From Geothrix sp. PMB-07 (lineage in GTDB: Bacteria > Acidobacteriota > Holophagae > Holophagales > Holophagaceae): 64,000 bases of DNA. Below, in pieces: positions 1 through 64,000 of this stretch. Position numbers and translations under genes: made by a program. The DNA lies in NCBI RefSeq assembly GCF_030758935.1, contig NZ_CP132333.1, forward strand, positions 3,720,992 through 3,784,991, read 5' to 3'. A model generated the notes under the pieces. It ran no database searches. It had not been told where the DNA came from and saw only the letters and a program-made list of their open reading frames with translations. Every line of letters begins with the position of its first letter. Within the stretch, counting starts at the first letter, position 1.

Positions 1-951
1 AACGATCCGATTCCAATCCGTGCTTGCGGCACTCATGGCCTCAGCGTGGGTTGCGGCGATGGCGGCCTGAAGCGCATAGGGCCCTACCTGGCGCGAGGCC
101 AGGGCCCGATTCGCCCATGCGCGGCCCTCAGCCACCCTCGCCGCATCCCACAAAGAGCGGTCCTGAGCCTCCAACAGCACAAGCTCGCCCTGGGATCCGG
201 TTCGCGCGGCGCCCCGGGCACCCTGCAGCAGCATGAGGGCCAAGAGACCCATGACCTCAGGTTCCGGCAACAACTCCAGGAGCAATCGGCCCAGGCGGAT
301 GGCCTCTTCCGACAGGTCCGGGCGCGTCACGGTGGCCCCCGAGGAGGCTGAGTATCCCTCATTGAACACGAGGTAGACCACCTGCAGCACGGCACCCAAC
401 CGCTGCGGCAGATGCTCGCGGCCTGGAACCTCGTAGGGAAGGCGCGCCTCCCGGATTCTGGCCTTCGCCCGGACAATCCTTTGCGCCAGGGCGGAAGGAG
501 CGACCAGGAAGGCGCGGGCGATGGCTTCGGTGGTGAGGCCGCAGACCTCCCGCAACGTCAGCGCAGTGGCGGCTTCCAGAGGCAGGACGGGGTGGCAGCA
601 TGTGAAGATGAGCCGGAGACGGTCATCCTCCAAGGTTTCATCCAATCCATTGGGCTGGTCTTCCGTGGGCAGATCCACCACGGCCTCGAGAGGCGCCAGG
701 AAACGTGCGGCTCGGCGCAGCCGGTCGATGGCCTTGAACCGGCCTGTGGATACCAGCCAGGCCCGGGGCTGATCCGGCACGCCATCCTTCGGCCAGGCTT
801 CCAGGGCAGCGGCGAAGGCGTCATGCAGGCCATCTTCCGCCAGATCAAAATCCCCGAGCAGCCGGATGAGGGAGGCGAGAATCCGGCGCGACTCCGACTG
901 GAAGAGGGCCTCCACCACCTGCGTAACGCCTTCGGTGCGGGTCGCGGTCAT
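1..951 (-). CDS. ECF sigma factor, SigJ/ECF42-like (3' end cut by window edge)
   Basis: The minus-strand frame stays open from an ATG at 949-951 to the first base, giving 317 codons with no stop, so the C-terminus lies outside the window. The N-terminus reads MTATRTEGVTQVVEALFQSE, then a sigma region 2 with FKAIDRLRR. A region 4 helix-turn-helix follows (LREVCGLTTEAIARAFLV). After it comes the long C-terminal extension seen in ECF42-type factors, with QVVYLVFNEGY and GPYALQAAIAATHAEA. Such factors recruit RNA polymerase to a small regulon and usually neighbour a DGPF/YCII-domain gene, which is not visible here. It is divergent from ftsQ with about 65 bp between them. Family assignment is confident; the signal is unknown. 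Confidence 0.85.
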   Translation of the reverse strand, partial: MTATRTEGVTQVVEALFQSESRRILASLIRLLGDFDLAEDGLHDAFAAALEAWPKDGVPDQPRAWLVSTGRFKAIDRLRRAARFLAPLEAVVDLPTEDQPNGLDETLEDDRLRLIFTCCHPVLPLEAATALTLREVCGLTTEAIARAFLVAPSALAQRIVRAKARIREARLPYEVPGREHLPQRLGAVLQVVYLVFNEGYSASSGATVTRPDLSEEAIRLGRLLLELLPEPEVMGLLALMLLQGARGAARTGSQGELVLLEAQDRSLWDAARVAEGRAWANRALASRQVGPYALQAAIAATHAEAMSAASTDWNRIV

Positions 952-1003
952 GCGGGCATCCTCCCATGAAGGCCCGGAGTCGGCCACCCGGCCCCGCAGG
1001 CGT

Positions 1004-1016
1004 TAGACTGGCAACC
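1004..1016 (+). promoter_or_regulatory. -10-like hexamer directly before ftsQ (possible leaderless start)
   Basis: TAGACT at 1004-1009 ends 7 nt before the chosen ftsQ ATG, and no Shine-Dalgarno sequence is visible upstream. The spacing fits a transcript starting at or near the ATG. No convincing -35 element is seen, so this is only suggestive. Confidence 0.3.
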
Positions 1017-1805
1017 ATGGCCATGCTTCCCCGAACCCGCCCCAAACGCCCCTGGATGCCCTGGGCGCGAGCAGGCATCACCCTCGCGGTGATCGGCGCC
1101 GCGGGCTGGGGCCTCATGGAGCTGGGAACCCGCTACCTGGGCCTGCAGAAACTGGTCATTGAACAGGTGAACGTGAGCGGCTGCCGGGGTGAACGGCAGG
1201 CCGAGATCCAGAAGCTGGCCGAACAACTGGTCCTGGGCAAGCCCCTGTTCTGGGTGGATGCCGAGGAGCTTCGCGCGCGCATCGAAGCCAAGCGCTGGGT
1301 GCGGGGCCTCCAGATTCGCAAGGACCCACCAGACCGTCTGAGCCTCGCCATCGAGGAGCGACGGCCCGTGCTCTGGCTGGTGCGCAGCAACGGCGTGTTC
1401 CTGGTGTCCGACGACGGCGTGCTGCTGGATCGCGTCAATCCTGCCAACTTAAACCCCATTCCCGTGGTGGTGGATCCCTCCAGCCAGACAGATCAGGGAT
1501 TGGCCCGGTTAGTTAGTGCTGCGCGCATACTCCGGGAAAAACAGCAGGGCTTTTACGAACGCATTACAGAGCTTCGAGACAGCCCAAAGGGGCCTGTGGC
1601 CTACATCGAAGGGCTTAGCGCGCCTATTTTTCTTTCTCGCCAAGATGTGACGAAAAACGTTCCTAATTTTCAAGGACTCTTCGTGGATCGCCTCTCCCAG
1701 CGGCCGGATCTGGCCCGGCTCCGCTACGTGGACCTGCGTTGGGATGACGAAGTCGCCGTGGGCGAACCTGAGGACGCCCCCGCCCCGGCAAAGCCGCCAC
1801 GCTGA
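1017..1805 (+). CDS. ftsQ: Cell division protein FtsQ/DivIB
   Basis: A 262-aa bitopic inner-membrane protein that links early and late divisome parts and recruits FtsB/FtsL. The N-terminus is short and basic (PRTRPKRPWMPWARAG), followed by one membrane segment (about residues 20-40). A POTRA domain follows (LVIEQVNVSGC through WVRGLQIRKDPPDRLSLAIEE), then the FtsQ beta domain (NGVFLVSDDGVLLDRVNP). The start at 1017 was chosen because it gives a normal-length tail; an in-frame ATG at 966 would add 17 unconserved residues. The 3' part (about 1445-1690) is AT-richer and uses codons such as TTA that are rare elsewhere in the window. No mur or ddl gene lies upstream, so the division cluster is incomplete here. 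Confidence 0.88.
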   Translation: MAMLPRTRPKRPWMPWARAGITLAVIGAAGWGLMELGTRYLGLQKLVIEQVNVSGCRGERQAEIQKLAEQLVLGKPLFWVDAEELRARIEAKRWVRGLQIRKDPPDRLSLAIEERRPVLWLVRSNGVFLVSDDGVLLDRVNPANLNPIPVVVDPSSQTDQGLARLVSAARILREKQQGFYERITELRDSPKGPVAYIEGLSAPIFLSRQDVTKNVPNFQGLFVDRLSQRPDLARLRYVDLRWDDEVAVGEPEDAPAPAKPPR

Positions 1806-1828
1806 ACTGCGCCAGAACAAATCGCGGT

Positions 1829-1874
1829 TTTCCCCGCCGGGAATTCTCGATTTCCCGGGGGAAACTGGTATAAA
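1829..1874 (+). promoter_or_regulatory. Hairpin plus TATAAA box in front of ftsA
   Basis: An imperfect palindrome spans 1829-1864: TTTCCCC pairs with GGGGAAA and CGGGAA pairs with TTCCCG, with a 2-nt bulge on the left arm and an 8-nt loop. It is followed by TATAAA at 1869-1874. An AAGGA ribosome site lies at about 1885-1889 and the ftsA ATG is at 1899. The layout suits a local ftsA promoter overlapped by a symmetric protein-binding site, or an attenuating stem after ftsQ. There is no T-tract after the stem, so a simple terminator is less likely. Confidence 0.45.
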
Positions 1875-1898
1875 CCTAGAGCAAGGAAAAGGACTTTC

Positions 1899-3113
1899 AT
1901 GCAGCAGCGCGCCGTACTTCTGGGACTCGACCTTGGGGCAAGCAAGGTGGTGGCGGTGGTGGCCGTCCAGGAGGAAGACGGGACCCTCAATGTGACCGGC
2001 ACCGGCCAGGCTTCGCCGCAGGGGGGCATGACCCAGGGCCAGATCACCGACATGGACCTCAGCACCCGGGCCATTGTGCGGGCCGTGGAAGAGGCCATGA
2101 ACACCGCGGGCCAGGCCAAAGTGGATGGCATCCGCGTGGCCGTGGACGGCATCCAGTTCAAGGGTGAGAACCTCCGCGATTCCATCACCATCAGCAGCGG
2201 CGACAAGATCATCACGGCCTCCGACCGCGACCGCGTGCTGGAGCAGGCCACCAACAGCTGCAAGCTGGCGAAGGAGGAGCTGGTCCTCCACCGCATCCCC
2301 CAGATCTTCCACATCAAGGGCCAGCGCGACATCCGGAACCCCGTGGGCATGTTTGGCGAAACCCTGGAGGCCGAGGTCCGCATCGTCGTGGCCCCCAGCC
2401 CCGTGATCATGAACATCCAGCTGGCGCTGAAGAACGCCGGCCTGCACGGCGCGGATCTGATGTATTCGCCGCTCGCGAGTGCCGAGGCCGTGCTGAGCCG
2501 TGAGGACCGAGAGAACGGCGCGGTGGTGGTCGACATCGGCGAACAGCTCACGCACCTGGGCATCTTCCTCCACGGCACCCTGTTCCATTCCGCCGTCATT
2601 CCCATCGGCGGCGCCCACTTCACCCGCGATCTGGAAATCACCAAGCATCTGGGAGGCATTGCGGCTTCGGAACGCATCAAGATGCGCTTCGGCACGGTGC
2701 TGCCCAGCCACGTGCCCGCGGAAGAATCCATCGAGCTGGAAGAAGAGGGCCGCCTGGTCTCCCGGCGCGAGATCGCCGAAGTGCTGCAGGCCCGCGCCGC
2801 CGAGCTGCTCAACCTGGTGCTCGCCGAAATGGGCCGCACGGGCCTCATGCACGAGATCCATGGCGGCGTGCACCTGGTGGGTGGCGGCGCCCTGCTGACG
2901 CACCTGCCCATCCTGGCCCAGACCCTGCTGGGCCGACCCCGCGTGGTGCTGGGCCGCATCCAGGGCGTGATGGGCCTGCCGCAGGCCACCGGCAACCCCT
3001 TCTTCGTGAACGCCCTGGGGGCCGTCAAGTCCCTCTCCCGTGACATGAGCGAAGTGCGCGGCAAGACCGACCGCGGCGATGGTTTCCTCGGCCGTTTCAA
3101 GAAGCTGTTCTAA
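1899..3113 (+). CDS. ftsA: Cell division protein FtsA
   Basis: A 404-aa actin-fold ATPase that tethers FtsZ filaments to the inner membrane. The first phosphate loop is LGLDLGASKVVAVV (residues 6-19). The 1C domain follows, and later nucleotide-binding motifs include VVVDIGEQLTHLGIF and LVGGGALL. The C-terminus ends in the amphipathic membrane-targeting helix GFLGRFKKLF. Length is close to the usual 410-420 aa. The ATG at 1899 has AAGGA about 10 nt upstream. The normal partner ftsZ is displaced by about 515 bp because a GxxExxY element lies between them. Identification is secure. Confidence 0.95.
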   Translation: MQQRAVLLGLDLGASKVVAVVAVQEEDGTLNVTGTGQASPQGGMTQGQITDMDLSTRAIVRAVEEAMNTAGQAKVDGIRVAVDGIQFKGENLRDSITISSGDKIITASDRDRVLEQATNSCKLAKEELVLHRIPQIFHIKGQRDIRNPVGMFGETLEAEVRIVVAPSPVIMNIQLALKNAGLHGADLMYSPLASAEAVLSREDRENGAVVVDIGEQLTHLGIFLHGTLFHSAVIPIGGAHFTRDLEITKHLGGIAASERIKMRFGTVLPSHVPAEESIELEEEGRLVSRREIAEVLQARAAELLNLVLAEMGRTGLMHEIHGGVHLVGGGALLTHLPILAQTLLGRPRVVLGRIQGVMGLPQATGNPFFVNALGAVKSLSRDMSEVRGKTDRGDGFLGRFKKLF

Positions 3114-3118
3114 AACAA

Positions 3119-3145
3119 CACCACGGAGACACGGAGTGCACGGAG
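3119..3145 (+). repeat. Left inverted repeat of the GxxExxY element
   Basis: The arm contains CACGGAG at 3122, 3130 and 3139. Two more copies, at 3154 and 3165, lie inside the reading frame and encode part of its HGE-rich N-terminus. The arm also supplies a GGAG 7 nt before the likely GTG start at 3136. Confidence 0.8.
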
Positions 3146-3519
3146 AACTGATTCACGGAGAGATCACGGAGAAGGTGCTGGGGGCCGCCATCGAGGTCCA
3201 CAAGCACTTGGGCCCGGGTCTCCTTGAATCGACTTACGAAGCCTGCCTCTGTCACGAGCTCGAAATTCGCGGACTCTCCTTCCAGCGCCAGCTCCAGCTT
3301 CCCCTCGATTACAAAGGCCTTCGAGTGGATGCCGCGTTCCGCCTGGATCTGGTGGTCGAAGGCAAAATCATCGTCGAGCTAAAAAGCCAGGCTGGCGTCC
3401 TTCCTGTCCATGAAGCTCAACTGATGACTTACATGAAGCTCGCGGGTATGCGTGTGGGGCTCCTCTTGAACTTCAATGTCACCACCATGAAAGACGGCAT
3501 CATCCGCCGAGTTCTCTAA
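3136..3519 (+). CDS. GxxExxY protein (PD-(D/E)XK nuclease-fold family)
   Basis: A 127-aa protein of a widespread family with no established function. It carries the name motif as GLLESTY and the family core AAIEVHKHLGPGLLE. A D...ELK arrangement (FRLDLVVEGKIIVELKS) resembles the active site of PD-(D/E)XK nucleases. The tail ends LLLNFNVTTMKDGIIRRVL, as usual for the family. The GTG at 3136 gives the typical length, with GGAG from the repeat 7 nt upstream; an ATG at 3079 would overlap ftsA by 35 bp. The N-terminal HGELIHGEITEK is encoded by CACGGAG repeat units, so the element end and the gene start are interlocked. Nuclease activity is an inference. Confidence 0.85.
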   Translation: MHGELIHGEITEKVLGAAIEVHKHLGPGLLESTYEACLCHELEIRGLSFQRQLQLPLDYKGLRVDAAFRLDLVVEGKIIVELKSQAGVLPVHEAQLMTYMKLAGMRVGLLLNFNVTTMKDGIIRRVL

Positions 3520-3559
3520 TATTCTTTTCGATTTTCTCCGTTCTTTTCTCAGTGCCCTC

Positions 3560-3586
3560 CTCCGTGTTCTCCGTGTCTCCGTGGTG
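3560..3586 (-). repeat. Right inverted repeat of the GxxExxY element
   Basis: The arm contains three CTCCGTG words (3560, 3569, 3577), the reverse complement of the left-arm unit. It lies 43 nt upstream of the ftsZ start, so it may influence ftsZ transcription or mRNA folding. Confidence 0.8.
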
Positions 3587-3629
3587 AATCTTGTCCTCTG
3601 AATTGCCTCTATCCCCTTCGGGAGCCCCG

Positions 3630-4889
3630 ATGTCCGAGACCCCCTTCCTGCCCTGCCCCCACAGCCTGCCTGGCGCCAACATCAAGGTGCTCGGCGTGGG
3701 TGGCGCGGGCTGCAACGCCATCAACCGCATGATTGAAAGCGGCGTCACCGGCGTGCAGTTCATCGCCATGAACACCGATCAGCAGAGCCTCGCCCAGAGC
3801 AAGGCCCACTTGAAGTTGCCTCTGGGGCCCCAGAGCAGCCGTGGCTTGGGCGCCGGCGGCAGCGCCGAGCGTGGCGCCGTGGCGGCAGAGGAAAGCAGGG
3901 AGGAAGTGCTGGCGGCCCTGCAGGGTGCCGACATGATCTTCATCACCGCCGGCATGGGCGGCGGCACGGGCACCGGTGCGGCTCCCGTGTTGGCCAGCTA
4001 CGCCCGCGAGCTGGGCGCTCTCACGGTGGCCGTGGTCATCACGCCATTCGCCTGGGAGGGCCGCAAGAAGGGCGATCTGGCCCTCTCCGGCCTCGGCAAC
4101 CTGCGCGACACCGCCGACACAGTGATCGTCGTCAGCAACGAGCGCCTCAAGAACGTCTGCGATGCCCGCGTCACCATGAAGGAGGCCTTCCGCGTGGCGG
4201 ACGGTGTGCTCATCCAGGGCGTGCGCGGCATCGCTGATCTCATCCTCAAGCCCGGCATCATCAACGGTGATTTTGCGGACGTGGAAGCCGTGCTGCGCAA
4301 TGGCGGCGAGGCCCTCATCGGCACCGGTGCGGGTCGCGGCGAAGAGGCCGTCATGGATGCCCTGCGCAAAGCCCTGGCCTGCCCGCTGCTGGAGCGCGCC
4401 CAGAGCGGCGCCGCGGCCAACGTCATGGTGTCCATCACCGCCGACTGGGAAGTGATGGAGGCCTCGGCCATCGAGACGGCCATGAACTACCTGCAGGATC
4501 ACTACAGCGGACGGCCCGACATCAAGGCCTGCACCGTGGAAGGCGAGGGCATGGAAGATCGCGTGCTGGTGACCGTACTGGCCAGCGGCTTCGACCAGGA
4601 GGAGCGCCTCGAGGAAGAGCGCCGGATCAGCCTCCATCTGGGCTCGGCCAGCGACGGCCCCCACATGACCTACGCTTCCGCCGCGGCCATTCAGTCCCAG
4701 CCCCTGCCCCCCAACGTGGTGAGCGGCCGGGTCTACGGCGAAGTCCCCGCCGGGGAGCAGCAGGGCCCCACGCCCACGCGGCTGCTGCCCCAGGCGCCCA
4801 CGCCCAGCGGCGAGCTGGCCGGCGGCGCGGATGACCTGCACGTGCCCGCCATCATGCGGCTGGGCCAAGGACGGCTGCCCATCGAGTAG
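3630..4889 (+). CDS. ftsZ: Cell division GTPase FtsZ
   Basis: A 419-aa tubulin homologue that forms the Z ring. The N-terminal nucleotide region is IKVLGVGGAGCNAINRM, and the tubulin signature GGGTGTGAAPV lies near residue 110. The T7-loop region is NGDFADVEAVL. After the globular domain there is a Pro/Gly/Ala-rich linker, and a C-terminal peptide (LHVPAIMRLG) resembles the conserved FtsA/ZipA-binding tail. The ATG at 3630 is preferred: GGGAG lies just upstream, and the alternative at 3591 would begin inside sequence flanking the repeat. The loop usually written as GLGAGANPEVG is divergent here (GLGAGGSAERG). Identification is secure. Confidence 0.95.
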   Translation: MSETPFLPCPHSLPGANIKVLGVGGAGCNAINRMIESGVTGVQFIAMNTDQQSLAQSKAHLKLPLGPQSSRGLGAGGSAERGAVAAEESREEVLAALQGADMIFITAGMGGGTGTGAAPVLASYARELGALTVAVVITPFAWEGRKKGDLALSGLGNLRDTADTVIVVSNERLKNVCDARVTMKEAFRVADGVLIQGVRGIADLILKPGIINGDFADVEAVLRNGGEALIGTGAGRGEEAVMDALRKALACPLLERAQSGAAANVMVSITADWEVMEASAIETAMNYLQDHYSGRPDIKACTVEGEGMEDRVLVTVLASGFDQEERLEEERRISLHLGSASDGPHMTYASAAAIQSQPLPPNVVSGRVYGEVPAGEQQGPTPTRLLPQAPTPSGELAGGADDLHVPAIMRLGQGRLPIE

Positions 4890-4922
4890 TCCCTCGCCGC
4901 ACCCGGCGATTGAAGGGCCTTC

Positions 4923-7900
4923 ATGTCCATGCCCGAGATGACCCCGCCCCCCGGCACCCCGCTCCTCCGCTTCGTGGGCGACCGGATGGTTTTCACCCTC
5001 GGCCAACCCGATCTCACGGCGGCGGGCTGGCGCGGCTTCCTGCGCACCAACCTCACCCGCGGCAAGCGCAGCCGCGAAGAGACCCTGGCCCTGCTCGGGG
5101 AAGGCTCCGGCGATCCCGGGGGCTCCGCCTGGCGCGACATCCCGCTGCAAGAAACGGCACAGGGATGGAGCCTCGACCTGGCCCTGACAGAGCCTGGCTA
5201 CTTCTCCGCCAAGGCCTACTGCGTAGATCCCCAGGGGCGCCAGCACTGGCCCATGGGCGGAAACGTCGATCTCGCCATCCACCCCAGCCATCTGCGCACG
5301 GCCAACACCATCTACTGCGCCTTCCCCCGCATGTTCGGCGGCGCGGCCGCGCGGCAGCGGCCCGATCTGGCCGAGGCCGTGGCAGCGCTGGATGCTTCCG
5401 GCTACGCCGTGATTCCCCCGTCGGGGCGCCTGCGGGACCTCACGGCCGCCGTGCCTCACATCATGGATCGCCTGGGCAGCCGCATTTTGCATTTGCTTCC
5501 CGTGGGCCCCGTACCCACCACCTTCGCCCGCATGGGTCGCTTCGGCAGCCCCTACGCCCAGCTCGATCTCACGGCCATCGATCCCGCCCTGGTGGAGCTC
5601 GACCGCCGCACCACCGCCGTGGAGCAGTTCCGGGAATTGACAGCGGCTGTCCACCAACGGCAGGGACAGGTCTTCCTCGACATCCTGGTCAACCACACGG
5701 GTTGGGGCTCGCGGCTGCTGGAGCACCGGCCGGACTGGTTCCAACGCAACGCGGACGGCACCTTTCACAGCCCCGGCGCCTGGGGCACCACCTGGGAGGA
5801 TCTGGTGGAGCTGGATCACGGCAGCCCCGCCCTCTGGGATACGGTGGCCCGGGCCCTGCTGGTCTGGTGCAGCCGCGGCGTGGATGGCTTCCGCTGCGAT
5901 GCAGGCTACATGGTGCCCCTGCCCGCCTGGCAGTACATCACCGCCAAGGTGCACCAGGCCTATCCCGATACGGTGTTCCTCCTCGAGGGACTGGGAGGAG
6001 CCTGGGAAGCCACGGAGGCCCTCATCACCCAGGGCGGCATGCAGTGGGCCTACTCTGAGCTCTTCCAGAACCACCACCCCATCGAGGTGGCGCACTACTT
6101 GGATCACTGCCTGCGCCAGGGACAGCGCACGGGCCTGCTGGTGCACTACAGCGAGACCCACGACAACCTGCGTCTGGCCGCGCGAGGCGCGACCTGGTCC
6201 CTGCTGCGCAACCGCCTCTGCGCCTTGGCGGGCCAGAGTGGTGGCTTCGCCTTCACCTCAGGTGTGGAATGGTTGGCCACGGAAAAGGTGGACGTGCATG
6301 AGGCCCGCGATCTGGCCTGGGGCGCCACGCCGAACCTCGTGGAGGAACTGGCGGCGCTGAATCGCCTGATTTCCGACCACCCGTGTTTCTTCGACGGCGC
6401 GGAGGTGCTCCGCCTCAGTGCGGACGATGCCTCCGTGCTGGCCCTGCAGCGGACTTCTGCCGAGGGCCTCGACCAGGTACTCGTGCTGGTCAACCTCGAC
6501 ATAGAGAAAGCCCAGTGCTGCCAACTCACTGCGGCACCCTGGGCCCCGGGCACCGAAGCCATCCTCGACTTGCTGGGACAACCGCTCCCCGAATTGCAGG
6601 CCAAGTCCGGGGATGGATGCGCTTGGCTGCTGCCCCCGGGAGCCAGCTACTGCCTGTCCGCCCATGCTGCGCCCCAGGGCCTCGCGGGCGAGGCCTACCG
6701 CCACGCCCGCGCCCAGGCTGCCTGGGCCTTGGAAGGCCTTGCTGCCATGCACCCGGCAGAAGCGTTAGGTCCCGCCGATTGGCGCGCCCTGGCTCAGCGG
6801 GCGGGCCGTGATCCGGAAGCCTTCCTGGCGGCCCTGTCCCGGATCGATACGGCCCTGATGCGGTGCGATCTGCTGGCAGCGCTGGACGCCGCGTTGGCCT
6901 CACCGGGCTTTCCCCGCGTGACGAGCTGGCGGGCCGAGGAGGCACGCCGGGTGAGCCTGGTGGCGCCGGACCACTGGCTGCTGGTGCGCGATGCCGCCCC
7001 CTTCACGCTCACCCTGAGCCTGCCGGAACAAAGTGATCTCCACCTGCGCAGCGTGCCCATGGATGAGGGCTTCGCTGCAGCCATTCCACCACTGGCCATG
7101 CGCCAGGGTGAGGCGACTTTGCGCCTGCAGCAGCACCGAGAGGGCGCAGTGCCCCTGCAGGTGAGCCTCCAATTTCTTCCCGCTACGCCACCCCTGCCCT
7201 GCCCTGGGCGCGAAGGGCTGGCGCTGCTCACCAATGGCCGCGGCGGCATGGTGCGCCTTCACGGCGACTTGGGAGCGGTCGCCTCCAAGTACGATTGCCT
7301 GCTGGCCGCGAACCTTCACCCCACGGCGCCTTCGGACCGGCACGTGCTGGCCAAGCGGCTGCGGGCCTGGGTGAACGCCGATGGTTTCATCACAGCGCTG
7401 GACGGCCACAACCTCCTGAGCTTCGAGGGTGGCCCCAAGGCCAAGTGGACCTTCCTGGCCAGCGCCGGGGACGGGCGACGGGTGGAAGTGCGCCTGGAAG
7501 CGCACATGCCCGAGGACGAGAACGCGGTGCTCTTGCGCTGGACCCGCCCCGCCAACGAAGGCGCGGAGTCGGAGCTGCCTTCGCAGCATTCCGTGCGTGT
7601 GACCGTCCGCCTGGACCTGGAGGATCGCTCCTTCCATGGTGAAACCCGGTTGGACGAGGGCCTGGAAAGCCACTTCCTGGCCTCCACCGAGACGCTGGAA
7701 ACCCGCATGGGGTTCCGCTTCGCCCCGGGTGCGGAGCGCCACCTGGAAGCCTGGGTGGAGGGCGGCACCTACCACCCCCAACCAGAAGCCTGCCGGGGCA
7801 TCGCCCATCCCATCGAAGCCACCCGCGGGCTGGCAGCCTCCGGCGATGCCTGGAGCCCCGGCTGGTTTGATCTGCCCCTGACGCCCGGATCGGACCTCCG

Positions 7901-9164
7901 CATGGTGGTTCATGCCGAAGCGAAGGAGCCGCAATCCTTCGAGTTCCCGGAAACCACGAGCGCCCACGACTTGCCCAGCCGACTGGAAGTGGCGCTGCAG
8001 GCCTTCCTGGCCCGACGCGAGGACGGCCTCACGGTCATCGCCGGGTACCCCTGGTTCCTGGATTGGGGCCGGGACACGCTCATTGCCTGCCGGGGCCTCC
8101 TGGCTGCGGATCGCGCCGAGGACGCGGGCCTCATCCTCCGCACCTTCGCCGCTCTGGAATTGGAGGGCACCCTCCCCAACATGCTGGGCGCCGAGCACAC
8201 AGGCGACCGCGACACCTCGGACGCCCCGCTCTGGCTGGCGGTGGCCTGCGAGGAGGCGGCCGATCACCTGGGCACCGCCTTCTTCCATTCCAAAGCCGGT
8301 GACCGCAGCGTTCTGGAGGTGCTGACCTCACTCGGGGAACACCTTCGCCGCGGCGCTCGCAACGGTGTCCGCATGGATCCGGAATCGGCCCTGCTCTGGA
8401 GCCCGGCCCACTTCACCTGGATGGACACCCGCTACCCCATGGGCTCGCCCCGGGAGGGCTACCCGGTGGAGATCCAGGCCCTGTGGATCCGCCTACTGAA
8501 CCTGCTGGAGCGCCTCTGCGCCCCCAGCGACGGCGAGCCCTGGTCGGCCACCGCCGCCCGGGCCACGGCCTCCCTCGAGGCCTTCTGGCTGCCCGAGCGG
8601 AGCTGGTTCGCGGACCTGCTGGTGGCGGCGCCGAACATTCCGGCCCGGCAGGCCCAGCCTGCGGATCACCTGCGCCCCAATCAGCTGTTCCTGGTGGCCC
8701 TGGGGCTGGTGACCGGCGAGCGCGCCCGCAGCACCGTGGCCGCCTGCGCCCGCCATTTGCTGGTGCCCGGGGCGCTGCGCAGTCTGGCGCCGATCCCCGT
8801 TGCGGTACCATTGCCCATTCCCGCGCCCTGGGGCGGCACGCTCAACGATCCGACGCGGCCCTACCAGGGGCGCTACGAAGGCGACGAGGACACCCGGCGC
8901 AAACCCGCCTACCACAACGGCACGGCCTGGGTCTGGCAGCTGCCCCTGCTCTGCGAAGCCCTGGACCTGGCCTGGGATGGGGATCCTGCGGCCAGGGCCA
9001 CGGCCCGGGCCTGGCTGGGTTCCCTGGCGCCGCTGTTGGAGGAAGGCTGCCTGGGCCAGTTGCCGGAAATCCTGGATGGCGACGCGCCGCACACCCCGCG
9101 GGGCTGTGATGCCCAGGCCTGGAGTGTCAGTGAGGCTCTGCGCGTGTGGAAGCTGCTGGACTGA
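4923..9164 (+). CDS. Bifunctional glycogen debranching enzyme (GH13-like glucanotransferase plus GH133)
   Basis: A 1413-aa protein with the same two-part design as eukaryotic AGL. An N-terminal sandwich domain is followed by an alpha-amylase-type barrel. The barrel has GFRCDAGYMVP (likely nucleophile Asp326), FLLEGLGGAW (likely acid/base Glu355) and SETHDN, which would move maltosyl/maltotriosyl stubs. The C-terminal third (from about residue 980) is an amylo-alpha-1,6-glucosidase domain marked by AGYPWFLDWGRDTLIACRGL and GTLPNMLGAEHTGDRDT. Many bacteria instead use the shorter GlgX. It starts 33 bp after ftsZ and would work with GlgP further along. Domain boundaries are read by eye. Confidence 0.88.
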   Translation: MSMPEMTPPPGTPLLRFVGDRMVFTLGQPDLTAAGWRGFLRTNLTRGKRSREETLALLGEGSGDPGGSAWRDIPLQETAQGWSLDLALTEPGYFSAKAYCVDPQGRQHWPMGGNVDLAIHPSHLRTANTIYCAFPRMFGGAAARQRPDLAEAVAALDASGYAVIPPSGRLRDLTAAVPHIMDRLGSRILHLLPVGPVPTTFARMGRFGSPYAQLDLTAIDPALVELDRRTTAVEQFRELTAAVHQRQGQVFLDILVNHTGWGSRLLEHRPDWFQRNADGTFHSPGAWGTTWEDLVELDHGSPALWDTVARALLVWCSRGVDGFRCDAGYMVPLPAWQYITAKVHQAYPDTVFLLEGLGGAWEATEALITQGGMQWAYSELFQNHHPIEVAHYLDHCLRQGQRTGLLVHYSETHDNLRLAARGATWSLLRNRLCALAGQSGGFAFTSGVEWLATEKVDVHEARDLAWGATPNLVEELAALNRLISDHPCFFDGAEVLRLSADDASVLALQRTSAEGLDQVLVLVNLDIEKAQCCQLTAAPWAPGTEAILDLLGQPLPELQAKSGDGCAWLLPPGASYCLSAHAAPQGLAGEAYRHARAQAAWALEGLAAMHPAEALGPADWRALAQRAGRDPEAFLAALSRIDTALMRCDLLAALDAALASPGFPRVTSWRAEEARRVSLVAPDHWLLVRDAAPFTLTLSLPEQSDLHLRSVPMDEGFAAAIPPLAMRQGEATLRLQQHREGAVPLQVSLQFLPATPPLPCPGREGLALLTNGRGGMVRLHGDLGAVASKYDCLLAANLHPTAPSDRHVLAKRLRAWVNADGFITALDGHNLLSFEGGPKAKWTFLASAGDGRRVEVRLEAHMPEDENAVLLRWTRPANEGAESELPSQHSVRVTVRLDLEDRSFHGETRLDEGLESHFLASTETLETRMGFRFAPGAERHLEAWVEGGTYHPQPEACRGIAHPIEATRGLAASGDAWSPGWFDLPLTPGSDLRMVVHAEAKEPQSFEFPETTSAHDLPSRLEVALQAFLARREDGLTVIAGYPWFLDWGRDTLIACRGLLAADRAEDAGLILRTFAALELEGTLPNMLGAEHTGDRDTSDAPLWLAVACEEAADHLGTAFFHSKAGDRSVLEVLTSLGEHLRRGARNGVRMDPESALLWSPAHFTWMDTRYPMGSPREGYPVEIQALWIRLLNLLERLCAPSDGEPWSATAARATASLEAFWLPERSWFADLLVAAPNIPARQAQPADHLRPNQLFLVALGLVTGERARSTVAACARHLLVPGALRSLAPIPVAVPLPIPAPWGGTLNDPTRPYQGRYEGDEDTRRKPAYHNGTAWVWQLPLLCEALDLAWDGDPAARATARAWLGSLAPLLEEGCLGQLPEILDGDAPHTPRGCDAQAWSVSEALRVWKLLD

Positions 9165-9198
9165 GTCTCACGCAGAGCACCGCCTCGTCATCGGTTTA

Positions 9199-9227
9199 TT
9201 CCAAACATTCTGAGGAAATGTAAGGAA
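9199..9227. promoter_or_regulatory. Palindromic site upstream of the GlsB-like gene
   Basis: TTCC-aa-ACATT, a 7-nt centre, then AATGT-aa-GGAA form a symmetric 29-bp site in an AT-rich 119-bp gap. The two aa pairs sit symmetrically unpaired, which is more typical of a dimer-binding operator than of an RNA stem. The downstream GTG is at 9284. No regulator is assigned. Confidence 0.35.
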
Positions 9228-9283
9228 TTTAAGCCATAAGCTCCGGGTACCTTCATGGGAACCAACCACCCTGGGAGTGCACC

Positions 9284-9541
9284 GTGATCCATCTCATCTG
9301 GACATTCATTCTGGGCATCATCGTCGGGCTCGTGGCCCGGTGGATCCTTCCGGGCGCCGACCACATGGGCTTGTTCATGACGGGCCTCGTGGGCGTCGCG
9401 GGTTCCTTCGCCGGGCACTTTCTGGCCAAGGCCATCGGGCTCGAAGCGGATGGAAAGCCCAACGGCCGCTTCTTCAGCGCCCTCATCAGTGTCGGTGGCG
9501 CGGTGCTGTTGCTTCTGATCCTCCGCTTCTTCCACCACTGA
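9284..9541 (+). CDS. GlsB/YeaQ/YmgE family stress-response membrane protein
   Basis: An 85-aa, almost wholly hydrophobic inner-membrane protein with three predicted helices. The family pattern is clear: WTFILGIIVGLVARWILPG, then GLFMTGLVGVAGSFAGHFLA, then a glycine-rich last helix. Members are often induced by general or acid stress, but the molecular function is unknown. The GTG start has GGGAG about 6 nt upstream. A palindrome at 9199-9227 may regulate it. Confidence 0.85.
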   Translation: MIHLIWTFILGIIVGLVARWILPGADHMGLFMTGLVGVAGSFAGHFLAKAIGLEADGKPNGRFFSALISVGGAVLLLLILRFFHH

Positions 9542-9650
9542 ACAGACAGCCCCTTTGGACATGGACTGTCCAGGTTCCGTTGATTCAGAGCCGTACACCC
9601 CCAACCCATCTGGCCGGATTTCCTGGCCGCTGCGCGAAAAGGAGGGTCCC

Positions 9651-10055
9651 ATGGGCCTCTTCGATCTGGCTGGACAACTCCTGGGCCAAGGCCAAGGGGA
9701 TGATTCCAAATCCCAACTGCTGCAGGCCGCCCTCGGTTTGATTCAAAACCACCCCGGTGGCCTCCAGGGACTCCTCGGCAAGTTTCAGGAAAGCGGCTTG
9801 GGAGACCATGTGGCCTCGTGGGTGGGCACCGGCGAGAACCTGCCCATCCAAGGCGAGCATGTGGAGCAGGCCCTGGGCGGTGAGCAGCTGGCCGCTCTTG
9901 CTCAACAGGCGGGAGTGCCTGCGGAACAAGCCAGCGGCAGCCTTGCGGCCCTCCTTCCGGACCTGATCAACCACCTCACCCCCCATGGGCAGGTTCCCCA
10001 GGAGGCGGCCCTGCCGGAGGGCCTCGGCGGGCTGCTCGGCAAACTGATGAGCTGA
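9651..10055 (+). CDS. YidB-like (DUF937) protein
   Basis: A 134-aa soluble, glycine- and glutamine-rich protein. It has the family layout: MGLFDLAGQLLGQ, then NHPGGLQGLLGKFQESGLGDHVASWVGTGEN, then QLAALAQQAGV and a short C-terminal GGLLGKL. Function is not established for the family. The start at 9651 is supported by AAGGAGG 6 nt upstream; the frame is also open upstream to 9555 without conservation. It follows the GlsB-like gene by 109 bp in the same direction and could be a stress-related neighbour. Confidence 0.8.
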   Translation: MGLFDLAGQLLGQGQGDDSKSQLLQAALGLIQNHPGGLQGLLGKFQESGLGDHVASWVGTGENLPIQGEHVEQALGGEQLAALAQQAGVPAEQASGSLAALLPDLINHLTPHGQVPQEAALPEGLGGLLGKLMS

Positions 10056-10154
10056 CCGACTGACCCCCAGAACCACCAAACGACACCATGCCGTGGAAGA
10101 TCTCCTTCCGCGGTTGCCACCCCATGAGTCGTCTTATCCACCAAGGAGAACGCC

Positions 10155-10445
10155 ATGAAACGCCTGCTCATCACCCTGCTGGTCCTGGGATCCACCGCCT
10201 TGGCCCAGGCTCCCGCCCCAGCCAAGAAGGCCGGTCCTGCACCAGCCCCCACCGCCAAAACGGAGGCCAAGCCCGCCCCCGCGCCAGCCGCTGGCGGCTA
10301 TGTGGGCAACAAGGATTCCAAAGTGCTGCACAAGGCCGATTGCAAGCAGGGCGCCAGCATGAAGGCCGCCAACCGGGTGCCGTTCACGAGCAAGGCCGAA
10401 GCCGAGAAGGCCGGCTACAAGGCATGCAAGGTCTGCAAACCCTGA
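10155..10445 (+). CDS. Exported small protein with an Ada-like metal-binding fold
   Basis: A 96-aa protein with an N-terminal signal peptide (MKRLLITLLVLGSTALA, cleavage predicted near AQA). An Ala/Pro/Lys-rich spacer of about 30 residues follows. The C-terminal domain runs from YVGNKDSKVLHKADC to GYKACKVCKP and resembles the zinc-binding N-domain of Ada. It keeps one Cys plus the final CxxC, with a nearby His rather than four cysteines. The exported location rules out an Ada DNA-repair role; metal or cell-wall binding is a guess. GGAG lies 6 nt upstream of the ATG. Confidence 0.7.
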   Translation: MKRLLITLLVLGSTALAQAPAPAKKAGPAPAPTAKTEAKPAPAPAAGGYVGNKDSKVLHKADCKQGASMKAANRVPFTSKAEAEKAGYKACKVCKP

Positions 10446-10585
10446 GGTCGGCCTAAGCGGAGCCACCGAATCACGCCAAGGCGTCTTTCCATGGCCAAGA
10501 CATCTACCCTGGGTAAGAATGGGCGGGTGCCTCGCGGAATCAGGCCCTCCAGCCGACCCGTGATGGCCCCCGGAGGTACCCCCCG

Positions 10586-11242
10586 ATGCCCCTGCCCACG
10601 GTCCCCTACCACGTCGATGCCCTCAGCGATCAGGAGCACCTGGCCCAGGCCCGGTGTTTCTACGAGCTGGTGAATCAGCGCCGCACCGTGCGCGAGTTCA
10701 GCGACCGGCCCATCCCCGAGGGCGTGCTGGAGCAGTGCCTGCTGGCGGCGGGCACCGCGCCCAGTGGGGCCCACAAACAGCCCTGGCGCTTTGTGGTGGT
10801 GCGCGATCCCGCCATCAAGAAGGCCATCCGCGAAGCCGCCGAAAAGGAAGAACACGACAACTACGACTGGCGCATGAGCGAGGCCTGGAAGCGCGATCTG
10901 GAACCCCTGGGCACGGATGAGCACAAGCCCTTCCTGGAAATCGCGCCCGCTCTCGTGGTGGTCATGGCCCTCAAGCACGGCGATGCGGGCCCGGAGGCCA
11001 TGCACTACTACGTGCAGGAGAGCGTCGGCATCGCCACGGGCATGCTCATCTCCGCCATCCACGCCGCGGGCCTGGCCACCCTCACCCACACGCCCAGCCC
11101 CATGGGCTTCCTGCAGAAGGTGCTGAACCGTCCCAGCCACGAGCGCCCCTTCGTGCTGCTGCCCGTGGGCTACCCCGCCGAAGGCTGCCAGGTGCCCGAT
11201 CTGCACCGCAAGAGCCTGGACGAAATCAGCGTCTGGGTCTGA
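10586..11242 (+). CDS. Nitroreductase family FMN oxidoreductase
   Basis: A 218-aa flavoprotein. The FMN-binding N-terminal motif is INQRRTVREFSDRPIP followed by GTAPSGAHKQPWRFVVV. Later blocks include SVGIATGMLISAIHAAGLATLTHTPSPMGFL and VLLPVGYPAEGC, typical of the nitroreductase fold, which forms homodimers and uses NAD(P)H. The substrate is unknown. GGAGG lies about 7 nt before the ATG. It converges on hepT, leaving 25 bp between the stops. Confidence 0.88.
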   Translation: MPLPTVPYHVDALSDQEHLAQARCFYELVNQRRTVREFSDRPIPEGVLEQCLLAAGTAPSGAHKQPWRFVVVRDPAIKKAIREAAEKEEHDNYDWRMSEAWKRDLEPLGTDEHKPFLEIAPALVVVMALKHGDAGPEAMHYYVQESVGIATGMLISAIHAAGLATLTHTPSPMGFLQKVLNRPSHERPFVLLPVGYPAEGCQVPDLHRKSLDEISVWV

Positions 11243-11267
11243 GCAGGCCCTCAGCTTTCACCAACCC

Positions 11268-11609
11268 TCATCCAAGCCCAGCAAGCAGCGTGCGAACCGC
11301 TTCCTCTAAGGGCACCAGTTTGGTGGTGAGGATGTCCCAGACAATTTCCTCATCTACTCCAAAATAGGCGTGGGCCAGGAAATCCCGGAATCCTGCGATG
11401 TTCTTCCAAGCCACTTGCGGGTGCAGCGAGGTCAGCTCACTGGGCAAGTGCTTGACGGCTTCGCCAAGGATTTCCAAATTGCGCAGCGTGGCGTCCAAGG
11501 TGCGCCAATCCTCCTGGAACTGCTCGAATGCCACTCCTTCATTGAGAATCCGCACCCGCCGAATGGCCTCCAGAATGTCCGCCAGATAGAGCCTGGGATC
11601 ACGCGACAT
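11268..11609 (-). CDS. hepT: HepT-like toxin (DUF86)
   Basis: A 113-aa HEPN-domain protein. It has the RX4-6H active-site pattern in RDFLAHAYF and the family block NLEILGEAVKHLP. Members cleave RNA and are silenced by their MntA partner, which AMPylates a tyrosine close to the HEPN histidine; the Tyr of HAYF matches. The ATG at 11609 overlaps the end of mntA by 11 bp, so translation is coupled; a TTG one codon earlier is the alternative. Family call is strong; toxicity in this host is inferred. Confidence 0.85.
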   Translation of the reverse strand: MSRDPRLYLADILEAIRRVRILNEGVAFEQFQEDWRTLDATLRNLEILGEAVKHLPSELTSLHPQVAWKNIAGFRDFLAHAYFGVDEEIVWDILTTKLVPLEEAVRTLLAGLG

Positions 11610-11892
11610 CAAGCAGATCCTTTTCGACCATGGCTCTCAAAGCAGGTCGGAGGCTCCTGGCTGTGGCCAAGTCCACGCGTGCATCTAACAGGTTCTCCAG
11701 CGCCGCCTTCAATCCCATGAAGCCATCCAGCGTGGCAGGCCCCGCGAACTCGACCAGGATATCCACGTCCGAATCCGGATGGGCCTCGCCCCGGGATACG
11801 CTCCCGAACAAGGCCAGGCGCGCCACGGCGAAGTGGGCTTTGAGATCTGGCAAGGCTTCATGCAAGCGCAAGAAAGTGGTCTCTCGATCCAT
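11599..11892 (-). CDS. mntA: MntA-like nucleotidyltransferase antitoxin
   Basis: A 97-aa minimal nucleotidyltransferase. The catalytic signature is GSVSRGEAHPDSDVDILVEF, giving the GSX10DXD pattern. These proteins transfer AMP to HepT and neutralise it. The ATG at 11892 has GGGAG about 9 nt upstream and gives the normal family length; the frame continues upstream to 11979 without conserved sequence. It is the first gene of a two-gene unit, as in other MntA/HepT modules. Confidence 0.85.
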   Translation of the reverse strand: MDRETTFLRLHEALPDLKAHFAVARLALFGSVSRGEAHPDSDVDILVEFAGPATLDGFMGLKAALENLLDARVDLATARSLRPALRAMVEKDLLDVA

Positions 11893-11995
11893 GGTTTCGA
11901 CTCTCCCGCGAGTATAAGGCACCCTCTCTGGGCAACCAAACGAGCGAAAGGAAGGAACTGGTGAATACAACCGCACCAAGGCCCCCTCCGCACCC

Positions 11996-12001
11996 TAGAA
12001 T
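11996..12001 (+). promoter_or_regulatory. -10-like TAGAAT five bases before the glgB start
   Basis: TAGAAT ends 5 nt before the glgB ATG at 12007, and no Shine-Dalgarno sequence is seen. This resembles the ftsQ start and suggests a leaderless or near-leaderless transcript. No clear -35 element is visible. Confidence 0.35.
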
Positions 12002-12006
12002 GACCC

Positions 12007-13914
12007 ATGGAACCGCCCCGTCCCACCTCGACCCTTGGCGATCTGGATCTGCACCTGCTGGGCGAGGGCACGCATTTGCGGGCCTATGACAAGTTGGGCG
12101 CCCATCCCCGAACTGTGGATGGCGTGGCGGGTGTGGGCTTTGCCGTATGGGCGCCCAATGCGCGATCCGTGAGTGTGGTGGGCGATTTCAACGGCTGGGA
12201 TGGCCGCGCCCATCCCATGGCCCAGGTGGGGCCCAACGGTTTCTGGGAGGTTTTCGTACCGGGTCTGGTGCCGGGAATGCTCTACAAGTTCGAGCTGCAC
12301 GGCCCCAATGGCCGCCTGCTGCCGCTCAAGGCCGATCCCTACGCCTTCCGCTGCGAACGCGCCCCGGGCACCGCTTCCATCATCCACGGCATCCAGCCCC
12401 ATGCCTGGGGGGATGGCGCGTGGCTGGAGCGGCGCCGGAACACCCAGCCCCACCAGGCGCCCATCAGCATCTACGAGCTGCACCTGGGCTCTTGGCGGCG
12501 GCGGCCCGACGGCAGCTTCATGAGCTACCAGGAGATCGCCGCTGACCTGGCGCCCTATGCCAGCTGGCTGGGTTTCACCCATGTGCAGCTGCTGCCGGTG
12601 ACGGAACACCCCTTTGATCCCTCTTGGGGCTACCAGCCCCTGGGCCTCTTTGCGCCCACGAGCCGCTTCGGCGGGCCCGAGGATTTCAAGGCCTTCGTGG
12701 ACACGCTGCACCAGGCGGGCCTGGGCGTCATCCTCGACTGGGTGCCGGCCCACTTCCCCGAGGATGACCATGGCCTCGGCACCTTCGATGGCACCCACCT
12801 CTACGAGCATGCCGATCCGCGCCAGGGGCGCCACATGGATTGGGGCACGCTGATCTACAACTACGGCCGGGTGGAGGTGCAGAACTACCTCATCTCCAAC
12901 GCGCTGTTCTGGCTGGATCAGTTCCACATCGATGGGCTCCGCGTCGACGCCGTGGCCTCCATGCTCTACCTCGACTACAGCCGCGAACCGGGCCAGTGGA
13001 TTCCCAACCGCGACGGCGGACGCGAGAACCTAGAAGCCGTGGCCTTCCTGCGGCGCCTGAACGAAACGGTGTACGCGCAGTTCCCGGATGCCTTCACGGT
13101 GGCGGAGGAATCCACCGCCTGGTCCGGCGTGTCGCGGCCCACGGACCGGGGTGGCCTGGGTTTCGGTTTCAAGTGGGACATGGGCTGGATGCACGACACC
13201 CTGCGCTACCTGGGCGAGGGCATGATGGCCCGCCCCCACCACCACGACGGCATCACCTTTTCGATGCTGTACCACGATGCCGAGAACTACGTGTTGCCGC
13301 TCTCCCACGACGAGGTGGTGCATGGCAAGCGCAGCCTCTACGGCCGCATGCCCGGCGACGCCTGGGAGCGCATGGCGAACCTGCGCCTGCTCTACGCATG
13401 GCTCTTCGCCCATGGCGGCAAGAAGCTGCTCTTCATGGGTGGCGAGTTCGCCCAGGGCCGGGAATGGAACCACGACACGGCCCTGGACTGGGACCTGCTC
13501 AACCAGCCTGCCCACAAGGGCGTTCACGACCTCCTGCGGGACCTGAACGACCTCTACCGCCGCTATCCCGCCATGCACGAGGGGGACTGCCATCCGGGAG
13601 GCTTCGCCTGGGTCGACTGCGGTGACCGCTTCAACAGCGTGCTCACGCTGCTACGCCGGGCCAACGACCCCGAAGATTTTGTGGCCATCGCCTTCAATTT
13701 CACTGCCCTGCCCCAGCGCGGGTACCGCATCGGCGTACCCTCAGCAGGAACGTACGTGGAATTGCTCAACACCGATTCCACCTATTACGGGGGACACAAC
13801 GAAGGCAACACGGGCCGCATTCAGACGGAAGCCATTCCCGCTCACGGCTTCCCCCAATCCTTGAACCTCACCCTGCCGCCCCTGGCAGCGCTTTTCCTCA
13901 AACCCGAAGCGTAG
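12007..13914 (+). CDS. glgB: 1,4-alpha-glucan branching enzyme GlgB
   Basis: A 635-aa GH13 enzyme that makes alpha-1,6 branches in glycogen. A CBM48 domain lies at the N-terminus ([27 protein letters not shown]). The barrel carries IYELHLGSW, the nucleophile Asp314 in [18 protein letters not shown], the acid/base block VAEEST, and [12 protein letters not shown] with the third acidic residue. The C-terminal beta domain ends the protein. It is the shorter GlgB form without an extra N-terminal module. glgP follows after 28 bp, so they are probably co-transcribed. Confidence 0.95.
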
Positions 13915-13942
13915 GCACCCTCGCATTTTCTAGGAATTCGTC

Positions 13943-16069
13943 ATGGACAAGCTCCTCCCCAAACTGCAGAAACTCACCCAGAACCTTTGGTGGACCTGGA
14001 AACCCGAAGTGCGGACCATCTTCCGCGACCTCGATCTGGAGCTCTACCACCAGGCCCACCAGAACCCCATGTCCGTGCTCAAACAGATCGCGCCGGACCA
14101 GCTGGAGAAGCGCGCCGCGGATGTGGACATCCCCGCCAGGGTGGATCGCGCCCTCCGCCATCTGCAGGAATACCTCACGCCCGTCACCACCTGGGGTCTC
14201 ACCCATGCCGGCGCGATGCGCTCGCGCCCCATCGCCTACTTCTGCATGGAATTCGGCATCCATGAATCCCTGCCCATATACTCCGGCGGCCTGGGCATCC
14301 TGGCAGGCGATCACCTGAAGGCTGCCTCCGACCTGGGCGTGCCTCTGGTGGGCGTGGGGCTGCTCTACCACGAGGGCTACACCTCGCAGGTGCTCAATGC
14401 CGAGTTCTGGCAGCAGGATGTGGTCGAGCCCTTCGACATCGCCGACCTGCCCCTGGTGCCCGCCCTGGACCGTTTCGGCGAGCCCGTCCATGTATCCGTG
14501 GAACTGCCCGGGCGCCTGGTCCACGCCGCCGTACTGGAAGTCCAAGTGGGCCGCATTCGCCTCATCCTCCTCGACACCCGCGTGAAGCAGAACGATCCCA
14601 AGGATGTGGCCCTGGCCGCGCGCCTCTACGGTGGTGATCAGCGCATGCGCATCGAGCAGGAACTGCTGCTGGGCGTCGGCGGCGCCCGCGCTCTGCGCGC
14701 CCTGGACATCAACGCCAGCGTGTTCCACCTGAACGAGGGCCACTCAGCCTTCGCCCTGCTGGAGCGGGCCCATTACCGCATTCAACACGATGGCCTTGAT
14801 CCTCACACCGCCCTGCAGGAAGTAGCCGCGGCCACGGTGTTCACCACCCACACGCCCGTGGACGCCGGCCATGACCGCTTCCCTGCCGACCTGGCCGCCG
14901 AGCATTTGCGCCCCCTGGCCGAAGGCCTGAAGCTGCCCCTGGATGAAGTCATGGGCCTGGGCCGCGTGAACCCCCACGACCACGGTTCCCCCTTCCTGCC
15001 CACGGTGCTCGCGCTCAAACTGTCGCGCCGCGCCAACGGTGTGTCCGCCCTGCACGGCGTGGTCTCGCGCAAAATGTGGAACCACCTCTACCCCGGGCGC
15101 CGCGAAGAGGAAGTGCCCATCGGCCACGTCACCAACGGCGTGCACCTGCCCACCTGGCTGGCCACGGAGATGCACCACCTCTACGAATCCCACCTGGGCG
15201 TGGACTACCAGAGCTCCCTCACGCGCCCGGCCACCTGGTCGCGGATCACCTCGGTGTCGTCTGCCGAGATCTGGGAGACCAAGCAGGTGCTGAAAGCCCG
15301 CACCATCCGCTTCATCCGTGAGCGGAGCGCCGCGACTCGCGCCCGCCTGGGCCTGCCCGAGATCAACCCGGCCCCTCTGGATCCCGACGCGCTCACCATC
15401 GGCTTCGCCCGCCGCTTCGTGCCCTACAAGCGGCCCGACCTGCTCTTCTCCGACCTGGATCGCCTGGACCGCCTCGTCAACAACCCCGAGCGACCCGTGA
15501 ATCTGATCTTTTCGGGCCGCGCCCACCCGGCCGACAACACCGGCAAGGGTCTCATCCAGAAGGTGGCCAAGATCCTGGAAGATCCCCGCTTCCGCCACCG
15601 CATCCTCTTTGTCGAAAACTACAACATCCACGTGGGCCGCATGCTCTACCAGGGCATCGATGCCTGGCTGAACAACCCCCAGCGCCCTTTGGAGGCCTGC
15701 GGCACCAGCGGCATGAAGGTGGTGCTCAACGGCGGCCTGCACATTTCCGTCCGGGACGGCTGGTGGGCGGAATCCTACGATGGCGAGAACGGCTTCGCCA
15801 TCGGCAGCGGGGAAACCCACGCCAATCAGGCCATTCAGGACGAGCGGGATGGCGACGACCTCTTCCGTCTCCTGGAAGAGCAGGTGGTGCCCCTCTACTA
15901 CGAGAACCGCAATGCCGCCGGTGTTCCCCGCTGCTGGGTGGACCGCCAGAAGCAATCGATCCGGACCCTGGCATGGCGCTTCAATGCCGACCGCATGGTG
16001 CAGGACTACGTTGAGCACCTGTACCTGCCCGCCGCCGTGGGCAGCAGCTGCCAGATGCCCCCTCCCTGA
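13943..16069 (+). CDS. glgP: Alpha-glucan (glycogen) phosphorylase, short type
   Basis: A 708-aa GT35 enzyme that releases glucose-1-phosphate from glycogen or maltodextrin ends. The N-terminal block is NLWWTWKPEVRTIFRDLD, and the fold is recognised by IAYFCMEFGIHESLPIYSGGLG. The PLP-lysine block is EACGTSGMK, with Lys592 the likely Schiff-base residue. It belongs to the shorter, roughly 700-aa bacterial phosphorylases rather than the 800-aa E. coli type. It follows glgB, and its product joins glycolysis through phosphoglucomutase and the pgi encoded nearby. Confidence 0.92.
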   Translation: MDKLLPKLQKLTQNLWWTWKPEVRTIFRDLDLELYHQAHQNPMSVLKQIAPDQLEKRAADVDIPARVDRALRHLQEYLTPVTTWGLTHAGAMRSRPIAYFCMEFGIHESLPIYSGGLGILAGDHLKAASDLGVPLVGVGLLYHEGYTSQVLNAEFWQQDVVEPFDIADLPLVPALDRFGEPVHVSVELPGRLVHAAVLEVQVGRIRLILLDTRVKQNDPKDVALAARLYGGDQRMRIEQELLLGVGGARALRALDINASVFHLNEGHSAFALLERAHYRIQHDGLDPHTALQEVAAATVFTTHTPVDAGHDRFPADLAAEHLRPLAEGLKLPLDEVMGLGRVNPHDHGSPFLPTVLALKLSRRANGVSALHGVVSRKMWNHLYPGRREEEVPIGHVTNGVHLPTWLATEMHHLYESHLGVDYQSSLTRPATWSRITSVSSAEIWETKQVLKARTIRFIRERSAATRARLGLPEINPAPLDPDALTIGFARRFVPYKRPDLLFSDLDRLDRLVNNPERPVNLIFSGRAHPADNTGKGLIQKVAKILEDPRFRHRILFVENYNIHVGRMLYQGIDAWLNNPQRPLEACGTSGMKVVLNGGLHISVRDGWWAESYDGENGFAIGSGETHANQAIQDERDGDDLFRLLEEQVVPLYYENRNAAGVPRCWVDRQKQSIRTLAWRFNADRMVQDYVEHLYLPAAVGSSCQMPPP

Positions 16070-16132
16070 GACGGGCCCGCTCCTCATGCCCCCGTGACCA
16101 GGCTCCGATAAGCAGGTGAAGGAGCTTCGGCC

Positions 16133-16762
16133 ATGGCCGGAACAGCTCAAGCCACCTCAACCTCCAGGCGCCTGGATTTGGAGCGCAGGGCCTTCCTGGA
16201 TCTGCTTCGCATGGCCAACACCCTGGCCACGCCCGAGGAGATCGCCCGGCAGGTGGTGGTGGTCGCCAGCCACCTGTCCGGCTGTGAGGCCGTGGCCCTT
16301 CGTCTGAAATCCGGTCCCGGTTTCCGCTACGTGGGCAGCCTGGGCTTCACAGAAGCCTTCATCGCCCTGGAGGACGATCTCTGCGCCCGCGATGAGCAGG
16401 GACACCTCCTGCGCGACGAAAACCGCCAGCCCGTCCTGGCCTGCCTCTGCGGCCGGGTGTTGAGTGGGCAGGTGGAGCGCAGCCACCCCAGCTTCACGGA
16501 TCGGGGCAGCTTCATCACCGCCTCCACCAGTTTGCTGCTCGCGTCCCACACCGAAGACCAGTGCCTGGGCCGGACGCGGAACCGCTGCCACGGCGCGGGC
16601 TATGAAACGGTTGGACTCTTCCCCATCCGGCGGGACGATGTCACCTACGGGCTCATCCAGTGCAATGATCGGCGAATGGGCCGACTCAGCGCCGAGGCCA
16701 TCGACCTGCTGGAAAACCTGGCCGCCACCGCCGCCCACCTCTTCCAGCTGGCCATGACCTGA
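16133..16762 (+). CDS. GAF domain sensor protein with a cysteine motif
   Basis: A 209-aa stand-alone GAF domain. It starts with a helix (LDLLRMANTLATPEEIARQVV), then a GAF core (SGCEAVALRLKSGPGFRYVGSLGF). Conserved cysteines occur in ACLCGRVLSG and TRNRCHGAGYETVGLFPIR, a variant I associate with GAF domains of some multidomain histidine kinases. No output domain is present, so it may act as a partner subunit. The ligand is unknown; the Cys set could hold a metal, a cluster or a redox switch. An HDOD gene follows in the same direction. Confidence 0.75.
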   Translation: MAGTAQATSTSRRLDLERRAFLDLLRMANTLATPEEIARQVVVVASHLSGCEAVALRLKSGPGFRYVGSLGFTEAFIALEDDLCARDEQGHLLRDENRQPVLACLCGRVLSGQVERSHPSFTDRGSFITASTSLLLASHTEDQCLGRTRNRCHGAGYETVGLFPIRRDDVTYGLIQCNDRRMGRLSAEAIDLLENLAATAAHLFQLAMT

Positions 16763-16836
16763 GGGCTACCCTGAATTCATGTCCCCGCCCGGTAATGAAG
16801 ATGAGTTGGAGAGATGCACGACCGAGGTATTCCGCC

Positions 16837-17685
16837 ATGCCCATGACTCCGCAGGAATTGATCCAGAACCTGGGCGACCTGCCGCCGCTGCCGCAGGTGG
16901 CCACCCGGGTCATCCGCCTTTCCGCCAACGCCGACACCTCTTCCGACGCACTCCAGACCCTCATCGGAACAGACCAGGCCCTGTCCGCCCAGCTGCTGAA
17001 AGTGGCCAATTCCGCCATGTTCGGCCGGGTGCGGGAGGTCACCACCCTCACCCAGGCCATCCTGACCCTGGGTTTCTCCGCCGCCCGCAGCGTGGTGCTG
17101 GCAGCCAGCGTCAAGAACCTCTTCTCCCGGGGCCCGGCTGGTGTGCAGGAGCGCCTGCTCTGGGAGCATGCCCTGGTCACAGGCCTGACGGGCAGCGCCC
17201 TCTGCCAGGCCGTGGGCCAATCCGGCGCCGAGGAAGCCTTCCTGGCCGGCCTCATGCACGACATTGGCAAGTGCGTGCTGGCCTTGAAATTTCCCGAGGG
17301 TTACTCGGCGCTGCTCCACCGCATCCAGGGTGAAGAGACCGAGGGCATCGGCCTGGAGCTGGACACCTTCGGCTTCGACCACACCATGGTGGGCGAAGCC
17401 CTGTTGCGCTCCTGGAACATCGGAGAAAGCATCCAGTCCGTGGTGCGCTGGCACCACGACCCCAGGCAGGCCCCGGCGGAGCACCAGAAGCTGGTCGCCC
17501 TGGTGGCCCTGGGCAACCAGGTGGCCACGGACCTGCAGGTGGGCCTGGACATGCCCGATGCCCTCACGAGGCCCACCCGCGAAGCCCTGGACATCCTGCG
17601 CTTGGATGACAAGGCCTACCAGGAGCACCGCACCGCGGCCCTGGAAGCCCTGGAACGGGACAAGGGCCTCATCGCCGAGTTTTGA
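16837..17685 (+). CDS. HDOD domain signalling protein
   Basis: A 282-aa cytoplasmic protein with the HDOD block: LGDLPPLPQVATRVIRL, SAQLLKVANSAMFG and QAILTLGFSAARSVVLAAS. A metal-site-like motif is present as LAGLMHDIGKCVLALKFPE. HDOD proteins are HD-related but usually non-catalytic, and act in regulation linked to c-di-GMP, motility or stress. The start at 16837 is chosen because GAGG lies 9 nt upstream; ATG 16795 would add 14 unconserved residues. It ends 12 bp from the convergent pgi stop. Confidence 0.85.
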   Translation: MPMTPQELIQNLGDLPPLPQVATRVIRLSANADTSSDALQTLIGTDQALSAQLLKVANSAMFGRVREVTTLTQAILTLGFSAARSVVLAASVKNLFSRGPAGVQERLLWEHALVTGLTGSALCQAVGQSGAEEAFLAGLMHDIGKCVLALKFPEGYSALLHRIQGEETEGIGLELDTFGFDHTMVGEALLRSWNIGESIQSVVRWHHDPRQAPAEHQKLVALVALGNQVATDLQVGLDMPDALTRPTREALDILRLDDKAYQEHRTAALEALERDKGLIAEF

Positions 17686-17697
17686 TCCGGGCCGCCC

Positions 17698-18834
17698 TCA
17701 GGCGAGTCCCAGCCGTTTGAAGGTGCGCTTTTTCCCGTCCTCCACTTCGGGCTGATCGAAGGGGTCGAGGTCCAGGCCCACGCCCACCAGGCCCACGATG
17801 GCCTGCCAGGCCATCATGAAGGCGCCCACCTCCCGTTCGCTGAGGCTGGGCATCGACCAGCGCAGCACGGGCACACCCGCCGCTTCCAAGGCCTCGGCAG
17901 AACCCTCAGCCTGGGCGCGCAGGATGTCGGCGCCCTGCAGGTTGGCCAGGCCCGGATAGGGCGAACCCGCCGGTGGATCGAGCTTCTCCGGGGCGGGCTT
18001 GCCATCCACGGTCATCACGATGACGCCGAGGTTGCGGGGGCCCGCCATCCAGCGCTGCAATTGGCTGTGCTGGTCCACGGGGCCCACGGCGCGGATGGGC
18101 GTGAAGCCCTTACGGGTGCCATCCTTGGCGACCTTGCCCAGGGACTCGGCGATGAGCTGCACCCACCAGGCCGAAAGGTTGTCCAGGCTCATGGCGTAGG
18201 GCATGAGCACCCACTCGCTGATGCCGCGGGCGTGGGCATCCAGGAGCAGGTCCACCGTGCTGGCGATGCGGTCGAACCAGGCGCCCCGGCCCGCCTCGAT
18301 CTCTGCGATGACCTCGCGACCGCCCTGAAGGAAGGCCGAGGCATCGCGGCCCATCCAGGCCAGCGGCAAGGTGCCGATGGGCGTGAAGGCCGAGAAGCGG
18401 CCCCCCACTTCCACGGGGATGGGCAGGATCTGGCAGCCGTTGGCGCGGCCCCAGGTGGCCAGCGGGTTGGCATCATCCTGGGTGATGAGGATGGGCGCGG
18501 CCAGCTCAGCGAATCCCGGCAGCGCGCGCAAGCGGGCCATCCAGGTCCACAGTTCCAGGGTCTTGCCGCTCTTGGAGGCGAAGACCAGCTGATCCCCGGC
18601 TCGCAGATGGAAATCCGGCGTGGGCTCGGGCGAGGCCAGCGGCACCCAGTTCTGGAAGGCACGCTCCTGGCCGAAGGCCCGCACCAGGGTTTCCGAGGGC
18701 AGCAGGGAACCGCCGATGCCGCACCAGAGCAGGCGTTTCGCAGGATCCAGGGTCGGCAGCGCGGGTTCCGCCAGGGCGCGCCAGCCGCCCATGGGGTGCG
18801 TTTCGATGGATTGCCAGGAGGATCGGATGTCCAT
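17698..18834 (-). CDS. pgi: Glucose-6-phosphate isomerase (short SIS-domain type)
   Basis: A 378-aa SIS-domain isomerase interconverting glucose-6-phosphate and fructose-6-phosphate. The sugar-phosphate motifs are LLWCGIGGSLLPSET and LVFASKSGKTLELWTWM. A further family block is VGGRFSAFTPIGTLPLAWMG, and GPVDQHSQLQRWMAGP holds a conserved His. It is much shorter than the 550-aa E. coli enzyme but resembles compact PGI-like proteins of other phyla. It follows glgA with 1 bp between stop and start and closes the glgC-glgA-pgi unit. Confidence 0.88.
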   Translation of the reverse strand: MDIRSSWQSIETHPMGGWRALAEPALPTLDPAKRLLWCGIGGSLLPSETLVRAFGQERAFQNWVPLASPEPTPDFHLRAGDQLVFASKSGKTLELWTWMARLRALPGFAELAAPILITQDDANPLATWGRANGCQILPIPVEVGGRFSAFTPIGTLPLAWMGRDASAFLQGGREVIAEIEAGRGAWFDRIASTVDLLLDAHARGISEWVLMPYAMSLDNLSAWWVQLIAESLGKVAKDGTRKGFTPIRAVGPVDQHSQLQRWMAGPRNLGVIVMTVDGKPAPEKLDPPAGSPYPGLANLQGADILRAQAEGSAEALEAAGVPVLRWSMPSLSEREVGAFMMAWQAIVGLVGVGLDLDPFDQPEVEDGKKRTFKRLGLA

Positions 18835-18835
18835 G

Positions 18836-20266
18836 TCAGTGACCTTTCGAAATGGTGCGGTAAAGATCGAAGTAAGTGCGGGCCGGACCTTCCCAGCCGA
18901 ATTCCGCCTTCATGCCGCGGCGCTGCATCTGCCGCCAGGCGAGGGGATCCTGGAACAGGGCCAGAGCGGCATTGATCGCTTCCCCCAGGGCCCAGCCATT
19001 GGCTGCCTCGAAGGTGAAGCCCGTCGCAGTGTCATCGGCCAGCGTCGCGGGGCTCACGCCCACCACCGTATCCGCCAGCCCGCCGGTGCGGCGCACCAGG
19101 GGCAGGGCCCCATAGGCCTGGGCATAGAGCTGGGTGAGGCCGCAGGGTTCCTGCCGCGAGGGCACCAGGATCACGTCGGCCGCCGCGAAAGCGCGGTGGG
19201 CCAGCGCCTCGTCGTAGCCGATGAACACGCCCACGCGGCCGGGATGGCGCTGGGCCGCCTGGCGGAAGGCTTCTTCGGCATGGTGATCGCCGGTGCCGAG
19301 GATCGCCAGCTGGGCGCCACGGGCCACCAGATGATCCACATTGTCGAGCACCAGGTCGAGGCCCTTGAGGGGATCCAGGCGGCTGATGGCCGCGAAGAGC
19401 GGTGCCTCGGCATCAGCCTGGAGGCCCATCCGCGTCTGGAAGCCCTGCCGGTTGGGCAGGCGCCGCGCGGGGTGCTTCAGGTCGTAGCGGCTGAGGAGAC
19501 TCGGATCCTTCGCCGGGTTCCACACCTCGCGGTCCACGCCGTTGAGGATGCCCCAGAGATCCTGGCTCCGATGGGCCAGCAGCCCCTCCAGCCCGTGGCC
19601 GCCCGATTGTTGGATTTCACGGGCATAGGTGGGGCTCACGGTGCTGATGCGATCCGCCAGCCGCAGCCCCGCCTTGAGGAAGCCGATGTCGCCGTGGAAC
19701 TCGACGCCCTCGGGGGTGAAGGCGTGGCGGGGCAGCCACAGCTCCTGGAGCAGCGAGGCCGGGAAGCGCCCCTGGAAGGCGATGTTATGGATGGTCATCA
19801 CCGTGGCAGGCCGGGGGCTGTCCCCATAGGCCACGTAGGCGGGCATGAGTCCCACGGGCCAGTCGTGGCCATGCAGCACCTCCGGCCACCAGCCCTCGGC
19901 ATCGCCATGACGCCCCAGATGCGCCGACGCCCAGGCCAGGGCCGCAAAGCGGCGGGCCAGGTCCTCGGGGTTGCCGTAGGGGTTGCCGGGCCGATCAAAG
20001 AAGGTCGGCTGATCCAGCAGGTACAGGGGCAGCCCCGGGGCCTCAGCCTTGAGGATGCGTGCTGGACCACCGCCCATCAGATCAGGGAAGGAGGCCGTCA
20101 CTTCCTGGATCAGCACCGCGTCCCGGATGGCCGGGTAGGCGGGCACCAGCATGCGTACATCAGCCCCCAGCCCGCGCATGGCGCGGGGCAGTGCAGCCAT
20201 CACATCACCCAGCCCGCCGGTCTTGACGTAGGGGAACAGCTCAGAAGCGACGAAAAGGACTCTCAA
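18836..20266 (-). CDS. glgA: Glycogen synthase (ADP-glucose, GT5)
   Basis: A 476-aa glycosyltransferase that elongates glycogen from ADP-glucose. The N-terminal substrate loop is the KTGGLGDV motif within ASELFPYVKTGGLGDVMAAL. The GT-B donor site near the C-terminus contains the E-X7-E pattern in EPCGLTQLYAQAYG, followed by LVRRTGGLADTV. Length equals the usual 475-480 aa. It starts 4 bp after the glgC stop, so the two are co-translated. Identification is secure. Confidence 0.95.
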   Translation of the reverse strand: MRVLFVASELFPYVKTGGLGDVMAALPRAMRGLGADVRMLVPAYPAIRDAVLIQEVTASFPDLMGGGPARILKAEAPGLPLYLLDQPTFFDRPGNPYGNPEDLARRFAALAWASAHLGRHGDAEGWWPEVLHGHDWPVGLMPAYVAYGDSPRPATVMTIHNIAFQGRFPASLLQELWLPRHAFTPEGVEFHGDIGFLKAGLRLADRISTVSPTYAREIQQSGGHGLEGLLAHRSQDLWGILNGVDREVWNPAKDPSLLSRYDLKHPARRLPNRQGFQTRMGLQADAEAPLFAAISRLDPLKGLDLVLDNVDHLVARGAQLAILGTGDHHAEEAFRQAAQRHPGRVGVFIGYDEALAHRAFAAADVILVPSRQEPCGLTQLYAQAYGALPLVRRTGGLADTVVGVSPATLADDTATGFTFEAANGWALGEAINAALALFQDPLAWRQMQRRGMKAEFGWEGPARTYFDLYRTISKGH

Positions 20267-20270
20267 AAGG

Positions 20271-21536
20271 CTAGGGCTCCAGCTGGCTCAGCATGCGCTG
20301 GGAGATGAGGGTGACACCTCCGGGCGTGCGGTAGAAGCGTCGGCTGTCCTCTTCGGGGTCTTCGCCCACCACCAGGCCTTCCGGAATGCGGCAATCCCGG
20401 GCCACAATGCACCGCCGCAGGCGGGCGTGCCGCCCGATGTCGCAGTTGGGCAGCACCATTGCACCATCCAGCCGCGCGTGGGAATGCACGAAAACCCGGC
20501 TGGAAAGCAGCGAATGGTGCACGTGGGCGCCGGAGATCACGCAGGCCCCGGACACCAGGCTGGACAGGGCCACGCCGTTGCGCATCTCGCCGGCATGGAC
20601 GAACTTCGCGGGGGGCAGCTGTTCCTGATGGGTGGTGATGGGCCAGGCCTCGTCGTAGAGGTTCAGGGCCGGCAGCACACTGGTGAGATCCATGTTGGCC
20701 TCCCAGTAGGAATCCACGCTGCCCACATCCCGCCAGTAGGGCTCAGGATGGCCTTCATTCGGAATGCAGCTACGCTCGAAGCGGTGAGCGAAGACCCGCG
20801 CCTGGCCCACCATCCGGGGGATGATGTCCTTGCCGAAATCGTGGCCGGAATTCGGATCCGCCGCATCCTCGATGAGCGCCTTGTAGAGGAATTCGGCGTT
20901 GAACATGTAGATGCCCATGGAGGCAAAGGCACGATCAGGCTTGCCGGGAATGGCCGGCGGATCCTCCGGCTTCTCGACGAAGGACACAATGCGGTCCTCG
21001 GCATCCACGTGGGCGATACCGAAGCCCCGCGCGGCATCGCGCGGCACTTCCAGGCAGGCAATGGTCATGTCCGCCTGGTTCTCCAGGTGGTCACGCAGGA
21101 AAATTTTATAGTCCATGCGGTAGATGTGGTCGCCAGCCAGGATGAGCACATTCTTCGGCTGGGCCGATTGGATGTTGCTGAGGTTCTGATAGACGGCATC
21201 CGCCGTGCCGCTGTACCAGGCGTTCTTGTCGAAGCTCTGCTGGGCGGGCAGCACATGGACGTACTCGTTGAGCTTGCCCGGCAGGAAGGTCCATCCGAAC
21301 TGCAGGTGTTCCAGCAAGCGGTGCGAGTTGTATTGCGTCAGCACCATGATTCGGCGGAAACCCGAGTTCACGCAGTTCGACAGCGTGAAGTCGATGATGC
21401 GGTATTTGCCGCCGAAATCCAGGCCCGGCTTGGAGTAGTAGTCCGTGAGGTCCATGAGCCGCTTCCCGCGCCCCCCGGCCATCACAAGGGCGATGGTGTG
21501 CCGCGGAGAAAGACGCGATTCCGAAATGGTCAGCAT
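20271..21536 (-). CDS. glgC: Glucose-1-phosphate adenylyltransferase
   Basis: A 421-aa ADP-glucose pyrophosphorylase and the usual control point of bacterial glycogen synthesis. The catalytic loop is LVMAGGRGKRLMDLT. Substrate-binding blocks include ILAGDHIYRMDY, IVSFVEKPEDPP and GIYMFNAEFLYKAL. The C-terminus is a left-handed beta-helix with the SLVSGACVISGAHVHHSLLSSRVFVH block. Length is typical. GAGGA lies a few bases before the ATG. It leads the glgC-glgA-pgi unit. Confidence 0.95.
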   Translation of the reverse strand: MLTISESRLSPRHTIALVMAGGRGKRLMDLTDYYSKPGLDFGGKYRIIDFTLSNCVNSGFRRIMVLTQYNSHRLLEHLQFGWTFLPGKLNEYVHVLPAQQSFDKNAWYSGTADAVYQNLSNIQSAQPKNVLILAGDHIYRMDYKIFLRDHLENQADMTIACLEVPRDAARGFGIAHVDAEDRIVSFVEKPEDPPAIPGKPDRAFASMGIYMFNAEFLYKALIEDAADPNSGHDFGKDIIPRMVGQARVFAHRFERSCIPNEGHPEPYWRDVGSVDSYWEANMDLTSVLPALNLYDEAWPITTHQEQLPPAKFVHAGEMRNGVALSSLVSGACVISGAHVHHSLLSSRVFVHSHARLDGAMVLPNCDIGRHARLRRCIVARDCRIPEGLVVGEDPEEDSRRFYRTPGGVTLISQRMLSQLEP

Positions 21537-21591
21537 GGAAGTCCTCAGTCTGGGCTTAAGGGCATGATAGCCAGCCTATGTGACGATCCGC

Positions 21592-22272
21592 CTACTGATC
21601 TGACCAACTTCCCGGTCGGCCTTCCAACTGGAGCGCCTCCGCCAAACCCGCCAGGAACTTGATCCGCGGAGTCCTCTGAAATCCGTACCCCATCAACCCC
21701 TCATGAGGCAGCTGGCCATCCAGGAGCGTGAAGCCCCAGGCTGCCAGCCGTGCATCGAGCGCCCTCAGCGCCGCGCGGCTGGCTTCGGCTTCGAGGCTGA
21801 ACATGCTTTCGCCGAAAAAGGCCCCGCCGAGGGACACGCCATACAAGCCACCCCGCAGCTCCCCTTCCCGCCATGCCTCCACGCTATGCGCATGGCCTGC
21901 GTGGTGCAGCTCGAGGTAGGCTTCGCGCATCTCCACGGTGATCCAGGTGCCGTCCTGGCCCAGCCGTGGCGCCGTCGCACAGTGGGTGATGACCTGCTCA
22001 AAGGCGGTGTCGAAACGAATCTCGAAGGGCCGCTGGCGCAGGCTCCGAAGGGTCCGCGCCGACAGGTGCAGACAGCCCGGACGCAGCAGCGCGCGTTCCG
22101 GCGGCGACCACCACAGCAGGGGATCCTCCTCACCGAACCAGGGGAAGATGCCACTCTCATAGGCCAGCACGAGCCTCGGCACGCTGAGGTCGCCGCCGAT
22201 GGCCAGCAGGCCGTCTTCGGCCAGTTCTGGATCGGGGAAGAGCAGCTGCTCCGTCAGCCGAAAGACAGGCAC
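21592..22272 (-). CDS. aat: Leucyl/phenylalanyl-tRNA-protein transferase
   Basis: A 226-aa enzyme that adds Leu or Phe to proteins with N-terminal Arg or Lys, creating type-2 N-degrons for ClpS/ClpAP. Family blocks are DGLLAIGGDLSVPRLVLAYESGIFPWF, WWSPPERALL, TWITVEMREAYLELHHAGHAHSVE and GLYGVSLGGAFFGESMFS. The start is taken as the GTG at 22272, with GGAG about 10 nt upstream. This gives family length and overlaps the clpA end by 19 bp. A much longer frame upstream is only clpA read out of frame. Its place after clpS-clpA fits one N-end-rule operon. Confidence 0.92.
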   Translation of the reverse strand: MPVFRLTEQLLFPDPELAEDGLLAIGGDLSVPRLVLAYESGIFPWFGEEDPLLWWSPPERALLRPGCLHLSARTLRSLRQRPFEIRFDTAFEQVITHCATAPRLGQDGTWITVEMREAYLELHHAGHAHSVEAWREGELRGGLYGVSLGGAFFGESMFSLEAEASRAALRALDARLAAWGFTLLDGQLPHEGLMGYGFQRTPRIKFLAGLAEALQLEGRPGSWSDQ

Positions 22273-24500
22273 AGGCGGCCATTCTCCAGATCCACCTTGG
22301 CGCTGCCCCCCTTGGCCAGGGGGCCGAACAGCAGGGCCTCGGCCAGGGGGCGGCGCAGTTCGCGCTCGATGAGGCGGGCCATGGGTCGGGCGCCGAAGGC
22401 GGGATCGTAGCCCTTGTCCGCCAGCCAGGCCCTGGCGGTCGGCGTGCACGTGAGCGTGACCGCTTTCTCAGAGAGCTGCGCCTGCAGCTCGGCCAAGTGC
22501 TTGTCGGCCACACGCTCCATGTCCACGCGGCCCAGCGGGGCGAACTGGAGGATGCCATCCAGCCGGTTCCTGAACTCGGGACTGAAGGCCTTTTCGATGG
22601 TGCCATTGGCGGAGCGGCGTGCCCCGGCCTCGGCGAAGCCCACCTGGCGCGCCGACAGCTCGCGAGCCCCCACATTGGTGGTCATGACGATCACCGTGTG
22701 GCGGAAATCGGCGCTGCGGCCATGACTGTCCGTCAGCGAGGCATGGTCCATCACCTGCAGCAGCACCCCGAAGAGATCGGGGTGGGCCTTCTCCAGTTCA
22801 TCCAGCAGCAGCACCGCGTGGGGCTGTTTGCGCACGGCATCCGTCAGGAGGCCGCCCTCCTCGTAGCCCACGTAGCCCGGCGGGGCGCCGATGAGCCGCG
22901 CCACCGAATGCTTTTCCTGGTACTCGCTCATGTCGAAGCGCAGGAAGGCGATGCCCAGGGCCTTGGCCAGTTGCTTGGAGAGCTCGGTCTTGCCCACGCC
23001 CGTGGGCCCGGCAAACAGGAAGCAACCCATGGGTTTCAGCGGGTCGCGCAACCCTGAACGGGCCAGCTTGATGGCACTGGCCACAGCCTCGCAGGCCGCA
23101 TCCTGGCCGAAGATCTGCCCCTTGAGGGCCGTCTCCAAATGGGCCAGGGCCTCCCGATCATCGGCGCTCACGGAAGCCACGGGCACGCGCGCCATGTGGG
23201 CCACCACAGCTTCGATTTCCGCGGGCCCCACCTTCTTCACCTGGCTCTTCTTGGGCAGCAATTTCTGGGCCGCGCCCGCCTCGTCCAGCACATCCAAAGC
23301 ACTGTCCGGCAGGCGACGATCCGGCAGGTGCTTGGCAGCCAGCCGCACAGCGGCCTCCAGCCCATCCTCCGAGTACTTCACGCCGTGATGCGTTTCGTAG
23401 GAGGGCTTCAGCCCCCGCAGCACGCCCAAGGCGTCCTCGCTGGAAGGTTCGCTCACTTCCACCACCTGGAAACGCCGGGAAAGGGCCCGGTCCCGGTCCA
23501 GCGATCCCTTCAGATCCTGGAAGGTGGTGGCGCCGATGCAGCGAAGTTCGCCCGAGGCCAGGGCCGGTTTCAACAGATTGGCCGCGTCCATGGCGCCGCC
23601 GCCGGTGGCGCCAGCGCCCACCAGCGTGTGCAGCTCATCCACGAAAAGGATGGCGCCAGGCTCGTCGGCCAGAGCCTTCAGTACGGCCTTCAGCCGCTCC
23701 TCGAAATCACCGCGGTAGCGGCTGCCGGCCAGCAGGGCGCCCAGGTCCAGGGCGAAGATGCGGGCGGCCTTGAGGGGCTCGGGCACGGCCCCTTCGTGGA
23801 TGCGCCGGGCCAGGCCTTCGATGATGGCCGTCTTCCCCACGCCCGGTTCGCCCACCAGCAGGGGATTGTTCTTGCGACGGCGGCAGAGCACCTGGGCCAT
23901 GCGCGTGATCTCCGCGTCGCGGCCCACCAAGGGATCGAGCCGCCCCGCCGCGGCCCGGGCCACCAGATCGGTGGCATAGGCCTCCAGTGGATTGGGCGCC
24001 ACGAGCGCCTCGTCTTCCTCTTCCTCCGCGGCGGGCTGGCGCGGTGAAACCTTCGGATCGGCCGTGCCGTGGCTCAGCACCTTCAGCAGCGGCAGACGCC
24101 TCACACCATGTCGCTCCAGCAGGTGACGGGCATGGCTGGATTCCTCCTCCAGAAAGGCCGGCAGTAACTCACCGCCATGCACTTCCGCGCGCCCCGAGCT
24201 GAGGGCGTGGACGAGGGCCCGCTCCACCACCCGAACGAAGCCCAGGGTGCTGTGGGGCTGGAAGGGCACGGCCTCGGGCAGGGCCTCGAAGGCGCGATCC
24301 AGAACCGCTTCCAGGTCGGCACGCAGCGCCTCCAGCTTCACGCCGCAGCCCATCAGGGCCTTGGCGGCGTGGACATCATCCAGCAGCGCCAACAGCAGGT
24401 GCTCCAACCCCACATCCTCGTGGCGCCGCGACTTGGCGAGCTCGAAGGCGCGCTGGAAATCCTGGTTCAACTTGGGACTGAGCTGCGGGGCCTCAGACAT
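22254..24500 (-). CDS. clpA: ATP-dependent Clp protease ATP-binding subunit ClpA
   Basis: A 748-aa two-ring AAA+ unfoldase that feeds substrates to ClpP. A Clp N-domain starts at [20 protein letters not shown]. The D1 Walker A is [13 protein letters not shown] with Walker [16 protein letters not shown]. The D2 Walker A is [13 protein letters not shown] with Walker [14 protein letters not shown]. No middle coiled-coil insertion is seen between them, so it is ClpA rather than ClpB/ClpC. The ATG at 24500 overlaps the clpS end by 8 bp, showing translational coupling. Confidence 0.94.
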
Positions 24501-24810
24501 CCTCTGCCTCCACGGTGAGCAGCAGGGGGAAGCCCTCCCGTTCCGCCAGTTGGCGGCCCCGTTCGGCGCGGGTTTCCGCCACATCGCGGGTGTATACCCC
24601 CGCCACGCCCACGCCAGCCCGGTGGACCGCCAGCATGATGGCCGTGGCCTCCGACTCCGCCTTGCGGAAGACCGTCTTCAGCAGAAACACCACGAATTCC
24701 TGAGTCGTGTAGTCGTCGTTGTGCAACAGCACTTTCCACATGCCCGGCTCCCGCAGCTTCTCGCGCTTGCGGGTGAGAACCTGCCCGTCTTCCTTGGGCT
24801 GCCTGGCCAT
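24493..24810 (-). CDS. clpS: ATP-dependent Clp protease adaptor ClpS
   Basis: A 105-aa adaptor that binds N-terminal Leu/Phe/Trp/Tyr residues and delivers them to ClpA. The core is WKVLLHNDDYTTQEFVVFLL, which holds the N-degron pocket, then the ClpA-binding helix (AIMLAVHRAGVGVAGVYTRDVAE). The N-terminal arm is short and charged. It is first in the clpS-clpA-aat order, which groups degron writer, reader and unfoldase. Confidence 0.95.
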   Translation of the reverse strand: MARQPKEDGQVLTRKREKLREPGMWKVLLHNDDYTTQEFVVFLLKTVFRKAESEATAIMLAVHRAGVGVAGVYTRDVAETRAERGRQLAEREGFPLLLTVEAEDV

Positions 24811-24829
24811 GGATGATGCCTCCGGGGCC

Positions 24830-25183
24830 TCAGGATACCGGGTTGGGCCGGTGAAACAGGCTGATGAACTTGCCCCGGGCCAGCTCCTGAATGAAGAGGG
24901 CGGTGCGCAGCGTGGTGTCCTTCTCTTCCGGGAAGGCCGCCGTCACCACCTCTGCGATCTCCGCCACGGTCCGCGCACCATCGCAGGCCTGCCACACGGC
25001 GGTGCCGCGGGCGTCGAGCTTCACGCGGTAGGTGGGTTTCTTCATCATCCGCAGCACCCAGCCCCAGCGAGGGGAAAGGATCTTGGGCCGCAGCAGGATC
25101 ACTGTGCCGCCTTCGCCAAATTCAGAGGCGAGCACCTGCACGGGGATGGCAGAGAGAAAGGCTTCATCAGGAAAGGCGGACAT
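24830..25183 (-). CDS. PqqD family protein (RiPP-recognition-like), stand-alone
   Basis: A 117-aa winged-helix PqqD-like protein. Supporting blocks are YRVKLDARGTAVWQACDGARTVAEIAEVV and a C-terminal helix pair with TALFIQELARGKFISLF. Classical PqqD carries the precursor peptide to the radical-SAM enzyme PqqE. No radical-SAM enzyme, precursor or other pqq gene is present nearby, so PQQ synthesis cannot be claimed. It lies 19 bp upstream of clpS on the same strand and may share its transcript. An inverted repeat lies just upstream of its start. Confidence 0.75.
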   Translation of the reverse strand: MSAFPDEAFLSAIPVQVLASEFGEGGTVILLRPKILSPRWGWVLRMMKKPTYRVKLDARGTAVWQACDGARTVAEIAEVVTAAFPEEKDTTLRTALFIQELARGKFISLFHRPNPVS

Positions 25184-25205
25184 GGGCAGCTTTCAAAAGA
25201 AAAGA

Positions 25206-25275
25206 TCACCACCAAGGCGCCAAGGCACCAAGAAAAGCACAAGCCCTTCTTGGTGCCCTGATGTCTTGGTGGTGA
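25206..25275. repeat. 70-bp gene-less inverted repeat of CACCAAG units
   Basis: The arms 25206-25232 and 25249-25275 are complementary at 23 of 27 positions by eye and enclose 16 nt. The left arm is built from CACCAAG/CGCCAAG words. The design parallels the ends of the GxxExxY element at 3119-3586, including the CACCAC outer end. AAAGAT precedes it (25201-25206) and AAAGAC follows (25275-25280), which could be an imperfect target duplication. It could also act as a transcription stop between the two minus-strand genes, although no strong T-tract follows. Confidence 0.65.
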
Positions 25276-25286
25276 AAGACAGCGCT

Positions 25287-27416
25287 TTAGAAATTGGCGC
25301 TGGGAGGCGCGGGCTCGTCGGCGGCACCGGCATTGGCCAGGGGCACGCGCACCAGGTAGATGGCAATGCCAGCCAGGATGACGAGGCTGATCCAGAACAT
25401 GCCAGGGTTGGCGATGATCTTGTACTTCACCTCGAAGAAGGCCAGGGACGCGAAGACCAGGCCCACCAGGGCCTCGCCCGCGATCAAGCCCGCGGCCAGC
25501 AGCACACCGTTGTTCTCAACCCGCACCTTCTGGGCTTCATTGAGGCCACGCTTGGCGCCGACCATTTCCACCACGCCCTTGATGAGGCCGCCGAGGAAGA
25601 TGGCGAAGGTGGTTTCCAGGGGCAGATACATGCCCACGGACACGAGCATGGGGCTCTTCACCTGCATGAGGATGAAGGCGAGGCCCATCATCATGCCGAC
25701 GATGATCAGCGGCCAGGCCATCTTGCCTTCCACGATGCCGCGGCTGAGCAGAGCCATCAGGCCCGCCTGGGGGGCCGCCAGCTGCTTGGAGCCGAAGCCG
25801 GCATCCAGGGCGAGGACGGCCTTCTTCTGATCGGCGGGCAGCTTCTTCACTTCATCCAGGGTGTAGGTCTTGACGACGCCGTTGGCATCAGCGGGAGCCG
25901 TGACGACCTGCACCTGCTGGGCGGTCAGCTCGGCAATGCGCTTGGTGCCCTGGGCCGAGATGTCACCTTCGTGAAGCACCATGAGGGGGATGAACAGCAC
26001 GATGGAGGCCAGGGCCACACCCAAGAGGTCGCCCATTTCCATGCGCCAGGGGGTGCCGCCCAGGATGTGACCAGCTTTAAGGTCCTGCAGCATCTCGCCG
26101 GCGACGGCAGCGCTCACGCAAACGATGGCGGCCACACCAAGCACGGCAGCCACGCCCTCGCGGCCCTTCACGCCCAGCAGCACCATGACGAGCGCGGTGA
26201 GCACCAAGGCGGTGAGCGTCAAGCCGGAGATCGGGTTGTTGCTCGATCCCATGATGCCCACGAGGTAGCCGCTGATGGCGGCGAAGAAGAAGCCCAGGAT
26301 GACCATCACCAAGGCGGCCACGAAGGACACCAGGGGGGCCACATGGAAGATCTGCCAGGTGATGAGGAAGGTGACAGCGGCGGCGAAAGCGAGGCCACCC
26401 AGAACGTAGGTGAAGGGCAGGTCCTTGTTGACGCGGTCCACCACGTGGTCGCCGGAGGCGGCCTTCTTGACGTCAGAGACGGAGCGGGTGAGGCCCGTCA
26501 TGAGGCTCTTGCGCATTTTGAAGAGGGTGAAGCAGGCGCCCATGAGCATGCCGCCGATGGCGATGGGGCGAACGATGAATTTCCAGACCGACACCGACAG
26601 GGCGATCCAGTCGCTCTGGGGAGCCCCCTCAGGCAGGACGCCGGGGGCCAGGAAGTAGGTGATGATGGGCACCAGCAGGCCCCAGGCCATGATGCCGCCG
26701 GAGAAATTCAGGGCGCCCAGTTTGGGCCCGATGATGTAGCCCACACCCATGTAGGCGGGGCTGATGCCGGGGGAGGTCAGCAGCATGCCGCCGGCCACCT
26801 TGGCCTTCCAGGTGCCTGCGAGGTTGATGGTGGCAGTCTTGAAGGCCGCGAACTTCTCCCAAGCACTGGCGAACAGCGAGAGCTGTACCAGGGCCTGAAT
26901 GCCAGCGCCGAGGCCCATGGCGCCGAAGAGGAACGTGGTGCCACTGCCACCGCGGGCGCCGGCCTTGTGGATTTCGGCGGCGGCCACGCTCTCGGGGTAG
27001 GGCAGTTCGGCGTCTTCCACCATGACGCGGCGGAGCAGGGCCACGAACATGATGCCCAGCACGCCGCCCGTGAACATGATGAGGGAACTGGTGATGTAGT
27101 TGCCGGCCGTGAAGAACTTGGGCCAGATGCCGCTGATGACGAAGGCAGGAATGGTGAAAATGGCGCCAGCGGCCACGGATTCGCCGATGCTGCCCACGGT
27201 GCGGGCCATGTTCTCTTCAAGGATGGTGCCCTTCATGAGCTTGATGAGGGCCATGCCGATGACCGCCGCAGGATAGGTGGCGGCGATGGTCATGCCCGCT
27301 TTCAACCCGAGGTAGGCATTGGCCGAGCCGAGCACCACGGCCATGACGAGGCCGATGAGCACCGCCCGGAGGGAAAATTCCCTCAGGTTCTGGTCAGAGG
27401 GGACAAAGGGTTGCAT
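25287..27416 (-). CDS. OPT family oligopeptide transporter
   Basis: A 709-aa polytopic membrane protein with some 14-16 hydrophobic segments. The N-terminal family block is REFSLRAVLIGLVMAVVLGSANAYLGLKAGMTIAATYPAAVIGM. Later blocks include YIIGPKLGALNFSGGIMAWGLLVP and the loop GSSNNPISGLTLTALVL. A polar insertion at about 26010-25770 (antisense) separates the two membrane halves. OPT proteins import oligopeptides or metal chelates with protons. Substrate cannot be told from sequence, and it is not in an operon. Confidence 0.88.
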   Translation of the reverse strand: MQPFVPSDQNLREFSLRAVLIGLVMAVVLGSANAYLGLKAGMTIAATYPAAVIGMALIKLMKGTILEENMARTVGSIGESVAAGAIFTIPAFVISGIWPKFFTAGNYITSSLIMFTGGVLGIMFVALLRRVMVEDAELPYPESVAAAEIHKAGARGGSGTTFLFGAMGLGAGIQALVQLSLFASAWEKFAAFKTATINLAGTWKAKVAGGMLLTSPGISPAYMGVGYIIGPKLGALNFSGGIMAWGLLVPIITYFLAPGVLPEGAPQSDWIALSVSVWKFIVRPIAIGGMLMGACFTLFKMRKSLMTGLTRSVSDVKKAASGDHVVDRVNKDLPFTYVLGGLAFAAAVTFLITWQIFHVAPLVSFVAALVMVILGFFFAAISGYLVGIMGSSNNPISGLTLTALVLTALVMVLLGVKGREGVAAVLGVAAIVCVSAAVAGEMLQDLKAGHILGGTPWRMEMGDLLGVALASIVLFIPLMVLHEGDISAQGTKRIAELTAQQVQVVTAPADANGVVKTYTLDEVKKLPADQKKAVLALDAGFGSKQLAAPQAGLMALLSRGIVEGKMAWPLIIVGMMMGLAFILMQVKSPMLVSVGMYLPLETTFAIFLGGLIKGVVEMVGAKRGLNEAQKVRVENNGVLLAAGLIAGEALVGLVFASLAFFEVKYKIIANPGMFWISLVILAGIAIYLVRVPLANAGAADEPAPPSANF

Positions 27417-27472
27417 CGGTGCTCCTGAAAAGGCGCCATAAGGGGGGGAGGCGGTCAGATGGACGCGGATAG

Positions 27473-27485
27473 TCTATTACATAGA
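27473..27485. promoter_or_regulatory. Small palindrome in the divergent OPT / RNA methyltransferase gap
   Basis: TCTAT-TAC-ATAGA lies in the 84-bp AT-richer gap between two divergent starts, where an operator or promoter would be expected. It is short, so chance occurrence is quite possible. Confidence 0.25.
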
Positions 27486-27500
27486 TGATTCCCCAATCCT

Positions 27501-28265
27501 ATGCCGACCCTCACAAGTAAAGCCAACCCCCGATTCAAAGACCTCCTGGTCCGCTTGCGCCCCAGCGGCGCACGGCGGCAGGCCTCCCTCCTGCTGGGCG
27601 CCAAGCTCATCGAAGCCTGGGCCGAGGTGCAAAACACCTCTGCCGGAAAACGCCTAAGACCTGCCATGTGGCTCAGGCTCGAACAGATGGATTCGCACCC
27701 CCTCGAAGCCACCCTGGGCGTGGAAACCCTGGTGCTGGGTGAAGCCCTCATGCGCGAACTGGCCGATGCGGGCAGCCCCCCGGACCACGCCCTGCTGGTG
27801 GAAGTAGGTCCCGAACCCGCGGGCGCACTGCCCCCTCGGATCCTGGGCGCCTGGGGCATCCAGGATCCCGGCAACCTGGGCGCCATCCTCCGCAGCGCCG
27901 CCGCCTTCGGCTTCCAGGAAGTCCTCCTCGGCCCAGGCTGCACGGACCCTTTCCACCCCAAGGCCCTGCGCGGCAGCATGGGCGCGGCCTTTCTGCTGCC
28001 TTTGCGCCGAGTGGATGCGCTCCGGCCCGATGACGGGCACTGGTACGCCCTGGATGGTGGGCCCGGTGCGGTGGCCCTGGCCCAGGCGGACCTTTCGGAG
28101 CCGCTTCGGTTGTGGGTTGGCAACGAAGGCCACGGCTGGCAGGGCGTGGACCTTCCAGGCGAAGTACAACGGCTCGCCATTCCCATCCAGGGGGTCGAAA
28201 GCCTGAACGCGGCGGTGGCCGCGGGCATCGCCTGTTATGAAGTGGCACGGAGAACGCCATGCTGA
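27501..28265 (+). CDS. TrmH/SpoU family RNA 2'-O-methyltransferase
   Basis: A 254-aa SPOUT-fold methyltransferase for rRNA or tRNA. Motif 1 is GAWGIQDPGNLGAILRSAAAFG, motif 2 LWVGNEGHGW and motif 3 IPIQGVESLNAAVAAGIACYE, which together form the trefoil-knot SAM site. A short N-terminal RNA-binding part precedes it (MPTLTSKANPRFKDLLVRLR). The target nucleotide is not predictable. Its 3' end overlaps the lnt start by 7 bp, so translation is coupled. Confidence 0.9.
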   Translation: MPTLTSKANPRFKDLLVRLRPSGARRQASLLLGAKLIEAWAEVQNTSAGKRLRPAMWLRLEQMDSHPLEATLGVETLVLGEALMRELADAGSPPDHALLVEVGPEPAGALPPRILGAWGIQDPGNLGAILRSAAAFGFQEVLLGPGCTDPFHPKALRGSMGAAFLLPLRRVDALRPDDGHWYALDGGPGAVALAQADLSEPLRLWVGNEGHGWQGVDLPGEVQRLAIPIQGVESLNAAVAAGIACYEVARRTPC

Positions 28266-29782
28266 AAAGTGGGCTGAAATCGGGTTGGCTCCTCAGCGTT
28301 CTCAGTGCCTTCATCCTGTCCCTGTTCTTCGTGCTGGCCTTCCGCTTCCCCGGGGCCCTGGGTGGCTGGCTGGAACCGATCATGGCGCTGCTGTTCCCTC
28401 TGCTGCTGCTGGACGGCCTCTACAAGGGGCGCCATGCGTTCTGGGTGTGGATCACGCTGCTGATGGGTCTGTTGCTGCTCTATCAGTGGGTGCCCCAGAC
28501 CCTGGCCTCCAAGGGGGATCTTCCCTTCGGCTTGGCCCTGCTGGGCACGGTGCTTCTCAGCCTCTGGGAGGCCACCGGACTCTGGTTGGTGGTCATGGGT
28601 TCCCGCTGGGCCTTCCGCCGCGCCGGGGCTCCCACTGCCGCCTGTGCCTTGGCCCTGCTGCTGCTGGCCTGGGAGGGTTGGGGCTTCCACATCTATCCCT
28701 GGACCTGGGGCGCCGCCTTTGGGTCGCTCCCCTGGCTGGCCCGCTCGGCGGCCTTCCTGGGCGCCTCGGGGCTGTCAGCCCTGGCCTGGGGCGCAGGCGC
28801 CTGGGCGGCGGGAACCCTGGCCGAAGGCGGTTCGCCACGCCGCGCCCTCGCAGGCCCCGGCGCAGCCATCGCGTTCCTCGTTCTGGCCGGTGGCGTCTGG
28901 TACCTGCTGCCCCGCGATGCCGAGCGCCGTCTCGATGTCGCCATGATCCAGCCCAACTTCCAGGCAGGATCGCGCGGCGCGGGCATGGAAGCCGAGATGT
29001 GGCGCCGCAGCGATGCGCTGGTGAAGGCCCAAGGTTGGCCCCGTTCGGGTCGCGCCACCCTGCTGCTGTGGCCGGAAAGTTCGGTGCTGGGTCGGGATGA
29101 TCGCAGCACCAATCCCCGCCTGAACGCCGAAGCCTCATCGCGTGGCATCGCCTGGCTGTACGGCACTGAGGGCGGCCTCTTCAACCTGGTTCGCGGGGAG
29201 GTGGCGGGGCGCCCGACCTTTCTCTTCGCCAAGACCGAACCCATGCCCTTCGGGGAACGCAACCCGGGCCCCGAGGCCTTCCGCCGCTGGATGGATCGCC
29301 AGATGGGCATCACTTCCCAGGAGGCGGGTGAGTTGACTGCGGACTCCGCCTTCGTTGTGCCCACTCAGGCGGGCGAGGTGCGCGTCCATCCCCTCATCTG
29401 CAGTGAGGCCCTCATGCCCGAACGGGCCCGGCGGGGCCTGGCGCTCAGCCGGGCGGATCTGCTGAGCAACCACACCAACGACGGCTGGTTTGATCGCAGC
29501 ATCGCCACCGATCTGCATGCGGCTCAGATCCGCCTGCGGGCCACGGAACTGGGCGTGCCCTTGCTGCGGGCCACCCTGTCCGGCAAGTCTGGCTTCTTTC
29601 GGGAGGATGGCCGCTTCGAGCTCTGGGGTGAGCCCTTGAGCGAAGGCGCCTACGCCTTGGATTTGCAGTGGCGGCCCATCCACACGCCAGCACGATCCCC
29701 ATGGCTGCAGCCCCTGCTGATGGCGGGGCTGCTTGCTGGAGGGCTGCTGCTAGGATTGAAAACCCTTCCCAGGACTTCCTGA
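28259..29782 (+). CDS. lnt: Apolipoprotein N-acyltransferase
   Basis: A 507-aa inner-membrane enzyme that adds the third acyl chain to lipoproteins. Six to seven hydrophobic segments fill roughly the first 210 residues. A nitrilase-like periplasmic domain follows, with the Glu-Lys-Cys set visible as LLLWPESSVLG, AKTEPMPFGERNP and PLICSEALMP. A final membrane helix lies near residues 480-500. It overlaps the preceding methyltransferase by 7 bp and the next gene by 1 bp. Confidence 0.92.
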   Translation: MLKSGLKSGWLLSVLSAFILSLFFVLAFRFPGALGGWLEPIMALLFPLLLLDGLYKGRHAFWVWITLLMGLLLLYQWVPQTLASKGDLPFGLALLGTVLLSLWEATGLWLVVMGSRWAFRRAGAPTAACALALLLLAWEGWGFHIYPWTWGAAFGSLPWLARSAAFLGASGLSALAWGAGAWAAGTLAEGGSPRRALAGPGAAIAFLVLAGGVWYLLPRDAERRLDVAMIQPNFQAGSRGAGMEAEMWRRSDALVKAQGWPRSGRATLLLWPESSVLGRDDRSTNPRLNAEASSRGIAWLYGTEGGLFNLVRGEVAGRPTFLFAKTEPMPFGERNPGPEAFRRWMDRQMGITSQEAGELTADSAFVVPTQAGEVRVHPLICSEALMPERARRGLALSRADLLSNHTNDGWFDRSIATDLHAAQIRLRATELGVPLLRATLSGKSGFFREDGRFELWGEPLSEGAYALDLQWRPIHTPARSPWLQPLLMAGLLAGGLLLGLKTLPRTS

Positions 29783-30282
29783 TGGATCGAGATTTTCTCA
29801 CTCCGGAACCGCTCGCCACCCCCCACGGCACCGTCGCCTTCTTCGACGAAACCTGGAGTGTGGATCCCCGTGAGCTTCAGATCTTCTTCCAGGCCGAGGA
29901 GGTCTACTGGACGGCCTACCGCACCGTGGAGCAGTGGCGTCGCCTGCTCTCCTGCTCACGCATGCTCACGGCGCGGCTGGTGCCTGAAGGCCACAAGGGC
30001 GGGCGACTGGTCGGCGCCACGCGCCTTTGGTCCGATCACGCCTACGAGGCCAAGCTCTATGACGTGGTGGTGGCCAAGGATCTGATGAACCTCGGCATCG
30101 CCTCGGAGCTGGTGAAGTGGGCCCTGCGGCATCCCTGGTCCGGCGAGGTCTACCGCTACGTGCTGGAAACCCGGGATGCCTCCGACTTCTATCCGCGCTT
30201 CGGCTTTCAGCTGGGCCATGAAACCGAAAGCCTGCACATGCGGGTGAAAACCGCCGACCTCCAAGCCCGGGGCCTCCGATGA
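29782..30282 (+). CDS. GNAT family N-acetyltransferase
   Basis: A 166-aa acetyltransferase. GRLVGATRLWSDHAYEAKLYDVVVAKDLMNLGIASELVKWAL covers beta strands 2-4, with the acetyl-CoA pyrophosphate loop in divergent form (usual pattern Q/R-x-x-G-x-G/A). The tail has DASDFYPRFGFQLGHETE, the usual YxxxGF block. The substrate is unknown. The ATG overlaps the lnt stop (TGATG), and its stop overlaps the maf start (ATGA), so it is the middle cistron of lnt-GNAT-maf. Confidence 0.82.
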   Translation: MDRDFLTPEPLATPHGTVAFFDETWSVDPRELQIFFQAEEVYWTAYRTVEQWRRLLSCSRMLTARLVPEGHKGGRLVGATRLWSDHAYEAKLYDVVVAKDLMNLGIASELVKWALRHPWSGEVYRYVLETRDASDFYPRFGFQLGHETESLHMRVKTADLQARGLR

Positions 30283-30902
30283 CTGAAACCTTGCCTGGCC
30301 TCGCCGAGGTCGCCCTTCAACCTCTCATCCTGGCCAGCGGCAGTCCCCGGCGACGCCACTGGTTGGAAGCCATGCGCATCCCCTTCGAGCTTCAGATTCC
30401 CGATGTGGACGAAACGCCCCTGCTGGATGAAGACCCCTCAGACCTGGTGCTGCGGCTGGCCGAGCTCAAGGCCGAAGTCATCGCCCGCCGCAACCCGGGA
30501 CGCTGGGTCATGGCCGCAGACACCACGGTGGCCGTCGATCACCACACCCTGAACAAGCCCGTGGATTTGGAAGACGCGGTTCGGATGCTGAGCCTCATCC
30601 AGGGTCGGGCCCACCAGGTGCACACCGGCTTCTGTCTGCAGAAGAACGACACCACCCACAGCTTCGTTGACACGGCCCAGGTGTTTTTCCGGCCCATGAG
30701 CGAGGCGCAGATGCGCTGGTACATCAACACCCGTGAACCCATGGACAAGGCCGGGGCCTACGCCATTCAGGGCATCGGCGCCCTCTTCATCGAGAATGTG
30801 GAGGGCAGCTTCTCCACCGTGATGGGCCTGCCCGTGGAGCGGATGGGCGCCCTGTTCCGGAATCTGGGGCTGTTGAAACCCTGGATGGGGTTCCCGGTCT
30901 AG
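30279..30902 (+). CDS. maf: Maf/YceF family nucleoside triphosphate pyrophosphatase
   Basis: A 207-aa house-cleaning enzyme that hydrolyses non-canonical NTPs. The signature is ILASGSPRRRHWLEAMRIPFE, followed by VMAADTTVAVD and the tail AGAYAIQGIGALFIENVEGSFSTVMGLPV. It overlaps the GNAT gene by 4 bp. A weak hairpin (GGAGAGG/CCTCTCC) lies just after its stop. Which nucleotide it prefers (dTTP/UTP-like or m7GTP-like) is not determined. Confidence 0.92.
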   Translation: MTETLPGLAEVALQPLILASGSPRRRHWLEAMRIPFELQIPDVDETPLLDEDPSDLVLRLAELKAEVIARRNPGRWVMAADTTVAVDHHTLNKPVDLEDAVRMLSLIQGRAHQVHTGFCLQKNDTTHSFVDTAQVFFRPMSEAQMRWYINTREPMDKAGAYAIQGIGALFIENVEGSFSTVMGLPVERMGALFRNLGLLKPWMGFPV

Positions 30903-31362
30903 TTCAAACGACCTTTCAGGTGGAGAGGTTTCCGAGGGAAAGGCTCCGGCCTGTGGCCTCTCCAAATGAGCTGAATTCTCCGGGCCTTCTCAGGAGGAAA
31001 TCGCCCCTGAAAACCAGGGCCCTATAAACTACCGATAAATCCCTTTAAGCGTCGATTCAAACCCATAAAAAATAGGTAAACATTCGGCTTACCTTATTCT
31101 ATCCTTGTGACCTGCGACACATTGTCGCGCCCGGGATCCCTGGATTCGGGTATGGCCCAAATGTCCGAATTCATCTTCAGACTTTTTTTGGGCCCGTACG
31201 CAACCGATGGGGACCAGCTGCCGATAGAACATCAGCTCCTGAATTCTTCACGCATCGGTCGGTTTCCTGGGTTCAGGCCCTGACGCTCGTTTCGTTTGTA
31301 CCGTTTCCTGATGACACCTCCCGGCTTCCGCCCGTGAGTCTGCGCTTTCCAAGGGGTTGTGC
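30903..31362 (+). promoter_or_regulatory. 460-bp leader of the respiratory operon
   Basis: I find no gene here. 31022-31105 is markedly AT-rich (TATAAA, CATAAAAAATAG, TTATTCTAT) and looks like promoter DNA. Two symmetric sites follow: GCGACA-CAT-TGTCGC at 31114-31128 and GGCCCAAA...TTTGGGCC at 31154-31161/31187-31194. A seven-T run lies at 31183-31189. About 230 bp then separate these from the actA ATG, so a long 5' untranslated region is likely. Confidence 0.5.
31114..31128. promoter_or_regulatory. Palindromic operator candidate upstream of actA
   Basis: A perfect 6-bp inverted repeat, GCGACA and TGTCGC, is separated by 3 bp. It sits directly downstream of the AT-rich promoter-like stretch, where a repressor would block transcription. 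The overlapping TGTGA-N6-ACACA only partly matches a CRP/FNR half-site pair, so no regulator is assigned. Confidence 0.4.
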
Positions 31363-31926
31363 ATGCACCAGTTCGACCGAGCGTTCCGCTTCGTCCTGCC
31401 GGCCGCGGCCGTGGCGATCCTCGCCACCGTCCTGAGCGTGGGTTGGTTCACCCAGCCGGACCGCTTCGCCAAGGGCTACGCCCCCGAGCAGCCCATCCCC
31501 TTCTCCCATGAACTGCACGCAGGCACGCTCCGCATGCAGTGCCAGTACTGTCACTCGGGCGTGGACAAGTCCCGTCATGCGGGCATCCCGAGCGTAGATC
31601 TCTGCATGGGTTGCCACAAGGTCACCAAGGTCGACAGCCCCGCCATCAAGAAGCTCACCCAGATCGCGAATGCCAATGCCCCCATGCCCTGGCAGCGGGT
31701 GCACACCCTGCCCGACCACGTGTTCTTCGACCACCGCCCGCACGTGAACGCCGGCATCGCCTGCCAGAGCTGCCACGGCGAGGTGCAGACCATGAAGGTG
31801 CTCACCCGCGAGATGGGCATGCGCATGGGCAACTGCCTGGGCTGCCACCGGGATCCCCATGCGGCGCTGCCCCCGGGCTCGAAGATCACCAAAGGCGCCG
31901 AAAACTGCGCCGCCTGTCATCGCTAG
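31363..31926 (+). CDS. actA: Alternative complex III pentaheme cytochrome c subunit ActA
   Basis: A 187-aa exported, membrane-anchored multiheme cytochrome. One N-terminal hydrophobic segment (FVLPAAAVAILATVLSVGWF) anchors it. Five CXXCH heme motifs follow in order: CQYCH, CMGCH, CQSCH, CLGCH and CAACH. The F-x-H (FSHELHAG, FFDHRPHV) pairs are typical of this cytochrome c3-like family. In alternative complex III, ActA carries electrons from the ActB iron-sulfur clusters towards the mono-heme subunit. It is the first gene of the operon. Confidence 0.9.
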   Translation: MHQFDRAFRFVLPAAAVAILATVLSVGWFTQPDRFAKGYAPEQPIPFSHELHAGTLRMQCQYCHSGVDKSRHAGIPSVDLCMGCHKVTKVDSPAIKKLTQIANANAPMPWQRVHTLPDHVFFDHRPHVNAGIACQSCHGEVQTMKVLTREMGMRMGNCLGCHRDPHAALPPGSKITKGAENCAACHR

Positions 31927-31937
31927 GAGCACCGACG

Positions 31938-32129
31938 ATGACCGACGTGATCCGCACACCGATCGTGGAGAGGGCCACTGCCCTTCTGGCGGGCCCGTTT
32001 CTGCTTGGCCAGAAAGCCCTGAGCCTCGTCTTCCAACAGGCCAAGGATGCTCCCTCCGACCCGCCGCCCGAGCCCACTCTCCGAATCTCCATCACGCCCC
32101 CTGAACACGCCATCAAGCGCCGCGGATGA
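31938..32129 (+). CDS. Unrecognised 63-aa protein between ActA and ActB
   Basis: I do not recognise this protein. The ATG at 31938 has GGAG about 9 nt upstream, starts 11 bp after actA and ends 4 bp before the actB ATG. actB has no good ribosome site of its own, so coupling is likely. The product begins MTDVIRTPIVERATALLAG. It has a moderately hydrophobic stretch (ALLAGPFLLGQKALSLVF, about residues 15-32), then a Pro-rich acidic and basic tail. It could be a small complex subunit or assembly factor, or merely a coupling ORF. The position and ribosome site favour a real gene. Confidence 0.6.
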   Translation: MTDVIRTPIVERATALLAGPFLLGQKALSLVFQQAKDAPSDPPPEPTLRISITPPEHAIKRRG

Positions 32130-32133
32130 CCCG

Positions 32134-35130
32134 ATGAAGACACGACTCCCCGATCATGGCCCCGTAGAAGCGCCGAAGTTCTGGCGCACCCTCGAAGAGC
32201 GCATTGAAACGCCGGAGGCGCGCCAGGCCGCCCACGACGAATTCCTGCCCGGCGCAGTTCCAGGCAACTTCGACGATGTCCACGGCCTGCCCGCCGGAGA
32301 CGGCTTTTCCCGCCGCGACTTCTTCGGCCTGGTGGGCGCCGCCGCCGCAGTGGCCGCCACCGTGGCCTGCGATCGCAAGGGCCAGGGCACGGTGGTGCCC
32401 TACACCAAGCGCCCCGTGGAAGTGACGCCCGGTGTGGCCAACTACTACGCCAGCGCCACGAACGAAGGCCGCCGCATCTACCCCGTGCTGGTGAAGACCC
32501 GGGAAGGCCGCCCCATCCACATCACCGGCAATGACGAGCACCCCGGCGTGAAGGGCAAGACCAGCCCGCGCACCCTGGCCGACGTGCTGCGCCTCTATGA
32601 TCCCGACCGCCTCCGCGCGCCCAAGGTCGGGGGACGCACCACCAATTGGGCCGACGCCGAGGGCCAGCTTCAAAGCGCCCTCCGCTCTGCCAAATCCTCT
32701 GGCAAGGCGGTGCTGCTCGTGTCTGGCGCCGTCGTCTCACCCAGCCGCAAGGCCTTGCTGGCGGACCTCAAGGCCGCCCTGCCCACGCTCGAGCACCTGG
32801 CCTACGAGCCTGTCGCTGGCGACGGTGCCGAGGAAGCGGCCAAGGCCAGCTTCGGCCAGCCCGTGGCGGTTCAGCCCAAGCTCGACAAGGCCCAGGTCAT
32901 TCTCTCCCTGGGCGCCGACTTCCTCAGCGGCGAAGACCCGGAGGCGCTCGGTGCCTGGGGTGCCAAGCGGAAACTGAAGCACGCGAAGGAGGAGATCAAC
33001 CGCCTCTGGGTGCTGGAAGGCCCCCTCACGTTGACGGGCACCAACGCCGATCAGCGCGTTCCGGTGGCGCCCTCACGCCTGGCCGCAGTGGCCTTCGCCC
33101 TGGCGAAGGACCTGGCTGCCAAGGGCGTTCCCCTGCCCGCGGGGACGGACCTGTCCGCCATCCCCTCCCAGACCGAAGTCCCCGCCAAGGCCTGGTCCAG
33201 CCTGCTCAAGGATCTTCATCATGCGGGCCAACATGCGGTGGTGGTCTGCGGGGCTCAGATGCCCGCCGAGGCGCATCAGGCCGCCCATCTGCTGAACGCC
33301 ATGCTTGGTTCCGCTGCCGTGGCGGTGCGTCCCGCCGAACCCCTCGCCACGGTGAAGGATCTCGAGGCTGCCGCCAAGGGCATGGCCGAGGGGCACTACG
33401 CCGTGGCCCTCTTCTGGGATGTGAACCCCGCCTACACCTTCCCCAAGGCCTCGGCCTGGAAGGAAGCGGTGGCCAAGGTGCCATACAAGGCCTGGATCGG
33501 TCAGGTGGAGGATGAAACCTCGGCCCAGTGCCAAGTGCTGCTCCCGGAAAACCACTGGCTGGAAAGCTGGGGCGATTTCACCACGCCTGAAGCCGCCGTG
33601 CTGCAGCAGCCCACCGTCGGCACCCTCTACGACACCCGCCAGGGCGAGGACATCCTCCTGGGCGCCCTCAAGGCCCTTGGCTCCGCGTCCGCCGATGACT
33701 ACCACGCCTACCTCAAGGCCCGCTGGCAGAAGAGCCTGCCCCTCACCGTCTCCTTCGAGCAGGCCCTGCATGATGGCCTGGTAAAGGTGGAAGACAAGGT
33801 TGTGCCACCTGCATTCAAGGGCGCCTCGGTGGCTACCGCCGCCAAGGCCGCCGCCGCGGCCAAGACCCAGAACCTGGAGCTGGTGCTCTTCCCCGGCTTC
33901 GCCACCCACGACGGCCGCCACGCCAACAACAGCTGGCTGCAGGAAACTCCGGATCCCATCAGCAAGATGACCTGGGACAACCCCGTGGCCGTGTCCGTGC
34001 AGGACGCCCAGGCCCTGGGCATCCAGGAAGGCGATCTGGTCAGCCTATCGCTGGAGGGCACCACCCTCACCCTGCCCGCGGTCATCCAACCCGGCCAAGC
34101 CAAGGGCGTGCTGGCCTTGGCCCTCGGTTACGGTCGCAGCACCGGCGGCGTCGCCAAGGGTGTGGGCGTGAACGCCTTCCCCCTGCTGGGCCTCGATCCC
34201 GCCAGTGCCCATGTGCGCAAGGGCGCGCGCCTGGCCAAGGCCGGTGGCAAGAAGGAGCTCTCCCGCACCCAGAGCCACCACCGCATGGAGGGCCGCGACA
34301 TCGTCCGCTCCCTCACCATGGACGAGTTCGAGCACCACCCCCAGGGCCATCACCACATGCCCGAGTTGGTGACCCTCTACGAGGACCAGAAATTCCCCGA
34401 CCACAAGTGGGGCATGGTCATCGACCTGGCGGCCTGCACCGGCTGTTCCGCCTGCGTCGTCGCCTGCCAGTCCGAGAACAACGTGCCGGTGGTGGGCCCC
34501 GAGCAGGTGGCCCGGGGCCGCGAGATGCACTGGATCCGCATCGACCGCTATTACGAAGGTGAACTGGAAAACCCGAAGGTGGTCCACCAGCCCATGCTCT
34601 GCCAGCACTGCGACAACGCGCCCTGCGAGAACGTCTGCCCGGTGAACGCCACCAACCACAGCCCCGACGGCCTCAACCAGATGGCCTACAACCGCTGCGT
34701 GGGCACCCGCTACTGCGCCAACAACTGCCCCTACAAGGTGCGCCGTTTCAACTTCCTGGAATACACCTCGTACAAGACCGAGCCGGAGACCCTGGCCAAC
34801 AACCCCGAAGTCACCGTCCGTCCCCGCGGCGTCATGGAGAAGTGCTCCTTCTGCGTGCAGCGCATCAACGACGTGAAGATCCGCGCCAAGGGCGATGGCC
34901 GCGCCATCCTCGACGGCGAAGTGACCACCGCCTGCATGGCGGGCTGCCCCTCGGACGCCATTGTCTTCGGCGATCTGAAAGACCCCAAGAGCAAGGTCTC
35001 CCAGTTGGTGAAGGCCAGCCGCGCTTACCGCGTGCTGGAGGAGATCGGCGCCAAGCCCGCCATCACCTACCTGGCCGACCTGAAGAATCCCGCTGGCGAG
35101 GCGATCGTTGGAGGTTCCCATGCGCACTGA
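32134..35130 (+). CDS. actB: Alternative complex III iron-sulfur subunit ActB
   Basis: A 998-aa periplasmic protein with a Tat-type twin arginine at residues 60-61 (FSRRDFFGLVG) ahead of a hydrophobic stretch ending in Cys. The first two thirds are a molybdopterin-oxidoreductase-like fold that in ActB carries no molybdenum cofactor. The C-terminal third has ferredoxin-type cysteine groups, starting at Cys768 (CTGCSACVVACQ), then CQHCDNAPCENVCP, CVGTRYCANNCPY and CSFCVQRIN, enough for several FeS clusters. It overlaps actC by 11 bp. Identification rests on domain order and operon context. Confidence 0.92.
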   Translation: MKTRLPDHGPVEAPKFWRTLEERIETPEARQAAHDEFLPGAVPGNFDDVHGLPAGDGFSRRDFFGLVGAAAAVAATVACDRKGQGTVVPYTKRPVEVTPGVANYYASATNEGRRIYPVLVKTREGRPIHITGNDEHPGVKGKTSPRTLADVLRLYDPDRLRAPKVGGRTTNWADAEGQLQSALRSAKSSGKAVLLVSGAVVSPSRKALLADLKAALPTLEHLAYEPVAGDGAEEAAKASFGQPVAVQPKLDKAQVILSLGADFLSGEDPEALGAWGAKRKLKHAKEEINRLWVLEGPLTLTGTNADQRVPVAPSRLAAVAFALAKDLAAKGVPLPAGTDLSAIPSQTEVPAKAWSSLLKDLHHAGQHAVVVCGAQMPAEAHQAAHLLNAMLGSAAVAVRPAEPLATVKDLEAAAKGMAEGHYAVALFWDVNPAYTFPKASAWKEAVAKVPYKAWIGQVEDETSAQCQVLLPENHWLESWGDFTTPEAAVLQQPTVGTLYDTRQGEDILLGALKALGSASADDYHAYLKARWQKSLPLTVSFEQALHDGLVKVEDKVVPPAFKGASVATAAKAAAAAKTQNLELVLFPGFATHDGRHANNSWLQETPDPISKMTWDNPVAVSVQDAQALGIQEGDLVSLSLEGTTLTLPAVIQPGQAKGVLALALGYGRSTGGVAKGVGVNAFPLLGLDPASAHVRKGARLAKAGGKKELSRTQSHHRMEGRDIVRSLTMDEFEHHPQGHHHMPELVTLYEDQKFPDHKWGMVIDLAACTGCSACVVACQSENNVPVVGPEQVARGREMHWIRIDRYYEGELENPKVVHQPMLCQHCDNAPCENVCPVNATNHSPDGLNQMAYNRCVGTRYCANNCPYKVRRFNFLEYTSYKTEPETLANNPEVTVRPRGVMEKCSFCVQRINDVKIRAKGDGRAILDGEVTTACMAGCPSDAIVFGDLKDPKSKVSQLVKASRAYRVLEEIGAKPAITYLADLKNPAGEAIVGGSHAH

Positions 35131-36523
35131 CGCCGCCCACGCCGGCGCCATTCCGGAGGCCCTGCTCGAGCCCGCGCTCACCGAGGGTCGGGTCACCCCA
35201 GGCAGCCTCGACGATCAGGTCCTCGCGTTTCCTGAGACCAAGCCTCCCAAGCAGTGGTACCTCGGCCTGGCTGTCACCCTCTCGGCCATGTTCGTGGGCC
35301 TCGCCTGCATCGGCTACACCTTCTACAAGGGCATCGGCGCCTGGGGCAACACCAGCCCCGTGTTCTGGGCCTTCGATATCATCAACTTCGTGTTCTGGGT
35401 GGGCATCGGCCACGCCGGCACGCTGATCTCGGCCATCCTCTTCCTGTTCCGCAAGCGCTGGCGCAACGCCATCGCCCGCTTCGCAGAGGCCATGACGATT
35501 TTCGCGGTCATCTGTGCCGTGATCTTCCCCTTGATCCACGTCGGCCGACCCTGGCTGGCCTACTGGCTCTTCCCCTACCCGAATCAGCGGGCGCTCTGGA
35601 CCAACTTCCGGTCGCCGCTGCTGTGGGACGTCTTCGCGGTGAACACCTACTTCTCCGTGTCGCTGATGTTCTGGTACCTGGGCCTCATCCCCGACATCGC
35701 CTCCATGCGCGACCGCACCACCAGCAAGCTGCGCAAGACCATCTACACCATCCTGGCCGTGGGCTGGCGCGGTGCGGCCACCCACTGGCAGCACTACGAG
35801 AAGGCCTACCTGCTGCTGGCTGGCCTCGCCACGGGCCTGGTGCTTTCCGTGCACTCCGTGGTGAGCTTCGATTTCGCGACGTCCGTGGTGCCCGGCTGGC
35901 ACATGACCATCTTCCCGCCCTACTTCGTGGCGGGCGCCATCTTCGCCGGGTTCTCCATGGTGGTGATCGTGCTGGTGGTCGTGCGCGAAACCATGCAGTT
36001 GAAGAACCTCATCACCCTGCGCCACCTGGATGTGATGAACAAGGTCATCCTCGCCATGAGCTGCATCATGGGCTACAGCTACATGATGGAAGGGTTCACG
36101 GCCTGGTATTCCCAGAACGAGTTCCTCCATCACGGCTTCAAGAACATCATCAGCGGCACCTACGGCTGGGCTGGCTGGGTCACCATCAGCTGCAACATCC
36201 TCATCCCCCAGATCCTCTGGTTCAAGAAGGCCCGGGCCAGCTACTTCTGGATGATCTTCGTGGCCATCGGCGTGACCATCGGCATGTGGTTCGAGCGCTT
36301 CGTGATCATCGTGATCTCGCTGCACCAGGACTACCTGCCCTCGGCCTGGCGCATCTACAAGCCCACCTTGACCGACTTCGGCATCCTGCTCGGCACCTTC
36401 GGGATCTTCTTCACCCTGGTGCTCATCTTCGCCCGGGTGCTGCCGGTCATCGCCACCACCGAGGTGAAGGCGATCCTGCCGGACGCGCAGCCCTCTCACC
36501 ATGGAGACGACCACCATGTCTGA
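35120..36523 (+). CDS. actC: Alternative complex III NrfD-like membrane subunit ActC
   Basis: A 467-aa integral membrane protein of the PsrC/NrfD family with about 10 helices. It contributes a quinol-binding site facing the periplasmic FeS subunit. Characteristic segments are FVFWVGIGHAGTLISAILFLFRKRWR and SVHSVVSFDFATSVVPGWHMTIFPPYFVAGAIFAG. The ATG at 35120 has GGAGG 5 nt upstream; a TTG at 35108 is possible but less well placed. It overlaps both neighbours, as expected for a tightly coupled operon. Confidence 0.92.
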   Translation: MRTDAAHAGAIPEALLEPALTEGRVTPGSLDDQVLAFPETKPPKQWYLGLAVTLSAMFVGLACIGYTFYKGIGAWGNTSPVFWAFDIINFVFWVGIGHAGTLISAILFLFRKRWRNAIARFAEAMTIFAVICAVIFPLIHVGRPWLAYWLFPYPNQRALWTNFRSPLLWDVFAVNTYFSVSLMFWYLGLIPDIASMRDRTTSKLRKTIYTILAVGWRGAATHWQHYEKAYLLLAGLATGLVLSVHSVVSFDFATSVVPGWHMTIFPPYFVAGAIFAGFSMVVIVLVVVRETMQLKNLITLRHLDVMNKVILAMSCIMGYSYMMEGFTAWYSQNEFLHHGFKNIISGTYGWAGWVTISCNILIPQILWFKKARASYFWMIFVAIGVTIGMWFERFVIIVISLHQDYLPSAWRIYKPTLTDFGILLGTFGIFFTLVLIFARVLPVIATTEVKAILPDAQPSHHGDDHHV

Positions 36524-37655
36524 GACCTCTTACGCCGTCCTCGGCCTCTTCGACACCCCTGACGCCCTGATGCAGGCCATTCCCAAGGCCCGGGGCGCCC
36601 AGCTGGGCACCGTCGAGGCCTACACACCCTACCCCATCCACGGCATCGATGATGCCTTGGGCCACCGCAAGTCGCCGCTCGGCGGCATGGTGCTGGTCAT
36701 GGGCGTCCTGGGGGCCCTCACGGCCTTCGGGTTCCAATACTGGATCAGCGCCATCGACTACCCCATCATCACCGGCGGCAAGGCTGCGAACTCCTGGGAA
36801 GCCTTCATCCCCATCATGTTTGAAGTGACGGTGCTGTTCTCCACCTTCACCGCCGGCCTGGGCATGCTCCTGTTGCTGAACAAACTGCCCTTCTTCGGCC
36901 ACCCGGTGCTGTCGTCGAAAGCCATCACTGGCATCACGCGTGACCGCTACGCCCTGGCCATTGAGGCTGAAGGCGAAGGCTTCAACGCCGCCGCTGCCGC
37001 CCAGGCCCTGAAGGAGGCAGGCGCCGCCTTAGTGGAAGTGTTGCCGGCTCCCGATCGAAGCCCCTTCCTCACCAGCGACTACATCCTGCGCACCCTGGGC
37101 GGGATCTTCGTGGCCTGTGTGGTGGCCGGTCTGGCCATGTTCTTCGCCATCAAGTGGTTCCCCCTGATGCGGCCCATGGTAAACATGCAGGATCAGCCAC
37201 GCCTCAATGCCCAGAAGGCCTCCGCCTTCTTCAAGGATGGGCACGGCATGCAGCAGCCCGTGGCCGGCACCGTGGCCCGCGGCCACCTGCCCACGGCCAC
37301 CGGCACCCAGGATGCCTCCGCCGCCCTGGCCAATCCCCTGCCCCGCACCCCTGAGGTGTTCGCGGTGGGCAAGAAGGCCTACCACAACCGCTGCGAGGTC
37401 TGCCATGGCGCCCTCGGCAACGGCATGGGCAGCCTGACCTCGGCCTACGGCGGCAAGCCCGCCAACCTGCAGTCCCAGCAGTTCCGGGACTACACCGACG
37501 GCAAGATCTACTGGGCCATCGTGAACGGCAAGAATTCCATGCCTTCCCACGCTCCCTACCTATCGGAATCGGAACGCTGGTCGGTGGTGCACTACGTGCG
37601 TGCCCTCCAGCGCGCGCAGAACGCCAAGGACGAGGACCTCAAGGTGGCACCATGA
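36516..37655 (+). CDS. actD: ActD-ActE fusion: DUF3341 membrane subunit plus mono-heme cytochrome c
   Basis: A 379-aa protein joining two usually separate subunits. Residues 1-about 220 are ActD (DUF3341): YAVLGLFDTPDALMQAIPKA at the start and two-helix hairpins around GALTAFGFQYWISA and FVACVVAGLAMFFAIKWFPLM. From about residue 225 a linker leads to a cytochrome c domain with the single heme motif CEVCH and a likely distal Met in NSMPSHAPYLSESE. The domain order D then E matches the gene order in other act operons, which supports a true fusion. The start at 36516 has GGAG 9 nt upstream. Confidence 0.88.
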   Translation: MSETSYAVLGLFDTPDALMQAIPKARGAQLGTVEAYTPYPIHGIDDALGHRKSPLGGMVLVMGVLGALTAFGFQYWISAIDYPIITGGKAANSWEAFIPIMFEVTVLFSTFTAGLGMLLLLNKLPFFGHPVLSSKAITGITRDRYALAIEAEGEGFNAAAAAQALKEAGAALVEVLPAPDRSPFLTSDYILRTLGGIFVACVVAGLAMFFAIKWFPLMRPMVNMQDQPRLNAQKASAFFKDGHGMQQPVAGTVARGHLPTATGTQDASAALANPLPRTPEVFAVGKKAYHNRCEVCHGALGNGMGSLTSAYGGKPANLQSQQFRDYTDGKIYWAIVNGKNSMPSHAPYLSESERWSVVHYVRALQRAQNAKDEDLKVAP

Positions 37656-38818
37656 GCCAGCACAATACTGCGAGCCAGAATAAAACCGCTTCTCCCCTGC
37701 TCCTGGGAGCCACGGCCCTGGGTGCCCTGGGCGTCATCGGCAGCTATGCCGCCGCCGGGCACGAACGCTTCTGGGCCAACTGGGTCCTCTGGTTCGTGCT
37801 GATGTTCACCCTGGGGCTCGGCGCCCTCTTCATCGTGGCCCTCGAGCACCTCGTGAGCGCCCGGTGGAGCGTGCCCGTGCGCCGCATTCCCGAGCGCCTG
37901 GCCACCCTGCTGATCCCCGCCATCCCCGTGGGGCTCATCGGCCTCTTCGCCCTGCCCGTGCTCTACCCGGGCACCCGGCCTGAGGCGGCCCACCACCCCA
38001 TCCTGGCGGGCAAGGCCTTCTGGTTGAGCATTCCCTTCTTTTCCGTCCGCACCCTGATCGCCTTCGCCCTGGTCCTCCTGGGACTGGCCGTCCTGGTGAA
38101 GGGCTCCTTGAACCAGGACACGACGAAGGATCCCGCCTTCAACATCCGGGCCCGCAAGTTCGCCCCCGCCTTCATGGCGATCTTCGCCCTGGTCATCACC
38201 CTCATCGCGTTTGATTGGATTTCGGGCCTGACGCCTGAGTGGTACAGCGACATCTTCGGCGTTTACGTCTTCGCCGGGGCCTTCCTGAGCGGCCTGGCCG
38301 CCACGGCGCTGTCCGTGCTTTACCTCCAGGATCAGGGCCGCCTTGAGGGAGTGAAGGGGGACCACCTCTACAACCTGGGCGCCTTCCTCTTTGCCTTCAC
38401 CGTGTTCTGGTCCTACATCGGCTTCGCCCAGTACATGCTCATGTGGTACGCCAACCTGCCGGACGAGGTCATCTACTACAAGGTGCGCCTGGCCGGTTCC
38501 TGGCGGGCCCTCACCATCGCCCTGGCTTCCCTGCACTTCGTCCTCCCCTTCTTCGCCCTGGTGACCCGGGATGCCAAGAAGGATCCCAAGCGGCTGCGCC
38601 GCGTGGCCTACCTCATGCTCGGCGCCCATGTGCTGGACATGTACTGGCTCATCTTCCCCATCCTCGGCGTCACCCCCCACTTCTCGTGGCCCGAGCTCAG
38701 CTTCGCCCTCTTCTTCATCGGCGGCATGGTTCTGTGGATCCGTGGCGCCATGCAGAAGGGTGAAGACATGCCTGTCGGCGATCCCTTCCTCCGCGAGGGT
38801 CTGGAGTTCCGGCTATGA
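37652..38818 (+). CDS. actF: Alternative complex III membrane subunit ActF
   Basis: A 388-aa polytopic membrane protein with about 10 helices, the shorter NrfD-like partner of ActC. Markers include RFWANWVLWFVLMFTLGLGALFIVALEHL, the loop DWISGLTPEWYSDIFGVYVFAG, and VFWSYIGFAQYMLMWYANLPDE. Start and stop overlap both neighbours by 4 bp (ATGA). It completes the core ActA-F set. Confidence 0.9.
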   Translation: MSQHNTASQNKTASPLLLGATALGALGVIGSYAAAGHERFWANWVLWFVLMFTLGLGALFIVALEHLVSARWSVPVRRIPERLATLLIPAIPVGLIGLFALPVLYPGTRPEAAHHPILAGKAFWLSIPFFSVRTLIAFALVLLGLAVLVKGSLNQDTTKDPAFNIRARKFAPAFMAIFALVITLIAFDWISGLTPEWYSDIFGVYVFAGAFLSGLAATALSVLYLQDQGRLEGVKGDHLYNLGAFLFAFTVFWSYIGFAQYMLMWYANLPDEVIYYKVRLAGSWRALTIALASLHFVLPFFALVTRDAKKDPKRLRRVAYLMLGAHVLDMYWLIFPILGVTPHFSWPELSFALFFIGGMVLWIRGAMQKGEDMPVGDPFLREGLEFRL

Positions 38819-39516
38819 AGATCAACGACTACCTCTCTCCCGAAGAGTTGAAGCGCCTCTTCACCGCGCTGCTGGTGGTGATCGGCTTCATTTTCATCGC
38901 CGCCTTCTTCGGCTTTATCGCCGTGCCCGGCATGCGCTATCAGGCCCATACCGCCGCCGATGCTCCGGTCCAGGCCGTGCAGGGTGAGACCGGCTGGCTG
39001 GATCCCACAGACTACCCCGCCATGCCCCGCGAGGTCATCCCGCCCATCGACCCCGCCACGGTGATGACGCCGAATCCAACCCTCATGGCCCGCGGCAAGG
39101 CCCTCTACGCTCAGAACTGTGCCACCTGCCACGGTCCCGAGGGCAAGGGCGACGGCGCTGCGGGCAAAGGATTGAACCCCAAGCCGCGCAACTTCACGGA
39201 GAACGCGGGTTGGAAGAACGGCGCCCACCTGGAGCACATCTACAAGACGCTGGATGAGGGCATCAAGGGCAGCTCGATGGTGTCCTACAACTACCTCTCG
39301 AAGAAGGACCGCATGGCCTTGGCCCACACGGTGCAGGCCCTGGGCGCTTTCGACCACGGCGCCAACGACCCCAAGGCGATGGCAGCTCTGGAAAAGCTCT
39401 TTGCCAGTGCCGGTGAAGTCATTCCCAACCGGATCCCTGTCCGTCGCGCCATCGCGGCGCTCTGCCGGGAGTACGAGGCCTCCAAGCCCCAGGCTCCCGC
39501 CTCCACGATCCGCTGA
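38815..39516 (+). CDS. Membrane-anchored mono-heme cytochrome c
   Basis: A 233-aa cytochrome with one N-terminal helix (LFTALLVVIGFIFIAAFFGFIAV) and a periplasmic c-type domain. The heme motif is CATCHGPEGKGDG, and a distal Met is likely at SSMVSYNYLSKKDR. It is additional to the cytochrome fused to ActD, so the operon has two mono-heme domains besides ActA and the CoxB tail. It may be a true ActE counterpart or a shuttle from complex III to the caa3 oxidase. It overlaps actF by 4 bp. Confidence 0.85.
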   Translation: MKINDYLSPEELKRLFTALLVVIGFIFIAAFFGFIAVPGMRYQAHTAADAPVQAVQGETGWLDPTDYPAMPREVIPPIDPATVMTPNPTLMARGKALYAQNCATCHGPEGKGDGAAGKGLNPKPRNFTENAGWKNGAHLEHIYKTLDEGIKGSSMVSYNYLSKKDRMALAHTVQALGAFDHGANDPKAMAALEKLFASAGEVIPNRIPVRRAIAALCREYEASKPQAPASTIR

Positions 39517-39522
39517 GACACC

Positions 39523-40350
39523 ATGAGCACACCCATCCTCCGGCGCATCCTGACTCCGCTGACCCTGGCGGCACTCCTGGGCCTCCCTGGCGTTTTGCGG
39601 GGACAGGCTGCACCCACGGCAGCCCCCTCCTTCAGCCCTGAGGAAGTGGGCATCAACGAGAAGCTGGGCGCCACCATTCCCCTCGACCTCGAATTGAAAG
39701 GCGAGGACGGCAAGCCCGTCACGCTTCGCCAGCTCATCGACAAGCCCACCATCCTCACCCTCAACTACTTCCGCTGCGCTGGCATCTGCACGCCCCAGCT
39801 CAGCGGCGTGGCCGAAGTGGTCAACCGCACCAAGGCCGAGCCGGGGAAGGATTTCCAGGTCATCACGGTCAGCTTCGATGAACGGGATGAGCCTGAGGTC
39901 GCCGCCCAGAAGCGCACCAACTACATCGCCGAGATCACGCGCCCCTTCCCACCGGCCGCCTGGCGCTTCCTCACGGGCCCTGGCGCCACCACCAAGGCCC
40001 TGGCGGATGCCGTAGGCTTCAAGTTCAAGCGCGTCAACGATGACTTCGTCCACGCCGGCGCCATCATCTTCCTGAGCCCCAAGGGCCAGGTCACCCGCTA
40101 CATGTACGGCGTCACCTACCTGCCGGCCGACCTCGAATTGGCGGCCCAGGAGGCCGCCCGCGGCGAGGCCCAGCCCACCATCAACAAGTTCCTGAAATTC
40201 TGCTTCAGCTACGACCCGGCGGGACGGCGCTACGTCCTGAACTTCACGACCATCGGCGCCACGGTGATTCTCCTGGCCGCCGCGATCTTCCTGATCGTGA
40301 TCACCCGCAAGGGCCGGAAAGCCACGGTCAAGCCAGAGGAGGGCGCATGA
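39523..40350 (+). CDS. SCO1/SenC family copper chaperone
   Basis: A 275-aa exported thioredoxin-fold protein that delivers copper to the CuA centre of CoxB. The copper motif CXXXC is CAGIC (Cys85 and Cys89). The partner histidine is probably in DFVHAGAIIFLSPKG. An N-terminal signal segment (LTLAALLGLPGVLRG) and a C-terminal helix (IGATVILLAAAIFLIVI) suggest a membrane-tethered form, longer than the usual 200 aa. It overlaps coxA by 4 bp. Confidence 0.9.
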   Translation: MSTPILRRILTPLTLAALLGLPGVLRGQAAPTAAPSFSPEEVGINEKLGATIPLDLELKGEDGKPVTLRQLIDKPTILTLNYFRCAGICTPQLSGVAEVVNRTKAEPGKDFQVITVSFDERDEPEVAAQKRTNYIAEITRPFPPAAWRFLTGPGATTKALADAVGFKFKRVNDDFVHAGAIIFLSPKGQVTRYMYGVTYLPADLELAAQEAARGEAQPTINKFLKFCFSYDPAGRRYVLNFTTIGATVILLAAAIFLIVITRKGRKATVKPEEGA

Positions 40351-41969
40351 GCACCCACGCCGCAACCCCACAGCCGAGCTTCCTGGTGGACACCGGGGAG
40401 CGCAAGGGCCTCATGGCCTGGCTGACCTCCACCGACCACAAGCGAGTGGCTCTGCTCTACCTGTACTCCATGGTCATCTTCTTCTTCGTGGGCGTGGGCA
40501 TCGGCTTCGTGATGCGCCTGGTGCAGCTCACCAGCTTCCAGAAGATCATCACGGCCCAGACCTACAACGCCCTGTTCACGGTCCACGGCGTGATCATGAT
40601 CTTCCTGTTCGTGATCCCGGGCCTGCCGGCGGTGTTCGGCAACTTCTTCTTGCCCATCCTCATCGGTGCGAAGGACGTGTCGTTCCCCCGCCTGAACCTG
40701 GCCTCCTGGTACTTCTTCATCGCCGGTGCCATCCTGGCCGTGCTCTCCCTCTTCACAGGCGGTGGCGCGCCGGACACGGGCTGGACCTTCTACGCCCCCT
40801 TCAGCCTGAAGACCGGCACCAACGTGAGCCTCGCGGTGTTCGCAGCCTTCGTGCTGGGCTTCTCGTCCATGCTCACGGGCATCAACTTCATCACCACCAT
40901 CCACCGCCTGCGGGCCCCGGGCATGAAGTTCTTCCGCATGCCGCTGATGTGCTGGGCCCTCTACTCCACCTCCTGGATCCAGCTGCTGGCCACGCCCATC
41001 GTCGCCATCACCCTGGTGCTGGTCATCCTGGAGCGTTTCTTTGGCATCGGCATCTTCGATCCCGCCAAGGGCGGCGATCCCCTCCTCTACCAGCACCTGT
41101 TCTGGATCTACTCGCACCCGGCCGTCTACATCATGATCCTGCCGGCCATGGGCGTGATCTCGGAGATTATCCCCACCTTCACCAAGCGCCCCATCTTCGG
41201 CTACAAGGCCATCGCCTTCAGCTCCATGTCCATCGCGGGCGTCGGCAGCCTCGTGTGGGCCCACCACATGTTCACCAGCGGCATGAGCCCCTTCGCCCAC
41301 CTGCTGTTCTCGCTGTTGACCATGGTCGTGGCCGTGCCTAGCGCCATCAAGGTGTTCAACTGGGTGAGCACCCTCTACAAGGGCAGCATCGACTTCCAGC
41401 CGCCCCTCTTCTTCGCGCTGACCTTCATCTTCCTGTTCTGCATCGGCGGCCTCACCGGCGTGATGAACGGCGCCCTGGCCCTGAACGTGCACATCCACGA
41501 TACCTACTTCATCGTGGGCCACTTCCACTACGTGATGTTCGGCGGCACCGGCATGGCGCTCTTCGCGGCGCTGCTCTACTGGTTCCCCAAGATGTTCGGG
41601 AAGATGTACTCCAAGAAGGCGATCTACGCCTCCTGGTTCCCCATGTTCATCGGCTTCAACACCCTCTACTTCGGCATGATGATCGCCGGGATGATGGGCA
41701 TGCCTCGCCGCTACTACGTGCATCTGCCCCAGTTCCACACCATCCACGTGGTCATGACTGTGGGCAGCTGGTTCCTGATCCTGGGGCTCATCCTGTTCTT
41801 CGGAACCCTGGTCTACGCCCTCTTCAAGGGTGAGAAGGCCGAGGACAACCCCTGGGGTGGCATCACCCTCGAGTGGACCATCCCCAGCCCGCCGCCTCTC
41901 GAGAACTTCGAGGAGATCCCCACCATCACGCAGGGCCCCTATCAGTTCGGGCCGACGGAGGCGAAATGA
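40347..41969 (+). CDS. ctaD: Cytochrome c oxidase subunit I, type A2
   Basis: A 540-aa heme-copper oxidase subunit with 12 helices that reduces oxygen at the heme a3/CuB site. A low-spin heme ligand lies in FTVHGVIMIF. The proton-channel helix reads YSHPAVY (Tyr255, Ser256, His257) instead of GHPEVY, the A2-family pattern. CuB histidines are in VWAHHMFTSGM, and the heme a/a3 ligands are in YFIVGHFHYVMFGG. It overlaps SCO by 4 bp and subunit III by 4 bp. Confidence 0.95.
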   Translation: MSTHAATPQPSFLVDTGERKGLMAWLTSTDHKRVALLYLYSMVIFFFVGVGIGFVMRLVQLTSFQKIITAQTYNALFTVHGVIMIFLFVIPGLPAVFGNFFLPILIGAKDVSFPRLNLASWYFFIAGAILAVLSLFTGGGAPDTGWTFYAPFSLKTGTNVSLAVFAAFVLGFSSMLTGINFITTIHRLRAPGMKFFRMPLMCWALYSTSWIQLLATPIVAITLVLVILERFFGIGIFDPAKGGDPLLYQHLFWIYSHPAVYIMILPAMGVISEIIPTFTKRPIFGYKAIAFSSMSIAGVGSLVWAHHMFTSGMSPFAHLLFSLLTMVVAVPSAIKVFNWVSTLYKGSIDFQPPLFFALTFIFLFCIGGLTGVMNGALALNVHIHDTYFIVGHFHYVMFGGTGMALFAALLYWFPKMFGKMYSKKAIYASWFPMFIGFNTLYFGMMIAGMMGMPRRYYVHLPQFHTIHVVMTVGSWFLILGLILFFGTLVYALFKGEKAEDNPWGGITLEWTIPSPPPLENFEEIPTITQGPYQFGPTEAK

Positions 41970-42568
41970 CCGGCCACGTTCATCGCGACGACTTCGGTGC
42001 CCGCCTTGGCATGTGGCTGTTCCTGGTCACCGAGATCGTTCTCTTCTCCGGCCTTTTCATCAGCTACACCTACATGCGGAACAAATACCCCGTGGAATTC
42101 CACCACGGCGGCGCCGAGCTGAACGCCACCCTGGGCATCATCAACACGGTGGTGCTGCTCACCAGCAGCCTCACGGTGGTGTTGGCCATCGTGGCCATCC
42201 AGCGCTCCGAGAAGAAGCGGGCCATGCTGGCCCTGGGCACTACGCTGGTCCTGGGCCTGGTCTTCCTGGTGATCAAGTCTTTCGAGTGGGGTGCCAAGTT
42301 CCACCACGGCCTCTACCCCAACTCGCCCCATCTGGCCACGCTGCCTCCGGGCGAGCAGGTGTTCTTCGGCCTCTACTTCACGATGACCGGCATCCACGGG
42401 CTCCACGTGATCGTGGGTCTGGGCGTGCTGAGTGTCATGCTCTGGTGGGTGGCCACGGACCGCATCCGCGCCGACCGCTACGTCCACCTGGAGAACAGCG
42501 GTCTCTACTGGCACATCGTGGACGTGATCTGGATCTTCCTCCTCCCCCTGTTCTACCTGGCCGCGTAG
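41966..42568 (+). CDS. ctaE: Cytochrome c oxidase subunit III
   Basis: A 200-aa membrane protein with about five helices. Characteristic parts are RLGMWLFLVTEIVLFSGLFISYTYMRNKYP, the FEWGAKFHHGLYPN loop, YFTMTGIHGLHVIVGLGVL and the tail ENSGLYWHIVDVIWIFLLPLFYL. The ATG at 41966 overlaps the coxA stop, with GGAGG just upstream. It stabilises the catalytic core. Confidence 0.93.
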   Translation: MTGHVHRDDFGARLGMWLFLVTEIVLFSGLFISYTYMRNKYPVEFHHGGAELNATLGIINTVVLLTSSLTVVLAIVAIQRSEKKRAMLALGTTLVLGLVFLVIKSFEWGAKFHHGLYPNSPHLATLPPGEQVFFGLYFTMTGIHGLHVIVGLGVLSVMLWWVATDRIRADRYVHLENSGLYWHIVDVIWIFLLPLFYLAA

Positions 42569-42572
42569 GGGC

Positions 42573-42893
42573 ATGACCATGAGCGAACACGCCGCACACA
42601 CCGCCGACCACCCGAGTGAAGCCCATGTCGAACACCCGGGCTACGCCATCTTCTTCAAGGTCTGGGTGGCCCTCCTGATCCTCACCGGCTGCCTGGTGAG
42701 CCTCAGCCACTTCGGCCAGACGGCCGCCGTCTGGGGCCTGCTCATCCTGACGCCCCTCAAGGCGGGTCTGGTCTTCTACTACTTCATGCACCTCAAATAC
42801 GAAGGGCCGCTGCTGAAGATCGTCGTGCTGGTGACCCTGGGCACGCTGCTGATCTTCTTCGCCATGCTCTTCTCTGACGTCGCTTTCCGCTGA
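42573..42893 (+). CDS. ctaF: Cytochrome c oxidase subunit IV family protein
   Basis: A 106-aa membrane protein with a His-rich cytoplasmic head and three helices. The family block LTPLKAGLVFYYFMHLKYEGP is clear, followed by VVLVTLGTLLIFFAMLFSDV. It may start at 42573 or at the ATG two codons on. It is 4 bp after subunit III and 8 bp before subunit II. It is probably a structural subunit of the caa3 enzyme. Confidence 0.85.
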   Translation: MTMSEHAAHTADHPSEAHVEHPGYAIFFKVWVALLILTGCLVSLSHFGQTAAVWGLLILTPLKAGLVFYYFMHLKYEGPLLKIVVLVTLGTLLIFFAMLFSDVAFR

Positions 42894-42901
42894 GGCCTCC
42901 C

Positions 42902-43858
42902 ATGGAATGGATGAACCAAGCCGCCCTCTCAGCGCAGAAATCCGACGCCGTCTTCTTCTACATCTTCGGCCTCTCTGTGGCCTTCCTCATCTTCATCACG
43001 GCGCTGATGATCTACTTCGTGGTGCGCTACAGCAAGAAGCGCAATCCCGTCGCCTCGCAGATCGACGGCCACGTGGGCCTCGAAGTTCTCTGGACCACCA
43101 TCCCTCTCGTGTTGTTTCTCACGATCTTCTACTACGGGTGGACCAACTTCGAATACATGCGCCTCGCTCCCCGCGATGCCATGGCCGTGAAGGTCACCGC
43201 CCGCCAGTGGAGCTGGTCCTTCCAATACCCCAACGGCAAGCAGACCAAAGTGCTGTTCGCGCCCATCAACAAACCCATGAAGATGGACGTCAACAGCGTG
43301 GACGTGGTGCACGGCTTCTTCGTACCCTCTTTCCGCATCAAGGTGGACGCCGTCCCCAGCCGCACCAACACCACCTGGTTCCAGGCCACCAAGCTCGGTT
43401 CCTATGACATCGAGTGCACCGTCATCTGCGGCGTGGATCACAGCCTCATGCTGAGCAAGGTCGTGGTCGTGCCCGAGGATGAGTTCAAGGCCTGGTACTT
43501 CGGCGGCGAGGATGCCCCCGAACCCGGCAAGGCCATCCGCGCCAACGATGCCCACCCCGACCTGAAGGACCTGCCCAAAGGCCTCCAAATCCTCACGGAG
43601 AAGGGCTGCACCGCCTGTCACTCCGTGGATGGCAAACCCAAGGTGGGCCCCACCCTCAAGGCCCTCTACGGCCGTGAGGAGCAGATCCTCATGGCCGGCG
43701 CCATGAAGATCATCCGCGTGGATGACGCCTACCTGCGCCGTTCCATCCTCAAGCCCGGCGAGCAGGTGGTGCGCGGCTATCCGCCCGCCATGCCCCAGAT
43801 CCAGCTTTCTGAACAGGAGCTGAACGAGGTCGTGGGTTACATCAAGGGCCTGAACTAG
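42902..43858 (+). CDS. ctaC: Cytochrome c oxidase subunit II with fused cytochrome c (caa3)
   Basis: A 318-aa protein with two N-terminal helices (FYIFGLSVAFLIFITALMIYFVV and VLWTTIPLVLFLTIFYYGW). A cupredoxin domain follows, with the CuA ligands in CTVICGVDHSLM (Cys172, Cys176, His180, Met183). The C-terminal cytochrome c domain has the heme motif CTACH (from Cys236) and a likely axial Met in YPPAMPQIQLSEQEL. This fusion defines a caa3-type oxidase able to take electrons directly from alternative complex III. It is the last gene before the inverted repeat at 43870. Confidence 0.94.
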   Translation: MEWMNQAALSAQKSDAVFFYIFGLSVAFLIFITALMIYFVVRYSKKRNPVASQIDGHVGLEVLWTTIPLVLFLTIFYYGWTNFEYMRLAPRDAMAVKVTARQWSWSFQYPNGKQTKVLFAPINKPMKMDVNSVDVVHGFFVPSFRIKVDAVPSRTNTTWFQATKLGSYDIECTVICGVDHSLMLSKVVVVPEDEFKAWYFGGEDAPEPGKAIRANDAHPDLKDLPKGLQILTEKGCTACHSVDGKPKVGPTLKALYGREEQILMAGAMKIIRVDDAYLRRSILKPGEQVVRGYPPAMPQIQLSEQELNEVVGYIKGLN

Positions 43859-43869
43859 GATCATGAAAA

Positions 43870-43968
43870 GCGGAACACAGTTAGGACACTGTGGACGGAA
43901 TACCATCCAGGGCCAGCCCGTCCTTCTCTGTGAGCTTCTGCAAGATTTCCGCATCCTCTGTGTTCCGC
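43870..43968. repeat. Inverted repeat between the oxidase genes and ctaB
   Basis: Perfect 11-bp arms (GCGGAACACAG at 43870-43880 and its complement at 43958-43968) enclose 77 bp. They occupy most of the 151-bp gap after subunit II. No gene is seen inside. The arms share the AC-AG word style of the two repeats at 3119 and 25206. The unit could be a small element remnant or a structure that separates ctaB expression from the operon. Confidence 0.5.
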
Positions 43969-44009
43969 AATAAAAACCGATCAACCCGGAATTCCCGAGA
44001 GAGACTCTT

Positions 44010-44903
44010 TTGAGCGCAGCCACCGCGACCCTTCCCAAACCCAGTCCGGTTTCCATCTTCCTGGAGCTGACCAAGCTCCGGATCTCCGGCGCCTCCACCT
44101 TCACGGCGGCGGCGGGCTACGTGGCCTTCCTCCGGGGGGCGAACGCCGGGCTCATCACGACCCTGCTGGGCATCCTCCTGCTGGCCATGGGCAGCAGCGC
44201 GTTCAATGAGGTGCAGGAGCACAAGCTCGACGCCCTGATGCCCCGCACCGCCAACCGGCCCATTCCGCGCGGCGACCTCACCCCTGCCATGGCTGCCATC
44301 ATCGCTGGCGTCATGGCCATCTCGGGCTTCCTGGTACTGTGGCTGGCCCACAACCTGACTTCCGCCCTGCTCGGGGCCCTGGCCCTGGTTTGGTACAACG
44401 GCTTCTACACGCCCCTGAAGCGCGTCAGCGCCTTCGCCGTGGTGCCCGGCTCCCTCATCGGCGCCCTGCCTCCGGCCATCGGCTGGACGGCCGCAGGCGG
44501 CGGTGCCGCGGATCCTTCCGTGCTGGCCCTGGCCTTCGTCTTCTTCATCTGGCAGGTGCCCCACTTCTGGCTGCTGGTGGGCCTCCACGCCGAAGGCTAC
44601 GAAGAGGCGGGCTACCCCACCCTCGTCGGCCTCTTCGGACGTCCCCGCCTTTCGCGCCTGACCTTCACCTGGACCTGCGGCACGGCGGCCGCCTGTGGTC
44701 TGCTGCCGATGTTCCGCGTGCTGGTGTCCCGGCCCGCGGAGATCATGCTGGGCCTCGGCGCCGTTTGGCTTGTCATCGGATCCCTGCCTCTTCTGAACCC
44801 CGGCCAGGATGCTCCGCTCTACCGGCGCGTTTTCATGAACATCAACCTCTTCGCCCTGGTGCTCACGGCGGCGGTGATCCTGGATCCCTTCTTCAGCCGC
44901 TGA
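44010..44903 (+). CDS. ctaB: Protoheme IX farnesyltransferase
   Basis: A 297-aa UbiA-family membrane enzyme that converts heme B to heme O on the way to heme A for the caa3 oxidase. The start is TTG at 44010, since no ATG occurs before the first helix; GAGAGAG lies just upstream. The active-site loop is NEVQEHKLDALMPRTANRPIPRG, and the second loop contains NGFYTPLKRVSAFAVVPGSLIGALPP. It has about nine helices. Its place after the oxidase genes fits its job. Confidence 0.9.
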   Translation: MSAATATLPKPSPVSIFLELTKLRISGASTFTAAAGYVAFLRGANAGLITTLLGILLLAMGSSAFNEVQEHKLDALMPRTANRPIPRGDLTPAMAAIIAGVMAISGFLVLWLAHNLTSALLGALALVWYNGFYTPLKRVSAFAVVPGSLIGALPPAIGWTAAGGGAADPSVLALAFVFFIWQVPHFWLLVGLHAEGYEEAGYPTLVGLFGRPRLSRLTFTWTCGTAAACGLLPMFRVLVSRPAEIMLGLGAVWLVIGSLPLLNPGQDAPLYRRVFMNINLFALVLTAAVILDPFFSR

Positions 44904-44975
44904 ACAGCCCCGTCTTCAACCCTCCCGTTCCGCCTCGGGTCCTAGGGGATAGGCCGACACACCGCGCATGGGAGG

Positions 44976-47900
44976 ATGTCCCAGAGCCGGATGTCTCCGG
45001 GAAACCCTCCCGATTCCACCCTGGTTCCTGGACAACCCATGCTTTCTTCCACGGCCATCACCCCCAGCACGGCGGCCCTCCTCGCCTTCGCGCGCCTGGC
45101 GCAGGGGCACCTGGGAGAAGACGACCTGCTGCTGGAGGCAGAGGCGGATGGCGGTCTGCGAAGCGCTTCCCTTCAACTGGGTGAAGGCCCCTCGACACAG
45201 ATAACCGCCGAGACCCTGGCCCTTCAACTCGGACGCCCCGAGGCCTTCGCGCTCACCGCGAAAACCTCGGCGGAGGGCATGCCCTTTCGCGGGCGCATCC
45301 AGATCAGCGGCCAGGAGGCCCGGCTGCAGATGGAAGCCGGCGCGACACCCCCCATGACGCCCTGGATCCTGCGTCACTTCAGTCGACTGTACCGATTGAT
45401 TCTGGACGGGCCCGAATCCGCCTTGGAGGGGCTGTCCATGCTGGATGACGAAGAGCGGGCCGTGCTGCTGGGCCCCTTCTCCGGCCCGGCCTTCGATCCT
45501 GAACTGAGCACGCCGGGATCCCTGGCCGACCTCTTCGCGGCCACCCTACGCCGTCATGGGGCCCTGCCCGCCATCGAAGAGGATGGTCGAACCTGGACCT
45601 ATGCCGAGCTGGATGCCTTGGCAGAGGCCATTGCCCTCGGCCTTCGGCAACGAGGCCTGGGCCAGGGTTCCCTGGTGGGGCACTGGATGCCCCGCGGGCT
45701 GCAGGCCTACGCGGCCCTGCTGGGAATCCTCAAGAGCGGAGCCGCCTACGTGCCCCTGGACCCCGGCCTTCCTCCGGCCCGCGTCCGGCAGGTGGCCCTG
45801 GAATGCGGCATGCACCTGCTGCTGGCTTCGCCCTCGCTGGGAACCGTTCCCGATCTGCCCTGCTCCCAGGTCGATTCCACCGCTTTGGGCGCCGGGGGCA
45901 CAGAGAACGAACCTGCTTCCGTCGGCCCCGGGGCCGAGGATCTGGCCTACGTCATCTTCACCTCCGGCTCCACGGGCACGCCCAAGGGTGTGCCCATCAC
46001 CCACCTTGCAGCCTGCACGCTGGTGCGGGCCGAGCAGCGGCTCTTCGCGCCGCATGCAGAGGACCGCATCTTTCAGGGTTTTTCCCTGGCCTTCGACGCT
46101 TCGGTGGAAGAGCTCTGGCTGGCATGGGCCAGCGGGGCCTGCCTGATTGCGGGCACGCCCGCGCTGATGCAGTCGGGACCGGATCTTGGGAAGCGACTCA
46201 CCGAAGCCGGAATCACCGTGCTGTCCACGGTGCCCACGCTGCTGGGCCTCCTCGCGGACCGCATTCCCACCCTTCGCCTGCTCATCCTCGGGGGCGAAGC
46301 CTGTCCTGAAGATCTGGTGGCCCGCTGGTGGCGCCCCGACCTCCGGCTGGTGAACACCTATGGCCCCACGGAGGCCACGGTCATCTCCACCTGGACCGAT
46401 CTGAGGCCCGGACAGGCCGTCACCATCGGCAAGGCCGTGCCCAATGACCGGGTCTACGTGCTGGATGCCGAGAGGCGCCTGTGCCCCATCGGAGTGCCCG
46501 GGGAGCTGCACCTTTCAGGAGCGGGCCTGTCCCGGGGCTACCTGGGTCGGCCCGATCTCACGGCCGAACGATTCATCCCGAATCCTTTCTCGGATGGGCC
46601 CCTCACCGAGCGCCTCTACCGCACCGGGGATCGCGTGCGCTTCAACGCTGACGGAGATCTAGAATTCCTCGGTCGCATCGACACCCAGGTGAAGCTGCGG
46701 GGGTTCCGCATCGAGCTGGAGGAAATCGAAGCCGCGCTCCGCGTGGAAGCAGAGGTTGTGGCCGCAGCGGTCACGCTCTGGAAGGCGGATGACCCCGAGC
46801 GACTGGTAGCCTACGTCGTTCTGCAGCCAGGAGCCCTCTTCGATGCGGATCGCCTGTTGCGGGCCCTGCGCCAGCGCCTGCCCAGCTACATGGTGCCTGC
46901 CTCCATCGATGCCCTGGCGGAGCTGCCCACCCTCGCCAGCGGGAAGCTGGACCGGAAGCGCCTGCCCGCGCCCACCCGGCGACGGGCCCTCCCATCCACC
47001 GAGAGCGATGCACTGACACCCACGCAGAAGCGGCTGCGCGAACAGTGGGCGCGCCTCTTCCAGGGCCGTGCACCGGGCTTGGATGAGGATTTCTTCCGCG
47101 ATCTGGGCGGGCATTCGCTGTTGGCCGCGGCCATGGTTTCAGAGCTTCGTCAGCACGCCGGATTCGAGAGCCTGGCAGTGCCCGATGTGTACGCCTTTCC
47201 CACCCTGCGCGTTCTGGCCGCGGAACTGGATGCCCGCCAGGAATCGGGGCCCGTCTCCGATCAGGCGCAGCTTCCCCCCGCGGAACCACTGCCGGCCTGG
47301 CGCTATGGGCTCTGCGTCCTGGCCCAGCTCCTGTCGCTCTATCCCCTGCTGGGGTTCTACGCGCTGCAGTGGCTCAGCCCCTATCTCGTCTACAGCTGGA
47401 GCCAGGATCACGACACGTCACGCTTCCTGGGCATCAGCGCGGCCCTGCTGTCGCTGACCCTCATCTATCCCGCCATGTTCGTGCTTTCCATCGCCGCGAA
47501 GTGGCTGCTGCTGGGCCGCATCAAACCCGGACGCCACCGCATCTGGGGCCTCTATTATTGGCGCTGGTGGCTGACCCAGCGGATCATCGCCGCGGCGCCC
47601 CTGGACTACCTGGTGGAATCCCCCTGGCTGGCCTTGTACTTCCGCCTCATGGGCGCCCGCATCGGCAGCGGCGTGCACCTGGCCACCACCTCCCTCGCGG
47701 CGTTTGATCTCACCGACATCGGCGACGAAGCCAGCATCGGCCAGGATGCGCGACTGAGCGGCTACACCCTGGAGGATGGCTTCCTGGAGATCGGCCCCAT
47801 CCGCATCGGACGCCGCTGCTACGTGGGCAACCGCTCCATCCTGTGCGCCGGTTCCATCATGGAGGATGGCGCCATTCTGGAAGACCTGAGCCTGCTGCCA

Positions 47901-49430
47901 ACCGGCGCACGGATCGCCACGGGCCAGCACTGGACGGGCTCACCGGCCCGGCCCCTGCCGCCCACGGCCACGGATCGCACGCGCCTGACCCAGGATCTGC
48001 CCCGCCCCTCTCGAGCACGGCGTATGGGCATCGCTGCCGTTCAGGCCCTGGGGGCCTGCATGATTCCCATGGCCTTCCTCCTCGCCATCTTCCCGGGCCT
48101 GATCCTCATCAACGAGCTCTACGCCGCCACGCCGGGCTACTTCGCCTACCTGGTGGTGGCGCCCGTGGTGGCCCTTTCCTTCGTGGTGCTGCTCGCCCTG
48201 GAGATCGCCGCCGCCAAGTGGCTGCTGGTGGGGCGCGTGAAGCCCGGAACTTACGACCTGAACAGCGGCTTCATCCTGCGCAAATGGTACGTGGACCGCC
48301 TCATGAGTGTGGGCCTCGATCTGCTGGCGCCGCTCTACGCCACCCTGTATCTGGCCCCATGGTTCCGCTTGCTGGGCGCGAAGTTGGGGGCTTGGGCCGA
48401 GGTGTCCACCGCCGGTTCGGGATGCCCGGACCTGCTCGAGATCGGGGACGAAAGCTTCATCGCCGACTGTGTGTCCTTCGGTCCCCCGCGCGTGGATCTG
48501 GGTCGCGTCACCCTCGCGGCCACCCAAGTGGGACGCCGCGCGTTTGTGGGCAACAGCGCGCTGATCCCCTCCGGGACCGTCCTCGGAGACAGCGTACTGG
48601 TGGGCGTCTTGTCCGTGCCTCCCATCGATCCCCTGGAGGCCGCCCGCGCCGACAGTTCCTGGCTGGGCTCCCCGGCCATCTACCTGCCGCACCGGCAGGA
48701 GAGTGCCACTTTTGGCGAAGCAGCCACGTTCCGGCCGCCCAAGCGGATGATTCTCCTGCGGGCCTTCATCGAGCAGTTCCGGGTCCTCGCGCCCGTCGCC
48801 GGATTCGTGGTGATCACCAGCCTGCTGCTCACCGCCCTCACGGAAATCGAGGAAGCCACCTCGCTCGGGACCGCGGCCCTCTCCCTGCCCCTCCTCTATT
48901 TCGCCGGCGGCTTGGCGGCCTGCCTGTTCGTGGTGGCGGTCAAGTGGGCTGTCATCGGTCACTACAAGCCGAGCGAGAAGCCCCTCTGGTGCAGCTTCAT
49001 CTGGCGCACGGAACTGGTGAGCGGGCTGCATGAAAACCTGGCGGATTCCTGGCTGCTCCGCTTGCTCGCGGGCACGCCCCTGGTGCCGCTGTACTTCCGC
49101 CTATTGGGCGCCCGCATCGGCCGCCGCGTCTGCATGGAGAGTACCTGGCTGACGGAATACGATCTCGTGGACATCGGCGATGGCGCCCAGCTGAACTCCG
49201 ATTGCACCATCCAGACCCACCTCTTCGAGGACCGGGTGATGAAGATGGATCGCATCCACCTCGGACCTGGATGTTCCGTGGGCATGGATTCGGTGGTGCT
49301 CTACGGTTCGCGCCTGGAGGCTGGCTCGGTTCTCGGCGATCTGTCGCTGGTGATGAAGGGGGAATCCCTGCCCGTCAGCACCCGCTGGGAAGGTTCACCG
49401 GCGCGGCCTTCCCCAAGGGGGCGGAGATGA
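44976..49430 (+). CDS. Pls-like nonribosomal peptide synthetase (A-T plus three tandem membrane/LbH modules)
   Basis: A 1484-aa single-module synthetase. After about 175 poorly conserved residues comes an adenylation domain: A3 YVIFTSGSTGTPKGVPITH (about 325-343), A4 FDASVEELW, A5 NTYGPTEAT, A8 GRIDTQVKLRGFRIEL and A10 GKLDRKRLP. A carrier domain follows with GGHSLL (Ser714). There is no condensation or thioesterase domain. The rest is three tandem repeats of about 230 aa, each with hydrophobic helices, a KWxxxG-x-x-KP motif, LYFRLxGAxIG and hexapeptide-helix turns ending in WxGSPA (ending near 47960, 48700 and 49430). This is the layout of epsilon-poly-lysine synthetase (Pls). The hand-read pocket is D-A-E-S-I-G-T-V-I-K, lysine-like. 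Start at 44991 or 45039 is possible. Confidence 0.85.
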   Translation: MSQSRMSPGNPPDSTLVPGQPMLSSTAITPSTAALLAFARLAQGHLGEDDLLLEAEADGGLRSASLQLGEGPSTQITAETLALQLGRPEAFALTAKTSAEGMPFRGRIQISGQEARLQMEAGATPPMTPWILRHFSRLYRLILDGPESALEGLSMLDDEERAVLLGPFSGPAFDPELSTPGSLADLFAATLRRHGALPAIEEDGRTWTYAELDALAEAIALGLRQRGLGQGSLVGHWMPRGLQAYAALLGILKSGAAYVPLDPGLPPARVRQVALECGMHLLLASPSLGTVPDLPCSQVDSTALGAGGTENEPASVGPGAEDLAYVIFTSGSTGTPKGVPITHLAACTLVRAEQRLFAPHAEDRIFQGFSLAFDASVEELWLAWASGACLIAGTPALMQSGPDLGKRLTEAGITVLSTVPTLLGLLADRIPTLRLLILGGEACPEDLVARWWRPDLRLVNTYGPTEATVISTWTDLRPGQAVTIGKAVPNDRVYVLDAERRLCPIGVPGELHLSGAGLSRGYLGRPDLTAERFIPNPFSDGPLTERLYRTGDRVRFNADGDLEFLGRIDTQVKLRGFRIELEEIEAALRVEAEVVAAAVTLWKADDPERLVAYVVLQPGALFDADRLLRALRQRLPSYMVPASIDALAELPTLASGKLDRKRLPAPTRRRALPSTESDALTPTQKRLREQWARLFQGRAPGLDEDFFRDLGGHSLLAAAMVSELRQHAGFESLAVPDVYAFPTLRVLAAELDARQESGPVSDQAQLPPAEPLPAWRYGLCVLAQLLSLYPLLGFYALQWLSPYLVYSWSQDHDTSRFLGISAALLSLTLIYPAMFVLSIAAKWLLLGRIKPGRHRIWGLYYWRWWLTQRIIAAAPLDYLVESPWLALYFRLMGARIGSGVHLATTSLAAFDLTDIGDEASIGQDARLSGYTLEDGFLEIGPIRIGRRCYVGNRSILCAGSIMEDGAILEDLSLLPTGARIATGQHWTGSPARPLPPTATDRTRLTQDLPRPSRARRMGIAAVQALGACMIPMAFLLAIFPGLILINELYAATPGYFAYLVVAPVVALSFVVLLALEIAAAKWLLVGRVKPGTYDLNSGFILRKWYVDRLMSVGLDLLAPLYATLYLAPWFRLLGAKLGAWAEVSTAGSGCPDLLEIGDESFIADCVSFGPPRVDLGRVTLAATQVGRRAFVGNSALIPSGTVLGDSVLVGVLSVPPIDPLEAARADSSWLGSPAIYLPHRQESATFGEAATFRPPKRMILLRAFIEQFRVLAPVAGFVVITSLLLTALTEIEEATSLGTAALSLPLLYFAGGLAACLFVVAVKWAVIGHYKPSEKPLWCSFIWRTELVSGLHENLADSWLLRLLAGTPLVPLYFRLLGARIGRRVCMESTWLTEYDLVDIGDGAQLNSDCTIQTHLFEDRVMKMDRIHLGPGCSVGMDSVVLYGSRLEAGSVLGDLSLVMKGESLPVSTRWEGSPARPSPRGRR

Positions 49431-49996
49431 TGCCCGTGCCTCTGGATGCTTCGAGCGCAGACGCAAGTCGGAGTCATCCCCTGGAATATGCGGTTCACGT
49501 TTCAGATGCCAGCGACATCTCCATCAACGGTCTGATTGAGCTGGAACCGGACGCCTGCGGGCGGCCCAGGGCCCTGGGTGCGGAAGGACAGCCCGTATCC
49601 ATCAGCACCTCGCGAACCACCGGGGCGCGGGTCGTCGCGTGGGCGGAGCGGGGCCGGATTGGCGTCGATCTGGAATGCCTGGCGCCCTCGGATGCCCTGG
49701 AGGCGGCCTCGGCCTGCTTCCTCCCCCAGGAACGCGCCTGGGCCGACACCCTACCGCTGCAGGAACGCTGGCACGGACACCTGCTTCTCTGGACGGCCAA
49801 GGAAGCCCTGCTGAAAGCCCTGGGCCAGGGCTTCGCCTTCGGCCTGGATCAGATCGAACTCGAACCCCTGGGCGGCCATGCTCTGCGATTGCGCAGCCTC
49901 TGTGGCAGCGCGCAACTGGCCCAGGGCTGGCGCATCAATCATCAGGTGCGCGACCTGGCCGGACAGAGATACCTGATCGCCATCGCCCTGGGTTGA
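49427..49996 (+). CDS. Sfp-type 4'-phosphopantetheinyl transferase
   Basis: A 189-aa enzyme that moves phosphopantetheine from CoA to a carrier-protein serine. The magnesium site is visible as RIGVDLECLAP, and the second signature is WTAKEALLKALGQG. It is somewhat shorter than Sfp (about 225 aa). Its ATG overlaps the stop of the NRPS gene (ATGA) with AAGGGGG upstream, so it is almost certainly dedicated to activating Ser714 of that protein. An ATG one codon later is the alternative start. Confidence 0.88.
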   Translation: MMPVPLDASSADASRSHPLEYAVHVSDASDISINGLIELEPDACGRPRALGAEGQPVSISTSRTTGARVVAWAERGRIGVDLECLAPSDALEAASACFLPQERAWADTLPLQERWHGHLLLWTAKEALLKALGQGFAFGLDQIELEPLGGHALRLRSLCGSAQLAQGWRINHQVRDLAGQRYLIAIALG

Positions 49997-50485
49997 TCAG
50001 CCGAAGATCGAAAGGGAACTGTCGGATCCGCCTGAATCGTTCAGGGCATCGAAGAGCGTGGGTGCTTTCGAGCCCTGAAGCAGGGTCAGCAGCGCGGCCG
50101 GATTCGAGTTCTTGCTCTGGTTGTTCATCAGGGCCGTGAGCAGGGCGGAATTGGCCCCGGTGGCGTCGTAGGTGGCCGAACTGCCCTGCAGGCTGCCCAG
50201 CACCGTGGCCAGGCTCTTGGGATTCTCTTTGAAATAGGTCTTCAGTTTGTCGATGTCGCCGGAGACATCCTTTTGCGTCGTGAGGAGGTCACTGAGGGCC
50301 TTGGTCACCTCCTCAGGCGCCTTGGTGAGCTGCTGGGCAGCCGGTGAGAGCGTCATCAAGTCCCCCAGGAGGCCTGATAGCCCGCTGGCATCCTGGGTCG
50401 TGGAGGATCCGATGGCATTCAGCTGCTGCAGGAGCAGGGTGCCGATGCTCTGGGATTGATCCGAACCGATGGGCGTGAGGCTCAT
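49997..50485 (-). CDS. Hypothetical protein, Leu/Ser-rich
   Basis: I do not recognise this 162-aa protein. It begins MSLTPIGSDQSQSIGTLLLQ and has no signal peptide or membrane segment. It is rich in Ser, Thr, Asn and Leu, with helical stretches (LSPAAQQLTKAPEEVTKALSDLL) and a low-complexity C-terminus (NDSGGSDSSLSIFG). The ATG at 50485 has AGGAG 7 nt upstream. It converges end to end with the transferase gene, with no gap between the stops. Composition resembles secreted or surface-appendage proteins lacking a Sec signal, but that is only an impression. Confidence 0.7.
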   Translation of the reverse strand: MSLTPIGSDQSQSIGTLLLQQLNAIGSSTTQDASGLSGLLGDLMTLSPAAQQLTKAPEEVTKALSDLLTTQKDVSGDIDKLKTYFKENPKSLATVLGSLQGSSATYDATGANSALLTALMNNQSKNSNPAALLTLLQGSKAPTLFDALNDSGGSDSSLSIFG

Positions 50486-50636
50486 GCGTGCTCCTGGGCA
50501 GCCTTTGCAGGCGGAGAAGCCATGAGCAAGATGCCCGCCAAACCCGCCCACAGTGGCATCCAGGGCCATGCATGGTGCGTCGGCTGACGCCATTCCAAGC
50601 ACCCAGGCGATTCCTGCCTCGGGTACACTTCCGCCC

Positions 50637-50687
50637 ATGCCCACCCAGCGTGTCAGCCGTACCCCCGGGGTCCAGCCGTGGATGTAA
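50637..50687 (+). promoter_or_regulatory. 16-codon upstream ORF overlapping the next gene
   Basis: A TACACT box at 50624-50629 is followed after 7 nt by an ATG at 50637 that opens a 16-codon frame (MPTQRVSRTPGVQPWM) ending in TAA at 50685-50687. It overlaps the GTG start (50678) of the 1134-aa gene in another frame. This layout could couple translation of the large gene to that of the leader. It is unproven. Confidence 0.3.
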
Positions 50688-53600
50688 CGACCTTTCTCGG
50701 GGCGCATCGCTATGCCTGGCTTCAGGAGCTGGGGCGCCACCCGACCTGCTCGTGGCACCTCCTGCGCCGCGAATCCGACGGCAGCCGATTCCTGGCGCAG
50801 GTCTGGTCACCCCGTCCTTCAGATCGGGACATGGATCACATCCGGGACACCTACCTTTCCCGGTTCCTGGATGCTTCACCCCTGGACCCCGTGAACAGCC
50901 ACCTCGGTTTCGACGAGGAACAGGCCTGGTACCTCCAGGCCATTCAAGGCATGCCCCTATCTCGCCTCTGGGCGGGCTGGGGAGAGCCTCAGCGTGCGGC
51001 CCTGTTGGAGCACCTCGGGTCTTTGGTGGCCCAGGATCCCCATCCCCGTCTGCTCCATCCCGAGGCCATCACCTTCAGGCCCGGCCTGACCCAGATTCCA
51101 CGCGTGATCGGGGAGGTCCCCTGGAATCTGGAGGCCGTGCCCGGCTTCCTTCCCCAGACCGCGCCCACACCCGCCCTCTCGGAAGAGCTTCCCTGGAAGC
51201 TGCCCAGGGACCTGTCGGAGCCCCATTCCCGACCAATGCGGGGGCGCGGCCAGGAGCTCCCCTACCTCAAATCGCTGATGCTGGGTTTCAGCGCGCCCAT
51301 CCCCATGGAGCGCATCGTGCTGCTTCAGGGCGAAGAAGGCGTGGGCAAGGAGCACCTGGCCTCCTGGGCATGTGCCGTGGCCGAAGGCGAGGGCATCTGG
51401 GTGCACCACCTGGCCGCCTCGGACCAGGAACCCCCCGGACGCTTCCTGGGCCGCATGGTGGATGCCCTGCTATCAGGCAGCGAAGTGGATTTCTATGCTG
51501 AGCGGCCTGAGGCAGCCAAGGCCCTGTCGCTCCGCGTGCAGGCCTTCTCCTTCCTCACCGGCGGGCGCCATGTGCATGGACAGGATGCCGGCCCTGCGCC
51601 GGAAGAGGTGCGGGCGGCCCTGGAGGCCCTGGATTTTGCAGGCCTCCAACAGCGGCGCCTCATCCATTTGTCCGGCCTGGACCGGGCCACGCCGGGCGTG
51701 CTGTCGCTGGTTCGCGAGCTGGTGGAACGATCCACCTTGCCCTGGCTCCTCTCCCTCACCACCGGCGCCCAAGGCGTTGGCCTGAAGCCCTTCATCGCCC
51801 AACTGCGCTCCGAAGCCGCCGCGGCGGTGGTGGGCGTCAATCGCCTGGAAGACCGGGATCTGCGGCTCGTCCTGAACGATCTCCTGGGGCCGCACGAACT
51901 CCCCGAGCCGTTCCAGGCGGATCTGATTTCCCAGAGCCTCGGCAATCCGGGCCTGCTGCGGAACTTCCTGGAGCTGGCCCAGCAATCCGGCGCCCTGTCC
52001 TGGGAGCGCGACCGCTGGATGCTGGCGCCAGGCCAGCGGGTGGCCCTGAAAGCCGAGGACGATCTCATGCGGCAGATCTTCCTGGGCCGTCTCCAACGCC
52101 TCACGCCCGCCTCGGCCGCCCTCGTGCGCCTGCTGGCCCTCGGTGAGCGTCCGCTTCCCGCGCTGACGCTGCAGCGTCTGCTGGGCCTCCAGGAGGATGC
52201 CCTGGAGGACGCCATCCTCGGGGCCACAGCTTCTCAGCTGGTGGAATCCCAGCAGGGGCAATCCCTGATGCCCGAACCGCGGTGGCGGGAACTGGTGCTC
52301 GCCCACACACCCCAACCCGAACTCAAGCGCCTGGCCCGGGCCCTTTCAGCCGCCTTCCAGGAGCAGGGCTGGGATTGCCCCATTCCCCTGCAGTCCCTGG
52401 CTTCCGATGAGGCCACGGCCCTCGCCGCCGTGCTCGCCTCGCTCAAACAGGGGCCCCCAAGATCTCTCCAGGAAACCCTGCGGATCGTCAATCAGGCGCT
52501 TCAGCTGAAGCCTTCTCCGCTGCAGGAAGCGCGCCTGCGCGAACACCTGGCGGACGCCTGGGCCACCGGTGCCCGCGAGCCGGGTGAAACGTCGGAGCTT
52601 TCGCCCTCGGAAGAAGCCCTCGCCGCTCTGGCCCTCGCCCTCAAGGCCCTCGCCAAAGCCCCCCAGGAAGATGCCCTCCACCTCAAGGAAGCTCGGCTCT
52701 TCCGCAAACGGGCGCTCCTCCTGCTCCACCTCCGCCGCCCTGCGGAAGCCCAGGAAGCCCTTCAGGCCACCGCCGAGCGGTTGACCCACCATCCGCACCA
52801 TGCCGAGCAGGCCCGGCTCCGGCTGGCCCTGGGGCGGCTGCACTTGCTGCAAGGACACCTCACCAAGGGCATCCGCGCTCTGGAAGAGGGCCTCCACCCC
52901 CAGGCCGGCTTCAAACCCCAACCGCAGGATCAGGCGGCGCTTCTCCTGGCCCTGGGCCAGGCCCTGGGAGGCCAATCCCAGTTCCTCCGGGCCGCGGGAA
53001 TGCTGCAGTCAGCTCAGCGCATCCTGGAGCACAGCCAGGGTTTCCGCAGCCTGGTCTCGGTGCAGATCGCTCTGGCCGAGGTGCGGCTGGCCCAGGGACA
53101 ACCCGAAACCTGCGCCATTCTTCTCAGGGAGGCGCTGCAAACGGCCCGCATGCAGGGAGACACCCTCCTCCAGGCCAAGGGCCACCTCGCCCTGGGCATG
53201 GTGCGCAGCCTCCAGCAATGGCTGGGGCCCGCTCTGTCCCACCTGGACCGGGCCCTGAGCCGCGTCGAACCATCCGGCGATGCAGCGCAACGATCCATCA
53301 TCCAGATTTGGCGGGCTCGCACCTTCGCTGCTCTCGGTGACACCGTGGCCGCGGATCATGCGCAGTTCCAGGCCCTGGCAGCCCAGCCACCCGTTCTTGC
53401 TCCGGAAGAACAAGGGGACAACCTCTTCCTCCAGGGTGAAGTGGCCCATTTTCGAAGCGCTTGGCGCGACACCACCCGGCTCTACCGGTCTGCCGCAGAC
53501 GTCTATGAATCTTCGGGGCTGCTTTGGCGACAGCGCCTGGCCCTGCTGCTCTACAGCCAGGCGGTGGCGCGGGAGGCCCGGCAATCCAAGCGGGAAGCCC

Positions 53601-54082
53601 CGGAGCAAGGCTGGGCCATCCTTGAAAACCTCAAGGGCCCTGTGGAGGGCTCTGGTTCTCGCTGGCTCGACCTGGAATGGCATCGCGCCCACGCCCTGCT
53701 GCTGTCCACCGTCCCCGCCACCGAGGCTGTGACGCTGGAGGCCCTCGAAGCCTGGGGTCAAGTCCAAGCCGCCGCCCGGGACATGCTGTTCCCAGCCCAG
53801 GTGGTGGAAGCCAGCGCCGAAGGCGCCCAGCTGTTGCTGGCACGGGGCGAAAAGCTGGGAGCCCGGGCCCGCATCCAGGACGCCTTCCCCAGCTTTCAGC
53901 AGCTCTGGTCGCGCCTGCCCACCACCCACGAAACCAGCTTCATGGGCCGGGAGGACATGCACCGCTTCCGGCAGACCGTGGAGGCGGTGGGCCTCAAATT
54001 CATCCAGCCGGAACGCGCGGATCCCCTGGTGGACTGGACCCCCACGCAGATGAACCTCCCGGCCTTCCCCGATCCGGAATGA
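50678..54082 (+). CDS. Large NTPase/TPR protein with a kinase-like N-terminus
   Basis: An 1134-aa cytoplasmic protein I cannot name. Residues 1-about 130 loosely resemble the N-lobe and hinge of a Ser/Thr-kinase domain but lack catalytic motifs. Around residue 218 is a P-loop-like GEEGVGKE, where Lys224 is followed by Glu instead of Ser/Thr. A Walker-B-like RRLIHLSGLDRAT follows, as in AAA/STAND ATPases. From about residue 560 to 1100 the protein is repeated Ala/Leu/Gln-rich helical pairs of TPR type. Such proteins act as signal-sensing scaffolds or regulators. Start is GTG at 50678. The odd P-loop suggests weak or absent ATP hydrolysis. Confidence 0.7.
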   Translation: MDVTTFLGAHRYAWLQELGRHPTCSWHLLRRESDGSRFLAQVWSPRPSDRDMDHIRDTYLSRFLDASPLDPVNSHLGFDEEQAWYLQAIQGMPLSRLWAGWGEPQRAALLEHLGSLVAQDPHPRLLHPEAITFRPGLTQIPRVIGEVPWNLEAVPGFLPQTAPTPALSEELPWKLPRDLSEPHSRPMRGRGQELPYLKSLMLGFSAPIPMERIVLLQGEEGVGKEHLASWACAVAEGEGIWVHHLAASDQEPPGRFLGRMVDALLSGSEVDFYAERPEAAKALSLRVQAFSFLTGGRHVHGQDAGPAPEEVRAALEALDFAGLQQRRLIHLSGLDRATPGVLSLVRELVERSTLPWLLSLTTGAQGVGLKPFIAQLRSEAAAAVVGVNRLEDRDLRLVLNDLLGPHELPEPFQADLISQSLGNPGLLRNFLELAQQSGALSWERDRWMLAPGQRVALKAEDDLMRQIFLGRLQRLTPASAALVRLLALGERPLPALTLQRLLGLQEDALEDAILGATASQLVESQQGQSLMPEPRWRELVLAHTPQPELKRLARALSAAFQEQGWDCPIPLQSLASDEATALAAVLASLKQGPPRSLQETLRIVNQALQLKPSPLQEARLREHLADAWATGAREPGETSELSPSEEALAALALALKALAKAPQEDALHLKEARLFRKRALLLLHLRRPAEAQEALQATAERLTHHPHHAEQARLRLALGRLHLLQGHLTKGIRALEEGLHPQAGFKPQPQDQAALLLALGQALGGQSQFLRAAGMLQSAQRILEHSQGFRSLVSVQIALAEVRLAQGQPETCAILLREALQTARMQGDTLLQAKGHLALGMVRSLQQWLGPALSHLDRALSRVEPSGDAAQRSIIQIWRARTFAALGDTVAADHAQFQALAAQPPVLAPEEQGDNLFLQGEVAHFRSAWRDTTRLYRSAADVYESSGLLWRQRLALLLYSQAVAREARQSKREAPEQGWAILENLKGPVEGSGSRWLDLEWHRAHALLLSTVPATEAVTLEALEAWGQVQAAARDMLFPAQVVEASAEGAQLLLARGEKLGARARIQDAFPSFQQLWSRLPTTHETSFMGREDMHRFRQTVEAVGLKFIQPERADPLVDWTPTQMNLPAFPDPE

Positions 54083-54145
54083 CGGCGGTGGCATTCGGTG
54101 GTCTCATGGAGGACCACGGCTTCGACCTTCCAGCGGAGACCTTCC

Positions 54146-55009
54146 ATGAGCCACCTGCCCACTGAATCGCGTACGCGCGTCACCCTGCCCCAGCTGCATA
54201 GCTGGCACCATGCGGGCCGGAAACTCGTGATGGTCACGGCCTACGATGCCGTCACCGCCCGCATCGCGGATGCCTCTAGTGTAGACATCATCCTGGTGGG
54301 CGACAGTGTGGGGAACGTGTGCTTGGGCTTCGAGAACACGCTGCCCGTGAGCATGGCCATGATGAACCACCACCTGGAGGCGGTGGCCCGCACGCACCCC
54401 TCAGCCATGCTGGTGGCGGACATGCCCTACCTCAGCTTCCACCTGAGCGTGGAAGACACCCTGCGCAACGCCGGGGGCTTCCTGCAGCGGGGCGCCCAGG
54501 CGGTGAAGCTGGAAGGTGGCGCCAAGCGCCTGCCCATGATCCACGCGCTGCTCGATGCGGAAATCCCCGTCATGGGCCACCTGGGCCTCACCCCGCAAAG
54601 CGTGAACCCCATGGGGGGCTTCAAGGTGCAGGGCAAGCATCGAACAGATGCGCTCCGCCTGCTCGATGACGCCCAGAGGCTGCAGGACGCGGGCTGCTTC
54701 AGCCTCGTGCTCGAAGGCATTCCGGCCGATCTGGCGGCTCGCCTCACCGAAACCGTCAAGATTCCCACCATTGGCATCGGCGCCGGGCCCCACTGTTCGG
54801 GGCAGGTGCTGGTCTTCCACGATGTGCTGGGCCTGCTGCCCGGTACATCGCCCAAATTTGTCCGCCGCTATGCCGAAGGATTCGAGGATCTACGAAACGC
54901 TCTGGCGAATTGGGCCGAGGATGTCCGCGGGGGAGGGTTCCCCGATGGCCGGGAATCCTATACCCTTCCAGAAGCCGTTCGTCCGGCTTTGACCCAGTGG
55001 GCTCCCTGA
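54146..55009 (+). CDS. panB: 3-methyl-2-oxobutanoate hydroxymethyltransferase
   Basis: A 287-aa TIM-barrel enzyme that makes ketopantoate, the first committed step to pantothenate and CoA. The metal and substrate blocks are MVTAYDAVTARIADASSVDIILVGDSVG, VKLEGGAKR, PVMGHLGLTPQSVNPMGGFKVQGK and TIGIGAGPHCSGQVLVFHDVLGL. The ATG at 54146 has GGAG 8 nt upstream. It starts the panB-panC-panD run, 63 bp after the large TPR gene. Confidence 0.95.
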   Translation: MSHLPTESRTRVTLPQLHSWHHAGRKLVMVTAYDAVTARIADASSVDIILVGDSVGNVCLGFENTLPVSMAMMNHHLEAVARTHPSAMLVADMPYLSFHLSVEDTLRNAGGFLQRGAQAVKLEGGAKRLPMIHALLDAEIPVMGHLGLTPQSVNPMGGFKVQGKHRTDALRLLDDAQRLQDAGCFSLVLEGIPADLAARLTETVKIPTIGIGAGPHCSGQVLVFHDVLGLLPGTSPKFVRRYAEGFEDLRNALANWAEDVRGGGFPDGRESYTLPEAVRPALTQWAP

Positions 55010-55055
55010 GGCCCCCTTTGGTTGGCCGACAGGCTCATTAGGAAGGATCCCGCTT

Positions 55056-55952
55056 TTGTCCATGCGAGTTGTCCGTACCATCGCTGATTTGCGCGCCCTG
55101 CTCCGCCCCCTGCGGGAGGAAGGCAAGCGCATCGGCTTCGTCCCCACCATGGGTTACCTCCATGAAGGCCATGGCGCCCTCATCCGCCAAAGTGCCGCCC
55201 GCTGTGATGCCACGGTGGTTTCCATCTTCGTGAACCCCACCCAGTTCGGCCCCAGCGAAGACCTGGCCAACTATCCCCGCGACCTGGAGCGCGACCAGAA
55301 CCTCTGCCTGGAGGCCGAGGCCACCGTCCTGTTCCTGCCTGAAGTCGCCGAGATCTACCCCACGGGCTTCCAGACGCATGTGGAACCCGGCCGACTGGCC
55401 GACCCTCTCTGCGGACGTTTCCGGCCCGGCCATTTCCGGGGCGTGGCCACCGTGGTGGCGAAGCTCTTCAACATCGTGCAGCCCGACCTGGCCTTCTTCG
55501 GCCAGAAGGATTTCCAGCAGACCGTGGTCATCCGTCGCATGGCCCGGGATCTCAACCTGCCCGTGGACGTGGTGGTGGTGCCCACCATCCGCGAGGCGGA
55601 CGGCCTGGCCCTGAGCAGCCGCAACGCCTACCTGGATGAAGATGCCCGCCGCCGCGCCCTGCGCCTCAGCGAAGGCCTGCTGGCCGCGCGCGCCGCCTTC
55701 GACGAGGGCGAGCGGGAAGCCGCGAAGCTGGTCGAGATCGCCCGGGGTCCGCTGGCTGGGGTGGACTCCGTCCAGTACCTCGAGCTGGTGGACACCCAGA
55801 ACCTGGAGCCCATTCAGGGGAAGGTGGACCGCGCCTCCGCCCTCTGTGTGGCCGCCTACGTGGGCAGCACCCGGCTAATCGACAACGTCATCCTCGCCCC
55901 CCTGCCTGCCGATGTCGGCATCAGCGTGGTCAGAAGCACCCAGGGCGCCTAA
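55056..55952 (+). CDS. panC: Pantothenate synthetase
   Basis: A 298-aa ligase joining pantoate and beta-alanine with ATP. Signature blocks are GFVPTMGYLHEGHGALIRQSA (HIGH-like motif), FVNPTQFGPSEDLANYPRDLERD, FGQKDFQQTVVIRRMARDLN and GLALSSRNAYL. The TTG at 55056 lies 9 nt after GGAAGG; the ATG two codons later is the alternative and would leave a 15-nt spacing. It follows panB by 46 bp. Confidence 0.94.
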   Translation: MSMRVVRTIADLRALLRPLREEGKRIGFVPTMGYLHEGHGALIRQSAARCDATVVSIFVNPTQFGPSEDLANYPRDLERDQNLCLEAEATVLFLPEVAEIYPTGFQTHVEPGRLADPLCGRFRPGHFRGVATVVAKLFNIVQPDLAFFGQKDFQQTVVIRRMARDLNLPVDVVVVPTIREADGLALSSRNAYLDEDARRRALRLSEGLLAARAAFDEGEREAAKLVEIARGPLAGVDSVQYLELVDTQNLEPIQGKVDRASALCVAAYVGSTRLIDNVILAPLPADVGISVVRSTQGA

Positions 55953-56072
55953 CCCGTCAGGGCTGAGGGAGCCAGATCGGTCAGAAAAAATCGAGGCTGG
56001 ACCCAAGGGAAACCTGAGCCCATGCTAATGCGTTGGCCGGGACTCCCCTGCGGAGCCTGGACCGGAGGACAC

Positions 56073-56471
56073 ATGCTGCGTCACTTCCTGCTCGGAAAGA
56101 TCCATCGCGCCACCGTGACGAGGGCCGATCTGGACTACGTGGGGTCGATCACCCTGGATCCGCTGCTCATCGAGGCTGCAGGCTTCATGGAAAACGAGAA
56201 GATCGACATCTACAACGTGACCAATGGCTCCCGTCTCTCCACCTACGTGATCCCCGGGGTGCCGGGATCCGGTGAGGTGGGCATCAACGGAGCCGCTGCC
56301 CACCTCGTGCAGAAGGGCGACCTCGTCATCATCGCCGCCTATGGCTGGATGACCGCCGAGGAGGCCGAGACCGTGGCGCCCAAGGTGGTCTTCGTGGATG
56401 AGCGCAACCGCATCACCGAGCGCCGCCGTCAGGAACGCACGCCCCTCTGTGTGGCCGCCTTTACCGACTGA
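56073..56471 (+). CDS. panD: Aspartate 1-decarboxylase
   Basis: A 132-aa pro-enzyme that makes beta-alanine for PanC. Self-cleavage is expected between Gly24 and Ser25 in YVGSITLDP, turning Ser25 into the pyruvoyl group. Other markers are [25 protein letters not shown] and [23 protein letters not shown]. The ATG at 56073 has GGAGG 4-5 nt upstream; the frame is open upstream without conservation. It completes the pathway encoded by panB and panC. Confidence 0.94.
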
Positions 56472-56710
56472 ACAGACCCCGCCGATCTCCTCTGAGGGAA
56501 CAGAACACGAGGTCCTTCGACCCTTTCCACCCTGTCAAGGAAAGGCTGCTCGGCCACCGGGGACGAATAAAAACCATACCCGGAACCTTTGCCCCTTGGC
56601 GCGGCATCCAAGGGTCATGGTAGAAATGAATCACCCCACGGTCTGGTACGACCCCGGGGCCCGTGGTGAGGGCATGGCGCCTTCCTGCAAAGTTCTGAAA
56701 GGTTGGTTCC
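56472..56710 (+). other. Gap between panD and rng
   Basis: No gene is visible. A 7-bp hairpin (CCTTTCC/GGAAAGG, 56522-56545) lies shortly after panD but lacks a T-tract. A possible promoter is TTGGCG at 56596 with TAGAAA at 56621, spacing 19 nt, about 85 bp before the rng start. Neither is strong. Confidence 0.35.
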
Positions 56711-58240
56711 ATGGAAGTCCGCAAGTCCCTGGTGGTCAATGCGACCCCCCTGGAGACGCGCATCGCCCTGCTTGAGAACGGCCAGCTCTGCGAGCTGTTC
56801 CTCGAACGGACGATGAACAAAAGCCAGGTGGGAGATGTCTACAAAGGCCGGGTGGCCAAGCTGCTCCCGGGCATGCAGAGCGCCTTCGTCAACATCGGCG
56901 GCGTGAAGGACGGGTTCCTCTATCTGGACGACCCTGTGGTCCAACGCCTGGGAGCCGACCTCGCCGCGGAAGAGGAGGCCGACGAGGCCGCCTCAGAGGA
57001 ACTGCCGCCACCCCCGCCGCCCCTGCCTCCCCTGAAAGAGGGGGAAGAGACCCTCGTTCAAGTGGTGAAGGATCCCATCGGCTCCAAGGGCCCAAGGCTG
57101 TCCCGCCACCTGAGCTTCCCCGGTCGTTTCCTGGTCTTCATGCCGGGCATCGACCATATCGGCATCTCCCGCAAGATCACCGATCCGGAAGAGCGGGATC
57201 GCCTTCGCGAGCTCATCCGCAGCCATGTGGAGCCCGGCGAGGGCTTCATCGTCCGCACCGCCGCCATTGGTGAGAAGGACGAGGATCTGGTGGGCGATGT
57301 GATCTTCCTCCGCCAGCTCTGGCAGGGCATCAAGGCCAAGGCCGAAACCGTGCCTGCCCCGGGCCTCGTCTGGCAGGACCTCCGGCTGCTCCAGAAGGTC
57401 ATGCGCGACATCTTCCGGGAGGAAGTCTCCACCTTCTGGGTGGACGATGACGCCGCCCACCGCGAGGTGGTCTCCTTCGTGGAGAACATCCATCCAGAGT
57501 GGTCCAACCGGGTGAAGCGCTTCACGTCGGACCTGCCCATCTTCGAGGCTTTCGGCATCGAATCCGAGATCGAATCCGCCCGCCAGCCCAAGGTCTTCCT
57601 CAAGCATGGCGGCTCCATCGTGCTGAATCAGACCGAAGCCCTGGTCAGCGTGGATGTGAACACCGGCAAGTTCGTGGGGAAGAAAGATCTCGAGGAGACC
57701 GTCTACCTCACCAACCTCGAAGCCATCCCCGAAATCGTGCGGCAGCTGCGGCTGCGCAACCTCGGCGGCATCGTGGTCATCGATTTCATCGACATGGTGG
57801 ACCCCCTCCATCGCGATGAGGTGCTGAGCCGCCTGCAGGAAGAACTCAAGCGGGACCGCAACCATGCCCGCGCGGGCGGCATCTCGGAATTCGGCCTGGT
57901 GGAGCTCACCCGCAAGCGCACAGGGCCATCCCTGGAACGGCAGCTCACCCAGCCCTGTCCCGCCTGCAATGGCGCTGGGCGCACCCAGAGCCCCGAAACC
58001 TCCCTGCTCAAGGCCTACCGTGAGCTGGTGCGCCTGGGCGAGCGGCTGCGCGGTGCGGACATCCGCCTGACCCTGCACCCCGAGCTTTCCGCCGCCCTGC
58101 ACCAGGAGGCCCGCGAAGGCCTCATGCAGCTGGCCCGCCTGCTCGGTGCCCGCGTGTCCTGGATCGAGCGCGCCGATACCCCTCGCTACGCCGTGGTCAT
58201 GGATCTGCAGATCCCCGGCCAGGGCACTGCCACCGCCTAA
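56711..58240 (+). CDS. rng: Ribonuclease G/E family endoribonuclease
   Basis: A 509-aa RNase that processes rRNA ends and decays mRNA. The S1-like region begins near KGRVAKLLPGMQSAFVNIG, with an acidic/Pro-rich insertion after residue 80. The catalytic block is GGIVVIDFIDMVDPLHRDEV, preceded by SVDVNTGKFVGKKDLEET. The zinc link is CPACNGAGR. Lack of a long C-terminal scaffold makes it RNase G rather than RNase E. It starts 239 bp after panD and converges with a HAD gene. Confidence 0.93.
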   Translation: MEVRKSLVVNATPLETRIALLENGQLCELFLERTMNKSQVGDVYKGRVAKLLPGMQSAFVNIGGVKDGFLYLDDPVVQRLGADLAAEEEADEAASEELPPPPPPLPPLKEGEETLVQVVKDPIGSKGPRLSRHLSFPGRFLVFMPGIDHIGISRKITDPEERDRLRELIRSHVEPGEGFIVRTAAIGEKDEDLVGDVIFLRQLWQGIKAKAETVPAPGLVWQDLRLLQKVMRDIFREEVSTFWVDDDAAHREVVSFVENIHPEWSNRVKRFTSDLPIFEAFGIESEIESARQPKVFLKHGGSIVLNQTEALVSVDVNTGKFVGKKDLEETVYLTNLEAIPEIVRQLRLRNLGGIVVIDFIDMVDPLHRDEVLSRLQEELKRDRNHARAGGISEFGLVELTRKRTGPSLERQLTQPCPACNGAGRTQSPETSLLKAYRELVRLGERLRGADIRLTLHPELSAALHQEAREGLMQLARLLGARVSWIERADTPRYAVVMDLQIPGQGTATA

Positions 58241-58260
58241 CCGACCGCCGGATCGCGAAG

Positions 58261-58279
58261 TGGCCTGCGGCGCAGGCCA
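58261..58279. terminator. Hairpin between convergent rng and HAD genes
   Basis: An 8-bp perfect stem (TGGCCTGC/GCAGGCCA) with a 3-nt loop lies in the 93-bp convergent gap. It lacks a T-tract on either strand, so it may slow polymerase or protect 3' ends rather than act as a classic intrinsic terminator. Confidence 0.4.
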
Positions 58280-58333
58280 TGAAGCGAGGATCTGGCGAGG
58301 AGGTTATGCCACCCTCACCTGCACCCGGACTGC

Positions 58334-59014
58334 CTACCCCAGACAGGTGGGGCAGCGCATCCCTTCCTGCAGACTCTGGATGAGTTCAGGCACCCGGTCC
58401 AGGCTGCGCACTTCGTACAGCGATGCTTCAGGATCGTGATCGGGTCGGGGCTTGGCCTCGCGGTTCACCCAGATGGCGGTCCAGCCTGCGTCCAGCGCGC
58501 CCTGCACATCGTCGTTCCAACTGTCGCCCACCATGGCCAGGTTGCCGGGGAACAGCCCCAGCTTCCGCTGCATGGCCTCGAAGGCCGCCGCTTCCGGCTT
58601 CAGGACACCGATTTCGGCGCTCAGCAGACGGGTGCGGATACGGTCGGAAAGGCCCAGGCGGTCCAGCAACTCCAAGCCAAAGGTCTGAGTATTGGAGAGC
58701 AACGCCACCCGGGCCAGATCGCGCACGGCGGCCACGGATTCCGACGATTCTCTGAAGCATTGGGCCTGGTCACCAGCCTCCAGGAAGGCCAAGGCCATGC
58801 CCTCCACCTGAGCGTCATCCAATCCGATGGTTTCACGCCAGGACTCGAGAAAGGCATGCACCGAGGCATAGGAGCGCGCCATGCCATCCCGCATGAGGGC
58901 AGGGAACTGCGCCCCCTGCCCAGGCCGCAACAACTCCTTCATGCGCTGGAAGGGGCTGCCTGCCGGGCTGAACACGAGCGTGTTCCAAAGGTCGAAGACG
59001 ACAGCCCGGATCAT
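58334..59014 (-). CDS. HAD family hydrolase
   Basis: A 226-aa phosphatase-like protein. HAD motif I is VVFDLWNTLV, with Asp8 as nucleophile and Trp at the usual Asp+2 position, which is atypical. Motif II is VALLSNTQT, motif III GVLKPE and motif IV MVGDSWNDDVQGALDAG. The cap domain is helical. The C-terminus ends CPTCLG, possibly a small metal-binding tail. The changed Asp+2 residue makes phosphatase activity less certain. It follows the lipoprotein gene by 13 bp. Confidence 0.8.
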   Translation of the reverse strand: MIRAVVFDLWNTLVFSPAGSPFQRMKELLRPGQGAQFPALMRDGMARSYASVHAFLESWRETIGLDDAQVEGMALAFLEAGDQAQCFRESSESVAAVRDLARVALLSNTQTFGLELLDRLGLSDRIRTRLLSAEIGVLKPEAAAFEAMQRKLGLFPGNLAMVGDSWNDDVQGALDAGWTAIWVNREAKPRPDHDPEASLYEVRSLDRVPELIQSLQEGMRCPTCLG

Positions 59015-59027
59015 GCGCCCTCACCGC

Positions 59028-59543
59028 TCATTGGCCACTCGTCTTGCGGACCTGGAAGGGCACGCTGAAGCCGATGCCAACCACCTCGAGCCGGGCTTCG
59101 CCAGCCAGGCTCCATGTGGCGTATTCGTGGCGCAGGACCGCGCCAGACAGCGGGCCCCAGGCTGATTTCAGGTCGCCATAGTTCAGGACCACATCCACCT
59201 TGAGCACACTCTGTCCTTTGGGAGCGATATCAGCGCCTTCAGGGAAGCTGACTGAACCCAGGCCAAGATCCTGCCCCTGAGCAGAAAGGCGGAGAGCTCC
59301 TGCCACTTGACGGGTGCGCAGCCGCTGATCTGAAGGGTTGTCCACACCCACTTCCAGCCGGAGGCGCAAGCTGGACTGCTCCAGCGGGAAAGCCAGCTCC
59401 AAGCGGGGCTCCACCCGGTCCAGTGTGAACCGCAACTGCCGAGCAGCTTCCTCGTAGCGCAGGGCGGGCTGGAGGGCATCGCAGCCCACCAGCAGCCCCA
59501 ACGCAGGCGTGAGCAATAACGGCAGAACCCGGGTCGACCTCAT
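59028..59543 (-). CDS. LEA type 2-like lipoprotein
   Basis: A 171-aa exported lipoprotein. The signal peptide ends in the lipobox LVGC, so the mature N-terminus is a lipidated Cys at about residue 21. The rest is one beta-rich domain (VEPRLELAFPLEQSSLRLRLEVGVDNPSDQRLRTRQVAGALRLS) typical of LEA-2/WHy-like proteins. The role is unknown. It starts 1 bp after queD on the same strand. Confidence 0.72.
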   Translation of the reverse strand: MRSTRVLPLLLTPALGLLVGCDALQPALRYEEAARQLRFTLDRVEPRLELAFPLEQSSLRLRLEVGVDNPSDQRLRTRQVAGALRLSAQGQDLGLGSVSFPEGADIAPKGQSVLKVDVVLNYGDLKSAWGPLSGAVLRHEYATWSLAGEARLEVVGIGFSVPFQVRKTSGQ

Positions 59544-59544
59544 C

Positions 59545-59892
59545 TCAGGCGCCCCGGTAGATCACACAGTTGTCCGTGGTCTCATACACCTCGATCTGAC
59601 ACAGCTGAGGCAGCGAGGGTTTCAACTGCTCCCAGATCCACACCGAGATGTTTTCTGCCGTGGAGAGGGGGATGAGGTCGTTCAGGAAGCGGTGATCAAG
59701 CTTGGAGATCACCTGATCCACCACCACCTTCGACAGATCGTCGAAGTCGATGATCATGCCCGTCTCCGGGTTCACCTGGCCCTCCAGCAACACGAAAAGC
59801 TTGTAGCTGTGGCCGTGCAGGTTGCGGCACTTGCCCGGATGGTTGTAGATGAAGTGGGCAGCTTCAAACCAGTACTCTTTGCGCAGGATCAT
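59545..59892 (-). CDS. queD: 6-carboxy-tetrahydropterin synthase (QueD/PTPS family)
   Basis: A 115-aa T-fold enzyme, probably acting in queuosine precursor synthesis. The zinc and catalytic region reads AAHFIYNHPGKCRNLHGHSYKL, with three His ligands and the catalytic Cys. DHRFLND and PTAEN-like STAENISVWIWEQL follow, and the end has VYETTDNCVIY. The ATG at 59892 is preferred; a GTG at 59901 is possible. No other que gene is nearby. It starts just after the terminator of the export gene. Confidence 0.9.
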   Translation of the reverse strand: MILRKEYWFEAAHFIYNHPGKCRNLHGHSYKLFVLLEGQVNPETGMIIDFDDLSKVVVDQVISKLDHRFLNDLIPLSTAENISVWIWEQLKPSLPQLCQIEVYETTDNCVIYRGA

Positions 59893-59905
59893 GGCACTCA
59901 CGATG

Positions 59906-59931
59906 AAAAGGCCCCGCGCGGGCGGGGCCTT
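59906..59931 (-). terminator. Intrinsic terminator of the SLBB export gene
   Basis: A 10-bp perfect stem (AAGGCCCCGC/GCGGGGCCTT) with a 4-nt loop spans 59908-59931 and is followed on the minus strand by TTTT. It lies 23 bp after the stop of the 977-aa gene and just upstream of the queD start, so it should insulate queD. Confidence 0.8.
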
Positions 59932-59954
59932 CCAGTTTAACGCAGCACGGTGGG

Positions 59955-62888
59955 CTAGAGTTTGAGGGTACTCAGCACAATCGCGATGGGGGTCAGGGCC
60001 TGGAGGTTCTCCTGCCAGCTGGAGTCGCGGCGGAAGCGCTGGGGCACCAGAACCGTGTCCCCGGGCTCCACGGCCTTGCCTTCTACCCAGCTGTCCAGAA
60101 TGCGGCCATCGGCCTTGAGGAGGCGGATGTTGGAGCTGTCGGCATTCCGGGTGGTGCCACCGGCCAAGGTGAGCAGATCCGAAACCTTCATGCCCTTTCG
60201 CACCTTGTAGGTGGCAAAGGGACTGGCCGTCTCACCCACCACGTAGGCCGCATCCGTGGCCCGGGGGATGATGATTTCATCCCCATCCTGGAGTTCCACA
60301 TCCGCTTGGGAATCGCCGCCCAAGGCTGCGCCGAAATCCACCACCATGCGATTCAGGGCGCCACTCAGGAGGCCATGCATCAGGGGGCCCTTGAGAAGCT
60401 GGCCCGTGGCCGCCTGTCTCCGAGTCTCGTTCAAGCGATCAAGAATGTCGTTGGCCCCCTTGCTCGTGGGGTCCAAAGCCTGCTGAGCCAGATTGCGAGA
60501 GGTCGCTCCATCGGCTCCACTTCCAGGCCCCAAGGGCATCTGGGGACGCTCCTCATATTTCTTGAGGGCCTCCAGCTGCTTTTGGACATCCTCCACCTCT
60601 GGTGTGCTCCCACCGCCCAGGTTCCGCAGGAAGACGCCCGCCTTGGGCATGGCCTCGGAGGTGAGCCCGCCTGCCCGCTGAATGAGCTGGGCCAGGGTGG
60701 GTTTGTCGGTGTCCATGGTGTAGCTTCCAGGCCGTGCCACCTGCCCGATGATCCGGACCGTCCGATGGAGGCGGTAATCAGGTTTCTCGAACAGGCTCAA
60801 CTGGTCATCAGGTTGCAGAACCGGATTCGCCCCATCGTCATGCAGGGCCACGGGGCTTCCTGCTTCCGTGGACAGCAGGCGGGAGAGATCCAGGCGGATG
60901 ATCTCGCTGGATTTGCCATCCTTGGTCCGCGCCAACTCGGCGGAGAGGCGGTTGGCGGATTTGAGAGGCAAACCGGCCCGAAAGATCAGATCAGAAGCGC
61001 GCATGCCTTCATGAAATTCAAAGAGGCCCGGCCGGGTCACAGGCCCCAGCAGCTTCACCGTCCTGGGAAGGCGAAGGTCCTGCAGGCGATAGAGCTCCAC
61101 GCGATCCCGCCCTTCAAGCAGCAGGTTGTGCTCGGCATCCCCCTTGAGGGCCTTGGCCACATCAAAGCTCAGGAAACGCGTGGTACCGTCTGCATGGGTC
61201 CGCACGATCTCGCCTCGGGCCTGATAGGTATCCGGCAACAGCTGAGCGTCGCGGGACAGCAAATCGCCCACGCGGAGGCCATTGGTGCAGGCGAACAGCC
61301 CAGGCACACGAACCCACCCGGCCACGGTGACGCTGCGCTCAGAGACGGAATCCCGCCGCGGCAAAGCCGACAGCACATCTCCCCAGCCAAGCGGCGTTGA
61401 GCCCGCTTTCGCCACGGGGACATCCACGGCCTCGAAGGCACCATCGGCCCCGCGCTTGCGCAGGGTCAGGGAAGCCGACGCGGATTCCGGCAGCAAACCA
61501 CCTGCATACCGCAGGGCATCCGCGGTGGTCTCTCCGGCCTTCATCTCGAACTGCATGCGGGGCGCCACACCCTTCAGATCCCACAGCCGACGCCATTCCG
61601 GGATGTTCTCTTCCCGCAGGGTCTGCCCCACCACGGGTTCCTTGCGGATCCGGTGATCGCCCCGCGCGGTGATGGACAGGGAGGCGAGCAGCCGCTTCAG
61701 CTGCCCCAGCTTCGCCTCGACAGCCAGCCGCTGTTCCATGGGCAGGGGTTCTGCGCCATTGATGGCCTTGCCCTTCTCGGATCCCTGAGCTGGGGCCACC
61801 GTCTTTGGCATCAGGCCCGTCCAGTCATTCTGATTCTTGGTTTGCTCACCCGATTCGCCAGCTTTGCCCATGGCATCCTCTTTGGGCGCCTGCGGAAGGC
61901 CCTGCGCCAGGAAGAACTCCAGCCGGCGGATCTCGCGCTCAAGCAGGTCGCGGTCTTGGTCCACCCGCTTGTCCAGCAGGAGCAGTTGCTCATCCTCCGG
62001 GTCCAGAACCGGTGCCTGCACCACACGGGCGAAGGCGCCCTCCAAAAGCACCTGATTCTGAGCCAAGGGCACGAACACCGTGTCACCGTGCTGCAGGGCC
62101 ACATTGGCGTTGCCCAATCCATCCGCTCTCAGGGGATACAGATCCAAACCGTAGACCTTCTGGCCTCCGCGCATCACCCGGATATCCCGATAGCTGCCCA
62201 CGGCGGTGGGGCCCCCGGCCAGGCTCAACACATTGACCAGGGAGCTGAGGCTTGAGACCAGGTAGCTTCCCGGCTTGTAGACTTCACCCAGCACAAAGAC
62301 ACGCACCTCACGCAGCTTGATCACCTGCAAGTCCACCGAGGAGCGGGAGAAATTGCGGCTCACCAACCCCTGCACCGCAGCCTTGGCCTTCCCCAGGGTC
62401 AGGCCCCCAACCTTGGCGGTGCCAACCTTGGGGATGACGATCTCGCCGCGGCCATCCACCTGCACCGGCAAGTCAAAGGTGGCGCTTCCGAAAACATTCA
62501 GGTTTAGGCGATCCCCCGTCCCCAACACGTAGTCTTCCGAGATCCCTCCTTCCGTGGATCCTGTGCCCCGCTGCCGAACCTGAAAAAGATCCGAGGCGAA
62601 GCGGTAGGGCCCCTTCTCCCGTCGCTTGAGCGCCTGGATATCACGCTCAAGGCGTTCATCTTCGGATTTGGTTTTTTGGGCGTCTTCGGGGGCACTCGAT
62701 GTGGTGGCTCCGGTCCCATTGCGTCCCGGCACCGCGTCAACAGATCCCGAACTGATGCCCTGGGCCCCGGCGGCCTGCTTCAAAGCCTGCAGGTCCAGGC
62801 CCTGAGGCAGTTGCGCCTTGAGCGAGCCCACCAGCCCCAAAGCAAGCAGGAGTGTCGAGAGCGCAGGTGAAAGGCGTGGAAACGTCAT
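59955..62888 (-). CDS. Large multi-SLBB polysaccharide export protein
   Basis: A 977-aa exported protein. The signal peptide is LSTLLLALGLVGSLKAQ. A charged linker leads to the polysaccharide-export domain (EDYVLGTGDRLNLNVFGSATFDLPV, about residue 115). At least five SLBB repeats follow, e.g. VRVFVLGEVYKPGSYLVSS, VTVAGWVRVPGLF, VKLLGPVTRPGLFEF, VRIIGQVARPGSYTM and AYVVGETASPFATYKV. It is much longer than Wza (about 380 aa). It should form part of the outer-membrane/periplasmic channel for an exopolysaccharide. A WecA-like gene lies upstream on the same strand. Confidence 0.85.
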   Translation of the reverse strand: MTFPRLSPALSTLLLALGLVGSLKAQLPQGLDLQALKQAAGAQGISSGSVDAVPGRNGTGATTSSAPEDAQKTKSEDERLERDIQALKRREKGPYRFASDLFQVRQRGTGSTEGGISEDYVLGTGDRLNLNVFGSATFDLPVQVDGRGEIVIPKVGTAKVGGLTLGKAKAAVQGLVSRNFSRSSVDLQVIKLREVRVFVLGEVYKPGSYLVSSLSSLVNVLSLAGGPTAVGSYRDIRVMRGGQKVYGLDLYPLRADGLGNANVALQHGDTVFVPLAQNQVLLEGAFARVVQAPVLDPEDEQLLLLDKRVDQDRDLLEREIRRLEFFLAQGLPQAPKEDAMGKAGESGEQTKNQNDWTGLMPKTVAPAQGSEKGKAINGAEPLPMEQRLAVEAKLGQLKRLLASLSITARGDHRIRKEPVVGQTLREENIPEWRRLWDLKGVAPRMQFEMKAGETTADALRYAGGLLPESASASLTLRKRGADGAFEAVDVPVAKAGSTPLGWGDVLSALPRRDSVSERSVTVAGWVRVPGLFACTNGLRVGDLLSRDAQLLPDTYQARGEIVRTHADGTTRFLSFDVAKALKGDAEHNLLLEGRDRVELYRLQDLRLPRTVKLLGPVTRPGLFEFHEGMRASDLIFRAGLPLKSANRLSAELARTKDGKSSEIIRLDLSRLLSTEAGSPVALHDDGANPVLQPDDQLSLFEKPDYRLHRTVRIIGQVARPGSYTMDTDKPTLAQLIQRAGGLTSEAMPKAGVFLRNLGGGSTPEVEDVQKQLEALKKYEERPQMPLGPGSGADGATSRNLAQQALDPTSKGANDILDRLNETRRQAATGQLLKGPLMHGLLSGALNRMVVDFGAALGGDSQADVELQDGDEIIIPRATDAAYVVGETASPFATYKVRKGMKVSDLLTLAGGTTRNADSSNIRLLKADGRILDSWVEGKAVEPGDTVLVPQRFRRDSSWQENLQALTPIAIVLSTLKL

Positions 62889-62982
62889 GATGGATTCCTA
62901 GTCGATGGCACGAAAAAACGCCGCCACACATGGGGCGGGCCAGAAGGGGGCGGACCCAGTATGCCTGAGAGCAGGCACGCCA

Positions 62983-64000
62983 TCACAGCAGATGATGGGA
63001 TCCCGAAGGTGCATCCAGATTCACACGGGGGCGCATCAGGGGGATCTCACGCCGAATTTGGGCGTGATCTTCCGTCTTTGCCCCAAGCATGACCCGATCC
63101 TTGAAAGCCTTGAAGGCAAGCAGCAGCAGGGCCCCGAGCCCAACGGAGGAGGCGAGCTCATGCCCAGGAATTTCCGTGGCCCGAAGCATCGGCAACGCAG
63201 CCAACCCCAGCAACAGCGGTGTTGCGAGCCAGGATCGTCCATTAAGACGATCAGCCATCCAGTGGTGCAGGTGGCTCCGATCCGCCGTGCCCAGGGGTTC
63301 TCCCTTCCAACGGCGGATGCCCACCACCAGGAAAACATCCACGGTGGGATAGGCGTACACCCAGAGGAGGAGGTTCGGGTCCCGGAGGGCGAAGGCCTTC
63401 ACGCCCAGCACCGCGAAGAGGGTCCCCAGCATGAGGGCACCGCAATCGCCCAGAAAATGCCTGGCCCTGGGGTAGTTCAGCGCGAGGAAGGCCACCAGGC
63501 CTCCCCACAGCAGTGCCGGCTGATGGCCCAAATTCCAGCCCAGCACGCCCAGCAGCAGCGCCCCGAACCCAACAGAGAGACCGTTGATGCCATCGATCAG
63601 GTTGTAGGCCTGGGGAACCGCCCAGAACCACAGCATCAGCACAGGAACAATGACCAGGGGCACGTTGGGAAGGTTGGTTCCAAGGAAGGTCACCTGCTGC
63701 ACGGCCGAGGAAGTTGAGAATCCGACATGGATGGCCAGCATGAGGGCCACTCCGAGTCCCACCACCGCCTTGTAGCGGGCCTGCAAGTTGAACCTGTCAT
63801 CCAGCACGCCCAGCAGGGCCATGGCATGGATTCCCGCCCATTCGACGGGGTGGATGCGGCCGTTGAACATGCCCAGGCACTGGCTGAGGGCCAGGACACC
63901 CCAAATCGCCATGCCCCCGGTTCTGGGCGTAGGCCGACCGTGCTTCTTCCGGCAAAGGTCAGGCCGGTCCATCCAGCCCAAGGGGGCCACCCAGCGGATC
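62983..64000 (-). CDS. WecA/MraY-family undecaprenyl-phosphate glycosyl-1-phosphate transferase (5' end cut)
   Basis: The reading frame continues without a stop to the window end, so the true start is outside; a GTG at 63990 sits within a conserved block (RWVAPLGWMDRPDLCRKKHG) and is not the start. Family motifs are RPTPRTGGMA, VLDDRF (Asp pair), NLIDGINGLSVG, FLGDCGALMLG and the HLHH cluster near the C-terminus. About nine helices are visible. It would put the first sugar-phosphate on undecaprenyl phosphate for a polysaccharide, in keeping with the export gene after it. The sugar is unknown. Confidence 0.88.
   Translation of the reverse strand, partial: IRWVAPLGWMDRPDLCRKKHGRPTPRTGGMAIWGVLALSQCLGMFNGRIHPVEWAGIHAMALLGVLDDRFNLQARYKAVVGLGVALMLAIHVGFSTSSAVQQVTFLGTNLPNVPLVIVPVLMLWFWAVPQAYNLIDGINGLSVGFGALLLGVLGWNLGHQPALLWGGLVAFLALNYPRARHFLGDCGALMLGTLFAVLGVKAFALRDPNLLLWVYAYPTVDVFLVVGIRRWKGEPLGTADRSHLHHWMADRLNGRSWLATPLLLGLAALPMLRATEIPGHELASSVGLGALLLLAFKAFKDRVMLGAKTEDHAQIRREIPLMRPRVNLDAPSGSHHLL

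Follow-up and report, generated by a model that had tools for sequence, protein, structure and literature searches.

The locus and its two genes

The analyzed window, a stretch of 64,000 nucleotides from Geothrix sp. PMB-07, harbors a synthetase gene and a phosphopantetheinyl transferase (PPTase) gene that overlap on the forward strand (Table 1). The synthetase is composed of one adenylation (A) domain (AMP-binding, residues 189-523; AMP-binding_C, residues 583-657) and one carrier domain (PP-binding, residues 686-750), and is devoid of a functional condensation or thioesterase domain. Three pairs of hydrophobic transmembrane (TM) segments, six in total, alternate with three soluble hexapeptide repeats, as seen both in the sequence and in an AF2 model. 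Translation may in fact start at Met22 (45039), as similarity to relatives sets in near residue 21. The initial annotation had read this layout, including Ser714 as the carrier site, as Pls-like. In agreement, residues 783-1476 matched TIGR02353 with 672 bits as compared to the curated cut-off of 423, i.e., the Pls/PosA family rather than a family lacking Pls-type C-terminal modules. Thus, membership of the synthetase in the Pls/PosA family was confirmed at the sequence level. This family of cationic homo-poly(amino acid) (CHPA) synthetases is already known to be widespread and to include Gram-negative members.

Table 1. Features of the synthetase-PPTase locus (window coordinates).
Feature	Position	Strand	Remarks
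Pls/PosA-family single-module NRPS (CHPA synthetase)	44976-49430	+	1484 aa; TIGR02353 672 bits
Vestigial condensation-domain C-lobe and C-A linker	45039-45515	+	residues ~22-180; HHxxxDG lobe absent
Adenylation domain	45540-46946	+	residues 189-657
Carrier domain, 4'-phosphopantetheine site Ser714 (GGHS)	47031-47225	+	PF00550
Polymerization region, repeats C1, C2, C3	47277-49427	+	TM hairpin, helices and left-handed beta-helix each
QTHLFEDRVMK motif	49212-49244	+	residues 1413-1423, repeat C3; candidate active site
Split point in former linker	49410-49432	+	one base fewer than fused L086, aligned between 49422 and 49423; TGA overlapped by ATG
Phosphopantetheinyl transferase	49427-49996	+	189 aa; PF01648 62 bits (cut-off 25)

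In the host genome (one contig of 4.24 Mb), the synthetase is the sole TIGR02353 protein above the cut-off, and no PF00668 condensation domain was found. Four carrier domains are present; the three besides that of Ser714 sit in open frames of 96-169 aa. The synthetase-PPTase pair stands alone. In the relatives L003 and L076, the pair lies between cytochrome oxidase/cyoE and a gene of 1134 aa, followed by panB-panC. An exporter or self-protection gene was not recognized beside the pair, which counts against the explanation proposed below. A promoter scan and Rfam revealed nothing useful at the locus. Directly downstream of the PPTase gene, an ORF of 253 aa is located on the opposite strand (49997-50758).

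A condensation-domain relic at the N-terminus

A Pfam search of residues 1-190 gave no match. A profile of 16 homologues matched C-lobes and C-A linkers of the C domains of Txo2, SrfA-C and McyB with E-values down to 1.2e-16, part of the score stemming from the start of the A domain that the profile also spans (the match to Txo2, 6p1j, covers profile positions 9-212). The AF2 model of the N-terminus (pLDDT 85) aligned to C domains at Z 8-9 (VIA), and unrelated rows followed at Z 4-5. As judged from profile and model, the N-terminal ~150 aa is a relic of a condensation domain, namely its C-terminal lobe. Therefore, the synthetase either descends from a C-A-T module or recombined with one, and half of the C domain was kept. 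The earlier statement that a condensation domain is missing is correct functionally, the HHxxxDG half being absent, but not historically. The relic is common to the homologues L027, L032, L043, L050, L057, L058, L064, L078 and L081, most of which belong to the Bacteroidota.

The PPTase was split off a fused protein

The PPTase metal motifs GVDLE (D-x-E) and WTAKEALLK (K-E-x-x-x-K) are intact in the alignment. In the Sfp-type 'SHS' motif, this enzyme is missing the His, a residue with a role in PPTases, which counts against the proposed explanation. Only one other PPTase, AcpS-like and encoded at L002, was found in the host genome. The overlap of 4 bp noted at the outset was recovered as ATGA (49427-49430), but the transferase turned out to be more than a partner, as it corresponds to a domain of a fused protein. 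Twelve of the 13 full-length orthologues found among 47 genomes of the genus possess a fused PPTase, and the window holds the sole split one. In the fused orthologues, the synthetase ORF is extended by 189-201 aa with the PPTase in frame; this held for every intact Geothrix orthologue fetched. The phylogenetic tree placed the window protein within the fused clade, grouped with L076 at a support of 100/100; the protein of L003 (Geothrix limicola) is identical to that of G006 from the same genus over the tree region.

Three orthologues from the sister genus were compared. Two of them are accompanied by a separate overlapping PPTase gene (L159 and L160, the latter with a GTGA overlap), and no PPTase was found within about 1.5 kb of the third. 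All Acidobacteriota orthologues from outside the genus were unfused in a sample of 197 genomes, as were the homologues from other phyla, with a separate PPTase directly downstream or upstream in about twenty cases. Many homologues outside Geothrix lack a PPTase nearby, which counts against the explanation. In homologues with a DFEC-type pocket (L046, L059, L067, L070, L073 and L077), the PPTase gene lies directly upstream of the synthetase gene, not downstream.

Since the PPTase is fused in each of the 12 other full-length orthologues from Geothrix and is encoded separately in the sister genus, the arrangement in the window is, on sequence comparison, a secondary split caused by a single base in the variable linker. 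The fused Geothrix proteins are probably self-priming. A PPTase-fused Pls/PosA protein was not found described among the open-access papers searched.

The same fusion in all 12 relatives, together with a GGGGG run adjoining the junction, could also mean that the split stems from faulty sequencing or assembly and that the window species possesses the fused protein as well. A first frameshift scan raised 11 flags, mostly shadow ORFs; the one left after a codon-bias filter was a shadow ORF over an intact gene of 296 aa. Thus, comparison with a close relative over about 149 kb of coding DNA revealed no real frameshift, and an error is therefore possible, but not favored. Moreover, the split generates an exact stop-start overlap resembling the GTGA of the sister genus. 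We regard an error as unlikely, albeit as the most serious of the alternatives, and prefer a genuine secondary split.

The substrate pocket points to lysine

The pocket was derived by aligning the window protein with its homologues in MAFFT (94 rows) and reads DAESIGTVIK (D374, A375, E378, S417, I437, G439, T461, V469, I470 and K657), the same code that had previously been read by eye. It occurs exactly in 65 of the 94 rows, including all Geothrix orthologues, and DAESIGTVVK occurs in 11. The A domain of the Streptomyces epsilon-poly-lysine synthetase (7wew) shows DAESIGTVV at the same positions, the comparison comprising nine positions since Lys517 lies beyond the fragment searched. The only difference is Ile for Val at code position 9. 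Thus, the pocket match is even better than the initial annotation claimed, since the pocket differs by one Val/Ile exchange from 7wew rather than at two positions from a lysine-type code such as DAESIGSVCK.

It is known that Asp and Glu at code positions 1 and 3 are conserved in CHPAs and essential in PosA (PMC10522769), and both are present here (D374 and E378). Code position 2, which is Met in PosA and Ala in Pls, sets chain length; Ala marks Lys-type CHPA synthetases, and exchange to Ala in PosA raised lysine efficiency nearly tenfold (PMC10522769). The window protein has Ala at this position. Given the near-identity to 7wew and the PosA data on Asp, Glu and position 2, activation of L-lysine and a product of the epsilon-poly-L-lysine type are therefore the best prediction. 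That a Gram-negative bacterium may make poly-lysine, as proposed initially, is supported by pocket and family, but a Gram-negative CHPA synthetase as such is not new (PosA; PMC10522769). Lysine-type codes have previously been reported from many bacteria (PMC10522769), and a search of open-access papers for the pocket code strings returned nothing relevant.

Small pocket changes matter in this family: PosA has a related pocket, yet its preference for ornithine exceeds that for lysine more than 160-fold, and its Ser313 at code position 9 contacts the substrate (PMC10522769), where the window protein has Ile and the Streptomyces enzyme Val. Hence, the enzyme might be a CHPA synthetase that prefers ornithine, beta-lysine, arginine or a mix of basic amino acids. 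However, characterized non-lysine codes differ at several positions (DMEHNGTVSK for ornithine, DGESISVVNK for beta-lysine and DSECYGGVTK for an arginine-active enzyme), whereas the window protein agrees with 7wew at eight of the nine positions compared and has Ala at position 2. A monomer other than lysine is accordingly considered improbable, and L-lysine is retained as the predicted substrate.

Other pockets were observed among the relatives. A homologue from an Acidobacteria MAG (L080:8001-11960) carries DGESVSAVNK, which is close to the epsilon-poly-beta-lysine synthetase code DGESISVVNK. A second, divergent Pls/PosA paralogue, 37-38% identical and lacking a fused PPTase, exists in the genus (L098, L101, L102 and L103) and in the family (L163, L164 and L165). 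The four genus paralogues carry DSECYGGVTK; activation of L-arginine has been described for a Bdellovibrionales enzyme with this code (PMC10522769).

A conserved motif is restricted to the third repeat

The AF2 model of the C-terminal region (pLDDT 92.9, pTM 0.92) comprises three repeats in the same arrangement as published for PosA (PMC10522769). A solved structure of a Pls C-terminal region was found neither by sequence nor by fold search. Single repeats resemble hexapeptide acetyltransferases (LacA/Maa-type O/N-acetyltransferases) as well as gamma carbonic anhydrases, and phmmer with the C-terminal region retrieved mainly gamma carbonic anhydrase-like proteins, besides other hexapeptide matches. 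The motif QTHLFEDRVMK occurs in C3, whereas C1 and C2 lack it. Among 45 homologues from many phyla and with different pocket types, 42 have it unchanged; the variants are QTHLFEDRIMK (1/45) and QAHTFEDRVLK (2/45, in paralogues with the Arg-type code). Since conservation of the motif is unequal and confined to C3, a single candidate active site may be placed in or beside this repeat. His1415 may correspond to the catalytic His in acetyltransferases such as LacA and Maa.

An acyltransferase-like fold would also suit an enzyme transferring one or a few lysyl units to another acceptor, such as a lipid, a sugar or an amine, without formation of a homopolymer. The resemblance to O/N-acetyltransferases and gamma carbonic anhydrases fits such a role, but in Pls and PosA, C-terminal regions of this family support the formation of a homopolymer (PMC10522769). 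In addition, a gene of an acceptor pathway was not recognized beside the pair, the neighbors in the two flank-matched relatives being respiration and pantothenate genes. We consider transfer to another acceptor quite improbable, and polymerization remains the preferred reading.

Discussion

In the proposed mechanism, the PPTase would load phosphopantetheine onto Ser714. The A domain would adenylate L-lysine, with Glu378 and Thr461 toward the side-chain amine, and subsequently load the carrier. The membrane-bound C-terminal region would then link lysyl units via the side-chain amine to epsilon-poly-L-lysine or a close isopeptide, probably at one site in or beside the third beta-helix repeat, around QTHLFEDRVMK. 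Within the genus, the PPTase became the C-terminal domain of the synthetase; in the window species, the fusion was undone by loss of one linker base, and the resulting stop-start overlap could couple translation. Whereas family, domain architecture, pocket, conserved motif, fusion and split are evident from the sequence, this scheme predicts the substrate, the type of bond, the active site, translational coupling and any biological role. Taken as a whole, a synthetase with a dedicated PPTase making epsilon-poly-L-lysine or a close isopeptide, split from the fusion of its genus, is considered probable. A locus decaying after the split, with loss of the product, would be in line with the one-base loss that separates the domains and with the patchy occurrence of the gene (a match in 16 of 47 Geothrix genomes), but is very improbable given intact pocket, carrier and PPTase metal motifs and the dN/dS values relative to L086 (synthetase, 0.17; conserved PPTase domain, 0.32). 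The absence of the gene from the majority of Geothrix genomes also counts against the proposed explanation.

More tentatively, the Geothrix synthetases may be self-priming single chains (A-T-polymerase-PPTase) in which the condensation domain is half lost and isopeptide bonds arise at one asymmetric site of a pseudo-trimeric beta-helix in the membrane. The window would then show such a fusion on its way back to two overlapping genes. Three features were not found described among the open-access papers searched, namely the fusion and fission of the PPTase, the relic of the condensation domain and the asymmetry of C3.

The products of CHPA synthetases are believed to be antimicrobial polycations. 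For the question of how the membrane region forms the isopeptide bond, the asymmetric conservation of C3 offers a single short motif as a target for mutation. With its PPTase fused, a Pls would form a self-contained unit for poly-lysine production in heterologous hosts, and the occurrence of fused and split forms within a single genus provides a clean natural experiment for the study of gene fusion. The analysis also predicts a poly-lysine-like polymer from a genus of the Acidobacteriota; a product of this kind from Geothrix was not found among the open-access papers searched.

In comparison with known systems, the window protein shares the layout of A domain, carrier and three repeats with Streptomyces Pls (7wew) and its pocket except for Ile instead of Val at position 9. 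It differs by the N-terminal condensation relic, which is not seen in the 509-residue 7wew chain, and by the PPTase, which is adjacent here and fused in relatives. PosA, the delta-poly-L-ornithine synthetase of Acinetobacter baumannii (8g95/8g97), also comes from a Gram-negative host, belongs to the same family and has the Asp, Glu and Thr pocket residues, but its own pocket, DMEHNGTVSK, prefers ornithine (PMC10522769). The pfaBC homologues with a PPTase domain are likewise carrier-bearing biosynthetic enzymes with a PPTase domain of their own; unlike Pls and PosA, they are PUFA-synthase-like (PMC13291983).
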